Shown one piece after another: positions 1-56,510 of a DNA stretch of 56,510 nucleotides. The DNA lies in the NCBI RefSeq assembly GCF_000447755.1, contig NZ_AUNE01000026.1, positions 1 to 56,510 of the forward strand, in the 5' to 3' direction. The stretch is from Bacteriovorax sp. BSW11_IV. GTDB taxonomy: Bacteria; Bdellovibrionota; Bacteriovoracia; Bacteriovoracales; Bacteriovoracaceae. How positions within the stretch are numbered: the stretch's first letter is position 1; each line of letters begins with the position of its first letter. The position numbers were made by a program, and so were the translations under genes. The notes under the pieces were generated by a model, which saw only the letters and a list, made by a program, of their open reading frames with translations, ran no database searches and was not told the origin of the DNA.

Positions 1-279
1 AAAAAAATTGCCAAGCTTTTAGGAGATGATATCTCAGAAGCAAGAATTAAGTCACTAATGTTTCATTCAACTACTATTGAAGAACAGGCCCTCGGTAATG
101 CTTTATGGAAAGCTGTTGATATCGAAAAATTCATCGGTACCAAGTCACTTGAAGGGATGGCCCACCAAGTAATCAGAAAGCTATCGTTATATAACAATAC
201 TGCTGAATTTAATGATTATCTGAATGCACTAAGAATTTTAGTAATGAAAAAACAAAAAGGGATTGTGGAAATTTTATAA
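1..279 (+). CDS. C-terminal fragment of an unidentified protein
   Basis: The reading frame is open from the first base of the window (Lys-Lys-Ile-Ala-Lys) to the TAA at 277-279, so this is the last 92 codons of a longer gene that begins upstream. The internal ATG at 58 has no Shine-Dalgarno sequence and is not a convincing start. The fragment is mostly helical and ends in a basic stretch (MKKQKG). I recognise no domain or motif and assign no function. A strong bidirectional terminator follows directly at 285-306, so this is the last gene of its transcript. Confidence 0.7.
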   Translation, partial: KKIAKLLGDDISEARIKSLMFHSTTIEEQALGNALWKAVDIEKFIGTKSLEGMAHQVIRKLSLYNNTAEFNDYLNALRILVMKKQKGIVEIL

Positions 280-284
280 AAAAA

Positions 285-306
285 AAGGGCCTTCGAAAAG
301 GCCCTT
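285..306. terminator. Bidirectional rho-independent terminator
   Basis: A perfect 9-bp stem, AAGGGCCTT (285-293) and AAGGCCCTT (298-306), closes a CGAA loop. An A-run precedes it and a T-run follows, so it can end the gene on its left and the leftward gene ending at 313. Confidence 0.9.
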
Positions 307-312
307 ATTTTT

Positions 313-1284
313 TTATTCAAATAGACAATTACTTGTTTTGATATCGTCGTAAGCAGATTGCATCTGAGCTTTTTTAGTTGCATCAGTTGTTGCTTCAATA
401 TCTTCTTCAAGAGACTTGTAGAAAGCATCTTTAACATCTAGGTTTTCAGACTTTCTAATCTTAGCAACTCTTTCGAATCTTGCTGTCCACTCGGGAAGTT
501 TAGTTGTATCAACGTTTTCAGCAAAAATTCTATACATTTTGTGACCTGAACCTAAAAGGTTAACACGTCCTTTATCATCAGTACTCATTTTAGCCATTGC
601 TTGAATTACATCTTTGTGAGCTGGTGTACCAGACTTAGAAAGATCAACAAGAACTGCTAGTGCAACTTCGTCTTCTTTCGCAACTTTTGCAGCATTGAAA
701 GTTCCTAATTTAGAACTTCTCATACCTTTTTTAATAAAGTTTTGAAGTTGATTCTTAGTTTTGTAGTTCTTTTTTACTTTTTCAATTGATTTAACAACTG
801 TTGGATCATCAATAGTGTTTTCTGAAGCTGTAATACCATTTTTAGCTAGTACATCAGCAGCACATGTAGAACATGAAAGAGAGTTAAATGAACTCAATCC
901 GTGTCTGTCAGCAATATAGATTAGATTAGCGATAGCTTTTTCAAGCTCTTCTCTAGAAACTTTGTCTGAATCAGTATCAAGAAGCTTTACGATTTTCATA
1001 GCTTCAGCTCTGTCTGCCTTATCTTCGATAGTGCTAAGAACTTTTGTTACTTCAGCTTGTGTTGGTACTTTACCTTGAGCAGGTGAAAGCTTCATTAGGG
1101 AAAGTCTGATTTTTTCTGAAGCGACTTTTGAAGCCTCAACGTCAAAACCTTTTTTCGTTAATAGCTCAGTTACTCCACTTTCTTCAGCAAGAAATTGAAA
1201 TAGTTTTGCTGCTGCAAATGATTGTGTTGAAATTCCTGCACATAGAATTAATGCAAAAATAGATTTCTGAAATGTTCTTCTCAT
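313..1284 (-). CDS. Exported helical protein of unknown function
   Basis: A 323-aa protein with a clear Sec signal peptide (MRRTFQKSIFALILCAGISTQSFA) followed by a largely helical mature region. I chose the ATG at 1284 because AAGGA lies 6 nt upstream of it; the ATG two codons earlier (1290) abuts that same AAGGA and has no usable spacing. An acidic DTDSDK stretch at about residues 103-108 resembles an EF-hand loop, but the usual Glu at loop position 12 is absent, so calcium binding is not supported. One Cys-x2-Cys pair (SCSTC) lies at about residues 137-142, and a Cys is third from the C-terminus. No family is recognised. The gene contains no GGCC, unlike most of the window. Confidence 0.8.
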   Translation of the reverse strand: MRRTFQKSIFALILCAGISTQSFAAAKLFQFLAEESGVTELLTKKGFDVEASKVASEKIRLSLMKLSPAQGKVPTQAEVTKVLSTIEDKADRAEAMKIVKLLDTDSDKVSREELEKAIANLIYIADRHGLSSFNSLSCSTCAADVLAKNGITASENTIDDPTVVKSIEKVKKNYKTKNQLQNFIKKGMRSSKLGTFNAAKVAKEDEVALAVLVDLSKSGTPAHKDVIQAMAKMSTDDKGRVNLLGSGHKMYRIFAENVDTTKLPEWTARFERVAKIRKSENLDVKDAFYKSLEEDIEATTDATKKAQMQSAYDDIKTSNCLFE

Positions 1285-1463
1285 TCTCATTCCTTTTTTG
1301 GTTCTTTAACCTAAATAGAGTCCCTATCTTATCGGGTAATGGGATGGATTCCTTTAAATTTTTGTAGGGGGTTCTATATCGCCTTTTTCAGGACTTAGCT
1401 CTACTAATCACAAAACCCTGAAAATTTTAACCTAACTCTAATATTTACAAGGACGGGTTTTCA

Positions 1464-3170
1464 ATGGTTTACGTTTTCACAAAATTTGCTAATGGTCTCT
1501 GCTCGGGGTATTGTAGACGTCCGATTACGAGGAGAGAGCTTATTAAGTTTTTGGCCCTGCAACTCATTATTCTGTGTTTCTCAAATGTGGTCCTAGGCTT
1601 TGACGCCTTTGATGATTTTGCAGAACGCATCGACTTCTCGCAAGAATGTGAGCGCAATGCTGAATACGTATCTGAAGTGGATTACTCGGTTGATTGTGGC
1701 CTTTATTACCATCATTATAACTCTCAATCATACAATTACTCTTATCTGACCAATAGTAATTCTAAGGTTAGGATTGGATCGTGGAATGTTTTCCACCCAG
1801 GTATTGGAAAAACTCAATTTAAAGACTTTAAGCTTGTCGCAAAAATTTTAAATCAGTGGGATGTTGTCACTGTTCAAGAGCTTTTACCACTAATCGGTGA
1901 TGATCTTAGACATAACGAAGCCGTGTTAGGACTTTTGGATGATGGGCCATGGCAATTAAAAAAGTTAACGGATAAATTAAGTACCCTTAATCCCGGTACA
2001 AAAGTATACGAACGAACGAAGAAGAGTATTGATGATTTAAAAGCTGATCTAAAAGAAGCAAAAACTCTCTATCGCTCTCCTGGCTACCTACAAATCTTGA
2101 ACGAACTTCGAAAAATTGATCCTTCTTGGGCGCTAATTATTTCTCCTAATCCTGAAGGTACTGAGGGCTCATTTATTAATGAGCTTGTAGGTTTTTATTA
2201 TAGAGCAACTTCAGTTCGTCCTACGGTAAATGAGCATTGTAGTGAATTTCGTGAAACAAAATCATTTCCAGCATTTGCATGTTACCCAGAGTTTTCTTCC
2301 AAGTTTATGTATAAAAACTACGAAGGACTTTTCTCTAGAAAACCATTTATGGCCAGTTTCCAATCAGGGAACTTTGACTTTGTTTTAATGGGAACTCATA
2401 TTATTTTTAATTCACCATCTGATGAAGAACTCATGGGGAAAATCTTATCGAAAGTCTTCGGTGTCGAATCATATGATGAACTAGGGGCAGGAGTTGACTC
2501 GAAAAATTATGCTCGGTATGCCGAAGTGAAGATGACTCTAGATTTTATTAGAAAATTCAAAAAAACCTATAAAGAACAAGATTTTATTTTAGGTGGGGAT
2601 TTTAATATTGAGTACAATGAGCCTTTAATTAAATCAATTCTAGCAAAATACAATGGAATTAATTTTTTAATGGAAGAACCCACGAGCTTGGCCAATAAAA
2701 GATATGTGGTTGGTGGAGTCGATAGTGAAGGGTACTCAAAGAACTTCGACCATTTCATTTTATTTAATGAAACAGATAAAGAATGTCGCTCAGGCGGTGA
2801 ATATCATTTGAACAGAATTGATTTTTATTCAGGTGAAATTCTTGATTATATGAAAGAAAATTATATCGTAAGAAATGTCGGGCGATATGATCGACTCGCG
2901 CCTGATTATGAGATGACTGCCTCTGGTAAAAAGATCTATCAGAAGGCCATGAAAAAGTATGAAGAAGAACTGAAGGCCATGAGAACGATTAAACGTGGTA
3001 AAATCGTTTTTGAAAACACTTCAGTTCAAAGTAAACTTGAAACTTTTGAGCGCCGAGTTTTTCTAAACCAATTGAGTGATGACACTTTCTATGGTGTGTA
3101 CCAAGAGATTATTAGTGATCACGTGCCAATTGATCTTAGTTGCAATACTTCATTTAGAGATGATGATTAA
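1464..3170 (+). CDS. Exported endonuclease/exonuclease/phosphatase-family protein
   Basis: This 568-aa protein carries the motifs of the EEP (DNase I/exonuclease III-like) superfamily in order: RIGSWNV near residue 103, VVTVQEL with the metal-binding Glu, MGTHIIF, LGGDFNIEYNEP with the D-x-N pair, DHFILF, and a C-terminal SDHVPI with the catalytic Asp-His. The N-terminus contains TRRELIK (22-28) followed by a hydrophobic run, which fits a twin-arginine export signal. Long Lys/Glu-rich insertions make it larger than a typical EEP domain of about 300 aa. It is probably an extracytoplasmic nuclease, though this superfamily also includes phosphodiesterases and lipid phosphatases. The stop overlaps the convergent gene by 4 nt. 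Confidence 0.8.
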   Translation: MVYVFTKFANGLCSGYCRRPITRRELIKFLALQLIILCFSNVVLGFDAFDDFAERIDFSQECERNAEYVSEVDYSVDCGLYYHHYNSQSYNYSYLTNSNSKVRIGSWNVFHPGIGKTQFKDFKLVAKILNQWDVVTVQELLPLIGDDLRHNEAVLGLLDDGPWQLKKLTDKLSTLNPGTKVYERTKKSIDDLKADLKEAKTLYRSPGYLQILNELRKIDPSWALIISPNPEGTEGSFINELVGFYYRATSVRPTVNEHCSEFRETKSFPAFACYPEFSSKFMYKNYEGLFSRKPFMASFQSGNFDFVLMGTHIIFNSPSDEELMGKILSKVFGVESYDELGAGVDSKNYARYAEVKMTLDFIRKFKKTYKEQDFILGGDFNIEYNEPLIKSILAKYNGINFLMEEPTSLANKRYVVGGVDSEGYSKNFDHFILFNETDKECRSGGEYHLNRIDFYSGEILDYMKENYIVRNVGRYDRLAPDYEMTASGKKIYQKAMKKYEEELKAMRTIKRGKIVFENTSVQSKLETFERRVFLNQLSDDTFYGVYQEIISDHVPIDLSCNTSFRDDD

Positions 3171-4459
3171 TAGCTAAAGGCCGGAAAAATCTTTTTTGCT
3201 TTATCTACAAGCTCTTCTTTTTTATTGTCTGGAAAATTTGCTTTTTCCATGGCATCAAGAGTTAATTTGAAAACATCGTAATCTTTCACATTTCTTTGTA
3301 TTAGTCTCATTCCTTCTTCAATGACTTTTGATAGGGGAAGAGTGCTACTGTTGACCATAAATTCTAAGGCCGTAATTGTTTCTTCATCAGTGTCACTACT
3401 CTTGTATGTATTGAGCACGTTAAGCGCCTCTTCCGCTTTGTTCATATAGATAAAGCTTGTGATGAGATTTTTTAAAATTTCTGGTTTTCCTGACGAAAGT
3501 TGTGCTGATTTTTGTAGAGACTTGCTTGCTTCGTCGAATCGGTTTTTTGTTACAAAAAACCGACCACAAATTGCAAGACCTGCTGAAAGATAAACTTTTA
3601 TATTATCACTAGCGTACTTTACCTTAGAGAAGACTTGATCAAATTTAATAATATCCTCGAACATGGCATTCTTAATACTCAGTCTTGTCAAATCAGGTAT
3701 TTCACTAGGGCTTAGTGGGTAGTTTTCAAGTATTTGACATGAAATATTATACTGTTTTCTTGCTTCATTTATATCCCCATAAAGAAGATATAACTCTCTA
3801 AGAGTTGGATAGTGTGTCCCATTATCTTGTAAAATTTCGAGTAATTCTTTTTCTGCTATTAAATTATCGCCTGTATTTCTTCTAATCTTCGCAAGATAAA
3901 AATTCGCCATGATTGGCATCTTATGTAAGGTTAGCGCCTCATTTAAAAGATCTTTTGCTCCGTTGTAATTTTCAGACAATATCATGGCCTTCGCTTTCTC
4001 TATTGAAAGATGATACGGTGATGGTTTGAGTTTGTACTTGATTGATTTAACAATTGATTCTTCCAGAGATTTAACGGAAAAAGGAGTCGCGATTACAGCG
4101 TCAACTTCTGTATCTAGGGCCAATCTTCCTGCGCTTGGAGAGTTGTCGTCTGTGAGTACGAAAAAACAGGCATCAATTCGATTTGGAAACGTTCTAACAT
4201 GTACTTCAAGTAGATCAAGAGCTGTATACTTGATGAGGTTGTAGTGAGAGATAACAATATTGGGTCTGTTATTTTCAATGAACTTCGCAGCGCCTTTAAA
4301 ATCCTCTTCAATATGTATTTTTGCATTTCCCATACCAAGCTCTATAAGGAGCTTCTTTAAAGATGTTCTATGAAGAGTCTCTGGACAAATGATTAGAGCT
4401 GTCTTCTTACTGAAGTACTTTGTACAATATTCTTTAACTTTGTCGTCTTTGTTTTTCAT
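3167..4459 (-). CDS. Pseudo-receiver domain plus TPR protein
   Basis: The N-terminal 125 residues of this 430-aa protein follow the CheY receiver fold, but the key residues are missing. The acidic pair is replaced (ICPET), the phospho-acceptor Asp is His in IVISHYNL, and the conserved Lys before Pro is Thr (IATPFS). The rest is helical and tetratricopeptide-like (NYNGAKDLLNEAL, NRFDEASKSLQKSAQL, KAEEALNVL). It is probably a cytoplasmic scaffold that cannot be phosphorylated in the usual way. REC-TPR proteins are frequent in Bdellovibrio relatives. Its ATG overlaps the upstream gene's TAA by 1 nt (TAATG), so the two are translationally coupled. Confidence 0.75.
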   Translation of the reverse strand: MKNKDDKVKEYCTKYFSKKTALIICPETLHRTSLKKLLIELGMGNAKIHIEEDFKGAAKFIENNRPNIVISHYNLIKYTALDLLEVHVRTFPNRIDACFFVLTDDNSPSAGRLALDTEVDAVIATPFSVKSLEESIVKSIKYKLKPSPYHLSIEKAKAMILSENYNGAKDLLNEALTLHKMPIMANFYLAKIRRNTGDNLIAEKELLEILQDNGTHYPTLRELYLLYGDINEARKQYNISCQILENYPLSPSEIPDLTRLSIKNAMFEDIIKFDQVFSKVKYASDNIKVYLSAGLAICGRFFVTKNRFDEASKSLQKSAQLSSGKPEILKNLITSFIYMNKAEEALNVLNTYKSSDTDEETITALEFMVNSSTLPLSKVIEEGMRLIQRNVKDYDVFKLTLDAMEKANFPDNKKEELVDKAKKIFPAFSY

Positions 4460-4944
4460 TAGCTTGCTTCTTTTCCTTCTTCGCTTTCATCTTCGTCTTC
4501 CAATTCATATTCGGGAGAAATAGGTGATGAGAGTTTTGTAATTTTTGTTTGTACTGATTTATAAAGATTGATAAAGCTGCGCCATTTGTTTTCTTCATAT
4601 TCTAAAAATGTAAGAGAAATGATTTGGCCTGAAGAATCTTCTGTCATATTTTCAACTCTTGTATAAATCTCTAAACTTCCCTTGTAGTTGTTAGCTTTTA
4701 GTTTTTTTAAAATTTGATTCTTACCAAGTTGTGCATCAAATATATTTACAAAGAGTTTTTGACCCTTTTGACATGATTTTGCAGGAACTCTTAAAATAAG
4801 CTCATTGGTATTCATCTCACTTGGAGTTACGGCCTCAAGATCGTGTACTTTCATTCCTGAAGTTTCATTTCTAATGATAAAAAAGTGCTTAGTTCTCTTA
4901 AGATCCCCGCCTCGCAAATAATCACTAATTTTCTTTAGAAACAT
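4459..4944 (-). CDS. Small cytoplasmic protein, possibly PilZ-like
   Basis: A 161-aa protein without a signal peptide. The ATG at 4944 is chosen because GAGGTG stands 4 nt upstream, whereas the ATG at 4962 has no ribosome-binding site. The middle looks beta-rich (ELILRVPAKS, KLFVNIFDAQ, GSLEIYTRVENM, GQIISLTFLEY), a pattern seen in PilZ-like barrels of deltaproteobacteria and Bdellovibrio. It lacks a clean RxxxR...DxSxxG signature, so c-di-GMP binding is not shown. The C-terminus is a highly acidic tail. It is the first gene of a coupled pair with the pseudo-receiver TPR gene, which suggests the two proteins act together. Confidence 0.65.
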   Translation of the reverse strand: MFLKKISDYLRGGDLKRTKHFFIIRNETSGMKVHDLEAVTPSEMNTNELILRVPAKSCQKGQKLFVNIFDAQLGKNQILKKLKANNYKGSLEIYTRVENMTEDSSGQIISLTFLEYEENKWRSFINLYKSVQTKITKLSSPISPEYELEDEDESEEGKEAS

Positions 4945-5058
4945 AAAACACCTCAAACCCATTGTAGTTGAGTGTTGAAAGATTCTGAGGTTTTTCGGGT
5001 GGAAAAATTAAAAATTAACGTTAAAGAAGTTAATATTTGATATGTGATTTTTCTTAAG

Positions 5059-5090
5059 AAATTGCACGGAAGTTAACCTCCGTGCAATTT
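5059..5090 (-). terminator. Probable terminator of leuS-metG
   Basis: A 12-bp perfect stem (5059-5070 with 5079-5090) and an 8-nt loop lie just beyond the metG stop. On the minus strand the following tail is only moderately T-rich, so termination may be partial. Confidence 0.6.
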
Positions 5091-5097
5091 TAGACAT

Positions 5098-6573
5098 TTA
5101 ATTTTCGATTTTTGGAAATAGGGGTTCGGGATTTGTTAAGTTATATACAACCTCACCAAATTTAGTTTCTTCAAATTTAGTGAACCCAACACCTAATGGT
5201 CCTAGAAGACCAGCAGCAGTTTCTGGCATGAATGCGCTGATGAGTAGTGCCACTTGGTTAATCCCAAATAGACAGTTGTAAACAACGACTTTAAGGGCCT
5301 GTGGATCTTCTTTTAGTCTCCATGGCTCTTTCTCGTTCACGTACTGATTTACTTTATTCACAGACTCCCATAGAGCGTCTAGGGCCTTGTTATGTTCACA
5401 AGCTTCCATGGCCGTTTTCATGCGAGTAAATGTGTCTTTGAAGTTCAATTCTTCAGGAACATCGACACCGTCAACTTTAGGATCAATAATCTTTAGTGAA
5501 AGTTTAACAACTCTCATGATGGCATTCCCAAGATCATTTCCAAGTTCACTATTGTGTTTTTGAACGAGTTCTTTTTCTGAAAACGCCCCGTCACTTCCAG
5601 CAGAAATTGCTCTTAGAAGGTAGTAGCGGAAAGATTCAACTGGGTACTTCGCAACCATATCCATTGGATCAACACCATTTCCAAGAGATTTAGACATTTT
5701 CTTTCCATCTTCAGCAAGGATCATTCCGTGAACGTAAACTTGCTTTGGAAGTGGAAGACCAGCGGCTTTTAGCATACATGGCCAAATCACAGCGTGGAAC
5801 CAAAGAATATCTTTTCCAATTACGTGCATTGAAGCTGGCCAAAATTTCTTTTGGTCATCGTTAAGGGCCGAGTAGTAGTTAATAAGGGCGTCAAACCAAG
5901 TGTACATAACGAATTTATCGTCGTTAGGTACAGGAACACCCCAGCCTTGATTTGGTCTCGAGATCGCTAGATCTCTTAGTGATTCACCCTCAAGACGAGA
6001 TAGGATTTCATTGTATTTTGATTTTGGAACGACGAAATCTGGATTTGCTTTTAAGTAATCAACCATCCATGTGTGGTAATTTGAGAGCTTAAAGAAATAT
6101 CCTTCTTCCTCTTTTAGAGTAAGTGGCTTGTGGTGTTCTGGGCAAATCCCTTCAGGTGCCTGAAGATCAGTGTAGAAAGATTCACAGGCAAGACAGTACT
6201 TACCCGAGTACTTACCTGGATAAATTTCACCACCGTTACTTAGAGTATTCCAAAGATCAGTACACACGTCAGCATGTCTTTTTTCAGTTGTTCTGATGAA
6301 GTCATCATTGCTGATATTAAGCTTTGAAATAAGTTCTTTGAATTTTAAAACTTGTTTGTCGACGAATGGGGCCGTCTCTTCTCCAGCAGCTTTTGCTGAT
6401 TCAATGAGTTTTTGGCCGTTTTCATCTGTACCAGTTAGAAAATGCGTTTCGTTTCCAAGGAAGCGGTTCCAACGAGCATAGGCATCAGCAACGATTTTTT
6501 CATATGCGTGCCCCATGTGTGGAGCACCGTTTGGATAATCGATCGCCGTTGTTACATAAAACTTTGATGTCAT
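5098..6573 (-). CDS. metG: Methionyl-tRNA synthetase
   Basis: A class Ia aminoacyl-tRNA synthetase of 491 aa that charges initiator and elongator tRNA-Met. The HIGH motif reads HMGH near residue 18 (PNGAPHMGHAYE) and the KMSKS loop is intact (KKMSKSLGNGVDP). One zinc knuckle is visible as CLAC followed by CPEH, the single-knuckle form known from Thermus MetRS. The protein stops after the helical anticodon-binding domain, so the C-terminal tRNA-binding/dimerisation domain of E. coli-type MetRS is absent. AAGGA, overlapping the leuS stop, serves as its Shine-Dalgarno, and only 9 nt separate it from leuS, which indicates co-transcription. Confidence 0.97.
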   Translation of the reverse strand: MTSKFYVTTAIDYPNGAPHMGHAYEKIVADAYARWNRFLGNETHFLTGTDENGQKLIESAKAAGEETAPFVDKQVLKFKELISKLNISNDDFIRTTEKRHADVCTDLWNTLSNGGEIYPGKYSGKYCLACESFYTDLQAPEGICPEHHKPLTLKEEEGYFFKLSNYHTWMVDYLKANPDFVVPKSKYNEILSRLEGESLRDLAISRPNQGWGVPVPNDDKFVMYTWFDALINYYSALNDDQKKFWPASMHVIGKDILWFHAVIWPCMLKAAGLPLPKQVYVHGMILAEDGKKMSKSLGNGVDPMDMVAKYPVESFRYYLLRAISAGSDGAFSEKELVQKHNSELGNDLGNAIMRVVKLSLKIIDPKVDGVDVPEELNFKDTFTRMKTAMEACEHNKALDALWESVNKVNQYVNEKEPWRLKEDPQALKVVVYNCLFGINQVALLISAFMPETAAGLLGPLGVGFTKFEETKFGEVVYNLTNPEPLFPKIEN

Positions 6574-6582
6574 TATTTTTCC

Positions 6583-8988
6583 TTATTTAACTACAATGTT
6601 ACAAATCTTACCTGGAACATAGATCTCTTTTACAATCGTAAGTCCAGCAATGTTCTTGGCCACTTTCTCATCTTTTTTCGCAAGATCAAGGAACTCGTCC
6701 TTTGAAATGTCTGCAGGTACATCTATTGTCGATCTTGTTTTTCCGTTTACTTGAATGGCCATAGTGATAAGGTCATCTTTTGCAAGTTCTGCATCAAATG
6801 TTGGCCATGCTTCAAAAGAAATTGATTGTGTTTTTCCAATCACATTCCAGATTTCTTCTGCAAGGTGAGGAGCTAGCGGAGAAAGAAGCTTTGCAAATGA
6901 TGCGGCCGTTTCTCTATTTACAGTTTTTTTCTTAGTTGCAGTGTTATTGAATACCATTAATTGAGAAATTGCTGTGTTAAAGCGTAGGCCTTCAATATCT
7001 TCAGTTACTTTTTTAATTGTCTTATGAAGAAGCTTTGTTACTTCTGCATCTTCTGGTGCATCTGTGATGTTTTCAATATTTCCATAAAACTTACAAGATT
7101 TTTGTAGGAAGTTATAAACACCTTTAACACCTGTTGTTTGCCATGGCTTAACTTTTTCAAGTGGACCCATGAACATTTCATAAAGACGAAGAGAGTCAGC
7201 TCCAAATTCTTTTACGATATCATCTGGATTTACAACGTTTCCGCGAGACTTACTCATTTTTTCACCGTCTTCACCCAGGATTAGTCCCTGGTTAACAAGA
7301 CGTTTGAACGGCTCTTTAGTAGAAACAAGGCCTAGATCAAAAAGAACTTTGTGCCAAAATCTTGCGTAAAGAAGGTGAAGTACTGCGTGCTCAACACCAC
7401 CAACGTAAAGATCTACTGGCATCCAGTATTTTTCTAGATCAGCATCCCATGCCTTTTCTTCGTTTTTAGGATCGATAAAGCGTAGGTAATACCAACAAGA
7501 GCCCGCCCACTGTGGCATTGTATTTGTTTCTCTTCTTGCTTTCTTGCCAGTTTTTGGATCAGTTAGCCATAGCCATTCTTCAATTGTTGCTAATGGAGAT
7601 TCTCCTGTTCCAGATGGCTCATATTTTTCAACTTCTGGAAGAGCTACTGGAAGTTCGTCTTCATCAAGACAACGAACAGTTCCATCTTCAAATTTTAGAA
7701 TTGGGAATGGTTCACCCCAGTATCTTTGACGAGAGAATAACCAGTCGCGAAGTTTATAGTTAATCTTCTTCTCTCCAATGCCTTTACCTGCTAGCCATTC
7801 GATCATCTTATCAATGGCCTCTTGTTTCATAAGCCCGTCAAGGAAGTCTGAATTAACGTGAGCACCTTCACCTGTGAAGGCTTCTTCTTCAAGGTTTCCA
7901 CCGCTCACAACTTCAACGATTGGAAGGTCATATTTTTTTGCAAACTCATAATCTCTTTCATCGTGACCTGGAACGGCCATGATCGCCCCTGTTCCGTAAG
8001 AGATAAGAACGTAATCAGCGATCCAAATTGGAATATCTTTTCCATTGGCAGGGTTTTTGGCGTAAGCACCAGTGAAAACACCTGACTTATTTTTGTTAAG
8101 ATCAGTTCTTTCAAGATCTGATTTAAGAGATGTTGCATCGATATAATTCTTAACAGCTTCTTTTTGTTCTGCTGTTGTGATTGTATCTACAAGATCGTGC
8201 TCAGGAGCAATAACCATGTAAGTGGCACCAAATAGTGTATCTGGTCTTGTTGTGAAAACTTCAAGTTGTTTTGAAGCCCCATTGATATCAAAGCGAACTG
8301 TTGCACCAGTTGATTTACCGATCCAGTTTCTTTGAAGTTCTTTGATACTATCTGGCCAATCTAGATCGTCTAGATCAGTAAGGAGTCTTTCTGCATACTC
8401 AGTGATTTTTAACATCCACTGCTTCATTGGTTTTCTTATTACTGGGTGACCCCCAACTTCAGATTTACCATCAATAACTTCTTCGTTGGCAAGTACTGTT
8501 TTAAGAGCAGGACACCAGTTAACTGCAATTTCATCTTCAAAAGCAAGGCCTTTATTGTAAAGCTTTGTGAAAATCCATTGTGTCCACTTGTAGTAGTCAA
8601 CGTTTGACGTTGCAATCTCTCTGTCCCAGTCATAAGAAAAACCAAGAGACTTAAGTTGTCTTTTGAATGTTTCGATATTTTTCTTCGTTGTAATATCTGG
8701 GTGAGTTCCTGTTTTGATAGCATAGTTTTCAGCAGGTAGGCCAAAAGAGTCCCATCCCATTGGGTGGAGAACGTTGTGACCTGTCATTCTTTTATAACGT
8801 GCAAGAATGTCTGTTGCAGTATATCCTTCTGGGTGACCTACGTGGAGACCGGCCCCTGATGGGTAAGGAAACATATCTAGAACATAATATTTTGGTTTTG
8901 ATTTATCGAGTGCTTCAGTTTTGAAGGTTTTGTTTTCGTCCCAGTAATCTTGCCATTTTTTTTCAATGTCCTGAAAATTGTATTCCAT
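6583..8988 (-). CDS. leuS: Leucyl-tRNA synthetase
   Basis: An 801-aa bacterial-type LeuRS. The HIGH equivalent is HVGHPEG near residue 49, the connective-polypeptide editing domain contains [13 protein letters not shown], and the KMSKS loop reads [13 protein letters not shown]. The adenylate-binding region with WCPAL and the C-terminal domain ending in a basic beta strand are present, so the enzyme looks complete, although at 801 aa it is shorter than the roughly 860 aa of E. coli LeuRS. AGAGGA precedes the ATG at good spacing. It is the promoter-proximal gene of a leuS-metG operon. I found no T-box-like leader in the short upstream gap (8989-9134). Confidence 0.98.
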
Positions 8989-9134
8989 AGTGTCCTCTTA
9001 ATTAAAAATATACTTAGCTTAAGCACGAGAATAGTAACAAATTAAGCCCCATTTATAAAGCGGCATTAGCTTCTAAGCTAAAGAAAACACAGGGCTTTTC
9101 CGATATGAATGAAGGCCCAATTTTAAGGATATTT

Positions 9135-10967
9135 ATGTATTTTCAGAGAGTTAGAATCTTACTCGTGCTTTTGGCAACCATTTTTATTGGTTTAGGAAGT
9201 GCTCACGCCTTTAAAATTCCCATTATTAAAGAGATTTCTGGTCTCATCATCATAGAAATTAACATTGGTGGAAGGCCTCATAAGTTTGTATTGGATACGG
9301 GCTCAAATGCAAACTTTGTAGATCCAACAGTCGTTGAAGAATTCGAAAAGGCGAAGAATTTAGTTCGCAATGAAGATCTTGATAGAGAAGTGAATACATT
9401 CAATGGACGTGTTAAGGCCAAAGGCTATGAGTTAAATTTTGATTTAGGTAAATTCCGATTTAGTAAGATGGCCACTTATGCTATGAACAGCAAGCGCTTT
9501 GATAAAAAGAACGATGGAATAGATTGTTGTAGTGGTATTTTGGGAACACCTTTCATCATGGAACATGCTCTTTTGGTTGATACCAAGAAAAAAAATGTTA
9601 GTGTTTTTGACCCCAAATCAAAAGAAGCGAAGTCTCTCTCTGGAAAGTTACCCTTCGAAATTGTCGGGAATAATATTATAAAAGTAAGTTGTTCAGTTGC
9701 AGGGAAGCCTTTAGTTCTAAGGCTTGATAGTGGTTCAGAAGCGCCACTTGTTTATCACTCTGACTTTACCAATAATAATTCGTTATTAGAAAAGGCCACG
9801 CTTAAGGGCTATCACAAAGGAGCTCTCTTTGTGGATTTAGGTGAACTTGAGTGTCAGGGGTTGAAATTTAATATTGATGGTTTTGTGTACAGAGGGGTTG
9901 GGGGAGCATTGTCCCATGCCTATTTTGATGGAAATCTTGGGGCACAGCTTTTAGGAAAAAAGTATGTGATCGATATGAAAAAAGGTTACTTTCTTCTTGA
10001 GAAGAGTAAGAACGACTTAAAAATATCTAAGAAACCATATAAACTCGATTTAAAAGAATATACAAAAACTGATATTGGTGCCTTAAAGCAAGCAGAAATA
10101 CTATTGATTAATTCTTGCGCGGCCGTTGATCATGTTGAAGATTGTTTAAAAAAATGGTGTCAACTTGAGGGGATGAAATGCGATATTCAAAGTGGGACAA
10201 ATGATCTCATGACAATCATTTCGACTGTCTTTGATAAAACGAAAAACGATTGTAGCTTTGGAACTCTGTATTCTGCTCTCGTTAAAGATGCATTGAAGTA
10301 TAATTATTGTTGGTGGAAAAATGCTTTTGAAACAAAAGCAAAAAAAGAATTTCTCTCAGTAAAAAAAACGATCAAAAATAAGAAAAAACTTCTGAAAAAT
10401 GTTGAGTATTATGTTGTCGGTGATCAGATAAAATTTACTCAAAGAATGTATTGTTATGCCGTGTATTCTAAATTGATTACAACTGATTCTGTTCCGCCAT
10501 CGTATTTTGCATTATCGGTTCGTGGAATGAGTTTATCTAAGCAAGGTATTGAAGGTTACAAGCAGTGGTCAAAAACAACAGAAGGTGAGCAGTGCCAAAG
10601 TTGGATCAACGAAAAATTCGGTCCACACAAGCTTACATTGCCTGAACTCTTTTCTAAACATGATTACGCAATCTATGTTAATCCTTACACCATTTTAGGT
10701 GATGGTATTAGTGGATTTGATGTAAATATCTATAAAACAGTTTCTCATGAAAACTTACATGCAATATATGCGAAATTTCCAAGGGCCAAAGAGCATGCCA
10801 AAGAAATTTGGGAGAAGGCCTCAAAGTCAGAAAAGGATTCTTTCAAAAGCGAGCATCCTAGTTACGACTTTAATAATGAAGAGACCTTGTATAAAGAATT
10901 TTTCTCATACTCTTATGAGGGTTCTCCTGAGGCCATTTATAAAATTTTAGGAGTTAAGACCAAGTAG
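9135..10967 (+). CDS. Exported protein with two retropepsin-like lobes and a C-terminal HExxH motif
   Basis: The ATG at 9135 follows AAGGA by 7 nt and begins a good signal peptide (MYFQRVRILLVLLATIFIGL ending in SAHA); the ATG at 9105 has no clear ribosome-binding site. The 610-aa product has two aspartic-protease-like signatures, VLDTGSN near residue 54 and LRLDSGSE near residue 198. Each is followed by the Leu-Gly element expected late in a retropepsin lobe (GILGTPF and NLGAQLLG). The C-terminal third is unrelated and includes SHENLHAIYA near residue 538, an HExxH zinc-protease signature with acidic candidates (NNEETLYKEFF) about 45 residues on. The domain union is unusual and activity of either part is inference. 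The C-terminus overlaps the convergent gene by 21 nt. Confidence 0.75.
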   Translation: MYFQRVRILLVLLATIFIGLGSAHAFKIPIIKEISGLIIIEINIGGRPHKFVLDTGSNANFVDPTVVEEFEKAKNLVRNEDLDREVNTFNGRVKAKGYELNFDLGKFRFSKMATYAMNSKRFDKKNDGIDCCSGILGTPFIMEHALLVDTKKKNVSVFDPKSKEAKSLSGKLPFEIVGNNIIKVSCSVAGKPLVLRLDSGSEAPLVYHSDFTNNNSLLEKATLKGYHKGALFVDLGELECQGLKFNIDGFVYRGVGGALSHAYFDGNLGAQLLGKKYVIDMKKGYFLLEKSKNDLKISKKPYKLDLKEYTKTDIGALKQAEILLINSCAAVDHVEDCLKKWCQLEGMKCDIQSGTNDLMTIISTVFDKTKNDCSFGTLYSALVKDALKYNYCWWKNAFETKAKKEFLSVKKTIKNKKKLLKNVEYYVVGDQIKFTQRMYCYAVYSKLITTDSVPPSYFALSVRGMSLSKQGIEGYKQWSKTTEGEQCQSWINEKFGPHKLTLPELFSKHDYAIYVNPYTILGDGISGFDVNIYKTVSHENLHAIYAKFPRAKEHAKEIWEKASKSEKDSFKSEHPSYDFNNEETLYKEFFSYSYEGSPEAIYKILGVKTK

Positions 10968-11411
10968 TGATGATTTAATTTTTTCACTAATTGGCTTTGG
11001 ACCCAACCAAGGAAGAAGCACAAGTTTGGCTAAATTTTCATCTGTAATGACTCCTAAAGTTTTATCGTTACAAATGAATTCAACTGTATTGTTCTTTATA
11101 GAAATTACAAATCTATCACCCTCTTTGAGATTGGGGGTATGACTCATAATCCATTCAAATTCTTTTTGTCTCTTTGAAAGATCTATATCATTTTTTTCAA
11201 GACCAACCTGCCAACCTTGCTTTGAAATGTCTCTATCAATGTCTCGTTTATATAAAAGCTCAAGTTTAACATGGGTATTGTCATTGTTGGCATAGTAACT
11301 AATTTCATAAATATCAATTGCGAAAATGGAATATTCTAAAAGAGCTTTGCCCTTTAATTCTAAAGCAAAAGTACTGTGAACTAAGAGTAAGAACCAAAAA
11401 AAATATTTCAT
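10947..11411 (-). CDS. Exported chalcone-isomerase-like protein
   Basis: A 154-aa protein with a signal peptide (MKYFFWFLLLVHSTFA) and a compact alpha/beta body. The stretch GKALLEYSIFAIDIYEISYY and the later VEFICNDKTLG fit the bacterial chalcone-isomerase-like family (Chalcone_3 type). These proteins are not known flavonoid enzymes and may bind fatty acids. Members commonly sit in the CFA synthase/DUF1295/DUF1365 lipid clusters of Proteobacteria. Its start overlaps the desaturase stop by 4 nt, so both are translated from one leftward transcript. Here it lies beside exactly that kind of cluster, which supports the assignment. Confidence 0.7.
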   Translation of the reverse strand: MKYFFWFLLLVHSTFALELKGKALLEYSIFAIDIYEISYYANNDNTHVKLELLYKRDIDRDISKQGWQVGLEKNDIDLSKRQKEFEWIMSHTPNLKEGDRFVISIKNNTVEFICNDKTLGVITDENLAKLVLLPWLGPKPISEKIKSSLLGLNS

Positions 11412-12148
11412 AAACAGGATCTCTTAATTTTAATTATTTTAAAGTAATCCAGAAGTCTTATTAAAAAAAATGTTGGATCAAATTCATACCACTTATGGGC
11501 AAAATTAATTTTTTGACAGCTGTAATGATGATTGTTTTGATAGAGCTCTCCCATTAAAGGGATATCCCAAATTAAAGTGTTTCTACTATTGTCACCTAGA
11601 TCATAATTTCTACGCCCAAGATTATGGCCGAACCAATTTACAATTGCTCCTTGAATGGGTCCCATCACTGAATGAATAGGAACTGCGAAAAGAATTATTA
11701 GGGGATGAACCTCTAAGTATATATAGAGAATTAAAAATGCGATTGGCCACACAAATACATTTAGATTTGTGCGTGAGAAATCATCAATGCTTTTCCAGGA
11801 TGGATAGTGATGCTCAATTGTTTTGTCGATTTTCTCATCCTCTGTATTTAGAATTTCGTGATAATACTTATAAGTATGAATCATCATATCCATAATATTT
11901 TTATGATTATCTGGAGAGTGAGGGTCTTTCGGAGTGTCACTATGTGCATGATGTTTTTGATGGAGAATGGAATATGAACGTGGATTTAAAAAACTTGATC
12001 CTTGGCAAATAAAGGTAAGTAGGTAGAAGAATCTTTCCCAAAATTTAGACATGGTAAACATCTTATGCGCACAATATCTATGCAAAAAGAAAGATTGGCA
12101 AAATAAGGAAGAGAACCAATGCAAGATAAGCAAGTATAAGGCAACCAT
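11408..12148 (-). CDS. Membrane fatty-acid desaturase
   Basis: A 246-aa integral membrane desaturase of the acyl-CoA/acyl-lipid delta-9 type. The three diiron histidine boxes are visible: HRYCAH near residue 23, HQKHHAH near residue 62, and NNHHYS near residue 205, with a further His in FGHNLGRRNYD. Hydrophobic segments flank the boxes. At 246 aa it is short for the family, but all boxes are present. AAGGAG lies 8 nt before the ATG. It is divergent from the seven-gene lipid operon and probably shares its control region (12149-12301). It likely introduces the double bond that the downstream methyltransferases then modify; this role is inferred. Confidence 0.88.
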   Translation of the reverse strand: MVALYLLILHWFSSLFCQSFFLHRYCAHKMFTMSKFWERFFYLLTFICQGSSFLNPRSYSILHQKHHAHSDTPKDPHSPDNHKNIMDMMIHTYKYYHEILNTEDEKIDKTIEHHYPSWKSIDDFSRTNLNVFVWPIAFLILYIYLEVHPLIILFAVPIHSVMGPIQGAIVNWFGHNLGRRNYDLGDNSRNTLIWDIPLMGELYQNNHHYSCQKINFAHKWYEFDPTFFLIRLLDYFKIIKIKRSCL

Positions 12149-12301
12149 AATTTCATCTCCTTCTAATACAGTAATTTAGCATAAGTATGGAGGTCAGGGG
12201 CTAACTTTCGTAGGCCGTCTACTTATTGTCTACTCTGTTGTAGGGGCCATCAGTCTAAGTTCGGTCTAAAATAGCAAATATACACAAACCTAGGGACTAA
12301 A
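12149..12301. promoter_or_regulatory. Divergent control region between desaturase and lipid operon
   Basis: This 153-bp gap must hold the promoters of both operons. On the plus strand, TATACACAAACCT (12279-12291) resembles TATACAAAACCT upstream of the LitR-type gene (21470-21481), making it a candidate site for the same regulator. AGGGA at 12292-12296 is the ribosome-binding site of the DUF1295 gene. I see no convincing sigma-70 -35/-10 pair. Confidence 0.4.
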
Positions 12302-13069
12302 ATGAATGCCTATAGTTTGACTTTAGTTTGCTTAATTGGCCTTTTCCATTTGTTTTATGCAGTTGCCGTTTGGCGAAAGGACTTTTCTGTCATCGATATT
12401 TGCTGGGGGCTTGGGCATCTCGTTCCTCTATATTTTTCTCTTACTTTTTCTTCACATATTGAACTTCGTCAAATATTTGTCTCGGCCATAGTTTTTCCAT
12501 GGGCACTACGTTTGTCTATGTATATCCATTATCGCAGCATCGGCAAAGGTGAGGACCATCGATATAAAAAAATGAGATTGGGCTATGGAGATAAAGCAAA
12601 TATAAAGGCCTATACGAATATTTTCTGGCTGCAAACAATTTTGTTGTTCGTCATCTCCCTGCCAATATTGTTTATAAACTTATCTCCTGAAAATGATATT
12701 TCTTATTGGGATTATGCAGGTTTTTTCATTTCTATCTTGGGACTTCTTATTGAAACAATTGCTGATTGGCAAAAGCATAAGTTTAAAAAGTCTTATCCTG
12801 ATAAATTAGTGACAACAGGTCTGTGGAAATATAGCCGACATCCTAATTATTTTGGAGAATGCCTTGTTTGGTGGGGTGTTTTTCTTATGTCTATAGGTGC
12901 TCAAGTTTGGCAATGGAGTTTATTCTCGCCTTTATTTTTAACATTTTTAATTTTGAAAGTTTCGGGCGTTTCAATGTTGGAAAAAAATTATACTAATAGA
13001 GAAGGATATGATGATTATAAAAGAAAAACGTCATCTTTTATTCCATGGTTTCCTAAGGAGCTAAGATGA
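12302..13069 (+). CDS. DUF1295 family membrane protein (steroid 5-alpha-reductase-like fold)
   Basis: A 255-aa polytopic membrane protein of the DUF1295 family, related to 3-oxo-5-alpha-steroid 4-dehydrogenases and ICMT-type methyltransferases. The family hallmark GLWKYSRHPNYFGECLVWWG is present in the C-terminal half, and the ending YDDYKRKTSSFIPWFPK is also typical. Several hydrophobic segments span the membrane. The natural substrate is unknown; an NAD(P)H-dependent lipid double-bond reduction is plausible. It is the first gene of a seven-gene operon and overlaps the next gene by 4 nt (ATGA). Confidence 0.88.
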   Translation: MNAYSLTLVCLIGLFHLFYAVAVWRKDFSVIDICWGLGHLVPLYFSLTFSSHIELRQIFVSAIVFPWALRLSMYIHYRSIGKGEDHRYKKMRLGYGDKANIKAYTNIFWLQTILLFVISLPILFINLSPENDISYWDYAGFFISILGLLIETIADWQKHKFKKSYPDKLVTTGLWKYSRHPNYFGECLVWWGVFLMSIGAQVWQWSLFSPLFLTFLILKVSGVSMLEKNYTNREGYDDYKRKTSSFIPWFPKELR

Positions 13070-13383
13070 GAAAAGTAATTATTAGCATTAATCTTATTCT
13101 TTTTTTAGCGATGGTCTATACGACTCTTTGGGCATCTTTTCAAATTAATTTATTTGATGAGCTTGAAAGTTATATCGATATGCCTTGGTTTAGGGCAACT
13201 CTAATTGATTTCTATATTAACCAATTTGTTATTTGGATTTTCGTTCTTTGGAATGAAAGAAAGAGATTGGTGGCCTTCGCGTGGCTGCCCGTATTCATTT
13301 GTTTTGGAAGTATGGGGACAACACTATATGCAATATTTTTCTGTTTCAAAAATAAGAATCTATTTAAAAGGGAGACGTTATGA
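13066..13383 (+). CDS. DUF1475 family small membrane protein
   Basis: A 105-aa protein with three or four hydrophobic segments. The central block MPWFRATLIDFYINQFVIW followed by a short polar turn and CFGSMGTTLYAIFF matches the DUF1475 family, best known to me from plant genomes. Its function is unknown. ATGA overlaps join it both to the DUF1295 gene before it and to the methyltransferase gene after it, so its expression is locked to theirs. A supporting role in the same membrane-lipid reaction series is a reasonable guess. Confidence 0.75.
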   Translation: MRKVIISINLILFLAMVYTTLWASFQINLFDELESYIDMPWFRATLIDFYINQFVIWIFVLWNERKRLVAFAWLPVFICFGSMGTTLYAIFFCFKNKNLFKRETL

Positions 13384-14402
13384 TTGATACGATAGTGGCC
13401 AAAGGAATGATTCCTGATTTCTTTTTACGTAAAGGTATTCAAAATTTAGTTCAAAAAAGATTGAAAGAAATTTCTAGTGCTCATGTCGACCTTTTAGAAA
13501 AACGTCGCCAGTCTTTAATCAAAGAGTTGAAGCTCTCTCCAATTGCAATTGAAACAGATTTAGCAAATGACCAGCATTATCAAGTTCCCTCAGGCTTTTT
13601 TGAGAAAGTGCTAGGTGAAAACATGAAGTATAGTTGCGCTTTTTTTGAAAAGGGCAATGAATCTTTAAAAGAAGCTGAGTCCAAGATGCTAAAAATTACT
13701 TGCGAAAGGGCACAGATCAAAGATGGTATGAAAATACTTGAGCTTGGATGTGGATGGGGTGCAATCACTCTTTATATGGCCAAACAGTATCCGAACTCAG
13801 CAATTACAGCTGTATCGAACAGTAAAACACAAAGAGAATTTATTCTGAATAAGGCACAGAAGCTTGGGCTTTCGAATGTTGAAGTCATTACTGCCAATAT
13901 GATTGATTTTGATACAGATTTGAAATTTGATCGAGTTGTTTCTGTAGAGATGTTTGAGCATATGAGAAATTATGAAAAACTTCTCGAAAAAATTTCAAAA
14001 TGGCTAAATGACGAAGGGAAACTTTTTGTTCATATTTTTGTTCATTCAAAATTTAGTTATAAATTTGAAGTGAATGATGAAACTGATTGGATGTCTAAGT
14101 ACTTCTTCTCTGGCGGAATTATGCCGAGTGAACACCTCCTTTATTATTTTCAGAAAGATTTATCTATTAAAAATCATTGGACGTTATCTGGGCGACATTA
14201 TGCTCAAACGGCCAGAAAATGGTTGAATAATATGGATGATAACAAAAGTGACATTATGAAAGTCTTCAACGATCACTATGGTCCAAAAGATGCCATGAAA
14301 TGGTTTAATTATTGGCGTGTCTTCTTTATGTCTTGCGAAGAATTATGGGCCTTTGATGATGGTCGTGAGTGGCTAGTGGGACATTATTTATTTGAAAAGT
14401 AG
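13380..14402 (+). CDS. CFA-synthase-superfamily methyltransferase, coclaurine N-methyltransferase-like
   Basis: A 340-aa SAM-dependent methyltransferase. Motif I is ILELGCGWGAITLYMA near residue 120. Motifs YSCAFFE, MFEHMRNYEKLLEKISKWL, FFSGGIMPS and the SGRHYAQTARKWL ending are those of the plant coclaurine N-methyltransferase branch of the cyclopropane-fatty-acid-synthase family. Bacterial relatives are usually annotated as class I methyltransferases of unknown substrate. GGGAG lies 6 nt before the ATG. Given the neighbours, an unsaturated fatty acyl chain is a likelier substrate than an alkaloid. The operon also encodes a classical CFA synthase, so the two enzymes probably do different chemistry. 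Confidence 0.88.
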   Translation: MIDTIVAKGMIPDFFLRKGIQNLVQKRLKEISSAHVDLLEKRRQSLIKELKLSPIAIETDLANDQHYQVPSGFFEKVLGENMKYSCAFFEKGNESLKEAESKMLKITCERAQIKDGMKILELGCGWGAITLYMAKQYPNSAITAVSNSKTQREFILNKAQKLGLSNVEVITANMIDFDTDLKFDRVVSVEMFEHMRNYEKLLEKISKWLNDEGKLFVHIFVHSKFSYKFEVNDETDWMSKYFFSGGIMPSEHLLYYFQKDLSIKNHWTLSGRHYAQTARKWLNNMDDNKSDIMKVFNDHYGPKDAMKWFNYWRVFFMSCEELWAFDDGREWLVGHYLFEK

Positions 14403-14408
14403 GTATAT

Positions 14409-15668
14409 ATGAAAAAAATGGCCATTATTGGTACTGGTATTTCTGGAATGAGCTGTGCTTATTTTTTACAAGATCATTTTGATATAACGATTTTTGAGAA
14501 AAATGACTATATCGGTGGTCATACAAATACAATTGAAACTTGTTACGAGGGTGAAAAGGCCGTTTTTGACACAGGCTTCATGGTTTTTAATGAAGTTACT
14601 TATCCCAATTTGTTGAAGTTGTTTAAAAAACTCGATGTCAATTACTATGATACACAGATGAGTTTCTCCGTGGCCGATAAAAATATTGGTGTTGAGTATA
14701 ATGGATCAAGTCTCGGTGGACTTTTTTCTCAGTGGCAAAATATTTTTAACTTAAAGCATTTAAAAATGCTCTTCAATATAGATCGCTTTAATAAAAAATC
14801 TCCTCAGATTTTAAGTGACGAGTTCTATAGTGATATGACTGTCAGTGAATTTGTTGAGAAATGGCAATTGGGGGAAGAGTTTCTTCATCGATTTCTCGTT
14901 CCCATGTCTTCTGCTGTCTGGTCAACTCCACATGATAAAATGCTAGAGTTTCCAATCAAAACACTTGTTCGCTTTTTCTTTAATCATGGTTTTATGGGAT
15001 TAAATACTCAACATCAATGGAAAACAGTGGAAGGTGGAAGTCGTGAGTATCGCGATAAGTTAATTGCAAGTTTTAAAGATAGAATAAAAGTAAGCTCAAA
15101 AGTCGAGCGTGTCGTTCAGCACCGAGAGGGTGTGGATGTGTACGTTAATGGAGTTAAACATTCTTTTGATAAAGTAATAATGGCCTCTCATGCTGATGAA
15201 TCCTATGCGGTAATAGATAACCCTACAGATGTGCAAAGAAGTATTCTTAGTCAATTTTCTTATCATGAAAATACAGCGATTGTTCATACCGATATTAATG
15301 TATTACCGAAATTAAAAAAGAACTGGTCTGCTTGGAATTATATTTCAGACACTGGAGCGAGAGGAACTCAAACTTTTACGGTTTACAATATGAATGTCTT
15401 ACAGAATTTGAAAACTAAGCATCATTATCTCATCAATATTAATGGCGAAGAATTTATTTCAGAAAATAAGATTATTAAAAAGATTAAATATCATCACCCT
15501 GTATTTGATATTCATGCTGTTAACGCGCAAAAAAGAATCCATGAGCTAAATGCTTCTCATTCAAATATTTACTTTTGTGGAGCTTGGCAACGTTATGGGT
15601 TTCATGAAGATGGACTTCTGTCTGCAGTAAACTTATGTGAGTCCATTCTTGGAAAAGAGGTTCTATGA
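14409..15668 (+). CDS. FAD-dependent amine-oxidase-like oxidoreductase (UfaD-type context)
   Basis: A 419-aa flavoprotein with an N-terminal dinucleotide fold (MAIIGTGISGMSCAYFL) and the extended amine-oxidase/phytoene-desaturase-like motif EKNDYIGGHTNT. The C-terminal FAD motif is recognisable as NIYFCGAWQRYGFHEDGLLSA. Proteins of this type next to CFA synthase and DUF1365 are part of the Rhodobacter singlet-oxygen response, where a related enzyme (UfaD) acts in furan-fatty-acid synthesis. That link is from context and general family resemblance. It sits 6 nt after the methyltransferase and overlaps the DUF1365 gene by 4 nt. Confidence 0.85.
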   Translation: MKKMAIIGTGISGMSCAYFLQDHFDITIFEKNDYIGGHTNTIETCYEGEKAVFDTGFMVFNEVTYPNLLKLFKKLDVNYYDTQMSFSVADKNIGVEYNGSSLGGLFSQWQNIFNLKHLKMLFNIDRFNKKSPQILSDEFYSDMTVSEFVEKWQLGEEFLHRFLVPMSSAVWSTPHDKMLEFPIKTLVRFFFNHGFMGLNTQHQWKTVEGGSREYRDKLIASFKDRIKVSSKVERVVQHREGVDVYVNGVKHSFDKVIMASHADESYAVIDNPTDVQRSILSQFSYHENTAIVHTDINVLPKLKKNWSAWNYISDTGARGTQTFTVYNMNVLQNLKTKHHYLININGEEFISENKIIKKIKYHHPVFDIHAVNAQKRIHELNASHSNIYFCGAWQRYGFHEDGLLSAVNLCESILGKEVL

Positions 15669-16432
15669 ACTCTTATTTAATCAATGTAAAAGTTAAGCAT
15701 ACTCGCTTTTCACCAAAAAGATACTCCTTTGGTACCAAGTTCTTTTGGTTTTGCATTGATTTAAATGAACTTGATGAGATTACAAGAAAATTTCCTCTCA
15801 TTGGTCATAATGATTTTGGCATATATGTTTTTAAAGATAGTGATCATTTGAAATTCGGTTCAGCAAGTCTAATGAACAATGTAAAAACTTATGTTTCTCA
15901 ATTTGAAACCAAGGAAATTACAAAGGTTGAATTGATTACAAATTTGCGTTTTCTCGGATACGTTTTTAATCCTGTTTCGTTCTTTAAAATTACTTTCGCA
16001 GACAGTTCTACGTCGGCCATTCTTCAAGTCGGAAATACTTTTAATGAGATTAAACCATTTTATGTTCATTCAAAATGTATGAATAAGAACGGTTTTAGTA
16101 TTACCGAGACAAAAAACTATTATGTATCTCCATTTATTCAGATGGATTCTGTTCTGAAGTTTTGCTTTAGTGAAAAAAATAAGAAAATTAATATTTCTGT
16201 GACTTCAAGTGTTCACGACGAAGTTGTTCTTAGTGCTGTCGCAAGTGGGAGAAAGGAAGAGTTATCTGTCATAAATCTTCTTTGGATGACTATTCGATAT
16301 CCTTTTAACACATTGAAGATAATTACGCTTATTCATTGGCATGCCCTCATTTTATTTTTAAAGAGAATTAAATATTTCAAAAAAACAGATGATAAAAATC
16401 TTCAAATAGGAGCTCAAATATGGAAAATTTAA
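15665..16432 (+). CDS. DUF1365 family protein
   Basis: A 255-aa soluble protein with DUF1365 landmarks: the N-terminal VKHTRFSPKRYSFGTKFFWF and the central LRFLGYVFNPVSFF, followed by NEIKPFYVHSK. The biochemical role is unknown, but the family is almost always found beside CFA synthase and an FAD amine-oxidase-like enzyme, as here, and belongs to the photo-oxidative-stress regulon of Rhodobacter. GAGG lies 5 nt before the ATG. The gene overlaps its upstream neighbour by 4 nt and its downstream neighbour by 13 nt. Confidence 0.9.
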   Translation: MNSYLINVKVKHTRFSPKRYSFGTKFFWFCIDLNELDEITRKFPLIGHNDFGIYVFKDSDHLKFGSASLMNNVKTYVSQFETKEITKVELITNLRFLGYVFNPVSFFKITFADSSTSAILQVGNTFNEIKPFYVHSKCMNKNGFSITETKNYYVSPFIQMDSVLKFCFSEKNKKINISVTSSVHDEVVLSAVASGRKEELSVINLLWMTIRYPFNTLKIITLIHWHALILFLKRIKYFKKTDDKNLQIGAQIWKI

Positions 16433-17670
16433 AATATGTAGATATTGAAAAAGTAGAAAATAAAGGTCTTGCCCGAACACTTGTGTGTTCTTTACTAAAA
16501 AGAATGAACAAGGGGAGATTAACTCTTACATTTCCAGAAGGTCTTATCGTTCAAATCGGCGATGGCATAGGGCTTAGTGCTGAAATAGTAATAAAAAACG
16601 AAGGTTTTTTTAAAAAGTGCATGCTTAGTGGAGATATAGGTTTTGGGGAATCTTATTCTGATGGTGATTGGGATACGCCTGATCTAACGGCCGTGGTGAA
16701 ATGGCTTATTTTTAATCTAGACAATGTTGCTCTGGCTTCGGGGAGTAAAAGAAAGAGTCCAATGATGAATTTAATGAGCCTTATGAATAGGGTTGGACAT
16801 ATTTTTAATCGAAATTCAAAGTCTGGTAGCCAGGCCAATATTTCATATCACTATGACATGAGTAATGATTTTTTCAAACTGTTTCTAGATAAAACGATGA
16901 CATACTCATGTGGCATTTTTCAAGATGGCGAAGATTTGTATAAATCTCAACTCGCTAAGTATGAACAACTTTGCAAGGATCTTGATTTAAAAGAAGGTGA
17001 ACATGTTCTTGAGATCGGTTGTGGTTGGGGTGGCTTTGCAGAATATGCTGCGACTCACTATAAGGTTAAAGTGAAAGGAATCACAATTTCAAAAGAGCAG
17101 TATGATTATGCTAAAGAAAGAATTGCAAATGCCAGACTAGAAGATCTTGTAGATATTGTTTTTTGTGACTATCGTAATTTAGAAGGTCAATTTGACAAAA
17201 TTGTCTCTATTGAAATGATTGAAGCCGTTGGTGATGAGTTTTTACCAACATACTTTGAAAAAGCATCTTCTTTACTTCGTGCAAATGGAGTTTTTGTTAT
17301 TCAGGCCATTACAAGTCCGGATAGTAGATATGAGTCTTTTAAAACTGGTGTAGATTGGATTCAAAAGCATATTTTTCCAGGATCACTGCTTCCATCTGTA
17401 GGGGCCATGAATAGAGCAATTGAAAAAACTGACTTTCATATCTTCTCATTGAGAGATATTGGACTTCATTATGCTACAACTTTAAGAAAGTGGCGTGAGC
17501 GCTTCGAAGAGAATTGGGGCACAATTGCAGAGTTAGGATATGATCTTGAGCTAAAAAGAAAATGGATTTATTATTTTTGTTACTGCGAAGCTGCTTTCGC
17601 TATGAGAAATATTTCTAATGTACAGGTTGTATTTATAAAACCTAATAATACAGAGGTTCATCAATTATGA
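16420..17670 (+). CDS. cfa: Cyclopropane-fatty-acyl-phospholipid synthase
   Basis: A 416-aa SAM-dependent enzyme that modifies unsaturated phospholipid acyl chains at the membrane. An N-terminal lipid-binding region (LTFPEGL, FGESYSDGDWD) precedes the catalytic domain with HYDMSNDFFKLFLDKTMTYSC, motif I VLEIGCGWGGFAEYA, SIEMIEAVG, and the C-terminal LHYATTLRKWRERFEENW. These are all CFA synthase hallmarks. Because such enzymes can also make methyl-branched acyl chains (UfaM type), the product may be a cyclopropane or a methylated fatty acid. AGGAG precedes the ATG by 7 nt. It is the second CFA-superfamily gene in the operon. Confidence 0.94.
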   Translation: MENLKYVDIEKVENKGLARTLVCSLLKRMNKGRLTLTFPEGLIVQIGDGIGLSAEIVIKNEGFFKKCMLSGDIGFGESYSDGDWDTPDLTAVVKWLIFNLDNVALASGSKRKSPMMNLMSLMNRVGHIFNRNSKSGSQANISYHYDMSNDFFKLFLDKTMTYSCGIFQDGEDLYKSQLAKYEQLCKDLDLKEGEHVLEIGCGWGGFAEYAATHYKVKVKGITISKEQYDYAKERIANARLEDLVDIVFCDYRNLEGQFDKIVSIEMIEAVGDEFLPTYFEKASSLLRANGVFVIQAITSPDSRYESFKTGVDWIQKHIFPGSLLPSVGAMNRAIEKTDFHIFSLRDIGLHYATTLRKWRERFEENWGTIAELGYDLELKRKWIYYFCYCEAAFAMRNISNVQVVFIKPNNTEVHQL

Positions 17671-18632
17671 AGCCAACTTTAGATAAGCAAAAACCTACAA
17701 TTGTTGTAAGTGCATGTCTGATGGGTGATAGCGTGAGATGGAATTCAACAGCGGCGACTTGCCGCTTTATCACAAATGAGCTTGCAAATCACGTGAATAT
17801 TATCACGATTTGTCCTGAAATGATGATGGGACTTGGCGTTCCTCGCCCAGCAATTAGACAGGGGGTACATTTAAGTGATCCACATAAAAAATTAATTGTT
17901 GAATCCAAATCAAGTCGTGACCACACAGAACTTGTTGAAGCTACAAAAGCACCTGTTGTCGAAAAATGTCATAACGTCGAAGGTTTTATAATGAAGGCCA
18001 AGTCTCCAAGTTGTGGACTTGAAAAAGTAAAACTCTATAATCTAGACAACGGACACAGTATTGATCATAGACAAAAGGGCGTGTTTGCTGAAGTGTTGAT
18101 GGATACTTTTAAAGATGCAAGCTTTATTGACGAAGGGCGATTGATAGATCATCACTTAAGAGAACACTTTGTCATTGGTATTTTTTCTCTGTTTAATTTG
18201 AAATCCATAGAACCAAGCTTAAGTTCTCTTCAGAAATTTCATGCTGAATATAAATATCTTCTCATGTCGTATAATTCTTATGCTCTTAAGAAGTTGGGTG
18301 ATCTATGCGCAAATAGAAATAATGATTCTTTTGAGTCTGTTTATGACAAGTATTATGAACTATTTAGTCAAACGATTAAACTCCCCTTAGATACAGGTAA
18401 GGTCTATAATACTCTTGTTCACATATATGGCTATTTTAAGAAGATTGTTGACGATAAAGAAAAGCATCATATTCTTGGACTTCTAGATCAGTACAAAAGA
18501 GGAAGTTTGCCAATGACAGTTCCTCTTGAAATTCTCAATTATCTTACCAAAAAATATGAAGTGAAATACTTGGCCGCCCAGAAAATCTTTGCGCCTTATC
18601 CTGAAGAATTGGCGCTCAGACGATTTATTTAA
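17667..18632 (+). CDS. DUF523-DUF1722 protein (TudS-like with YbgA-like domain)
   Basis: A 321-aa two-domain protein. The first half is DUF523 with the three iron-sulfur-binding cysteines SACLMG, TICPEMMMG and SPSCG. DUF523 members include the thiouracil desulfurase TudS. The second half is DUF1722 (LLMSYNSYALKKLGDLC and the C-terminal KKYEVKYLAAQKIFAPYP), as in E. coli YbgA. In E. coli ybgA sits next to phr, and here the photolyase gene is the convergent neighbour with an 8-nt overlap. A role in handling damaged or thiolated bases or in light stress is suggested but unproven. Confidence 0.85.
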   Translation: MKPTLDKQKPTIVVSACLMGDSVRWNSTAATCRFITNELANHVNIITICPEMMMGLGVPRPAIRQGVHLSDPHKKLIVESKSSRDHTELVEATKAPVVEKCHNVEGFIMKAKSPSCGLEKVKLYNLDNGHSIDHRQKGVFAEVLMDTFKDASFIDEGRLIDHHLREHFVIGIFSLFNLKSIEPSLSSLQKFHAEYKYLLMSYNSYALKKLGDLCANRNNDSFESVYDKYYELFSQTIKLPLDTGKVYNTLVHIYGYFKKIVDDKEKHHILGLLDQYKRGSLPMTVPLEILNYLTKKYEVKYLAAQKIFAPYPEELALRRFI

Positions 18633-20052
18633 TTGTTTTATAGAGCTTTAAACATTCTTCCCGTCTAACAGCATAATTCACAATAGGAGAAGGGTAGTCT
18701 TCTCCTATTTTACATTTTGCTTCAATTTGCTTAAGAAGATCACACTCGTGAGGGGCATGAATATCTTTATTACTAAAATGTGAAAGCTCAGGGCAAAATC
18801 TTCTTATGTATTCCCCATCAGCATCGAATTTTTTTGATTGGGCATAGGGGTTAAAGATTCTAAAATAAGGGGCCGCATCACAACCTGTTGATGATGACCA
18901 TTGCCATCCACCATTATTTGCAGCTAAGTCAAAGTCCATTAGTTTATCTGCAAAATACTGTTCACCAACTTTCCAATCTTGCAGCATTATTTTGCAAAAA
19001 TAGCTGGCCACAATCATTCTCAGTCTATTTGGCATAGTTCCATAAAGATAGAGCTCACGCATGGCCGCATCGACGATAGGGACACCCGTTTCACCAAGTT
19101 TCCACTTCTCTATAATCTTATTATCTGTTGGCCATTGAATGTCGTTATACTCGTCTTTAAATGCGGCCTTCTCAACTTTAGGAAAATTGAAGAGAATCAT
19201 TTGATAAAACTCACGCCAAATAAGCTCATTTAGCCAAGATTTCTCTCCCGAATTCTTTCCCTCTGCACAAATATCTACAAGCTCTCGAATTGAGATGAGC
19301 CCAAAACGAATATAAGGGCTAATATTTGAAGTTCCCTCTCTTGATGGAAAGTCTCTAAGATGATTATAGTCGTAAATTTTAGTTTTAAATTTTTTTAAGC
19401 GGGCCAAGGCCTCTGATCGTCCACCTTTAACAAAAATGTTTTCAGTGTACTGAAACCCAATTCTATTCATCCAATCAAAGTTAGAAATTGATAATTTATT
19501 ATTGAATATGTGGAAGCTGCTTTTTGTGACTTTGAATTTTTTTAATCGTTGCGGGTTTTGTTGTAGTCGGGCCAACCAGGCCCTAGAGTAAGGTGTAAAT
19601 ACTTTATAGGGAGTACCATCATTTTTTACGACATCTTTGCCTTCAAAAATAACGTGGTCACGAAAGTTTTCGACATCAATATTTAATTTTTTAAGCTCAT
19701 TAATTACATTATTGTCCCTTGTAATTGCATAAGGCTCGTAGTCTCTATTGAAAAAGACTTTTTGAGCTTTAAGTTCTTTTGCAATATTTGGAATTTCTGT
19801 ACAGGGATCACCATAGAGTATTGTGAGTGATGATCCATGTGAAATTAGTTCTTCTTCAATTTCTTTTAAAGAGTCATAGATAAAAGTAAGTCTAAGATCT
19901 TTCTTATCTTTTATTTTATCTAGGATTATTTTATCAAAAACAAAGACAGGGATAACTTCATATCCCTGAGCTATTGCTGCAGCAAGTGCAGTATGGTCTT
20001 CTAGGCGTAAATCCCTCCTAAACCATACAAGAGCTTTATTTGAAGATTTCAT
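18625..20052 (-). CDS. phrB: Deoxyribodipyrimidine photolyase
   Basis: A 475-aa class I photolyase/cryptochrome-family enzyme that uses FAD and light to split pyrimidine dimers. The N-terminal antenna domain begins LVWFRRDLRLEDHTAL. The FAD domain contains GTMPNRLRMIVASYF, DLAANNGGWQWSSSTGCDAAPYFRIFNP, and WLNELIWREFYQ. Length and motifs match CPD photolyases rather than the iron-sulfur (6-4) CryB type. Its start overlaps the stop of the epimerase fusion gene by 17 nt, so the two form one leftward operon driven from the LitR-type control region. Confidence 0.96.
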   Translation of the reverse strand: MKSSNKALVWFRRDLRLEDHTALAAAIAQGYEVIPVFVFDKIILDKIKDKKDLRLTFIYDSLKEIEEELISHGSSLTILYGDPCTEIPNIAKELKAQKVFFNRDYEPYAITRDNNVINELKKLNIDVENFRDHVIFEGKDVVKNDGTPYKVFTPYSRAWLARLQQNPQRLKKFKVTKSSFHIFNNKLSISNFDWMNRIGFQYTENIFVKGGRSEALARLKKFKTKIYDYNHLRDFPSREGTSNISPYIRFGLISIRELVDICAEGKNSGEKSWLNELIWREFYQMILFNFPKVEKAAFKDEYNDIQWPTDNKIIEKWKLGETGVPIVDAAMRELYLYGTMPNRLRMIVASYFCKIMLQDWKVGEQYFADKLMDFDLAANNGGWQWSSSTGCDAAPYFRIFNPYAQSKKFDADGEYIRRFCPELSHFSNKDIHAPHECDLLKQIEAKCKIGEDYPSPIVNYAVRREECLKLYKTIK

Positions 20053-21382
20053 TTAAGGCCTTTTTTCTAAATTCAAATACTTTTTTAATATCCTTGTGAA
20101 CAAGAGGCATCACAATACTTCCTAGGGGACCAAGTGGCATTTGATAGCGAACTCTATCAATAATTAAAGAACCATTGTTCACTGAGAAAAAATGGTGCTC
20201 GTGGATCCATTTTTTATAGGGTCCTTTGAGTTGGATATCTGTAAAACTTTGTTCTTTGAGGTTTTTAATTTTACTTACCCATTTTAATGGGAGTCCATAT
20301 TTTTTAAATTTATATGAAAGTTCTACTCCTTCCTCTACCTTTTGAGGGGCCTGATCAATGATTGAAAAATTCATTTCTTTCGGAGTAATTTTTGAAAGAT
20401 TGCTTGGATCTTGAAAGAAGCGAACGATATCACTGTTTTCTTTTTCAATGAATTGCGTCTCTAGTATTTCACCATCACATACAGAATCGAGGGCCTTTTC
20501 GATAGTATCGTATTTAAACTTGAAATTTAAGTCTAAAAGCTTTTTGGGAATTACTTGAACACTATCTAACATAAGAGAGGACATTTCACCGAAGACAATC
20601 TTAAGCATTAGAGTTGGGGCCGGAAAAAGATTTGGAATACCGACACTCTTTGATAGTGCTTTTGAAAAATCTTTATTCGACACTATTTGCGGAGAAACAG
20701 CATTAATCGCTCCAGTTATTTTTTCGTTTTCGAGAGCATCTATATAAATAGAAACGAGATCATCCACATGAATCCAGCTCATTTTTTGAGCACCAAATCC
20801 AATAGGTCCACCTAATCCGAGTCTAAATAATGGCAGCACTTTTGCCATCATACCTTCATTTGCATCAATAACAACTCCTATCCTAGGATTCACGATACGA
20901 TCGACCTTAGTGGCGATATGAGAGGCCTTTTCCCATTCACTGCAGACATGAGCAAGGAAGCCGTTGTCTTGTTCTCCATCTTCAGCAACAGGTGTGGCCA
21001 AGTTTACTTTATAAATCCCTACGGCCGAGGTTGAGATAAATACTTTAAGATTTGTTTCTCGATATTGATTGATGGCGTTTGCCAGATTTTTTGTTCCATC
21101 TATTCGTGAACTTGTAATTTTTTGCTTTTGATTATCTGACCATCTTTTACTAGAAAGGTTTTCACCCATTAAATTGATAATAGCATCGCACTGTTGGATG
21201 GCCTCTTTTGGGGCCAAGTCCTTTGCTGGTTGCCAGCTATAATATTGACCAGGAAGATTCAATTTTTCCCTTGCAGTTTTTGCGTCACGAGAGAGAACTA
21301 TGATTTCATGACCATTAAGTACGAGATTCGTGCAAAGTTTTTTTCCAACGAGTCCAGTTGCTCCAGTTACCAAAACTTTCAT
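20036..21382 (-). CDS. TIGR01777 NAD-dependent epimerase fused to an SRPBCC domain
   Basis: Start chosen at the ATG 21382, which has GGAGGA 5 nt upstream; the earlier TTG at 21394 overlaps that region. Residues 1 to about 290 form a short-chain dehydrogenase-like epimerase of the TIGR01777/YfcH type (MKVLVTGATGLVGKKL, NLMGENLSSKRW, FISTSAVGIY). Residues from about 310 to 448 form an SRPBCC (START/cyclase-like) domain with PSNLSKITPKEMNF and HEHHFF...DRVRYQMPLG. In many bacteria these are separate neighbouring genes, often near photolyase, so the fusion supports a joint role. The substrate is unknown; a hydrophobic ligand held by the SRPBCC pocket is plausible. Confidence 0.87.
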   Translation of the reverse strand: MKVLVTGATGLVGKKLCTNLVLNGHEIIVLSRDAKTAREKLNLPGQYYSWQPAKDLAPKEAIQQCDAIINLMGENLSSKRWSDNQKQKITSSRIDGTKNLANAINQYRETNLKVFISTSAVGIYKVNLATPVAEDGEQDNGFLAHVCSEWEKASHIATKVDRIVNPRIGVVIDANEGMMAKVLPLFRLGLGGPIGFGAQKMSWIHVDDLVSIYIDALENEKITGAINAVSPQIVSNKDFSKALSKSVGIPNLFPAPTLMLKIVFGEMSSLMLDSVQVIPKKLLDLNFKFKYDTIEKALDSVCDGEILETQFIEKENSDIVRFFQDPSNLSKITPKEMNFSIIDQAPQKVEEGVELSYKFKKYGLPLKWVSKIKNLKEQSFTDIQLKGPYKKWIHEHHFFSVNNGSLIIDRVRYQMPLGPLGSIVMPLVHKDIKKVFEFRKKALNEIFK

Positions 21383-21613
21383 ATTTTCCTCCAATCTTTA
21401 CTCTCTTTATTATAGTTCTTGCTGTCCTTCTGTCTTACTTAATCTGATCTTTGGTCGTTAGACATTGTTTATACAAAACCTCGATAAATCTCATGATTTA
21501 TACATTTTGTCTTTATAATCAATTACTTATAAGTTTTGTTGATTCTTTGACAAATTTCGTATTTATGAGATTTATGTGTATCCTATGTAGAGGTCTTAAA
21601 AAGGGGTTCTTAT
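21383..21613. promoter_or_regulatory. Divergent light-regulator control region
   Basis: This 231-bp gap separates the photolyase operon from the LitR-type gene. TTTATACA occurs twice on the plus strand (21468-21475 and 21497-21504). The first lies in an imperfect dyad, TTGT-TTAT-ACAA (21466-21477). The second directly precedes TATAAT (21514-21519), where a bound repressor would block a rightward promoter. A further TTGACA stands at 21547-21552 with a weak -10 (ATTTAT, 21570-21575). On the minus strand TATAAT (21414-21409) may drive the photolyase operon; its -35 is poor. Operator function is inferred. Confidence 0.45.
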
Positions 21614-22558
21614 ATGTCTAAATATCCAATTCAAGTGGCATCAAAGCTTTCAGGCGTTGGTGTACATACACTTAGAGCATGGGAAAAGCGCTATCATGCT
21701 GTAGAGCCAGTTCGTAATGATTCTGGCCGCAGATTGTATAGCGATGATGATGTAGAAAAACTTCGTCTTCTAAGTGACCTTTGTTCTCTAGGAAATAATA
21801 TTGGTGCAATTGCTTCTAAGCAATTAAGCGAACTCAATGAGATGATGGAAAAACTCAGCGGTCGTGAGGTGAGGGTACCAAGTTCAGATCAAAATAAAGT
21901 AGAGAGTAGTAACGGTGTTATTGATATACCAGAGTCTTTAAAGAGTTTAACTCTTGCTCTTGAATTTTATAAACTGGATGTAATTTCTCACGAAGTTAAA
22001 AAACTAATTCTGGCACTGTCGCCAAAAGATTTTGTCTATAAAATCATGATCCCTTTGCTTCAAGATGTTGGATTTCGTGTTGAAAGAAAGGCCTTCTCTA
22101 TTGCACAGGAACATGCTCTCTCAGCTATTTTAAAATTTCACATTGGCCATATGATCTATCAAAGCTATCAGCAACGTAAGAAAAAGCAGTCGTTGATTGT
22201 AATCACAACTCCAGAAGGCGAACTTCATGAATTCGGTATACTGATGGCCAGCTTATTATGCTGTCACTTCGGAGTCACATTTTATTACTTAGGCCCAAAC
22301 TTACCTGCAGATGCTCTGGCCGATGCGATGAAGTCTCTTAATGCTGATGCCGCAATCATTGGCACGACAGTTGTTACAAACAACTCAATTGATCTTGATG
22401 TGTATATTGAACAGTTGATGAAAAAGACACCAAAGCAGTCACAAATTTGGGTAGGTGGTTTAGGGCATTTTAGTTTTGAGAACTTTGCTTCAAATAAAAA
22501 ATTTAAGTATCTGCCGACAATTAAACATCTTGAAGGACTTATTCAGCAATTAGATTAG
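21614..22558 (+). CDS. litR: MerR-family regulator with B12-binding domain (CarH/LitR type)
   Basis: A 314-aa regulator with an N-terminal MerR helix-turn-helix (IQVASKLSGVGVHTLRAWEKRY, RRLYSDDDVEKLRLL). Then come a B12-binding helical cap (FSIAQEHALSAIL) and a Rossmann-like cobalamin domain (GELHEFGILMASLLCCHFG and YLGPNLP). The ExHxxG motif with the cobalt-ligating His205 is intact. In CarH the signature Wx9EH holds the adenosyl group; here it reads Val156-x9-Glu166-His167, so the Trp is replaced. In known members, adenosylcobalamin promotes DNA binding in the dark and light breaks it. It likely controls the flanking photolyase and lipid operons. Confidence 0.9.
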   Translation: MSKYPIQVASKLSGVGVHTLRAWEKRYHAVEPVRNDSGRRLYSDDDVEKLRLLSDLCSLGNNIGAIASKQLSELNEMMEKLSGREVRVPSSDQNKVESSNGVIDIPESLKSLTLALEFYKLDVISHEVKKLILALSPKDFVYKIMIPLLQDVGFRVERKAFSIAQEHALSAILKFHIGHMIYQSYQQRKKKQSLIVITTPEGELHEFGILMASLLCCHFGVTFYYLGPNLPADALADAMKSLNADAAIIGTTVVTNNSIDLDVYIEQLMKKTPKQSQIWVGGLGHFSFENFASNKKFKYLPTIKHLEGLIQQLD

Positions 22559-23201
22559 AAATGATTTGATCAATAATTTCTTTTTCTTTGTCTGAGACTG
22601 AGCGTATGAGATTTTCTAAGATATGGCGTGTTTCCTTAGAGTATCGAATAGCAAAAGAAGGGTCTGCAATTTTGAGATCAGAAACATTGTCTAGACGATC
22701 ACAAAGCTTAATAAAAAAAGCTTCGCTAGACATTCTATTTATCTTCTTAGAAAGATAATGAACTTTCCCATACCTCTGAGACAGGAGTTTATTTGTTGTA
22801 AGCTCCCTTACTAGATTCGCAACTTCCTTACCGAATATTTTTCTAATTTCATTATACGTTGCGCTCGTGTCTTCTAGCGTGTCGTGAAGTAGTGCCGCTA
22901 TTACTTGATTGGTACTTCCACCATTATTTAAAACAGTATGGGCCACTCTGACAGGGTGATAAAAATAAAGCGATGAATCTACTTTTCTAATTTGTCCGTA
23001 GTGTTTTAGATAACTAAACTCAATGGCCTTTTTAATGAGTTGATGATTCTTTCCTACAAGAAGATTTTGAACGAATTTATTTTTTAAAAAACTTTCTTGA
23101 TGAAAAATTGTGACCTTTTCAAAGCACGCATCAATAGATAGGGGTGCGAACCCTAGAATTGCGAGGCAAAGAATGAGGATGATCCTGATTTTGTCGTTCA
23201 T
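22539..23201 (-). CDS. Exported HD-domain protein, MESH1/SpoT hydrolase-like
   Basis: A 220-aa protein whose first 25 residues look like a Sec signal peptide (MNDKIRIILILCLAILGF ending in SIDA). The rest matches the HD hydrolase half of RelA/SpoT and the small MESH1 hydrolases: FYHPVRVAHTVL with His82, AALLHDTLEDTS with His106-Asp107 and Glu110-Asp111, FGKEVANLVRELT, and IKLCDRLDNVSDL with Asp168. These enzymes remove the 3-prime pyrophosphate of (p)ppGpp, and some act on NADPH. An exported copy would meet extracellular or prey-derived substrate, which is unusual. The Cys after the putative cleavage site does not form a standard lipobox. The stop overlaps the litR-type gene by 20 nt. Confidence 0.8.
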   Translation of the reverse strand: MNDKIRIILILCLAILGFAPLSIDACFEKVTIFHQESFLKNKFVQNLLVGKNHQLIKKAIEFSYLKHYGQIRKVDSSLYFYHPVRVAHTVLNNGGSTNQVIAALLHDTLEDTSATYNEIRKIFGKEVANLVRELTTNKLLSQRYGKVHYLSKKINRMSSEAFFIKLCDRLDNVSDLKIADPSFAIRYSKETRHILENLIRSVSDKEKEIIDQIISNLIAE

Positions 23202-23413
23202 TGTGGGGCCATAATGAACCGCACATGGCCTAGACGCAAACTCATTGTAAATTTTTTAGAGAGTTAATGGGGACAAAAAGTCACTAAATGCAATTAAGTA
23301 TTGATTATTAGGTAGTAAGTAAGTGTCTGACTTTACAAGTAGTAATCACGCGTAAAATTTTCTATTTTTAAAACATACCCAGAGGGGAAATAAGATCAGA
23401 AAAGGAGAGAGAG

Positions 23414-24103
23414 ATGAGAGCAATGATGACGAAATTAATGTTAGTAGCAACTTTATCACCACTTTGTATCAGCACATTGGCCAGCCCTCTTGATCCGGCG
23501 ATTAGAGATTGTCGTGAAAAAGTAAGATTCCAAAATGAGCAAATAGCGAGCTTAAGAGTCGATGTTCAGTCTGCTCAAAGACAGGCCCAAACTCTAAGAG
23601 ATGATAACGCTGCCCTAAACCTTAAAGTAAAGGACCTGAGATCTGATAAAGATACTCTTCAAGATAAAGTTCAAAGACTAAGGGAGGACTTAAGGGTTTG
23701 TGAAGATCGTAGAGGACCACGCGAAGAAGTTGAACGTCTAAGAAATGAGAATGAGATTTTAAAGCGTGAAGTTGCAAGACTAAATCTTCAAGTTCAAGAT
23801 CTTAAAGATCAGCTAGAAGAGCAAAATGGAGGGGGACAACAAGCGAAGACTAAGATTATCAAGGCCTGTGCTTCAATCCAAAATTCATTCTACTCAAACC
23901 GCTGTGTGGAAACAGCATTATCACTTGAAGTTAAACCAAACGTAGTCGTAGCATGTATCGACTCAGTACAATTAGATATGTACAAAGTTGAATGTATCGA
24001 TGTCGCAGCTCGTGTGAAAGCAACTGCGCCTCAAGTAAAGGCCTGTGGTAAAACACAAGGTGGAGACTTTTGGATTGTTAGATGTATCTCAGAAGTTCAA
24101 TAA
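23414..24103 (+). CDS. Exported coiled-coil protein with a triple cysteine repeat
   Basis: A 229-aa protein. AAGGAG lies 6 nt before the ATG and a signal peptide covers roughly residues 1-24 (ending CISTLASP). Residues 30-140 form a long heptad-rich coiled coil (SLRVDVQSAQRQAQTLRDDN, VERLRNENEILKREVARLNL). After a Gly/Gln linker come three repeats of about 23 residues, each beginning with Ala-Cys and holding a second Cys 12 or 13 positions on (ACASIQ...RCV, ACIDSV...ECI, ACGKTQ...RCI). The spacing suggests a disulfide in each repeat. I do not recognise a named family. Confidence 0.82.
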   Translation: MRAMMTKLMLVATLSPLCISTLASPLDPAIRDCREKVRFQNEQIASLRVDVQSAQRQAQTLRDDNAALNLKVKDLRSDKDTLQDKVQRLREDLRVCEDRRGPREEVERLRNENEILKREVARLNLQVQDLKDQLEEQNGGGQQAKTKIIKACASIQNSFYSNRCVETALSLEVKPNVVVACIDSVQLDMYKVECIDVAARVKATAPQVKACGKTQGGDFWIVRCISEVQ

Positions 24104-24124
24104 TTATAGAGGACAGTATAAAAT

Positions 24125-24152
24125 AAAATGGGCCCGAGAATGGGCCCATTTT
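24125..24152. terminator. Bidirectional rho-independent terminator
   Basis: An 11-bp perfect stem, AAAATGGGCCC (24125-24135) and its complement (24142-24152), encloses GAGAAT. The flanks are A/T-rich. It serves both the coiled-coil gene and the leftward histidine kinase gene, whose stop codon starts at the edge of the stem. Confidence 0.9.
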
Positions 24153-25420
24153 TATTTGAGATAAACTGTTACTAAACTACCTTGACCAAAAACACTTTCA
24201 AATTCGATATGCCCACCATGGGCCTTTATAATTTTCTGACACATGTAAAGTCCAAGACCATGGCCCTCAATGGCCTTGTTTCTAGACGGATCTGCACGAT
24301 AAAAAGGTTCAAAGATATTTTTTAAGTTTTCCTTTTTAACACCAATCCCATTATCCTTAATTTGAATGTATTTTCCAACATTGTCACGACCATAGCGCAA
24401 TTCTATTCTTGTTTTATTTTCATCGACTGAATATTTGACAGCATTTTCTATTAAGTTTTTGAAAAGTAGTTTTAACCTTTCATAATCTCCATTTATAGAA
24501 TAATTTTCTGATGACTCTATTTTTAGAAAGGGGAACTTCTTTTGCAAATCGTTTATAAGAGCTTCTATGTTGAAATCTTCCAATAGAAGTAGGTCTTTAT
24601 TTCCAAATCTCTCCGATTCCAAGATAGAAGAGATTATTTTCTCTAGATCGACAATATCTTCTTTAATTTGCTTCTTTTCATCACTGTCTGGAATAAATTC
24701 GAGGGCCAGTTTTGACCTTGTTAGGGGAGTTCTCAATTCATGAGCGACATCAATGAGCAGTTGATTGCGTGATTCGAGCATATCTTTAATTTTGATTGTC
24801 ATCAAATTAAATGTTTCGACTAAACGATCGAATTCACTAATCCCTAATGGTGTAAGTTTTGTTTCTAAATTTCCATCGGCCACCTGTTGAACAGCAGCGT
24901 CTAGTTTCTTTATCGGTATTAGCACTTTTCTAATAACCACCATAGTTAGGGCAATTATAAGAACAATAAATATGATAAAGTTAAACAAGACTTTGTTTTT
25001 TTGCGTTGGGATTTTTGGAAGAAATTTCTCGTTCGGAACTAATGTAACTTGATGTGATCCTATTTTAAATCGCGATAGGGGAAATGGACTTTCTTTCAAG
25101 TTTTTAGAGCGCTTAAATGCAAAAGGAGGAATTTTGTGGTGGGATTTCCACATTGTCTTTCCTTCAGTTACAAGGATCTTAATTTTGTATTTATTGGCAA
25201 TTGATTCCAAGTTTTTTTCATCAATTGGGAGCTCTATTAATTCTCTAATCGTGGGAACGAGTGCTCTTAAAGACTCTTTTTCGCGTTTGATGATAGTGTC
25301 ATCAAGTTTGTAGTAAAGCTTGAAGAAAAGCATTGCCGCAATAAATGCAATTCCCATTGCGAATGCGAGGGTGATAAATATCTTTGCAAAAAGTCCTTTG
25401 GTATTAAATGAAATAATCAT
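24152..25420 (-). CDS. Sensor histidine kinase, CpxA/BaeS-like
   Basis: The start at ATG 25420 overlaps the response-regulator stop by 4 nt (ATGA), which fits better than the ATG at 25462 inside that gene. The 422-aa protein has a first membrane segment (LFAKIFITLAFAMGIAFIAAM), a periplasmic sensor region, a second membrane segment (FNFIIFIVLIIALTMVVI), and a HAMP domain (AAVQQVADGNLETKL). Next come the phospho-acceptor H-box DVAHELRTPLTRSKL and the ATPase motifs NLIENAVKYS, DNGIGV and HGLGLYMCQKI. It is the kinase of the regulator encoded upstream in the same operon. Confidence 0.93.
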   Translation of the reverse strand: MIISFNTKGLFAKIFITLAFAMGIAFIAAMLFFKLYYKLDDTIIKREKESLRALVPTIRELIELPIDEKNLESIANKYKIKILVTEGKTMWKSHHKIPPFAFKRSKNLKESPFPLSRFKIGSHQVTLVPNEKFLPKIPTQKNKVLFNFIIFIVLIIALTMVVIRKVLIPIKKLDAAVQQVADGNLETKLTPLGISEFDRLVETFNLMTIKIKDMLESRNQLLIDVAHELRTPLTRSKLALEFIPDSDEKKQIKEDIVDLEKIISSILESERFGNKDLLLLEDFNIEALINDLQKKFPFLKIESSENYSINGDYERLKLLFKNLIENAVKYSVDENKTRIELRYGRDNVGKYIQIKDNGIGVKKENLKNIFEPFYRADPSRNKAIEGHGLGLYMCQKIIKAHGGHIEFESVFGQGSLVTVYLK

Positions 25421-26118
25421 ACTTTCTGAACCTCTTGGATGAAAATATAGCCGCTTCCCCAAATCGTTTTAATAAAGCGTGGCTCTTTTGATGAATCATT
25501 AAGCTTTTTTCTAAGGCGACTTATATTAATATCAATTGATCTATCAAAAACATTCCAGTCGACACCTTTAAGAAGGTCCATAACTTCATCACGACTTAGA
25601 ACTTTTCCAGGATGTTCCATGAAGAGAATTAAGATATCAAATTCCATTGTCGTTAATTGTATCTTCTCATTTTCAACTTGAACTTCTCTAGTATTGAGAT
25701 TGACTATAAGATCTTTGGCGATCAACGTATTGCTGCCAAGTGGTTTTTCGTTACGTGCGATTCTTCTTAGTAGAGATTGTATTCTGGCCACAAGTTCTCT
25801 TGGTTCAAATGGTTTTGCCATATAGTCATCGGCACCAATTTCGAGACCAATAATTTTATCAAGTGTCTCACCTCGAGCAGTAAGCATGATGATTGGAACA
25901 TTAGAAAACGTTCGGATCTCTTTACAAAGATCGAGTCCATTAATTTCAGGCATCATAATGTCTAGAATGACAACATCATATGGGCTATCTTTTAATTCCA
26001 CGAGACCTTGTGTTGGTGAAGTTATGGCCTTCGCCTCGATATCAAAGCCTAGGAAAAACTTTGAAAGCAGGCTTCCAATCTTTTCATCATCATCAATAAT
26101 AAGAGCTTTAATTTTCAT
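25417..26118 (-). CDS. OmpR-family response regulator, CpxR-like
   Basis: A 233-aa regulator with a receiver domain (ALIIDDDEK acidic pair, phospho-acceptor Asp in VVILDIMMPE, switch Lys in DDYMAKPFEP) and a winged-helix DNA-binding domain (QLTTMEFDILILFMEHPGKV, INISRLRKKL, IKTIWGSGYIF). It pairs with the downstream kinase. The divergent gene at 26265 encodes a Spy/CpxP-like lipoprotein, the usual target or feedback partner of envelope-stress systems of this type. Between them lie 10-bp-phased TAC repeats that may be its operator. Confidence 0.95.
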   Translation of the reverse strand: MKIKALIIDDDEKIGSLLSKFFLGFDIEAKAITSPTQGLVELKDSPYDVVILDIMMPEINGLDLCKEIRTFSNVPIIMLTARGETLDKIIGLEIGADDYMAKPFEPRELVARIQSLLRRIARNEKPLGSNTLIAKDLIVNLNTREVQVENEKIQLTTMEFDILILFMEHPGKVLSRDEVMDLLKGVDWNVFDRSIDINISRLRKKLNDSSKEPRFIKTIWGSGYIFIQEVQKV

Positions 26119-26176
26119 GCTTGGCCCCTTTCTCTGGTCCTATACTATCATGGAAATATCAGTGTTTTCTATATGT

Positions 26177-26206
26177 TACAATTTGATACAATTTTTTACC
26201 ATCCTG
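26177..26206. promoter_or_regulatory. Candidate operator of the CpxR-like regulator
   Basis: Three consecutive 10-bp units each start with TAC: TACAATTTGA (26177-26186), TACAATTTTT (26187-26196) and TACCATCCTG (26197-26206). OmpR-family regulators bind tandem direct repeats with about one helical turn of spacing, and this array lies between the regulator gene and the divergent Spy/CpxP-like gene. Binding is inferred. Confidence 0.45.
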
Positions 26207-26264
26207 AAAAGATTAAAATCAGGAACTTCGGCATACTGATCCTAAGAAAAGCATGGAGGTGCTT

Positions 26265-26759
26265 ATGAAAATTTTGAAATATGCTGGATTAGTGACTTTA
26301 TTACTATTTGTTTCTTGTAAGGGTGGTGAGGAGAGAGTTAATAAAATCTCTGATCGTGTAACTAAGAAATTGGAGTTGAGTGAAGCTCAAATTGTAAAAT
26401 TATCAGACTTAAAAAGTGCTATCGTGAAAGTTCAAAAAGAAATGGCAGAGAAAAAGAAGGATCGCCCACTAGATTCATTTTTGGCACAGCTGTCGGGTTC
26501 AAGTTTTAATGCAAAAGAAGTTGTAAAGAAGGTTGAAGATGATGCGAAAGCTAGAGTCGCAAATACAAAAGAAATTGCATCTAAAATTGAGGCCTTCCAT
26601 GCAAGTCTTGATGATAAGCAAAAAGAAAAGCTTGCTGGCATGATTGATAAATTTAAAGAAAAGCATGAAAAGAAAAAACAAGAGCGTATGAAAAAGAAGC
26701 TAGAGCGTGAAAGTAAAGACGGTAAAGAAAAACATAGAGAAAAAAGGAAGGAGAGCTAA
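26265..26759 (+). CDS. Spy/CpxP-like periplasmic lipoprotein
   Basis: The ATG at 26265 has GGAGGTG about 5 nt upstream; the ATG at 26253 overlaps that site's flank. The 164-aa product starts with a short lipoprotein-like signal (MKILKYAGLVTLLLFVSC) whose lipobox has Phe rather than Leu at -3. Two degenerate LTxxQ elements, LSEAQIVKL and LDDKQKEKL, place it in the Spy/CpxP family of envelope chaperones and two-component feedback inhibitors. The C-terminus is extremely Lys/Glu-rich. The stop codon falls in the loop of its own terminator. It is divergent from the CpxR-like gene and probably controlled by it. Confidence 0.78.
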   Translation: MKILKYAGLVTLLLFVSCKGGEERVNKISDRVTKKLELSEAQIVKLSDLKSAIVKVQKEMAEKKKDRPLDSFLAQLSGSSFNAKEVVKKVEDDAKARVANTKEIASKIEAFHASLDDKQKEKLAGMIDKFKEKHEKKKQERMKKKLERESKDGKEKHREKRKES

Positions 26760-26768
26760 GCTCTCCTT
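26748..26768. terminator. Bidirectional terminator containing a stop codon
   Basis: A 9-bp stem, AAGGAGAGC (26748-26756) and GCTCTCCTT (26760-26768), has a 3-nt loop that is exactly the TAA stop of the Spy/CpxP-like gene. A T-run follows. It also faces the leftward GST-like gene ending at 26771. Confidence 0.85.
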
Positions 26769-26770
26769 TT

Positions 26771-27487
26771 TTATTTTTGAGCTTGAAAAAGAAGCTTCTT
26801 AATTCTTTTTTCAAAGGCAACCAAGTTTTGATACTTAGAGGCCAGTTTGAAAAGCTCTGGCGTCATTGAAACTTGAAGACAGTTTGTAATAAAACCAAAT
26901 ACTGTTGCATCTAGTGATGATATTTGATCCCCAAAAAAGTATTTTTTGTCTCCTAGCAAAGTCGATAAGGCCTTGAAGTCATCTTCTAGGAAATCCAAAA
27001 CTTCATCGTGTGAGTGTCTACCCATGCCATTCGCATAGAGAGTACTAACTACAGATCGTCTTGAAAGACCGGCCATAATTTTTCTTAGTGGGGCCGGGAT
27101 TTGTGCAAAGAAAATTGGTGCAACGTTGCTCCAGTTTTCTTCAACTTGCCATCTAAAATAGAGAAGTCCCATTCCCATATGGTCTTCAACCATTTTTTTA
27201 TAAGCATTACAATGGGCCATATCGATTGCACTTAGATGTGAATCAAGATCCTTGTTATACTTCTCTTTCATATACTTCAAAATTAATTCAGAGTCACAGA
27301 ATTCATAACCGTGATCGCGAATAATTGGAAGTTTACCCTTTGGCATTTTCTTAGGATTTCCTGCGAAGGGAATTTCTTTAAATGGAATCCCCATGGCCTT
27401 AAAAGCACATTGGAGCTTCACACAAAAAGGTGAAAAATTGGGAGCACTATACTTCTTTGACGTTTTGAACACTACTAGTTCAATCAT
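26771..27487 (-). CDS. Glutathione S-transferase-like protein, FAXC/metaxin type
   Basis: A 238-aa soluble protein with an N-terminal thioredoxin-like GST domain (SAPNFSPFCVKLQCAFKAMGIPF, GKLPIIRDHGYEFCDSELILKYM) and a C-terminal helical GST domain (YFFGDQISSLDATVFGFI). The pattern resembles the FAXC (failed axon connections) and metaxin branch more than classical detoxifying GSTs. Bacterial members are common and mostly uncharacterised. It lies 10 nt after aspA in the same orientation, so the two are probably co-transcribed. Confidence 0.82.
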   Translation of the reverse strand: MIELVVFKTSKKYSAPNFSPFCVKLQCAFKAMGIPFKEIPFAGNPKKMPKGKLPIIRDHGYEFCDSELILKYMKEKYNKDLDSHLSAIDMAHCNAYKKMVEDHMGMGLLYFRWQVEENWSNVAPIFFAQIPAPLRKIMAGLSRRSVVSTLYANGMGRHSHDEVLDFLEDDFKALSTLLGDKKYFFGDQISSLDATVFGFITNCLQVSMTPELFKLASKYQNLVAFEKRIKKLLFQAQK

Positions 27488-27497
27488 TTTTTACCTA

Positions 27498-28913
27498 CTA
27501 CTTAAAACGTTTCGCCATGTACTGAGGGTTAATCATATTTTCTACTGTAAAAATCTTATCGAGTTCTTCTTCGCTCATTAGGCCCTCTTCTAGAACAACT
27601 TGTTTCACAGTTTTTCCAGTAGTAGCACAAATTTTTCCAACTCTGTCGCCGTTGTGGTGTCCAATATATGGATTTAGGAAAGTCACAATCCCAATTGAGT
27701 TCATGACGTTATTATAGCAAACTTCTGAGTTTGCAGTGATGCCATTCACACATTTTTCTCTTAAAGTCCAAAAACCTCTTGTCAGAAGGTGAAGAGATTC
27801 AAACAGTGAACTAGCAAGAACAGGTTCCATAACGTTAAGCTGAAGCTGTCCGGCCTCCGCCGCCATAGTAACAGTGATGTCATTGCCAATAATTTTGAAT
27901 GCAATTTGGTTCACAACCTCTGGAATTACTGGGTTTACCTTTGCTGGCATAATAGAAGAGCCGGCCTGCATTTCAGGCAAATTGATTTCATTCAATCCAG
28001 CTCTTGGACCCGAAGAGAGGAGTCTCAAGTCGTTACAGATTTTTGAGATTTTAACGGCGGCCCTTTTTACCGTTCCTGACATCATTACATATGCACCTGT
28101 ATCACTTGTGGCCTCCACAAGGTTCTCAGCTGGTACAAAATGAGCGCCAGCAATTTTGGCCAGGTGTTTTATGGCCAGTGCAGAGTATTCTTTAGGGGCA
28201 TTAATACCTGTACCAATGGCAGTTGCTCCAAGGTTTACCTCTAAAATAAGTTCTTGAGACATTTTTAGAGTTTTAATTTCTTCTTTCATCGTTACAGCAA
28301 AGGCCTCGAACTCTTGTCCTAAAGACATAGGAACTGCATCCTGAAGTTGAGTTCTTCCCATTTTTAAAACAGCAGCAAATTCTTTACCTTTTAAAGAAAA
28401 GCTTTCAACTAGCTTTTCAAGCTCTTCAATAAGAAGGCCCATTTTAAAATAAAGGGCAACGCGAAAACCTGTAGGGTAGGCGTCGTTTGTGGACTGACAT
28501 TTATTCACATGATCGTTTGGATCGAGAATATTGTATTGACCCTTTTCGTGGCCATAAAGCTCAAGGGCAATATTGGCAATAACTTCATTTGTATTCATAT
28601 TTACAGAAGTCCCTGCGCCACCTTGAAAGATATCCGTTTTAAATGAACTGTAGTACTTTTCACCATTTTCCAAAAGTTCATCACAAGCTTTGATAATCAT
28701 GGCGGCCTTATCTTCTGGAATTGTTCCTAATTCCATATTGGCCAAGGCACTTGCTTTTTTTGTCATTACCATTCCTCTTACGAAGATGGGATAATCACCA
28801 ATACAAGAAGGTGTGATATTGAAGTTTTCCATGGCCCTTAATGTGTGGATACCATAGTAAGCATTTTTAGGTATTTCTTTTTCACCAAGTAGGTCATGTT
28901 CAATTCTTGTCAT
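27498..28913 (-). CDS. aspA: Aspartate ammonia-lyase
   Basis: A 471-aa fumarase/aspartase-superfamily enzyme that interconverts L-aspartate with fumarate and ammonia. The family signature [11 protein letters not shown], with catalytic Ser in the flexible loop, is intact. [32 protein letters not shown] and [10 protein letters not shown] are typical of aspartase rather than fumarase. The ATG at 28913 is preferred because GGAG lies 8 nt upstream, whereas the longer frame would start at a TTG (28925). It feeds amino-acid carbon into the TCA cycle. An inverted repeat in its leader may regulate it. Confidence 0.96.
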
Positions 28914-28926
28914 AAAAGTCTCCAAA

Positions 28927-28980
28927 AGGCATTTTTAAGCTAAAATGCCTATACTATAGAATAAGAATTATTTTTTGTAA
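28927..28980 (-). promoter_or_regulatory. aspA promoter and leader inverted repeat
   Basis: On the minus strand TTACAA (28980-28975) and TATAGT (28958-28953), 16 bp apart, form a plausible sigma-70 promoter. Just downstream a perfect 9-bp inverted repeat, AGGCATTTT with AAAATGCCT (28927-28935 and 28942-28950), covers the expected transcription start and could be an operator or leader hairpin. Confidence 0.5.
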
Positions 28981-29005
28981 CAGGAATTTGATGTAAAAAG
29001 AGTGA

Positions 29006-31756
29006 CTAAGTTCTTTTTGCTCTAGTTAGGGATTTGTTTAGGGCGGTTATGAGCAGATTTCTCTCAATTGGTTTAGCAATATAGTCATTCATTCCTGCAT
29101 TAAGACACTTTTCCTTGTCTTCTTTCATGGCGTTAGCTGTTAAGGCAATGATATAGATATTTTCTAGTTTTAGACTTTCTCTTATAACTTTTGTGGCCTC
29201 GTATCCATCGAGCACTGGCATCTGACAGTCCATTAAAATAATATCGAAATGCTCTTTTTGAATCATATTAATGGCCATGCTTCCGTCGTTGCATGTTTTA
29301 CTTTCAAGTCCGAGTTTTTCCAGTAATCGCTCTGTGATTTTTTGATTGATAAGATTATCTTCAACGATCAATATTTTTTTAGAATAAAGCTCTGAACTTA
29401 ATCGTACAGTATTGATTTTATTGATTTCATACTCAATTTCATCGACTTGCTCTAGAGGAACTTCAAAGGTAAACATTGAACCTCCATCATTGGCCTTTTC
29501 GTAGCTAAGATTTCCTCCGAGAATTGAAGCGAGACCTTTAGATATGGAAAGGCCCAAACCCGTTCCTTTATAAAGCTTATTGGCGCCAGAGCTTAATTGT
29601 TCAAATGGTGTAAAGAGTTTAATGGCATCAGATTCTTTAATACCAATTCCACTATCAATGACTCTAAATTTAATAAAAGTGGCCTGATCATTTTCACTGG
29701 CCGAAATTCTAATTTTTACAAAGCCTTTGTTGGTAAATTTAATGGCATTGGAGATCAAATTGATAAGAATTTGTTTTATTCTAGTAGGGTCGCCTCTCAT
29801 GAAGTCGTGAATTGTACCTTTTTTAGAAATTGAAAACTCCAAATTCTTATGTTCCGCCATGGGTTTAAACATAGCACTTATCTCTTTAATCAATTGATTG
29901 AGTGAAAAGTTATGCTCTTGAACTGTTAATTTGTTAGATTCAAGTTTAGAAAAGTCTAGTATGTCATCAATAATGATCAGAAGATCTTTGGCAGATTTCG
30001 TTATTGTTTGGAGGTCTTCTTTTTGCTTTTTATTAGTAAGGTTGTCTTCTAAGAGATCGGCCATTCCAAGGATGGCATTCATAGGAGTTCTTATTTCGTG
30101 ACTCATATTGGCCAAAAAAATAGTTTTGGCCAAGGTCGCTTCTTGGAGTTGAGCATTGATAATTTGTAGCTCTTTGGTTTTTTTGCTGACTTCTCTTTGG
30201 ATTTCTTGACCGCGTCCTGAAAAAGTTAAAAGAAAGATTCCTAATAAACACGATAGACTTAGTCCTCCGATAAGTATGGCCCAAGAGAGCATGGTCTCAC
30301 TTCTAGAGAAGTAGGTCATTTTTGGAGACATACTGATATTGTAATCGCGATTATAGATTTTTTCGGGGTAGTGAAAAAGAATATTAGGATAGTCTGGGAC
30401 TTGAGTATCATTGATAGTGTAGAGGGTGTCGTTAATATTATCGGTTACAAAGTTGAATTCAAAATGAATTTCTGTGAAATCCTGATTATCTAAGGCCTTT
30501 CTGAAAAAGGTATTCACATTGATATATCCAAGGATAACGCCAAGGACTTCTTCTTTACTTTCAACATATTTTTTCTTGTTATAAACGGGAATGATGAGAA
30601 GGAGTTCTTTCTCATCTCCATGGCTATTATGATGAGTCACACTTAATAAGGTAGGAGAATAAAGGACGATGGCATAATTAATGGCCTTTAAAATCTCTTC
30701 ATCGTTATTGATGTTTTTTCCTAGGGTATTATTTAAAACACTGGCCGGAGAGGCATATTCTACTATAAAGGCCTCACCATTGGAGTAGACGTCTTCTTGA
30801 TTGATTTCAATCTTTCTTCTTGTTTCCTTTGAAATTTGATCACGCAGCTTTTTCACATCATGGGCCTTCGTTAAAGGTGCCCATTGAAAAGAGGTCAATC
30901 CTCCTTCGTCACCAATAATATGGGAGACGAATTCATGAAATTCACTGCGATCAACATTATTACTGGCATAGAAGAGATTGCGAATTGATTCAACTTTACT
31001 AATAGTCTTTTGAAATTCGCCTTGAATGCTCATTTGCATTTTCATCGCGATTTTACCAAAGTCCTCTTCCATGCGATTGTATTCGCTACGGCTTAAGTTC
31101 CAAAAAACAACCATGCAAAGGATGACACTAACAAGTAGGGGGGAGCTAATGGCCAGTCTTCTTTGTTTCCATAAACTTTTTTCTTTACCAATATAGCTAA
31201 TGAGTATGGGAAATACTAAGAGTATCCCTAGAGTGTCACCTACCCACCAGTTAAACCAAGTGAATAGAACATTTTTAAAATCTATTTGATCGTTAAGATA
31301 TAAAACTGTCGTTGCAAAAATTGAATTAAACAAACAACTAACGGGACCGGCCAAGAGTAGAAAGAAAATAACGTCTCTGGCCTTAACAAGTGGGAGTTGG
31401 TGATTGTAAAAAGGTCTAGAAAAAAGATAACCAAATGTCGCTTGAGCAACACAACCCAAACCAATGATTACCGGAATCACATATAAAGCAGCGCTGGAAG
31501 AGTCTCCCCCCGCACTAATTTGTGAAGTAATATTCAAAAAAAATGAACCGAAGAAAATTCCAGGAAGACAATTGATGCCGTAGGCATATAGGAAGGCCAA
31601 AGCAATTCCGGTGGGTGGAAAGATAGCGGAAGCGAACCCTGGAGGGATGGCCATAATAAGACTTAGCTTCCCCATGACAAAAAAGAGAACTGTAAGAATG
31701 AAATTCTGCATTAGAACTCTAACTAAATCCTCAGATGACTTTTGCCTTTGTTTCAT
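29006..31756 (-). CDS. MASE1-CHASE hybrid sensor histidine kinase
   Basis: A 916-aa membrane kinase. Residues 1 to about 210 form a MASE1-type integral sensor (FPPTGIALAFLYAYGINCLPG). A CHASE extracytoplasmic sensor follows (EFHEFVSHIIGDEGGLTSFQWAP), then another membrane helix near residue 500. Next is a HisKA domain with ANMSHEIRTPMNAILG, an ATPase domain (NLISNAIKFTNKG, DSGIGI, GTGLGLSISKGLASILGG), and a C-terminal receiver with phospho-acceptor Asp in IILMDCQMPVLDGYEA and Lys in NDYIAKPIE. CHASE domains sense small extracellular ligands. No output protein is encoded nearby, so the phosphate probably passes on through an unlinked partner. Confidence 0.93.
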   Translation of the reverse strand: MKQRQKSSEDLVRVLMQNFILTVLFFVMGKLSLIMAIPPGFASAIFPPTGIALAFLYAYGINCLPGIFFGSFFLNITSQISAGGDSSSAALYVIPVIIGLGCVAQATFGYLFSRPFYNHQLPLVKARDVIFFLLLAGPVSCLFNSIFATTVLYLNDQIDFKNVLFTWFNWWVGDTLGILLVFPILISYIGKEKSLWKQRRLAISSPLLVSVILCMVVFWNLSRSEYNRMEEDFGKIAMKMQMSIQGEFQKTISKVESIRNLFYASNNVDRSEFHEFVSHIIGDEGGLTSFQWAPLTKAHDVKKLRDQISKETRRKIEINQEDVYSNGEAFIVEYASPASVLNNTLGKNINNDEEILKAINYAIVLYSPTLLSVTHHNSHGDEKELLLIIPVYNKKKYVESKEEVLGVILGYINVNTFFRKALDNQDFTEIHFEFNFVTDNINDTLYTINDTQVPDYPNILFHYPEKIYNRDYNISMSPKMTYFSRSETMLSWAILIGGLSLSCLLGIFLLTFSGRGQEIQREVSKKTKELQIINAQLQEATLAKTIFLANMSHEIRTPMNAILGMADLLEDNLTNKKQKEDLQTITKSAKDLLIIIDDILDFSKLESNKLTVQEHNFSLNQLIKEISAMFKPMAEHKNLEFSISKKGTIHDFMRGDPTRIKQILINLISNAIKFTNKGFVKIRISASENDQATFIKFRVIDSGIGIKESDAIKLFTPFEQLSSGANKLYKGTGLGLSISKGLASILGGNLSYEKANDGGSMFTFEVPLEQVDEIEYEINKINTVRLSSELYSKKILIVEDNLINQKITERLLEKLGLESKTCNDGSMAINMIQKEHFDIILMDCQMPVLDGYEATKVIRESLKLENIYIIALTANAMKEDKEKCLNAGMNDYIAKPIERNLLITALNKSLTRAKRT

Positions 31757-31951
31757 ACTGAACTCATAACTCTGGATACATAGGATCCATTCATAATTGG
31801 AAAATACAATATGATTATAAAGGACTTTAATTGCTCGAAAGCATTGAAAACAAAGAATTTAGGATATCTTGATGTAAAACCAAGCAAGAATATACGCTTT
31901 GGATTAAAAAGCTTTCGAATTCATATTAATGTTGGGGTGTTGTGTGAAAAA

Positions 31952-32028
<77 letters not shown>

Positions 32029-32157
32029 ATTGGATATAAAATACCGGTCTGTGGAGAGTTAAATTAAAGGTCTAAGCCTTAAATGTCAAGACAAAGATCG
32101 GATAAAATACACTCACAGTAAGTTTTTCAAATTTCGAAAATATGGTAGGGTAACAGC

Positions 32158-33492
32158 ATGAATTTAATTGGAAAACAGAATATTTTTACACCGAAGTCAC
32201 TGGTGCAGCTCCAAGAGCTTATTACTAATGGGCAGGCCCTTGTTTTAACAGGAGCTAAGACCTCTACTGTGCTGCCTTTTGATCGCTTAGAAGACGTCTC
32301 ATGCCTTGATTTAAGCTGTCTGCCTAAAGAAGCAAAAATTATTGACTCCCATTTGGTCGTTACGGGTCCTGTCACATGGGCCGAAGCGAGGGCCTTGGCC
32401 CAATCGCAAAATTTTGATCTAATGGCCATGCCCACAGAGGAGTCAGCCTATGTTCTCTCTGGAATTGCCACTTCTGCAACTGGTGAGTTGAGTTTTGGCT
32501 TTGGGGCCATTCGCGATCATGTCGTGTGGCTTGAATACATGAACTCACAGGGAGAGATTTCTAAACTAGAATCTTCTCAAGATCTCAAAGTAGAGCTAGA
32601 TGAAGTATTGCAAGAGGCCCTCGGTGAATATGAAAAAGAGTATTCTCCTTATAGTCATTTTAAAAATGGACCGTTTCCGCGTTTTGAAAAAGCTACTGAT
32701 TTAATGGTTGGAACTGAAGGGCAGTTGGGAGTTATTACCAAAGCGGCATTCAAGCTTAGACCAAAAAAGCTAAGCGATTTTCTTTTTATCAACCTGCCTC
32801 GCTGGCAAGAAGATTATGGAATGCATTTGGCCTTATTTGAATACGCACAAACGAGAAGAGGCGATATTTATTCAGTTGAATTAATGGACGAGGCCTCAAT
32901 GAATTATCTCGATAAAAGTGTGCGCCCTTTTGAAAAGGGTGATGTGCTTTTTATGGAAGTAGATCAAGATGTCTTAGAAGACGTTTATCATGAATTGTCT
33001 GATATCCAGAATTTTCATATGGACCAAGTTCTTATGGTTGGTCACTCTAAGGCCATGCAGATGCGCCTACAAATTCCAAGAGCGATTAATGAGAGAAACT
33101 CTAGGCTTGGTATTATTAAAAAGGGAACCGATGCTCAAGTGAGAAGGGATAAGATTTCTCTTCTACTTGATACTTATAAAGAAATGGCAGAGCTAGGAAT
33201 TGACTGCATCTTATTTGGCCATTTTGGGGATGCTCATCTTCACTTTAATTTTCTTCCAACAAGCGAACAAGTGCATAAGTGTGATGAAGCTCTCGTGAGT
33301 TTTTATAACAAGATTCACTTGTTAAAAGGTTCTCCATTTGCAGAGCACGGAATTGGACTTATTAAACAGAAATTTATGGGCCCTTTTTACAATGAAAAGA
33401 TAAAAAGAGTTTTTTATCTTCTGAAAAAGAAGTACGATCCGGCGAATAAATTTTTCCCAATGGGATATTTCAATATCAAGGATAATCAGTAG
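32158..33492 (+). CDS. GlcD-type FAD-linked oxidase
   Basis: A 444-aa flavoprotein of the FAD-linked oxidase family (glycolate oxidase GlcD, D-lactate dehydrogenase). An N-terminal FAD PCMH domain is seen in QALVLTGAKTSTVLPF and GTEGQLGVITKAAFKLRP, and a C-terminal cap carries HFGDAHLHFNFLP with the metal- and substrate-binding histidines and AEHGIG near the end. It likely oxidises a 2-hydroxyacid, with electrons passing to the respiratory chain; the exact substrate cannot be read from sequence. AGGG lies 8 nt before the ATG. Its stop overlaps the rsgA start codon by one base. Confidence 0.88.
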   Translation: MNLIGKQNIFTPKSLVQLQELITNGQALVLTGAKTSTVLPFDRLEDVSCLDLSCLPKEAKIIDSHLVVTGPVTWAEARALAQSQNFDLMAMPTEESAYVLSGIATSATGELSFGFGAIRDHVVWLEYMNSQGEISKLESSQDLKVELDEVLQEALGEYEKEYSPYSHFKNGPFPRFEKATDLMVGTEGQLGVITKAAFKLRPKKLSDFLFINLPRWQEDYGMHLALFEYAQTRRGDIYSVELMDEASMNYLDKSVRPFEKGDVLFMEVDQDVLEDVYHELSDIQNFHMDQVLMVGHSKAMQMRLQIPRAINERNSRLGIIKKGTDAQVRRDKISLLLDTYKEMAELGIDCILFGHFGDAHLHFNFLPTSEQVHKCDEALVSFYNKIHLLKGSPFAEHGIGLIKQKFMGPFYNEKIKRVFYLLKKKYDPANKFFPMGYFNIKDNQ

Positions 33493-34466
33493 TGACGAAG
33501 GCCCGCGTATATATGTCTGCAAAAAGAGAGTTTACTTGTCGAGTGCTAGAGACAGGTGAGCTTGTTCTGGCAAAGGCCTTAGGTAATCTACTTAAAAAAG
33601 GTGACTCGATTGTCGTTGGCGATTACGTTGATATTTCACTCATTGAAGAAACAGGCGAATATATCATCAATTCAGTAGATGATCGTAAAAATGAAATTTT
33701 TAGAATTCTCATTCGTGAAGCAAAAAGAAAAGTTACGGCTTCCAATGTGGATTTATTAATTATCCTCTCATCTGTATCAAAACCTCAATACAAACGCGGA
33801 ATTATAGATCGCTTTTTAGTTCGCGCTTGCCAATGGGGGATTTTACCGGTGGTGGTTTTTAACAAAATGGATCAATACGATCCTGAAGAATTTGATATCA
33901 ACTTCGAGGCCGAAAGACTTGAGGGTTTAGGCGCCAAATGTTTTGAAATCTCTGCTAAGGATACAGCTTACAAGGCCAAGTATTTGGCAGAAGGTTTTGA
34001 ACAACTGCAGGCCCTCGTAAAAGATAAAACTTCAATCTTTGTCGGACAATCTGGGGTTGGAAAAAGTAAAACGATTACGGCCCTTGCTCAAGGGGATGTC
34101 GTTTTAAAAACACAAGAAGTTGGTAGGGCCGGGAAAGGTTCACACACCACGACTTGGTCTGAAATTGTAAACTGCCATAATTTTGAAGTTATCGATTCCC
34201 CTGGAATTCGTTCTTTCTCATTAGATGATATTGATCCCGATGATCTTCTCTCTCTTTTTCCTGATCTCGAAGAGATTGCGGTGAACTGCCAGTTTAATAA
34301 CTGCACTCATGAAGAAGGTGTAAAGGGTTGTCGTTTTTGGTCATCTGAACTTGATCCCGAAACCGAAGAAGGGGCCCTTGTGCACTCGCGCTTAGAATCC
34401 TATATGCGAATTCATGAGGAAATTTGTCAAACCCCGTTCTGGCAAAAGCAGAATAAGTACTCTTAA
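33492..34466 (+). CDS. rsgA: Ribosome small-subunit maturation GTPase RsgA
   Basis: A 324-aa circularly permuted GTPase (YjeQ family) that checks late 30S assembly. An N-terminal OB fold is followed by G4 (VFNKMDQYD), G1 (GQSGVGKSKT), G3 (DSPGIRSF) in the permuted order, and a C-terminal zinc finger (CQFNNCTH...GC). The start is either GTG 33492, overlapping the previous stop TAG by one base, or ATG 33513; neither has a strong Shine-Dalgarno. I list the GTG because coupling to the upstream gene is plausible. Confidence 0.96.
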   Translation: MTKARVYMSAKREFTCRVLETGELVLAKALGNLLKKGDSIVVGDYVDISLIEETGEYIINSVDDRKNEIFRILIREAKRKVTASNVDLLIILSSVSKPQYKRGIIDRFLVRACQWGILPVVVFNKMDQYDPEEFDINFEAERLEGLGAKCFEISAKDTAYKAKYLAEGFEQLQALVKDKTSIFVGQSGVGKSKTITALAQGDVVLKTQEVGRAGKGSHTTTWSEIVNCHNFEVIDSPGIRSFSLDDIDPDDLLSLFPDLEEIAVNCQFNNCTHEEGVKGCRFWSSELDPETEEGALVHSRLESYMRIHEEICQTPFWQKQNKYS

Positions 34467-34558
34467 TACTTAGATTCTCTCATTCTCCATTAAAGACAAG
34501 GCCTAGCTTGACCGATAGGACAAGGGATAGTCGTCTGACGTAATTAATGGAGCAAAGA

Positions 34559-35017
34559 ATGGCAAATAAGGTATTGAATTTTGTAGATAAGAGAAAAGAG
34601 AATATTGAAAAGAAGAGACGTAATTTTGAACGTCTATTGTTTCAAAACTTTCTTGGCGCCTACACGGTAATCGATGCTAATGAAACAGTATATCCTGTTG
34701 AACTAGTTGATATTTCATACGATGGATGCCTTTTCCAGATTCCTTGGAACTTTGATAAAGACAAGGCCTTCAAAACTGATACTGAAATCAAGATGAGAAT
34801 GTATTTTACTAAACATTCGTATATTCCTGTTGTGGTTAATATCCGTTATGGCAAAGAATACGTTGATACAAATGGCCAAACATATATGCATTACGGTTGT
34901 GAATTTGATAAGACTCTTCCTTCTTTCGAGGCGATGAAGAACTTTATCAGCTTTATGTATGCCTTCGCAGAGCACTCGACTATTGATAAGGGCGATGCGA
35001 GAGCTTATTTTCTCTAA
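34559..35017 (+). CDS. PilZ-like domain protein
   Basis: A 152-aa cytoplasmic protein. GGAG lies 7 nt before the ATG at 34559 and overlaps the ATG at 34547, so the shorter form is chosen. The region KKRRNFERLL is followed about 35 residues later by VDISYDGCLFQI, close to the PilZ signature RxxxR...DxSxxG that binds c-di-GMP. YIPVVVNIRYG and MHYGCEFD complete the beta barrel pattern. The Arg spacing is not perfect, so ligand binding is uncertain. It is a single-gene unit with its own terminator. Confidence 0.75.
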   Translation: MANKVLNFVDKRKENIEKKRRNFERLLFQNFLGAYTVIDANETVYPVELVDISYDGCLFQIPWNFDKDKAFKTDTEIKMRMYFTKHSYIPVVVNIRYGKEYVDTNGQTYMHYGCEFDKTLPSFEAMKNFISFMYAFAEHSTIDKGDARAYFL

Positions 35018-35041
35018 ATAAAGTTACAGATATGACTTATG

Positions 35042-35064
35042 AAGACCCGCTTTTTGCGGGTCTT
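35042..35064 (+). terminator. Rho-independent terminator
   Basis: A 9-bp stem, AAGACCCGC (35042-35050) and GCGGGTCTT (35056-35064), with a TTTTT loop is followed by a T-rich tail. It ends the PilZ-like gene. Confidence 0.9.
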
Positions 35065-35102
35065 TTCTTTTAAGAGTGTGGAAGTCGTGTTAAAAAAGGC
35101 CT

Positions 35103-36446
35103 ATGAAAATAGCAATTATTGGAAGCGGTCCGTTAGGACTAGAAGCAGCAGCACACTTTGATTCACTAGGGGCAGCGGTTACTTTATTTAGCCGAGATGC
35201 CTTAGGGGGAAGTGTTAAACTAGCAGCAACTCATTTTCCCGAGTCGGGAGAATTTCTATCACATCATTTAACTCAAACAGGTCTCGATATCTGTGGCCTT
35301 GATCAAAATGAAATTAAATCATTCAAAGACTATCTAGAGAATTATCTAACTCCGATTGGCCGTTCATTAATGGAAAGAGGGCTCGTGAAGTTGGCCGATG
35401 TGACTCGTGTTCACAAGCGTTTTCTTTCACTGGGCGAAACACCAATGGGCAAGGATCGTTTACACGACTTGTTTCGTGTCATTTATAGTGTCGATCCAAA
35501 AGAAAATGTCTTAAAGCAAATGCAAGAGAACCCAGAGACCTTTGAAAAATTGGGTCAGGATGTTCTTGATTCATTGGCCATGCCAGTGGAGTCATTTGAA
35601 GATTTTGATATTGTTCTTGATGCAACAGGTGTTTTCTCGAATCCTAATCCAATGGGGGCAGGACAGAGCTTTGCGCTTAATGAAAAGTCTCTTGCCCAGA
35701 ACTGTCCAATTTATTACGGTCTTCAAGGAATTAAAAACTTTGAAGAAATAACGTCACATCATAAAACTATTCTAGTTGTGGGAACGGGAGAAATTGCAGC
35801 AGCGACATTAGCTGTATATGGTGATTGGGTTTATGCTGATCCTTCTCGTTCTTTAAAAATTGTAACGACAGAAATGAATCTTTTCGAAAAACTTTCTCGT
35901 GCAATAGGTAGGGAATGGATATTTGAAAAGGCCCGTGGAGTTATTGAAAGAAATAAAGAAACACTTATCTCGAAAATTATGGAATTTGAAAAAGCTGTTG
36001 TGGCCTGGAAAGAACTTCCTGATTATGAGAGAGCAAAGCTTGCAAAACCAGCTGAGCCTCGCTCGCAAGTAGAATTTTTTACAGGATACTCTGTATCTTC
36101 TGTAGATAGACTTCTTGATAGAGAAGGAATGTTTGTTACTTGTGAATCTGTGAATTTCAGAAATCCAAATTTGAGTGAAGATAAAGAACTTATCACAATT
36201 AGTGCAGATGCTATAATTGTGACTACAGGTCATGTAAAAGATGTTACTGCCTACAGAGGTTTACAGCTAAGCTTTAATAACGGATTGGATTATCCAGAGG
36301 TTCGTGACGCAAAAACAGGTGAAAGTGGATTTTACTTTCTTGGCGCCACAAAAAAAGAACATGGTGATCGTTACTCATTAGCAGAGGGACTTAATGATAT
36401 CTTGGCCATCGAAAAAGATATTATGAAGTTTTTTAGTCGCGCATGA
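35103..36446 (+). CDS. FAD/NAD(P)-binding oxidoreductase of unknown substrate
   Basis: A 447-aa flavoprotein with two dinucleotide-binding folds, MKIAIIGSGPLGLEAAAHF at the N-terminus and KTILVVGTGEIAAATLAVYG near residue 220. A C-terminal ADAIIVTTGHVKD strand is typical of flavin monooxygenase and pyridine-nucleotide oxidoreductase-like enzymes. There is no redox-active CxxC pair, so it is not a disulfide reductase. I cannot name the substrate. It overlaps the lipoprotein gene downstream by 4 nt (ATGA), so the two are co-expressed. Confidence 0.78.
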   Translation: MKIAIIGSGPLGLEAAAHFDSLGAAVTLFSRDALGGSVKLAATHFPESGEFLSHHLTQTGLDICGLDQNEIKSFKDYLENYLTPIGRSLMERGLVKLADVTRVHKRFLSLGETPMGKDRLHDLFRVIYSVDPKENVLKQMQENPETFEKLGQDVLDSLAMPVESFEDFDIVLDATGVFSNPNPMGAGQSFALNEKSLAQNCPIYYGLQGIKNFEEITSHHKTILVVGTGEIAAATLAVYGDWVYADPSRSLKIVTTEMNLFEKLSRAIGREWIFEKARGVIERNKETLISKIMEFEKAVVAWKELPDYERAKLAKPAEPRSQVEFFTGYSVSSVDRLLDREGMFVTCESVNFRNPNLSEDKELITISADAIIVTTGHVKDVTAYRGLQLSFNNGLDYPEVRDAKTGESGFYFLGATKKEHGDRYSLAEGLNDILAIEKDIMKFFSRA

Positions 36447-37207
36447 AAAAACTGAGTTTAATTTTTCTTCTTATTCTCACATTCGGTTGCACCAATTTGG
36501 GCAAGAAGGAAGATACAAATAAATTACAACGCAGGAATTTGGAAGAGTACTATGTTGAATCAGGTATAGTGACCTATTTCCTTCCAATCCTACCTCAGTG
36601 GGCCAATTACTCTTTGGAAGGAAGTTGTAGAAGAGCGAGAAGTATGCGTTACCTCGATTTTCAAAAGATGAAATCGAGTTTTGGATTTACTTATGAGCAA
36701 CTTGTTCAATTTCAACTTCTTTACAACTCGCGAGTATGGTCATCTCTTGCTATAAGCAACTTAGATTTTATCCCTTTCAAAGATGCTGAGAGATTTTTCT
36801 TTGAAGTCTCAGATAGCGTACATGCAGGGAATTTCTTGTTTAGATTACCAAATTATAATCGTGTCCACGTTATATGGATCGATGATTACATCAATTCGCA
36901 GACAAAAATAAAGAAGCTTAAAAAGATGCTCGATTCAAAAGATATGACGCAGGGATTTCCTGTCTTTGCCTCTTTGTGTATGGCCAGAATTGATCTTCAA
37001 AAAGCAATTAAGGCCAATGGGCTTGATCATGGAAGTTATGAACTCTTAACTTATGAGATGTTCTCTCCATACGATAGTGATTTCACAACTGGGTTAGAGC
37101 CTTCTATAAACCTAGATGCCTTTTTTGGAAAAAAAGCAATTTATTTTTATGGAAAGAATATCCCAAAAGTAATTAACGGAAAAAAAATTATTCACAGAAA
37201 ATTATAA
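36443..37207 (+). CDS. Predicted lipoprotein of unknown function
   Basis: A 254-aa protein with a lipoprotein signal (MKKLSLIFLLILTFGC, Cys at residue 16). The mature part is mixed alpha/beta with aromatic-rich segments (YFLPILPQWANYSLEGSCRRARSMRYL, FRLPNYNRVHVIWIDDYINS). No family is recognised. It is translated by ATGA coupling from the preceding flavoprotein gene and is followed 13 nt later by the cyclophilin gene. Confidence 0.75.
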   Translation: MKKLSLIFLLILTFGCTNLGKKEDTNKLQRRNLEEYYVESGIVTYFLPILPQWANYSLEGSCRRARSMRYLDFQKMKSSFGFTYEQLVQFQLLYNSRVWSSLAISNLDFIPFKDAERFFFEVSDSVHAGNFLFRLPNYNRVHVIWIDDYINSQTKIKKLKKMLDSKDMTQGFPVFASLCMARIDLQKAIKANGLDHGSYELLTYEMFSPYDSDFTTGLEPSINLDAFFGKKAIYFYGKNIPKVINGKKIIHRKL

Positions 37208-37220
37208 AAAGGAGTGTCCA

Positions 37221-37760
37221 ATGTTCGGTTTAGGTGGAACAAAAAAATCAGAGTACAAAGAAGAATTAGAAAGAATTTATGCAAACTTTCAAACAAATAT
37301 GGGAGATTTTGAAGTAGAGCTTTATGCAAAAGAATGTCCTGAAACTGTTTGGAACTTTGTTAACCTGGCCGAAGGAAGACAAGAAACTAAGAAAGAGGGA
37401 CCTTACTATGATGGTCTAACTTTCCACAGAGTTATCTCTGGTTTCGTTATCCAAGGTGGATGTCCAGATGGAAGTGGAATGGGTGGTCCTGGTTATAAGT
37501 TTAAAGATGAGTGTACTCCAGCTCTTCGTCACGATAGCGAAGGAATCCTTTCTATGGCCAACGCAGGTCCAGGAACAAATGGTTCACAATTCTTCATTAC
37601 ATTGGCACCAACTCCACATTTAGATGGTCGTCACACTGTTTTCGGTAAAGTTATTAATGGTCTTGATATCGTAAGAAAAATTGGTGTAACAAACACTAAT
37701 TATATGGATAAGCCCGTTTCTGATGTCGTAATGGAAAAAGTTACAATCGTAAGAAAATAA
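37221..37760 (+). CDS. Cyclophilin-type peptidyl-prolyl isomerase
   Basis: A 179-aa cyclophilin that catalyses cis-trans isomerisation of prolyl bonds. The active-site core FHRVISGFVIQGG is followed by GMGGPGYKFKDE, LSMANAGPGTNGSQFFITL and HLDGRHTVFGKVI, all classical. There is no signal peptide; a charged 25-residue N-terminal extension precedes the domain, so it is likely cytoplasmic. AAGGAG lies 7 nt before the ATG. A strong terminator follows. Confidence 0.96.
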   Translation: MFGLGGTKKSEYKEELERIYANFQTNMGDFEVELYAKECPETVWNFVNLAEGRQETKKEGPYYDGLTFHRVISGFVIQGGCPDGSGMGGPGYKFKDECTPALRHDSEGILSMANAGPGTNGSQFFITLAPTPHLDGRHTVFGKVINGLDIVRKIGVTNTNYMDKPVSDVVMEKVTIVRK

Positions 37761-37788
37761 AAAAAAGGAACCTTCGGGTTCCTTTTTT
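37761..37788. terminator. Bidirectional UUCG-tetraloop terminator
   Basis: A 12-bp stem, 37761-37772 with 37777-37788, is closed by the stable C(TTCG)G tetraloop. A-run and T-run flanks serve both the cyclophilin gene and the leftward transporter gene ending at 37787. Confidence 0.93.
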
Positions 37789-39826
37789 ATATCTTTTTTC
37801 TGCCTAGAAAAATAGAGGGAAGAATTTTTAAGTCAAAAATCATACCCAGAAAAATAATAATTCCCAAGCATATTCCAAATTGTTGAATAGGTAAGAAGTC
37901 ATTTAGTGCAAACATAAAAAAGCATGCACTCAATAAAAGGCTCGCTCCCAAAACTGGTCTTACAACAGTGTTATAGAAATAATTATATGTGATGTCTTCT
38001 TTTTCTAGAACGTGCAAAATATGGAAAGAGCTATCAACAATAAGTCCTAATGAAATACTGTAAGTCATGACAGTTGCAATATTAAAGGACAAATTGAAGA
38101 TTCTAAGAATAATAAAAGATAGAAAGACTGGAATTATGTTTACGAACATAAAGATAAAAAACACTTTAATCTTTTTAAAAGTAAGGTAAGCAATAAGAGA
38201 AATAATGATAAGACTAAAAAGAAAGCTTTTGAATAACGTCGTTATCATTTTCTTTTGCGCAATCATTAGATGATAGTACAGCCCATTAAATGAATGATTA
38301 ATTTTTCTTTGTGTTAGTGTTCTTTCTACTGCTGCAAGAAGGACTTCAAATTTCGCTACATTCATTGGAGGGCCAAGGATAGTAATCCTGTAGTCTTTTT
38401 CAAGGGGAAAGCCTTCTTTAATTGATTCGGGAATTCTAGAGCGAACAGTTTGATAAGATATAATATGATTTGGTAGAACTCGCTCTTTGGTATAGGCCTC
38501 ATTGGCCCCTTTTACAAAAAAATTAAGTGAGAGCATTTTGTAGTGGTCATCAAGTTCTGAGAGCTTTTTTTGAAGCTCGGTCTCCACCTCATCAATATTT
38601 TTAAGTTTTTCTAAATCAAATTCATGATCTTCATGAATAACAATATCAACTAAAGGTGATCCTAGGACGTTTTGTGAGACATCGATGATGCTCTCTTTTA
38701 GACCAGAGTCTTTTGGAAAATATTGAGTTGCATCTGTAAGAATAGAAATTTCTTTAAAGGCATAAGTTCCAAATACAATGGCAAAAAAAGAAATGAGTAG
38801 TATGCTTTTTCCTGAGAAAAAACGATCAAAATATTTTGAAAGATCGAGCTTGATACTTTGTTTCTGATCTTTTGGAATTAGGCCAATGGAATCATTGACA
38901 CCTTTTAGCCATAGAACACAAACCAATGCGCTGGCCACGATAAGAAAAGCAGAGAGAACACCAAAGAGACTAATGGCCTGTAGCTCTGAAAAATAGAGTG
39001 AGAGAAAACCAATAAATGTCGTTATAACCATGAGCACAGTCGGTCTCATTTTTTCTTTGAGTGCCAATGAGAAGTCCTTCTTTTCCAATGTCGTATAAAA
39101 AAGATGAAGAACCAAAGAGAGATTAATGACAAACATTAAAAGAGGGACAATCGAGCTAATTAGATTTGATTCATGAAAGAAAAATTTCGTCGTACTAAGA
39201 CTCATTGAAGAGGCCATCAGACAAGGGAAGAAAAGGATCAGTCCAGTTTTCAAACTCCTAAAAATTGCGATGAGGATGATGAGAACTCCTATAAAAAGCG
39301 CGGGAAAAAGTGTCTTTTTAATACTCTCAGAGTATTTATTTAAAAGACTATTAGTGTAGGGGACACCTACGAGATGGAGTTCCTGACCATATTTTCCCCA
39401 GTAGGGTGAATTTTGTATATTTTTGAAAAAATCTTTAACTATATGCTCATCTAAAGAGAGCATAATAATGACACCAAGGAAATTGTCGCCTCTGAGATGG
39501 AATATACTTTCAAAGTTATTAGGTAGTGAATTTGATGTAATGAATTCACATTGTTCATCACACTTTTCTTGCAGCTTGTCTAATTCTTCTTGAAAAGTTG
39601 CAATATCTTCGTCATTAACAGCGTTCGGGAAATCTTTCTTTGCCACAATAAAGTTCTTCTCATTGAAGGCCTCTTTAAAGTGTTCATAATTTTCAATCCC
39701 ATCACTGGTTAGAAAGATTGTTTCCTTATTTTTTTGAACAAGATCATCGGCATAAATCAGACCGCCAATGGTTAATAGAATGAGAACTATTGTCATTAGG
39801 GCAGACCAGATTTGATGCTTTTTCAT
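37787..39826 (-). CDS. MMPL/RND-superfamily exporter
   Basis: A 679-aa inner-membrane protein with the RND duplication: one N-terminal helix, a large extracytoplasmic loop and about five helices, then the same pattern again (second half begins near SILLISFFAIVFG). The helices ending the halves carry LMFVINLSLVLHLFY and YSISLGLIVDSSFHILHVLE, typical of MMPL/HpnN-like lipid exporters. It is smaller than AcrB-type pumps and lacks their docking domain. It lies 3 nt downstream of a membrane-bound LuxR-type regulator gene and is divergent from the phenolic-lipid-like operon, whose product it may export; that link is inference. Confidence 0.85.
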   Translation of the reverse strand: MKKHQIWSALMTIVLILLTIGGLIYADDLVQKNKETIFLTSDGIENYEHFKEAFNEKNFIVAKKDFPNAVNDEDIATFQEELDKLQEKCDEQCEFITSNSLPNNFESIFHLRGDNFLGVIIMLSLDEHIVKDFFKNIQNSPYWGKYGQELHLVGVPYTNSLLNKYSESIKKTLFPALFIGVLIILIAIFRSLKTGLILFFPCLMASSMSLSTTKFFFHESNLISSIVPLLMFVINLSLVLHLFYTTLEKKDFSLALKEKMRPTVLMVITTFIGFLSLYFSELQAISLFGVLSAFLIVASALVCVLWLKGVNDSIGLIPKDQKQSIKLDLSKYFDRFFSGKSILLISFFAIVFGTYAFKEISILTDATQYFPKDSGLKESIIDVSQNVLGSPLVDIVIHEDHEFDLEKLKNIDEVETELQKKLSELDDHYKMLSLNFFVKGANEAYTKERVLPNHIISYQTVRSRIPESIKEGFPLEKDYRITILGPPMNVAKFEVLLAAVERTLTQRKINHSFNGLYYHLMIAQKKMITTLFKSFLFSLIIISLIAYLTFKKIKVFFIFMFVNIIPVFLSFIILRIFNLSFNIATVMTYSISLGLIVDSSFHILHVLEKEDITYNYFYNTVVRPVLGASLLLSACFFMFALNDFLPIQQFGICLGIIIFLGMIFDLKILPSIFLGRKKI

Positions 39827-39829
39827 TTT

Positions 39830-40339
39830 TTACATTTCCATTGGTGAGAGAAGATCTTCTAGAAAATGAGCAGTGAGCTCTTCTCTTCCCTTAAGTCCTG
39901 ATTTTTTGTAAATTGAGCTGATTTGGTGACGAACAGTTTTTTCACTACTATTTCTGATTTCAGCAATCTGCTTGGGACCAATTCCTTTTAAAAGAAAAAG
40001 GGCCACATCTCTTTCTGCATCGGATAGTGACCATTGCTCAAATTCGCGATCTATTTGGACACTTAGGCCCTCAATAAAAATTCTAGACTTTTGATGGTGT
40101 TGTTCAGCTATTTCTGTAAGCAGGATTTTCTCTTCAGTCAGTTTTTTAGTAAGATATTTCTCGCGCTTTATTCTCATGATGAGATAGATCATTGCTGTAA
40201 GAGCACAGATTGCAATTCCCCCCTCGAGGAATAAATGACTGATTTCTGCCCCCTCGGAATAGTCTTCGATCATGTCTAGAATAGTGAGCAGTGCGACTCC
40301 AAAGAGTAAAAATCCAATGAGATATCGTTCTTTTTTCAT
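39830..40339 (-). CDS. Membrane-anchored LuxR-type transcription regulator
   Basis: A 169-aa protein with two N-terminal membrane helices (RYLIGFLLFGVALLTILDMI and GGIAICALTAMIYLIM), a coiled linker, and a C-terminal LuxR helix-turn-helix (LSDAERDVALFLLKGIGPKQIAEIRNSS, then TVRHQISSIYKKSGLKGREEL). It has no receiver domain, so it probably senses the membrane directly. It is co-transcribed with the MMPL exporter and its start faces the phenolic-lipid-like operon across a 124-bp gap, making both plausible targets. Confidence 0.87.
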   Translation of the reverse strand: MKKERYLIGFLLFGVALLTILDMIEDYSEGAEISHLFLEGGIAICALTAMIYLIMRIKREKYLTKKLTEEKILLTEIAEQHHQKSRIFIEGLSVQIDREFEQWSLSDAERDVALFLLKGIGPKQIAEIRNSSEKTVRHQISSIYKKSGLKGREELTAHFLEDLLSPMEM

Positions 40340-40463
40340 AGGAAGGTTGACCTATATTATGTGTAAGTAATTGTAACTTCAGTATAATAGGCAAATTGAC
40401 TGATATCAACTTTTACTATTTTTCCGTAAACTGTGAAAGACGAACAAAAGGCCATGATAAAAA

Positions 40464-41234
40464 ATGGAAAATTTTATGAAAGAGTTATTGAGTAAAAGGC
40501 TTGTTTTTATTGGGATCGGGATCTTCAATATCGCCTTATTCCACTATGCTATTTTAAGACTTTGGTTCTTTTTATTAAATAGTTCTGGGCGCTTGGAAGT
40601 CCAATCACCAATTTTAGCGCTGGTTATTAATACGGCATTGCTTGTCTTTTTTAGTGCACCTCACAGTTTGCTACTTAATTCAAAGGTAAAAGTTAAGTTT
40701 TTACAATATATGCCCAACGCTCTTTATGGGACGTTTTATTCCCTTCATGCTTGCCTTGGGATTGTCTTGATGGACAATTATTGGGTCACTATGGGGCCTA
40801 ATCTTTTAAACCTTGATCAGATTTCTGAAGGGGTTGTTATTGCACTTTATGCCTTCAACTGGCTATTCATGTTCTGGTCAATGCTGGCCACGGGACTGTT
40901 TCGCCAAAGCGGAATTGAAGAGTGGTGGAAGAGTTTAAAGGGCGAAAAGATAAAGTACACATTGTTAAGTGATGGTCCCTACCGTGTTTGCCGCCATCCC
41001 ATTTATGCCTCATTTATCGGTATGATTTGGTTCAGTCCCAATGTGAGTATTGATCGACTGTACTTGTCACTTTTTTGGACGGCCTATATCTTACTTGGCG
41101 CTTCACTTAAAGAGCGTAGATTAAGAAGAAATAAGAAATACCAAAGTTATTCTCAAGAAGTCCCGGCGTTTCCTTTTATGCCTAGATCATGGGATAATTT
41201 TTTAACTTATAAAATTTGGGGGCAGCCAAGATGA
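40464..41234 (+). CDS. NnrU/MddA-like membrane protein
   Basis: A 256-aa polytopic membrane protein. The C-terminal block GPYRVCRHPIYASFIGMIW, then LKERRLRR...YQSYSQEVPAFPFMPRS, is the SAM-binding signature of the ICMT-like superfamily. It is closest in style to NnrU and methanethiol S-methyltransferase MddA. A methyl-transfer role is likely but the acceptor is unknown. The start is ambiguous (ATG 40464 or ATG 40476), as neither has a strong Shine-Dalgarno. It leads a five-gene operon and overlaps the YceI gene by 4 nt. Confidence 0.8.
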   Translation: MENFMKELLSKRLVFIGIGIFNIALFHYAILRLWFFLLNSSGRLEVQSPILALVINTALLVFFSAPHSLLLNSKVKVKFLQYMPNALYGTFYSLHACLGIVLMDNYWVTMGPNLLNLDQISEGVVIALYAFNWLFMFWSMLATGLFRQSGIEEWWKSLKGEKIKYTLLSDGPYRVCRHPIYASFIGMIWFSPNVSIDRLYLSLFWTAYILLGASLKERRLRRNKKYQSYSQEVPAFPFMPRSWDNFLTYKIWGQPR

Positions 41235-41815
41235 AAATGATTTTATCTCTATTCCTATTTTTGTCTTTTTCAACTTATGCAAAAGATTTGAATGAAGTTG
41301 TGAAGTACAGCTCATTTGATGATGCAAAAAATGCGACTTCACAACTGAAGTTCATTGTTGAAAGTACGAAAGCAGGTCTTTTCGCATCAGATGTTGATGG
41401 TTATGTGAAGGAGTTTTCCTATACGGCGAAGCTTGATGAGAAGCACATGATACTTAGTGATATGACTATTAAAATTAAAGTGGCCACTATGGACACTGAT
41501 AATGAAAGTCGTGATACTAAACTTCATAATTTGTGCTTATCTCACACTGACTATCCTGAAATTATTGTTAAAGTTCCAGGTCCATTATTTTTAAAAGAAT
41601 CGCGTACACACAAGTACAAAGGTTCAGTTAACATTCGTGGAAAAGAAAAACCATTTGAAATTGAATTGTCACAGCATTTAGAGAACGGGAAAATGATTAT
41701 ATCAGGTGAAACAATTTGGGGATTAAAAACAATGGAAATCCCTGACCCAAGCATCCTTGTTGCTAAGTTGTCAGATGAAATTCGCATTCAAATTAAAATC
41801 GAAAGATTATTGTAA
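41231..41815 (+). CDS. YceI-family periplasmic lipid-binding protein
   Basis: The ATG at 41231 overlaps the previous stop (ATGA) and starts a signal peptide (MKMILSLFLFLSFSTYA). The 194-aa product shows YceI features: LKFIVESTKAG at the start of the mature barrel, DTKLHNLCLSHTDYPEI in the middle, and VNIRGKEKPFEIEL near the end. YceI proteins are lipocalin-like and bind isoprenoid quinones or other long-chain amphiphiles in the periplasm. Placed just before a type III polyketide synthase gene, it may carry the alkyl-phenol or quinone product. Confidence 0.85.
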   Translation: MKMILSLFLFLSFSTYAKDLNEVVKYSSFDDAKNATSQLKFIVESTKAGLFASDVDGYVKEFSYTAKLDEKHMILSDMTIKIKVATMDTDNESRDTKLHNLCLSHTDYPEIIVKVPGPLFLKESRTHKYKGSVNIRGKEKPFEIELSQHLENGKMIISGETIWGLKTMEIPDPSILVAKLSDEIRIQIKIERLL

Positions 41816-41826
41816 GAGAGGACGTT

Positions 41827-42894
41827 ATGCCATTTTTAGTTGATATCCAAACTTGTTTTCCAGAAAACTATTACACACAAGAAAAGCTTATTGAAAAATT
41901 AACGACGGCCTGGTCGGGAAAGGTAACAAATCTTTCACGTGTTGAATCAATTCATTCAAATGTTCTTGTAAAGGGAAGACATCTTGCACTTCCTCTAGAG
42001 AAGTACTTTGAGCTTAAAAGCTTTGATGAAAAAAATAATCTCTTCATTGAAAATGCTTTAAAACTTGCAACAGGGGCCATTACTAAGATTCTTAAGACTC
42101 ATAATTTAGAGGCATCAGATATTAGCTCATTATGGAGTAATACTGTTACGGGATTTGCAATACCAAGTCTTGAGGCCAGAGTTATGAATTTGCTTCCCTT
42201 TGCTAAAAATACAAAACGCGTACCTCTTTTAGGGCTTGGCTGTATGGCGGGAGTCGCAGGTATCAATAGAGTATCTGATTATCTTAAGGCCTATCCGAAA
42301 GAGGCCGTGATCTTTTTTTCTGTGGAGCTTTGTTCTCTTACGATTCAAATGGATGATGTTAGCCCTGCTAATTTAGTTTCAACGGGATTGTTTGGTGATG
42401 GTGCTGCAGCTGTTTTAATGGTTGGTGATGAACATCCATTGGCCAAAAAAGCACATCTTCAGTGGCTATCATCAGAAAGCGTATTCTTTCCTGATACTGA
42501 AAGAGTGATGGGATGGGGTGTAGGTGAAAAAGGATTAAAAATTATTCTTAGTAAAGGTGTTCCAGAGGTTACAGAAGGAGAGCTTCCTGCTCCTCTACAT
42601 TCATTTCTCTCAAAACAGGGTCTAGAATTAAAAGATATTTCTAGTTATTTTGCTCACCCAGGTGGGCCAAAAGTTCTTCTGGCCATGGAGAAAGTATTGG
42701 ATCTTCCGCAAGGAGGTCTAAAACATAGTTGGGAGAGTTTAGCGGAGAATGGAAATATGAGTTCTGTTTCTGTGCTAGATATTTTTAAAAGAAACTTAGA
42801 TCACAGGACACCTGATCTTAAAGGTCATTATGGGCTTAGTTTAGCGATGGGACCGGCCTTTAGTGCAGAGATGGGATTATTTAAATGGAATTAA
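41827..42894 (+). CDS. Type III polyketide synthase (chalcone/alkylresorcinol synthase family)
   Basis: A 355-aa homodimeric ketosynthase-type enzyme. The catalytic triad is visible: Cys139 in LLGLGCMAGVAG, His277 in YFAHPGGPKVL and Asn310 in ENGNMSSVSVL. FGDGAAAVLMVGD and the ending YGLSLAMGPAFSAEMGLF (the GFGPG-loop equivalent) are family hallmarks. Bacterial members extend long-chain acyl starters with malonyl-CoA to alkylresorcinols or alkylpyrones. AGAGG lies 6 nt before the ATG. The next two genes encode an ICMT-type methyltransferase and a flavin monooxygenase, the srsABC order of Streptomyces griseus. Confidence 0.93.
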   Translation: MPFLVDIQTCFPENYYTQEKLIEKLTTAWSGKVTNLSRVESIHSNVLVKGRHLALPLEKYFELKSFDEKNNLFIENALKLATGAITKILKTHNLEASDISSLWSNTVTGFAIPSLEARVMNLLPFAKNTKRVPLLGLGCMAGVAGINRVSDYLKAYPKEAVIFFSVELCSLTIQMDDVSPANLVSTGLFGDGAAAVLMVGDEHPLAKKAHLQWLSSESVFFPDTERVMGWGVGEKGLKIILSKGVPEVTEGELPAPLHSFLSKQGLELKDISSYFAHPGGPKVLLAMEKVLDLPQGGLKHSWESLAENGNMSSVSVLDIFKRNLDHRTPDLKGHYGLSLAMGPAFSAEMGLFKWN

Positions 42895-43436
42895 TCTTTA
42901 AGGCCATTGTTGTCTTTACTGCCTGTCAAAGATTGATCGAGCTCTTCATTGCAAAAAGTAATGAAAAGCACATCACTGGACTTGGTGGAAAAATAATTGC
43001 AGAGAAGAACTATATTTTTATGGTTCTTCTCCATACTACATGGCTCGCAAGTATTTTATACTGCGCATTTTTTATGGATTATCAAATTGATCCTGCGCTT
43101 TTTTATGGGTCATTGGTCTTTTTTGTCTTTGGTCAGTTTTTAAGAATCACAGCGATTTCGACTTTGGGAAAAAGATGGTCTACGAGAATTGTGATCTTGC
43201 CTGAAGCCCCTGCAATTAAAAAAGGAATCTACAACTACTTTCGTCATCCAAATTATTTAGGTGTTGTACTCGAAATTGCAGCATTACCATTAATGGCATC
43301 TTTTTATGGAATCGCATTATTTTTTACTCTAGCAAATTTTGTCATTCTCTACTTTAGAATACGATTAGAAGAGCACTGCCTAATTGAACATAATAAATAT
43401 AGAGAAGTTTTCAATATCCAAGGAAAGAATGTCTAA
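42885..43436 (+). CDS. ICMT-family methyltransferase of a type III PKS operon (BpsB/SrsB-like)
   Basis: A 183-aa integral membrane methyltransferase of the isoprenylcysteine carboxyl methyltransferase family. It has several hydrophobic helices and the C-terminal SAM-binding signature GIYNYFRHPNYLGVVLEIAALPL followed by RIRLEEHCLIEHNKYRE. In Bacillus (bpsB) and Streptomyces (srsB) such proteins methylate the hydroxyl groups of alkylpyrones or alkylresorcinols made by the neighbouring type III PKS. The gene overlaps the PKS stop by 10 nt and the next gene by 8 nt. Confidence 0.9.
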   Translation: MELIFKAIVVFTACQRLIELFIAKSNEKHITGLGGKIIAEKNYIFMVLLHTTWLASILYCAFFMDYQIDPALFYGSLVFFVFGQFLRITAISTLGKRWSTRIVILPEAPAIKKGIYNYFRHPNYLGVVLEIAALPLMASFYGIALFFTLANFVILYFRIRLEEHCLIEHNKYREVFNIQGKNV

Positions 43437-44511
43437 AAAAATGGCCATCATCGGTGGCGGACCAGTTGGGCTTTATTTATCAATCTTACTTGCTAAGAGT
43501 GGACATTATGTTTCTGTCTTTGAAAAAGGGACATGGCCAGTTGATAAGGTCTGTGGCCAGGGTATTATGCCAAGTGGTGTGGAGCTTTTAAAGACAATTG
43601 GTATTGAAGTAAACAATGAAGAATCTTTTTCTTTTTCTGGCGTTCGCTATATTGATGGGGACAATGTCATTGAGGGACGTTTGAAAAGACCAGGTCTAGG
43701 TATGGATAGGAAAGTTCTATCTTCAAAGCTTCATCAATTGGCCCTTCTTGATTCAAAGATTACTCTAAAAGATCAGTCTAAAGTGGACGAACTTTCCCTT
43801 TATGATAAAGCCGTATCTATAAGTACAAATAATAATTTTGAAGTATTTGACTATGTTTTTATTTGCGATGGATTAAACTCTACGTTTAGAAGAAAACTTG
43901 ATCTTGAAGTAAAAAGAAAAGGTGAACATAGAATGGGGGCCAGAGTCCATTTCGAATGTGAGCCTTGGTGTGACAAAGTTGAAGTTTATTGGAACAATGG
44001 AGTTGAGGCCTATGTCACCCCTGTCGGTAATCATAAAATAGAAATTGCTTTTCTTTGGTTTGAAAAGAGTATTGAAAAAGGTGCCTACTTAGAGGAGAGG
44101 CTTTTTAATCTTTTCCCAGAGCTTTCTAATAAAGTTAAAGGAAAAACTAAACTTAACGATTTTAAGGCCTATGGGCCTTTTAATACTGTTTCTATGGCGA
44201 TGAAAAAAGGACCTGTTTTCTTAGTCGGAGATGCCTACAAATTTCTAGATGGTATTACTGGTGAAGGTATATCTTTGGGATTGAAGGCCGCTACTGTCAT
44301 CGCTAAGAACTTTGAGAATTTTAGTTTCATTCATAAATTAAAAATCGGACTTATTTATTTAAACTATGCCATTTGGGTCAAGCTAGCATTAATGCTAAGT
44401 CGTAATTTGATTTTTAGAAAAATTATTTTCAAATTTGCGAATAAGTTTTCTTCATTCTTTGACTATATTCTTATTATGAATGACGTTCAATGGGGCAGTA
44501 AGAACTCCTGA
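43429..44511 (+). CDS. FAD-dependent monooxygenase (SrsC-like position)
   Basis: The ATG at 43429 has AAGGA 5 nt upstream; the longer frame from 43384 would lie inside the upstream gene. The 360-aa product is a PHBH/geranylgeranyl-reductase-type flavoprotein: MAIIGGGPVGLYLSILLAKSG, then GMDRKVLSSKL, DYVFICDGLNSTFRRKL, and the second FAD motif GPVFLVGDAYKFLDGITGEG. Third after a type III PKS and an ICMT-like gene, it probably hydroxylates an alkylresorcinol to a hydroquinone, as SrsC does. A reductase role is the alternative. It ends within the convergent acyltransferase gene (38-nt overlap). Confidence 0.88.
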   Translation: MSKKMAIIGGGPVGLYLSILLAKSGHYVSVFEKGTWPVDKVCGQGIMPSGVELLKTIGIEVNNEESFSFSGVRYIDGDNVIEGRLKRPGLGMDRKVLSSKLHQLALLDSKITLKDQSKVDELSLYDKAVSISTNNNFEVFDYVFICDGLNSTFRRKLDLEVKRKGEHRMGARVHFECEPWCDKVEVYWNNGVEAYVTPVGNHKIEIAFLWFEKSIEKGAYLEERLFNLFPELSNKVKGKTKLNDFKAYGPFNTVSMAMKKGPVFLVGDAYKFLDGITGEGISLGLKAATVIAKNFENFSFIHKLKIGLIYLNYAIWVKLALMLSRNLIFRKIIFKFANKFSSFFDYILIMNDVQWGSKNS

Positions 44512-45247
44512 TACTTTGCTCAATATTAGAAACAAGTTCTGAAGTGTTATCAAAACTTAGACCAAAAAATTCTTCGATATAATTGAGATTCATGACGATT
44601 TCATTTTGTTGTAATAAGAGCCAAAGATGAGGTAAAAAGTCCATGTCACCATACCAGCAGACAATATCTCTATTCTCTCTTGTTACTGGGGTATTGTTGA
44701 TTCTTAAATATTGAACACACAAGGAACTTATCATTAAATCTTTTTGAATGACGGCCTCAAATAATCCTTTTTTAAAAGGTATTATTTTTTCACCATTTGT
44801 ACTTGTCGCTTCTGGGAAGATGACAATATTTTCGCCAGACTCGAGTCTGTTTGATATCTTAGATAATTCATTGGCCCTATTCATTCTGCCTCTTCTATCG
44901 ACAAATATACAAGATGCCAATCTACAAATTTGACCAAGAACGGGCGTTCTTTCTATGTCAGTTGAAGTGATGAAGTTCGAAGGAATAAGTGAAGATATTG
45001 CAATTATATCTAAATATGAAAGGTGATTGCTTACTAAAAGAGCGCCCTTTACTTCTTTTTTGTATAAATTTGTTGTCAGTTTAACGTTGAATATTTTTAA
45101 GGCCAATTTGCAATAAAAAGAAACTACGTACTGAAGATGTTTTTCTTTATTTGTTGAAAAGACATTTACAAAAATGGCCGTCGCGAAATAACTTGCAAGG
45201 GCCATTGTAAATTGAACAAACTTCAAAGATGCTTTTAGTTGATTCAT
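44474..45247 (-). CDS. PlsC-type acyltransferase, probable ornithine-lipid O-acyltransferase (OlsA-like)
   Basis: A 257-aa lysophospholipid acyltransferase-family protein with an N-terminal membrane anchor. The HxxxxD motif is in VSNHLSYLDIIAISS and the second block reads VIFPEATSTNGEKIIPFKKGLF (FPEG with Ala for Gly). This family makes phosphatidic acid (PlsC), but directly behind an OlsB-like gene, with a 4-nt overlap, it is more likely the OlsA that adds the second acyl chain to lyso-ornithine lipid. The generic PlsC role cannot be excluded. Confidence 0.85.
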   Translation of the reverse strand: MNQLKASLKFVQFTMALASYFATAIFVNVFSTNKEKHLQYVVSFYCKLALKIFNVKLTTNLYKKEVKGALLVSNHLSYLDIIAISSLIPSNFITSTDIERTPVLGQICRLASCIFVDRRGRMNRANELSKISNRLESGENIVIFPEATSTNGEKIIPFKKGLFEAVIQKDLMISSLCVQYLRINNTPVTRENRDIVCWYGDMDFLPHLWLLLQQNEIVMNLNYIEEFFGLSFDNTSELVSNIEQSIRSSYCPIERHS

Positions 45248-46077
45248 GAAAAGTATCTTCTTTTAAAACTTGGAGAAACTTCATTTAAATCAAGCATTGT
45301 AAGAAAATCAAAGCAATTAAAATCTCTGTCATAGGCAGGGTAACCAACTATTTTTGAACCTGCAGCAATATACATTTTTAGAAGATTTGGAACTTCTTCA
45401 TTTATATTATTTGTATCACCCAAATTTTCTACGACCAAGGACACTTTATAATCACCAGTTGCTCTCGCTAAAGGAATGGCCGTGGTTTGATCATTGTTTT
45501 CAAAGTGAAAATACATAGCACTCGCTAACAAAAGAGAGTCTGTTGAAAGTGATGAAAGGCCAAATATATAGCGGCAATTTAAGTTCTTTGCATATTCTCC
45601 TATACCTTTCCATAGAAGACTTATTGTTTGACCATTGCGATGATCTTTAGCAATACAGGCCCTTCCAAGTTCAAGCTTGTTCCCATATAATTCTTTTATT
45701 TTATCAATATTAAATTCCGACTCAGAATAGAAGGAATGACTGAAGACATCACTAATCATTCTATAGTAGCCACAAATTTCATCATTTGATCTATCGATAA
45801 TGATAAGATGATCACAAAGAGCATCATACTCATCGAAATCATAGCGAGATGATTTTGTTTTTGCTCCATATTCACCAGTAAAGATCGCATGTCTTAGAGA
45901 AAAGAACTTTTTAAATTCAGGGAAAGTATTCGCGGTTTTAAGAATGTACTTAGGTGTTTCAACGTAAATATTAAGATGAGGTCTTGATCTTTTAAAGATG
46001 TCAAAAATAGCATACTCATCATCGGTTTCAGTGAACTGAATACCTTTGGTATCAAGTAGTGTTTCGCTTAAAAACAT
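45244..46077 (-). CDS. OlsB-like GNAT N-acyltransferase
   Basis: AGGAG lies 9-10 nt upstream of the ATG at 46077, which is preferred to the ATG at 46095. The 277-aa protein belongs to the ornithine N-acyltransferase/putative haemolysin group (OlsB, COG3176-like): FFSLRHAIFTGEYG, CGYYRMIS, KLELGRACIAKDHRNG, SLLWKGIGEYAKNLNCRYIFGLSSLS. OlsB transfers a 3-hydroxyacyl chain from ACP to the alpha-amine of ornithine, giving lyso-ornithine lipid. Other amino-acid acceptors occur in this family. It overlaps the M20 peptidase gene by 26 nt and the acyltransferase gene by 4 nt, so all three are one operon. Confidence 0.84.
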   Translation of the reverse strand: MFLSETLLDTKGIQFTETDDEYAIFDIFKRSRPHLNIYVETPKYILKTANTFPEFKKFFSLRHAIFTGEYGAKTKSSRYDFDEYDALCDHLIIIDRSNDEICGYYRMISDVFSHSFYSESEFNIDKIKELYGNKLELGRACIAKDHRNGQTISLLWKGIGEYAKNLNCRYIFGLSSLSTDSLLLASAMYFHFENNDQTTAIPLARATGDYKVSLVVENLGDTNNINEEVPNLLKMYIAAGSKIVGYPAYDRDFNCFDFLTMLDLNEVSPSFKRRYFS

Positions 46078-47245
46078 AATAGTCTCTCCTAACATTGCCT
46101 AATTGTTCTATTAAGTCATTCAATAGAAATATTCGGGTCTTTAAAGATGAAATACTCATGAATTCATCTTTTGTGTGCATTTTCCCGCCAATAGGTCCTA
46201 GTCCATCAAGTTTTGAAAAGCGAGCGTCAAAATAGTTAATATCAGCGGCCCCACCTGAATGAATAAGTTGTAATGGTGTGTGTTCGTATTTTTGAATTAG
46301 ATTTTCTATGATTCCAAGATCCTGCCCTTGCATCTTCTTCTCTTCCATTGGAGGACAATCATCTGCAATTGAGATCGCTTTAAAGGTCATGCGCTCAGTT
46401 TTATGACAGCGAAATGAATTCTTAAGAAGAAGTTCGTTGATTTTTAGATCAATTTTATCGGCATGTTCAATTTTTTTAAAGCGAGTATCAAGTTTAAGCG
46501 TAGTTTGTTCTGGCACAGTATTAAAACCAGATGTATTTGTCGCGAGATGGCCGACATTGATTCTATACTCATGGGAGTATGAGAAGCTGGCCATGAGCTC
46601 AGAAATAAATACACTTGCTTCATGACATGAGTTCAGAGAAGGGTCATCAAATCTGCCGGCATGTGAAGCGATACCTTGGAAAGTGATATTGTACCAACGA
46701 TTTCCATTGCGTGAACTGATAAGGTGCCCTTCACATGGAGAAGGTTCAAGCCCAAAGACATAATCTAAATCATTTGAGAGGTACTTGAAACTATCATGGT
46801 GGCCAAGAGAACCAAGTTCTTCGTTAGGTGAGATGATAAAATCAAGAGTATAAAATTTTGAAATTGCTTTAAATCGTTCTGTTTGAATGAGAGTCAGAAT
46901 CAATGCAATAGAGGCCTTATTGTCAGCACTGCCTTGACCTATATAGAAATCATCTTCGATCTTAAAGTTGGTATTATTAGAGACGGCATCAATGTGCATG
47001 ATAAAGGCCATTCTTCTTTTTGTCTCACCATGAACGCGAAGAATTGTAAGTGGAGGATTGTCATCGAGAGAAGAAGGGATTTCTAAAATTTCATCAACAT
47101 GATTCTTAGCAACTGCTGTGATGAAATCCAAGGCGACAAGGATGTTCTGGTGATTTTTAGACCCTGTGGGAATTGACATAAGTTTACCCAGAATAGGCAA
47201 AGCAAGGTCAAGTTCAATTCCATGTTCAAGATCTCTTACAATCAA
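46052..47245 (-). CDS. M20-family metallopeptidase/deacylase
   Basis: A 397-aa dizinc enzyme of the ArgE/DapE/carboxypeptidase G2 type. Metal and catalytic residues are visible in IMHIDAV (HxD), GQGSADNKAS, ISPNEELGSLG (catalytic Glu pair), FGLEPS and GGKMHTKDEFM (His). The start is a TTG at 47245 with GGAGG 6 nt upstream; there is no ATG before residue 28. Members remove acyl or amino-acid groups. As the first gene of an operon with olsBA-like genes it could release ornithine (ArgE-like) or recycle acyl-amino acids, but specificity cannot be read from sequence. Confidence 0.85.
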   Translation of the reverse strand: MIVRDLEHGIELDLALPILGKLMSIPTGSKNHQNILVALDFITAVAKNHVDEILEIPSSLDDNPPLTILRVHGETKRRMAFIMHIDAVSNNTNFKIEDDFYIGQGSADNKASIALILTLIQTERFKAISKFYTLDFIISPNEELGSLGHHDSFKYLSNDLDYVFGLEPSPCEGHLISSRNGNRWYNITFQGIASHAGRFDDPSLNSCHEASVFISELMASFSYSHEYRINVGHLATNTSGFNTVPEQTTLKLDTRFKKIEHADKIDLKINELLLKNSFRCHKTERMTFKAISIADDCPPMEEKKMQGQDLGIIENLIQKYEHTPLQLIHSGGAADINYFDARFSKLDGLGPIGGKMHTKDEFMSISSLKTRIFLLNDLIEQLGNVRRDYYVFKRNTT

Positions 47246-47318
47246 TGAAATCCTCCAAATACTAAAATGCTAGCAGGAGCTAAGCATAAAGTAGATTTAG
47301 GATTTCGTTTGATTTTTG

Positions 47319-49037
47319 TTAGAAGTCTTCAGAGCTGACTTTATCAACCATTAGTTGAATGTATTGATTACCATTAAAATGGTTCACTCCTAGAGTGAAG
47401 TAGGCCGTCAATTGGCCACCTAGGCGTTGTGCTTGGAAGACATCTTCTGGGTGTTGAAGACCCCATTTGCCGATATAGTTGAAACTAATTCCTTTCAATC
47501 TATGTTTACCGTCATTTGATTTGAAATTCCAACGAACGTGAACATCTTTTAAAATATCATAGGAATCTAAGACAAAGTCTTTCATTTTAAAAATTGGTTT
47601 TGCATTGCCCATTCCAAAAGGCTCGAGATTATCAAGCTCTCTAAGAAGTGCTGGAGTGATTTCCTGTGGGAGAATATCTACATCGTAGTAATCTTGCTCG
47701 GTCCTTTCGATGGCAGGGATTTCTGCCAATTGAGCATTCATTCCATTCATAAACTCTTCTAAATTTTCCTTAGGCATAGAAAGGCCTGCGGCCGCTTTAT
47801 GACCACCAAATTTAATGAATAGGTGAGAAAGGTTATTTAAAAGGGCAAACATATTCAAATGCCCAGCACTTCTGGCCGAAGCTTTAATTATTCCCTCATG
47901 TTCGCTATCTGAGAATACAACAGCAGGAACTTTAAAAGTTTCAACAAGTTTAGAGGCCACAATTCCAATAACACCTTCATGAAAATGTGGTGCATAGACA
48001 ATACTGATTCTATGCTCTTCATCACGAATTGAATCGAGAACTTGCTCTTTTGCTTCTAGAAAGACTTCATTTTGTATGGCCTTTCTTTCTTTGTTACAGA
48101 TTTCAAGTTGATTATAAAATCCTACACACTCATGGTAGTCGTCATTAATAAGAAGATTAAGGGCCATTTCTGGATGATCTAATCTTCCTTTTGAATTTAT
48201 GAGTGGCCCAATATTGAATGAAAGCTTCTCGCTTGGAACAAAGCCACGCTTTCTTTCATCTGGAGTAAAAAATGCTTTTATTCCTTCATACTTTGTCGTT
48301 GGTACTTGTTTAAGGCCATGACGAACAAGTTTTAAGTTTGCAGGAGTTAAAGTTGCAAGATCGCAAATTGTTCCAATCGCAACATATTGAAGAAGAGGGT
48401 AAATTGATTCAATCTTCTCTCCTCTAGCCAATAAAAGTTCACGAACTCTCATACAAACGGCAAAAGCAACGGCCACACCTGCAAGAGGTCTTAAAGGTGA
48501 TGATTCCGGCTCATCTCTGCGATTTGGATTTACGATAGCATAGGCATCAGGCATTTGATCGCGAGCATCTTTATGGTGGTCTGTAATTATAAGATCTAGT
48601 CCCATGGCCTTAGCATGGTCAGCAGCTTCGTTATTTGTAATTCCGCAGTCCACAGTAATAAGAAGTTTTATCCCTTTTTCAACAGCAGCATCAATGGAAG
48701 GTGGGTGAATACCATATCCTTCGATAAAACGGCTCGGTTGAATAAGTTCAACTTTATGTCCAATCATTTGAAAGAAGCGGAAAAATAGAGCACAAGATGT
48801 AGTCCCGTCGACATCGTAGTCACCGTAAATTCCGATAAGCTCATTGTGATCCATCGCTTTGATGATTCTCTCACAGGCCTTATCCATATCGATCATATCA
48901 GTTAGAGAGGGTAAATTTTTAAGATCCCATGACAGAAATTCAGAAATTTCTTTGGGTCCCATCCCTCTTTTTTGAAAGAGGCGAGTGATTACTGGTGAAA
49001 ATTGAGGGGCCGATGTGGATTGTGTTTGTGTGTGCAT
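47319..49037 (-). CDS. recJ: Single-stranded-DNA-specific exonuclease RecJ
   Basis: A 572-aa DHH-family 5-prime to 3-prime exonuclease of RecF-pathway recombination and mismatch repair. Metal-binding motifs are GIYGDYDVDGTTSC, LLITVDCGI and LIITDHHKDA (DHH), and the DHHA1 domain contains IKFGGHKAAAGLSM. An OB-fold C-terminal domain (KDVHVRWNFKSNDGKHRLKG) follows. Length is typical. The ATG at 49037 has no obvious ribosome-binding site. Confidence 0.97.
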   Translation of the reverse strand: MHTQTQSTSAPQFSPVITRLFQKRGMGPKEISEFLSWDLKNLPSLTDMIDMDKACERIIKAMDHNELIGIYGDYDVDGTTSCALFFRFFQMIGHKVELIQPSRFIEGYGIHPPSIDAAVEKGIKLLITVDCGITNNEAADHAKAMGLDLIITDHHKDARDQMPDAYAIVNPNRRDEPESSPLRPLAGVAVAFAVCMRVRELLLARGEKIESIYPLLQYVAIGTICDLATLTPANLKLVRHGLKQVPTTKYEGIKAFFTPDERKRGFVPSEKLSFNIGPLINSKGRLDHPEMALNLLINDDYHECVGFYNQLEICNKERKAIQNEVFLEAKEQVLDSIRDEEHRISIVYAPHFHEGVIGIVASKLVETFKVPAVVFSDSEHEGIIKASARSAGHLNMFALLNNLSHLFIKFGGHKAAAGLSMPKENLEEFMNGMNAQLAEIPAIERTEQDYYDVDILPQEITPALLRELDNLEPFGMGNAKPIFKMKDFVLDSYDILKDVHVRWNFKSNDGKHRLKGISFNYIGKWGLQHPEDVFQAQRLGGQLTAYFTLGVNHFNGNQYIQLMVDKVSSEDF

Positions 49038-49138
49038 CTGTAAAAGATATCACGGAGAAAAGGCATTGATAAGTAAGTTTACGAGTTTCAAATATTTGGA
49101 ATATTGTGAGTGGCGACGCGTTATTTAGGGAGATGTAA

Positions 49139-49163
49139 TGGTAAGCACAAAATGTGCTTACCA
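49139..49163 (-). terminator. Hairpin overlapping the zinc-ribbon gene end
   Basis: An 11-bp perfect stem (49139-49149 with 49153-49163) with a 3-nt loop includes the TAA stop codon at 49160-49158 of the leftward gene. The downstream tail is not T-rich, so it may stabilise the mRNA 3-prime end rather than terminate transcription. Confidence 0.5.
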
Positions 49164-49403
49164 AATAACTGAAATACCGCGTATGAGGTCTTCTTCTTGC
49201 ATTTCATCAATTGAACAAAAAAGGTTTTTGAACTCTTCCGTGTTCTTTGCATGCACTTTAGAGAAGTAATTTGATGGCAGGAAAGATTTTTCGCAACAAT
49301 CGCACTTTTCAATCTCTCTAACTGCTTCCATTAAATTTCCACAAACATGGCATTTTTTGATGAGGACACGCGTGGACTTCCTAAGCTCAACTTCTTGTTT
49401 CAT
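49158..49403 (-). CDS. Small zinc-ribbon protein
   Basis: An 81-aa protein with two Cys-x2-Cys pairs, KKCHVCGNL and EKCDCCEKS, about 12 residues apart, forming a probable zinc ribbon. The C-terminal half is acidic and helical (NTEEFKNLFCSIDEMQEEDL). AAGGA lies 7-8 nt before the ATG. No named family is recognised; a nucleic-acid or protein-binding adaptor is possible. It stands alone between recJ and the Q/M-rich exported protein genes. Confidence 0.75.
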   Translation of the reverse strand: MKQEVELRKSTRVLIKKCHVCGNLMEAVREIEKCDCCEKSFLPSNYFSKVHAKNTEEFKNLFCSIDEMQEEDLIRGISVIW

Positions 49404-49538
49404 TGTTATATCCTTTTAAACATGCTTCCACTGCATTTGTTTTGATTCTCCAATCCATTGGACAACCTCGTTAGTCTCATCGAACAAATTGAGAAATCTT
49501 TTAGAAAAAAGCGGAAAAAAGTTCCAAGAAAAAAATAA

Positions 49539-49564
49539 TAATGGCCGAAATTACTCGGCCATTA
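49539..49564 (-). terminator. Rho-independent terminator
   Basis: A 10-bp stem, TAATGGCCGA (49539-49548) and TCGGCCATTA (49555-49564), followed on the minus strand by a long T-rich tail (complement of 49529-49538). It ends the gene at 49600-50739. Confidence 0.88.
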
Positions 49565-49599
49565 ATATGAGGGGAGGGAGGGAGAAGTAAGTCTTTTAA

Positions 49600-50739
49600 T
49601 TAGAATCCGGCCATGTCCATCGGGTTGCCACCAAAGTTAAAAGCACCACCGATTGAACTTACACCAGGGTATGGGAGTGAGCCCATGTATGGATCAATTC
49701 CATAAGTATCTTCGATAATAGAGTATTGTCTTAGTCCTGCGTATCCTTGAGGAAACGTATTCATTCCTTGTTGTTTAAATCCACCCCATGGAGATTGATA
49801 CATGTCTGTCCATCCATAAGAGTTTTTATTCATGATGCTTTCGAACATTTGTTTTTGCATACTAAGCATCATCATTTGATTAAACATATTATCCGTTTGT
49901 TGGAATGGTGAATTAATTCCAACAACATTTGAAAATGGTTGAGCGAATTGTGCCGCTTGCTGCTGTTGTTGCATGGCCATCATCTGCGCAAAAATCATTG
50001 CAAGAGCACTTGGATCTTCTTGTTTTTCTTTTTTCTTATCAGATTCTTTGCTCTCTTTTTTCGCTACTTTTTTGTCTTCTTGTTTCTCTTCACGTTTTTC
50101 TTCTTTTGCGATCTCTAGTTCTTCGACTTTTTGTGCAACTTTTTCATTTTCAGTAATAAGTTTTTTAATTTCTTCCTCAAGAGATTTATTTTTATCTGCG
50201 ATACATTTTAGATCGCTAATTTCCTTATCTTTTTCTTCGATTTGTTTTTTCATTTCATCATTAGAAGTTTTTATTTCAGAAATCATGACTTCTAAATCTG
50301 ATTTTAGCTTTTGAAGTTCTTCTTTTTCCGAAGCAATTTTGTCGATGGCCTTGGCCAACTCATCTGCACGCTGAGTTTGTGCATCAGAGATAATTTTTTG
50401 CTCTTCATATAATTTTTTGAGATCTGATTCAGATTCTTCAATTTTTTCATCAACTACTGTAACGAGCTCTTCAGGAGTTCCAACCTTTGAAGGTTCTTCA
50501 TTTTGACTAAGTTCTTTTTTATTTTTTTCTTTCATTGAGTTGAATATCTCAACTGCTCTAGTTTGAATTTCTTCAAATTTTTGTTTGATGTCATCACGGT
50601 GGATGTAGGCCATTATTCCTGCTGTTGCAACGATACTAGCAGGAGCACGTTGTGATTGGATCTTTCTGGCTTCTTGACCAAGATATGATGACGATAATAA
50701 GGCAAATGCCAAAACGGCCATGTTCACTGACTTCTTCAT
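49600..50739 (-). CDS. Exported coiled-coil Q/M-rich protein (RAPASI protein A)
   Basis: The ATG at 50739 is preceded by a perfect GGGGAGGA, so the in-frame extension to 50808 is rejected. The 379-aa product has a signal-like helix (MKKSVNMAVLAFALLSSSYLG), then QRAPASIV, then a second hydrophobic stretch. A coiled coil follows from about residue 85 to 240 (KSLEEEIKKLITENEKVAQK), rich in Lys/Glu. The C-terminal third is Q/M/N/G-rich with a run of five Gln and many aromatic-Gly segments (PWGGFKQQGMNTFPQGYAGL). No named family. It shares the RAPASI motif, overall layout and an upstream 22-bp element with the neighbouring gene, so the two are likely paralogues. Confidence 0.78.
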   Translation of the reverse strand: MKKSVNMAVLAFALLSSSYLGQEARKIQSQRAPASIVATAGIMAYIHRDDIKQKFEEIQTRAVEIFNSMKEKNKKELSQNEEPSKVGTPEELVTVVDEKIEESESDLKKLYEEQKIISDAQTQRADELAKAIDKIASEKEELQKLKSDLEVMISEIKTSNDEMKKQIEEKDKEISDLKCIADKNKSLEEEIKKLITENEKVAQKVEELEIAKEEKREEKQEDKKVAKKESKESDKKKEKQEDPSALAMIFAQMMAMQQQQQAAQFAQPFSNVVGINSPFQQTDNMFNQMMMLSMQKQMFESIMNKNSYGWTDMYQSPWGGFKQQGMNTFPQGYAGLRQYSIIEDTYGIDPYMGSLPYPGVSSIGGAFNFGGNPMDMAGF

Positions 50740-50776
50740 AAATCCTCCCCAGGCTTTATGTAATTGTAATGATCTA

Positions 50777-50798
50777 ATATATACAAATGATGTGCCAA
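50777..50798 (-). promoter_or_regulatory. Shared promoter-like element, copy A
   Basis: On the minus strand TTGGCA, six variable bases, then TTGTATATAT, 37 nt upstream of the ATG. The same arrangement with identical spacing occurs at 51873-51894. It resembles a sigma-54 promoter (TTGGCAC-N5-TTG) but has GT where the usual -12 GC would be, so the sigma factor is uncertain. Confidence 0.55.
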
Positions 50799-50858
50799 GA
50801 ACTGACATGTATTTTCAGGGCATTGAATATCAATGGAATTCTCAATGTGTAAAAAAGT

Positions 50859-50896
50859 AGTGGAGTGCCAAACTATTAGACAGTTTGCACTCCACT
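50859..50896 (-). terminator. Rho-independent terminator
   Basis: A stem of about 15 bp with one bulged base (50859-50874 with 50882-50896) is followed on the minus strand by TTTTTT (complement of 50851-50856). It terminates the gene at 50918-51847 before the next gene begins. Confidence 0.88.
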
Positions 50897-50917
50897 TCTT
50901 TCGCTTGGGGGGAGACG

Positions 50918-51847
50918 TTATTTTAAGATGTCAAAACTTTCTACAGTGATACTTTCTCTTTTTTGACCAGAGTTTAGACTTGGTCTAATCCCAACATCTG
51001 TGGCCACAACATCTTGGGCCATGCGCATTCCCATCACAGGGGCCGATGCATTGGCAGGTTTAAAAAGAGTATTAGTTGCCGCCATTGCCATCATCCTTGA
51101 GAAGGAAGGATTCCCTCCAAGTGACGATAGTGGGTTGAAACCAAAGAGGTTAAATGGATTCATTGGCATTTGAATCTGCATTTGCATTTGCATTTGCATC
51201 TGCATCTGGTTTTGTAACTGCATTTGCATTTGAGCTTGCATACTTACAAGTTGAAACGGGTTTCCAATATTTAGGCCTTGCTGTGTAGGTGTTGTCCTAA
51301 ACATGGCAAGAATACTTTCATTTTGTTTAAAGAATTTATCAAATTCATAGGCCAATTTTTTAATTGGATTTTCTTTTGCTTTACAGTCCTTTTGCTCATC
51401 GCTTTCACTGCCGATTTCTTCTTTTAATGAAGCAATTTCTTTGGAAGAATCGATTTCTTCGACAGATTTAATAATTCCCTCGTGAATCTCTTTAAGCTCA
51501 TCTCTTTGAGCTTTCGTAATGGCCACATCTTTAATAAGGGCCTTCTCGAGGTTTTTATTCATTTTTTCGATTTGTTCTTGAACATCTTTAAGCCCATCTA
51601 GCTTTGCTTGATTTGATTCTTTAGATTCAAGAATATCTTTTCTTATTTGTTTAATTTTTTTGATGTCTTTGCCAATAGACTCAAAATAATCTAATGACTG
51701 ATTTACGTTTTCAAAATGCAGGAGGTCTACTTCATAAATAGAGGCAGGTGCTCTATCTTTGTAATCGAATGATTTACCAAAGTAAAACATTGGGGCTGCC
51801 GCAAATGTTAAGGTAAACATTGTCAGTGCAATTTTCTTTGTATTCAT
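50918..51847 (-). CDS. Exported Q/M-rich protein (RAPASI protein B)
   Basis: The ATG at 51847 has GGAGG 5-6 nt upstream; the extension to 52012 is rejected because it lacks a ribosome-binding site and would cover the promoter-like element. The 310-aa product has a signal-like helix (MNTKKIALTMFTLTFAAAPM), then KDRAPASIYEV, helical charged segments, and a low-complexity Met-Gln repeat near residues 205-230. A GMRMAQDVVATDVGIRP region and a charged tail complete it. No named family. It is a likely paralogue of the neighbouring RAPASI protein and may be surface-exposed or cell-envelope associated. Confidence 0.75.
   Translation of the reverse strand: MNTKKIALTMFTLTFAAAPMFYFGKSFDYKDRAPASIYEVDLLHFENVNQSLDYFESIGKDIKKIKQIRKDILESKESNQAKLDGLKDVQEQIEKMNKNLEKALIKDVAITKAQRDELKEIHEGIIKSVEEIDSSKEIASLKEEIGSESDEQKDCKAKENPIKKLAYEFDKFFKQNESILAMFRTTPTQQGLNIGNPFQLVSMQAQMQMQLQNQMQMQMQMQMQIQMPMNPFNLFGFNPLSSLGGNPSFSRMMAMAATNTLFKPANASAPVMGMRMAQDVVATDVGIRPSLNSGQKRESITVESFDILK
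51166..51240 (-). repeat. Met-Gln-coding hexanucleotide repeat
   Basis: Degenerate tandem copies of GCATTT/GCATCT units (minus strand ATGCAA/ATGCAG, reading Met-Gln) form a microsatellite inside the RAPASI protein B gene. Whole six-base units keep the frame, so slippage would change only the repeat length. Confidence 0.8.
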
Positions 51848-51872
51848 AATTTCCTCCAAGCAGATGTTTGAG

Positions 51873-51894
51873 ATATATACAAAGTCGATGCCAA
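51873..51894 (-). promoter_or_regulatory. Shared promoter-like element, copy B
   Basis: On the minus strand TTGGCA-N6-TTGTATATAT, 25 nt upstream of the ATG of RAPASI protein B. The conserved blocks and spacing are identical to copy A at 50777-50798 while surrounding sequence differs. Confidence 0.55.
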
Positions 51895-51982
51895 ATTTTA
51901 GACAGTAAAATTCATATCTTTTGAAAATATGTAGTAAAAAAGTGCAAAACTTCTGATAGCATTGGCTAAAGTTTAAACAAAT

Positions 51983-52915
51983 ATGTTGATAGTCACTAAA
52001 AAATACACTCATACCAAGGCCGAAGTTGTCCTTCTTGTTGAAAAAGAGGAGGAGGGCCAGCGTTTAGATGAATTTGCTATGGGCTATTTAAAGTCTTTAT
52101 CACGCGAATCCATAAAAAGGATGATCAGAGGTGGTAATATTTCAATTATTTCCAGACAGACAAAGAATGCTCCACATTCGCGAATCGTAGAATCAGACAA
52201 AGTAATAATATTTTATATTAATGAAAATAATTTTTTTGATATCAAAAATACTATCGTTTTTGAGAGCGATGACATCGTTGTGATTAATAAACCCGCCGGA
52301 ATGCTCTCGCACCCTACAGGACGTCACTTATTCAATGCTGCAAGTGTATTAATTGAAGAATACTGTAATCATAAGATCTATCCTGTTCATAGGCTGGATA
52401 AAGAAACAAGTGGCCTACTGTGTTTTGCTAAGAACTCTAAAGTGGCCACGAACTTAAGACAATTATTTGATTCAAATCAAGTCATAAAAAAATATTATTT
52501 TCTCACGAAAATTTCAGACCAAACTCGCTTATGCGAAGGAGTTATAGATAATAATATTGATACCGATCGATTGAGTTCTATTTCTTTGAAACAAAAAATT
52601 GATAAAAGTGGTAAAAAATCAAAAACAGTAATATCCAGCATAGAAACTTTTAAAGATTATATTCTTGGAGTTGCTTATCCAGTGACAGGTCGTTTGCATC
52701 AGATACGTGTTCATCTCGCATCGATTGGATATCCTCTAGTTGGGGATACAATTTATAATGATGAGTATTCAGAAGAGCAGTACTGGCTTTATATCAATGA
52801 AGGGAATCAGCCTGAATTGAAACTGTTTTGTTTCTATTTGGAGATTCCCAATTTTGTGAGTCTTAAATTAGAGAAACCACACCACTGGCCGATAGGGCGC
52901 CAGGTTGACGTTTGA
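51983..52915 (+). CDS. RluA-family 23S rRNA/tRNA pseudouridine synthase
   Basis: A 310-aa enzyme with an N-terminal S4 RNA-binding domain (EGQRLDEFAMGYLKSLSRESIKRMI) and the catalytic pseudouridine synthase domain. The catalytic motif HRLDKETSGLL holds the nucleophilic Asp. VINKPAGMLSHPTG and HQIRVHLASIGYPLVGDTIY are also typical. The layout is RluD/RluC-like, but which rRNA or tRNA uridines it modifies cannot be told from sequence. The last 53 nt overlap the convergent trxC gene. Confidence 0.92.
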   Translation: MLIVTKKYTHTKAEVVLLVEKEEEGQRLDEFAMGYLKSLSRESIKRMIRGGNISIISRQTKNAPHSRIVESDKVIIFYINENNFFDIKNTIVFESDDIVVINKPAGMLSHPTGRHLFNAASVLIEEYCNHKIYPVHRLDKETSGLLCFAKNSKVATNLRQLFDSNQVIKKYYFLTKISDQTRLCEGVIDNNIDTDRLSSISLKQKIDKSGKKSKTVISSIETFKDYILGVAYPVTGRLHQIRVHLASIGYPLVGDTIYNDEYSEEQYWLYINEGNQPELKLFCFYLEIPNFVSLKLEKPHHWPIGRQVDV

Positions 52916-53282
52916 TTTCACTTCCTTGATTGAAAATGATTGTTGTGGGAATACTTCTAATTCCAAGCTTTGCACTTAGGGCCTGATTGGTTTCAGTGTT
53001 GATTTTTAAAAAGATGGCCTTGTCTGTCATAGTGCTGGCCTTTTCAAATTCTGGCCCATACATCTTACAAGGTCCGCACCATGAGGCCCAAAAATCAACA
53101 ATGACGGGACGGTCTGCTTTTTTCAAAATTCTCTCTAGAGCACTTGCATCAACTTCAGAAACGAGAGAGTGCATAGGAAGTTCGCTTTGGCATTTACCAC
53201 AAGTTGGTTTTTTTGATTTTGCTTTTTCGCTATCTACTTGATTTAGAGAATTACATTTTTGACATACAGAAAGTGTTTTCAT
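52863..53282 (-). CDS. trxC: Thioredoxin 2 (zinc-ribbon thioredoxin)
   Basis: A 139-aa cytoplasmic thioredoxin. The N-terminal zinc ribbon has two CxxC pairs, VCQKCNSL and TCGKCQSE, as in E. coli TrxC. The redox site is WASWCGPCKMYGPEF and the cis-Pro is in SIPTTIIF. It reduces protein disulfides and supports the oxidative-stress response. AAGGAGC lies 7 nt before the ATG. The gene is 48 nt downstream of a lone receiver-domain gene in the same orientation. Confidence 0.95.
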   Translation of the reverse strand: MKTLSVCQKCNSLNQVDSEKAKSKKPTCGKCQSELPMHSLVSEVDASALERILKKADRPVIVDFWASWCGPCKMYGPEFEKASTMTDKAIFLKINTETNQALSAKLGIRSIPTTIIFNQGSEIKRQPGALSASGVVSLI

Positions 53283-53330
53283 ATTTGCTCCTTCATAGCT
53301 AATAGCAAGATGGGAGCAAATAAATGAGTG

Positions 53331-53801
53331 TCAAGGCTGGGATTTTTTATCGATTTCTTTTGCCATCTCTTGAGCATCATCTAATTGATTTTCCACAAGA
53401 AAATGACGTTGATAAACACCTGGTGATTTATATGATTTTACTTTTTCAAGTAGTGGAATAAAGATTTTTTCATCGTAAACTAGATATTCATTAACACCTA
53501 GAGCATACGCTTCCATTACTTCCTCATGATCTGAGTTTCTTGACACTAAAATGATTTGTAAATTTTCTTTGGGAACCATTGATCTTATAAGATCGATAGT
53601 TTCATTGGCCCCCATATCTGGAAAATTATCTAAGAGAATAATGCTTTTGTAATAAGTGTTTTCGATAAGACTGAGTGCTTGAAAGCCACTATTTGCAAGA
53701 TCAACCGTAAAACCTTGCATACGAAAACGAGAGGCAAGAGTGTCACGTCTCGCAACTTTTGTATCAACGAGGAGAATATGATTATTTATATCTTTAGGCA
53801 T
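53331..53801 (-). CDS. Lone receiver-domain protein
   Basis: A 156-aa protein made almost entirely of one CheY-like domain. NHILLVDTK supplies an acidic residue, the phospho-acceptor Asp lies in SIILLDNFPDMG, and Ser replaces Thr in ILVSRNSD. The normally invariant Lys before the last helix is Tyr (EYLVYDEKIF), so its switch or phosphorylation may be altered. A 30-residue charged tail follows. There is no DNA-binding domain and no kinase gene adjacent, so it probably acts by protein contact. The start has no clear ribosome-binding site. Confidence 0.83.
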   Translation of the reverse strand: MPKDINNHILLVDTKVARRDTLASRFRMQGFTVDLANSGFQALSLIENTYYKSIILLDNFPDMGANETIDLIRSMVPKENLQIILVSRNSDHEEVMEAYALGVNEYLVYDEKIFIPLLEKVKSYKSPGVYQRHFLVENQLDDAQEMAKEIDKKSQP

Positions 53802-53844
53802 ATTGATACAATAATTTAGACAGCTGTTCAGTTCAAGAGAAAAA

Positions 53845-53872
53845 AAAGGCCAGCTTAAATTAGCTGGCCTTT
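53845..53872 (-). terminator. Rho-independent terminator of the RND pump gene
   Basis: An 11-bp stem, AAAGGCCAGCT (53845-53855) with AGCTGGCCTTT (53862-53872), and on the minus strand a T-run (complement of 53841-53847). Confidence 0.92.
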
Positions 53873-53884
53873 ATCCCGAGGTAT

Positions 53885-56510
53885 TTACTCGGAAAAGCTT
53901 TCATCTAATTGATAGTCGGGCTCTTTACCAGCGAGAACTCTTTTAAAGAATCTCTTAAATCGATACGTAATCAAGTGAACCGAAGGAACCATGAAGAACG
54001 TAAAGAACATTGAACCTATCATACCGCCAATTACTACTGCACCCATAGATGACTTAATCTGATCTGGGTCATAAAGTTGTGGGGCCGTACCGGCAATAAT
54101 CGCAATAGAAGTCATAAGAATTGGCTTTAGCTTCTCTGAAGCACCAATCCAAAGGGCCTCTGCGATCTCAACACCTTCTTCCAGTTTTTGCTGAGCATAC
54201 TCAATCATTAAGATCGCGTTGTTAACCGCAAGACCTACAACCATTACAATGGCCATCATCGAACCAATATTAATTGAAAGTTCGAAGAAGTAGAGCATAA
54301 GAAATACACCAAGAAATGACGTTAGAATTGATGAACCAATTGAAACAGGGAAAACAAATGAATCAAGTACGGCCACAAGAAGCATGTAAGTTAAAATTAC
54401 AGCTAGAATAAAGGCCTTACCAAGCTCTTGGTTTGATTCATTTTGGTTTTCAGCGTTACCTGTGTACGCATACTTCACAGTATTTGGGAAATTTGCTTTT
54501 TCAAATTGCTCATTAAGCTCATTTGTTACAACACTTGGTGTACCTTTAACAAGATAACCGTTCAATTGAATAATTCTACTCTTGTCTCTTCTCTTGAGAG
54601 GAGATGTTGCTTTTGTATATTCAATTTTACCAACTTTTGAAATTGGAAGGAGTCCGTCTTTTCCTAAGATTAGAAATTTATCAAAGTCTTCGATTGATTG
54701 CTTAAACTCTGGAGCAAGAGTTACGTTAATATCGTATTCTTCTCCGCCTTCTTTATATGTAGCATCGTCGTTACCATTAACAAGTCCACGAATGACTGTT
54801 CCGGCCTCTGAGTTTGTTAGATTTTGCTTAATCATAGACTTTGGATCAGGAGTAAAGCGCACTTCCATTTTAGGCTCTTTGAAAGATGATTCAATTGAGC
54901 TGAAATAACCTGTTTTTTCCATAATACGCTTCATTTTGATCGCTGTGTCTTCCATATCTTTGAAACTTGTTCCACGAATATCAATAGTGATATCACCATA
55001 GTTTGATGCTGTAGAACTACCACCTGATAGAGTAATTTCAGCTTCAGGAATCATTGCAATTTTAGGAAGAAGATCATCCATTAAAACTTTATAATCACGT
55101 GTTCTTTCGCTCTTTGAGATAAGGTTAACAGACAAACGAGCTGTTTCTTCACCATCATATCCAACGTTTGTTAGAACCGATTTTACTTCTGGATATTCTC
55201 TTGCTTTTTTCTCGATCATTTTGGCAATTTCTGTCGTTCTCGAAACAGGAGTTCCATCAGGCATCAAAACACTAATGTTGAAAAGGTCCTTATCTGATTT
55301 TGGAACAAATTCTCCACCCAGACGTTTAATTGGATAAACTACTGTTAAGAAAATCGCTGTCATAATGATGATTGTCGTGATTGGAAATTTCATCATCATA
55401 TTAAAGAATCTTTTATATTCTCTTGTTACAGCAGCAAGAATTCTATCTACAAAACCTGAAAGTTTCATAAATGGACTTTTTAATGTTCTAGGGTCTTTAA
55501 GTAAAAGAGCACAAAGTGTTGGTGTTAGAGTTACTGATGCAAGAATTGAAAAGAGAGTTGTATAAACAACAGTCATACCAAATTGCAACATGAACTTACC
55601 AACAATCCCACCCATAAAAGCTAGGGGAGTGAATACTACAAGGTTTGTACCTGAAGATGCGAATACAGAAAGAAGAACTTCTTTCGTACCATCTACTGAT
55701 GCGCTGACAGAATCTTTACCCAATAGAAGGTGTTTGTTTACGTTTTCAATAATGATCAAAGCGTTGGCAATGAGTGTCCCTAAACATGTACCAAAAGCAA
55801 GAAGAGTCATCATGTTGATAGTGAAGTTTGACATGTCCATTAAGAAAAATGTCGAAATAATGGAAGTCGGGATAACCACGGCCGCGATAATCGCGCCTCT
55901 CCAATCACCAAGAAAAGTAAGGAGAATGAGTACTGTTAGGATAACCCCAAGACCAATACTTTTAAGTGTATTAATCGTATCATCTAAAGTTACCTGAGTC
56001 GTATCTAGCGCTAGCTCTAGAGTCATACCTTCTGGGAGAGATGCTCTAATATCTTCAAGAGATTTTTTTAGCGTTTTTACGATCTTAACAGCATCACCAT
56101 CAGAAAGTTTTTTAACATCCAGACCAACGACCTCTTCTCCATTGTAAAGGGCCATCTTTTCAACTCTTTTATAGCTGTCTGTAACTGTTGCAATTTCTTT
56201 CAATTTTAGAATTTTACCTTCACGAGATACAATTTCCAGATTGCCGATGTCATTAACATCAGCAAATTCACCTACAAATCGAACGTTAATTTTTGAATCA
56301 CTTCTGTCAATTGAACCACCTGGAACGTTTAGGTTTTTTCTTGCAATTGAAGAGATTACATCTTGAATTGAAAGATAGTTTTGAATGAGAAGGTTGTTGT
56401 CTAGTTCAACATTAATTTGTCTCTCACGGCCACCAAATACGTCAACAGAGGCAACACCATCAATTGAGCTTAGTCTCGACTTTAATGTTTTGTCTGCATA
56501 TTCATAAAGT
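53885..56510 (-). CDS. RND-family efflux pump inner-membrane subunit (5-prime truncated by window)
   Basis: The frame stays open to the right edge, so about 875 codons are visible and roughly 150-170 N-terminal residues of a typical 1030-aa pump lie outside. Reading inward from the edge, SSIDGVASVDVFGGRERQINVELD and NVPGGSIDRSD are porter-domain motifs. Then come LTVLILLTFLGDWRGAIIAAVVIPTSI (helix), NALIIIENVNKHL (helix-4-like region), GGEFVPKSDKDLF, and the closing MVVGLAVNNAILMIEYAQQKLEEG and MTSIAIIAGTAPQL. It is an HAE-type proton-driven multidrug or lipid exporter working with an adaptor and outer-membrane channel. Substrate is unknown. Confidence 0.95.
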   Translation of the reverse strand, partial: LYEYADKTLKSRLSSIDGVASVDVFGGRERQINVELDNNLLIQNYLSIQDVISSIARKNLNVPGGSIDRSDSKINVRFVGEFADVNDIGNLEIVSREGKILKLKEIATVTDSYKRVEKMALYNGEEVVGLDVKKLSDGDAVKIVKTLKKSLEDIRASLPEGMTLELALDTTQVTLDDTINTLKSIGLGVILTVLILLTFLGDWRGAIIAAVVIPTSIISTFFLMDMSNFTINMMTLLAFGTCLGTLIANALIIIENVNKHLLLGKDSVSASVDGTKEVLLSVFASSGTNLVVFTPLAFMGGIVGKFMLQFGMTVVYTTLFSILASVTLTPTLCALLLKDPRTLKSPFMKLSGFVDRILAAVTREYKRFFNMMMKFPITTIIIMTAIFLTVVYPIKRLGGEFVPKSDKDLFNISVLMPDGTPVSRTTEIAKMIEKKAREYPEVKSVLTNVGYDGEETARLSVNLISKSERTRDYKVLMDDLLPKIAMIPEAEITLSGGSSTASNYGDITIDIRGTSFKDMEDTAIKMKRIMEKTGYFSSIESSFKEPKMEVRFTPDPKSMIKQNLTNSEAGTVIRGLVNGNDDATYKEGGEEYDINVTLAPEFKQSIEDFDKFLILGKDGLLPISKVGKIEYTKATSPLKRRDKSRIIQLNGYLVKGTPSVVTNELNEQFEKANFPNTVKYAYTGNAENQNESNQELGKAFILAVILTYMLLVAVLDSFVFPVSIGSSILTSFLGVFLMLYFFELSINIGSMMAIVMVVGLAVNNAILMIEYAQQKLEEGVEIAEALWIGASEKLKPILMTSIAIIAGTAPQLYDPDQIKSSMGAVVIGGMIGSMFFTFFMVPSVHLITYRFKRFFKRVLAGKEPDYQLDESFSE

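Follow-up and report, generated by a model that had tools for sequence, protein, structure and literature searches.

A small alarmone hydrolase with a predicted Sec signal peptide in Bacteriovorax sp. BSW11_IV and its relatives within the phylum

Alarmone metabolism is regarded as intracellular. Among its enzymes are small alarmone hydrolases (SAHs) such as MESH1, whose human form acts on ppGpp, NADPH and CoA (PMC13221220); MESH1 also acts on (p)ppApp (PMC7644958), and the title of PDB entry 9chy indicates binding of PAPS. This wide substrate range is disputed, since little NADPH hydrolysis by MESH1 enzymes was found in PMC7644958, according to which characterised SAHs vary in their specificity for ppGpp and ppApp. 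MESH1 is cytosolic, to judge from the title of Ding et al. 2020 as cited in PMC13221220. Sec-exported alarmone synthetases (EAS: SaEAS, VpEAS and RelV), which produce (p)ppGpp and (p)ppApp outside the cell, were first described at the protein level in 2025 (PMC12691689). When we searched the literature for alarmone hydrolases that are exported or act extracellularly, we found no report. Here we describe a SAH gene whose product is predicted to leave the cytoplasm, located in the window analysed, a stretch of 56,510 nucleotides of the Bacteriovorax sp. BSW11_IV genome (contig NZ_AUNE01000026.1).

Domain architecture, active site and gene neighbourhood

The protein is a small alarmone hydrolase of the MESH1/SpoT type, in line with the initial annotation. 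The Pfam HD_4 model covers residues 66-194 (57.6 bits, cut-off 27.2; E 1.6e-15), residues 59-195 align with the beginning of the RelA/SpoT model, and a PDB sequence search ranked Lmo0812 first, followed by fly and human MESH1. An AlphaFold model built from four homologues (mean pLDDT 85.5, with residues 17-34 below 50) found MESH1 as its best structural match (TM 0.81 by target length, Z 21, rmsd 2.3, 166 residues); weaker matches included the P. aeruginosa SAH (Z 18.7) and YpgQ, a more general HD hydrolase (Z 11.5). All the HD-domain residues listed in the initial annotation are present and correctly numbered, namely the metal ligands H82, H106-D107 and D168 and the E110-D111 dyad. Together with R72, K73 and N172, which we take, after MESH1, to be substrate pocket residues, they are invariant in the eight homologues (this protein and seven relatives) and match MESH1. 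Only HD domains exceed the Pfam cut-off within the 220 residues, and neither a regulatory domain nor the RelA_SpoT synthetase domain that defines the EAS was detected. The protein is likely, with good confidence, to be active as a 3'-nucleotide (pyro)phosphohydrolase; its sequence does not settle the specificity for ppGpp versus ppApp.

The gene is standalone (Table 1). No RelA_SpoT synthetase match was found near it, and carriers of different families have no neighbour genes in common. A partner synthetase nearby was ruled out on these grounds and because the genome encodes only one long Rel, its single PF04607 match, and no other synthetase. Promoter and terminator scans gave no hits. As this long Rel is kept separately, the stringent response does not need the exported SAH.

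The convergent MerR-type regulator probably has a function unrelated to the hydrolase. It stands at the end of a gene run (12302-22558) with cyclopropane-type methyltransferases, an FAD oxidoreductase, a photolyase and others, which resembles a CarH/LitR light-response cluster. Elsewhere in the window (1464-3170) a 568-aa protein is encoded, apparently an exported enzyme of the endonuclease/exonuclease/phosphatase type and possibly another exported nucleic-acid degrading activity.

Table 1 Features of the hydrolase gene, its predicted product and the adjacent genes in the window
Feature	Position	Strand	Basis
CDS, putatively exported small alarmone hydrolase-like protein, 220 aa, ATG start	22539..23201	-	HD_4, closest PDB sequences, start-codon scan
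Predicted Sec signal peptide, residues 1-25 (MNDKIRIILILCLAILGFAPLSIDA), SPI-type site between IDA and C	23127..23201	-	Rule-based score, eight homologues, no alternative start codon
Cys26, counterpart of the N-terminal Cys in 8/8 mature proteins	23124..23126	-	Homologue comparison
Linker, residues 26-51, signal peptide to HD domain; model confidence low to moderate	23049..23126	-	AlphaFold model
HD hydrolase domain, residues 52-216	22554..23048	-	HD_4 (residues 66-194), MESH1 structure match (residues 50-220, Z 21)
His82, metal ligand	22956..22958	-	Invariant in homologue alignment; aligned with MESH1 His
His106-Asp107, HD motif	22881..22886	-	Invariant in homologues; aligned with MESH1
Glu110-Asp111, ED dyad of alarmone hydrolases	22869..22874	-	Invariant in homologues; aligned with MESH1
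Asp168, metal ligand	22698..22700	-	Invariant in homologues; aligned with MESH1
Divergent neighbour, exported coiled-coil protein; arrangement kept in G001 (same genus)	23414..24103	+	ORF, signal-peptide rule, G001 locus
Convergent neighbour, regulator of the MerR type carrying B12-binding domains; its 3' end runs 20 bases into the hydrolase gene	21614..22558	+	ORF

The predicted N-terminal export signal and the cysteine behind it

Export signals were called with a rule written for this analysis (not SignalP), which scores n-region charge, a hydrophobic core and small residues at -3/-1. The N-terminus of the window protein has a mean hydropathy of 3.37 over an 11-residue stretch, an n-region net charge of +1 and the cleavage site IDA. 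No in-frame ATG, GTG or TTG occurs between M1 and codon 86, nor upstream as far as the stop, which rules out a wrong start codon; the hydrophobic segment is thus no annotation artefact unless a rare start (e.g., ATT) is used. Codon 86 already lies inside the HD domain, past the metal ligand H82, and a complete domain therefore requires this N-terminus.

A single positive call is weak evidence by itself, because the rule flags 13 of the 48 window ORFs of at least 150 aa; most of these are plausible exported or membrane proteins and at least one, the FAD oxidoreductase, is probably a false call. The weight of the prediction rests instead on the homologues. All eight proteins are positive, the start codon of several homologues having been picked from more than one candidate, and their signal sequences have diverged while keeping the properties of a Sec/SPI substrate (cleavage sites IDA, VRA, AQA, SRA, LTA, SDA, SMA and LRA). 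The same rule was positive for 0/76 SAH-type HD proteins of viral contigs and phages and for 1/86 other RSH sequences, a spurious call upstream of the likely start; short SAHs of the same phylum outside the exported group have no such N-terminus. The Sec-type signal peptide proposed by the initial annotation is thereby upheld as a prediction, and the protein is very probably exported through Sec.

A cysteine lies 1-8 residues past the cleavage site in 8/8 exported SAHs and is the sole Cys of the mature protein in seven of them, the window copy having a second, C167. This pattern hints at a disulfide between molecules or at some other use of the residue. Being the first residue after the predicted cleavage in the window protein, and never far from that point in any of the eight, the Cys also speaks for a different reading of the N-terminus, either as an uncleaved inner-membrane anchor holding the enzyme on the outer face or as the signal of a lipoprotein attached via Cys26, with the kind of substrate unchanged. 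However, the sequences around the Cys (IDAC in the window; NIC, MEC, QTC and others in the homologues) do not conform to the lipobox [LVI][ASTVI][GAS]C, most homologues having Asp, Arg, Glu or Ile at positions that call for small or aliphatic residues, and an SPI-type x-x-Ala site is found in 8/8. As the lipobox is not conserved among the eight homologues, a lipoprotein was ruled out, and anchor and lipoprotein taken together are an unlikely alternative. Least probable is that the protein is a cytoplasmic SAH and that its hydrophobic N-terminus fails to act as an export signal, e.g., with a rare start codon further in: the characterised SAHs found in our searches are regarded as cytoplasmic, but the stretch up to codon 86 is free of the usual start codons and the signal features are kept in every homologue and absent from the controls.

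Distribution and relatives of the putatively exported proteins

Homologues were sought in 369 genomes of the phylum, including 129 of the same family (f1), with thresholds that more diverged copies could escape; exported SAHs were found in a patchy set of 8/369 genomes, four of them among the 129. The seven relatives are 33-45% identical to the window protein. In G001, the only other species of the genus in the set, a protein of 45% identity is encoded at the corresponding locus, again with the coiled-coil protein as its divergent neighbour. The remaining carriers are G011 and G102 within the family and G246, G278, G284 and G288 elsewhere in the phylum. Another member of the family, G003, which is probably Halobacteriovorax marinus SJ, is without an exported SAH gene. 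In two exported SAHs (L069:967-2178, minus strand, and L068:1414-2517, plus strand) the intact HD domain is followed by a second, degenerate one that has lost its motif residues and is perhaps regulatory or half of a pseudo-dimer.

The closest sequences outside the bacterial carriers are SAH-type proteins on viral contigs, at no more than 47% identity, and a search of genome contigs for relatives returned only a long Rel of Ruminococcus. In the larger tree the exported SAHs branch among SAHs of the viral type and apart from the long Rels. The reduced tree is less clear, and the position of the viral SAHs relative to the exported group differs between the two trees; the trees neither reject nor establish that the exported group arose only once (p-AU 0.155). 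An origin as a copy of the hydrolase domain of the host Rel was ruled out, because the reduced tree sets the long Rel group apart at 100/100 support. A known defence system was ruled out as well, the PADLOC anti-phage defence models giving no match to the window protein at E 0.01. On viral contigs (L131, L139, L143, L149, L151, L153, L164 and others) SAH-type HD domains also occur in long frames of about 380-1480 codons, in which they are fused to other phage domains.

Possible roles and comparison with known systems

Since an export signal is present here and in the seven relatives, work on nucleotides outside the cytoplasm is probable. The fold family, the complete active site, the conserved signal peptide and the standalone gene are seen in the sequence, whereas export, activity, substrate and role are inferred; the best explanation overall, to which we would give an even chance, is a Sec-exported periplasmic SAH that hydrolyses nucleotides of other cells. 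Residues 1-25 would be removed by signal peptidase I after Sec export, and the mature protein, mostly one MESH1-type HD domain, would fold in the periplasm, holding Mn2+ or a similar metal by H82, H106, D107 and D168. The E110-D111 dyad may then take the 3'-pyrophosphate off (p)ppGpp and (p)ppApp, or the 2'/3'-phosphate off related nucleotides such as NADPH, CoA and PAPS. With the enzyme in the periplasm, its substrates would come from other cells, damaged or consumed in the neighbourhood; the products would be ordinary nucleotides fit for salvage, and foreign alarmones would be kept from entering intact. That the enzyme serves to handle nucleotides of foreign cells is, taken by itself, a claim that we rate marginally below even. 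Free (p)ppGpp is expected to be scarce outside cells, which counts against this explanation. The genome of the window has a remote match to nucleotide transporters of the NTT/TLC type (G000:C9:4666-5553, L205:1177-2433; 40 bits against a cut-off of 21), found also in G001, G102 and G003 and absent from the four carriers outside the family, which fits salvage weakly; NTTs are nucleotide carriers and have been noted in Halobacteriovorax marinus (PMC5381601). No UshA-type 5'-nucleotidase that would complete the classic periplasmic salvage route was found in this genome, and no conserved operon across the carriers points to salvage.

The exported SAH might instead be a counterpart or antidote to alarmone synthetases that neighbouring cells, or the cell itself, export through Sec, removing alarmones made outside the cytoplasm. 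Such synthetases are known to produce (p)ppGpp and (p)ppApp extracellularly (PMC12691689), and one carrier, G288, also encodes a signal-peptide-bearing protein with a RelA_SpoT synthetase domain (L118:1108-2049, minus strand; 35 bits against a cut-off of 27). Against this, no exported synthetase was found in the genome of the window, and G288 is alone among the other seven carriers in showing one; a search of the 369 genomes gave no relative of the G288 RelA_SpoT protein at E 1e-8 or better, and the two G288 genes lie on different contigs. We consider such an antidote improbable for the window protein. In its own right, the G288 protein may be an exported alarmone synthetase from a lineage that the 2025 paper does not name.

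The initial annotation had offered two roles in predation, which is itself putative for this organism: destruction of nucleotides released from prey, and a block of the prey stringent response. Its domain assignment and export signal stand, the latter conserved and genuine-looking, and destruction of nucleotides released from other cells is the better half of that reading; the predation role is weak. A weapon delivered into prey to lower ppGpp would require the protein to leave the predator cytoplasm, as is predicted, and the family very probably includes Halobacteriovorax, as we assume from G003. Yet only 4/129 family genomes carry the gene (G003 does not), and Sec export ends in the periplasm, whereas a block of the stringent response requires access to the prey cytoplasm; we know of no route that takes a Sec-exported protein there. 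With so few carriers in the family and in the phylum (8/369), the exported SAH is no core predation gene, and a function as a prey-directed weapon is quite unlikely.

Periplasmic hydrolysis of nucleotides from other cells stays the favoured explanation. Beside the exported synthetases, a conserved exported hydrolase would be another, independent indication that 3'-(pyro)phosphorylated nucleotides are of importance beyond the cytoplasm, and it would offer a reagent at hand for testing this. If the substrate were CoA, NADP(H) or PAPS, the enzyme would add a new periplasmic step of cofactor salvage. More tentatively, the conserved family of this phylum might be the degrading counterpart of the exported synthetases, which we hold to be rather unlikely; if so, both the synthesis and the breakdown of (p)ppNpp would take place outside the cytoplasm, between cells.

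Among known enzymes, MESH1 (HDDC3; PDB 3nr1, 5vxa and 9chy; fly 3nqw) resembles the window protein in fold, metal and catalytic residues and in having a single HD domain with no synthetase, but is only about 27% identical and has neither a signal peptide nor the Cys-containing N-terminal extension. The bacterial SAHs of P. aeruginosa (6yvc), C. glutamicum (RelH, 7qod), Leptospira (7qoe) and Listeria (Lmo0812, 4yf1) share the single HD domain, the HDxxED motif and the fold; they are regarded as cytoplasmic, whereas in the window protein and its relatives a predicted Sec signal peptide, with a Cys behind it, precedes the domain, two of the relatives being set further apart by the second, degenerate HD domain. 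The viral-contig proteins are up to 47% identical, yet our rule detects a signal peptide in none of the 76. The EAS, as described in the available part of PMC12691689, where no exported hydrolase is reported, are alike in belonging to the RSH superfamily, in their Sec signal peptide and in being standalone genes without an immunity partner; they differ in having a synthetase domain and making alarmones, while the window protein has a hydrolase domain only. The exported SAH is accordingly a new exported form of a known kind of enzyme, preceded by the synthetases of 2025.
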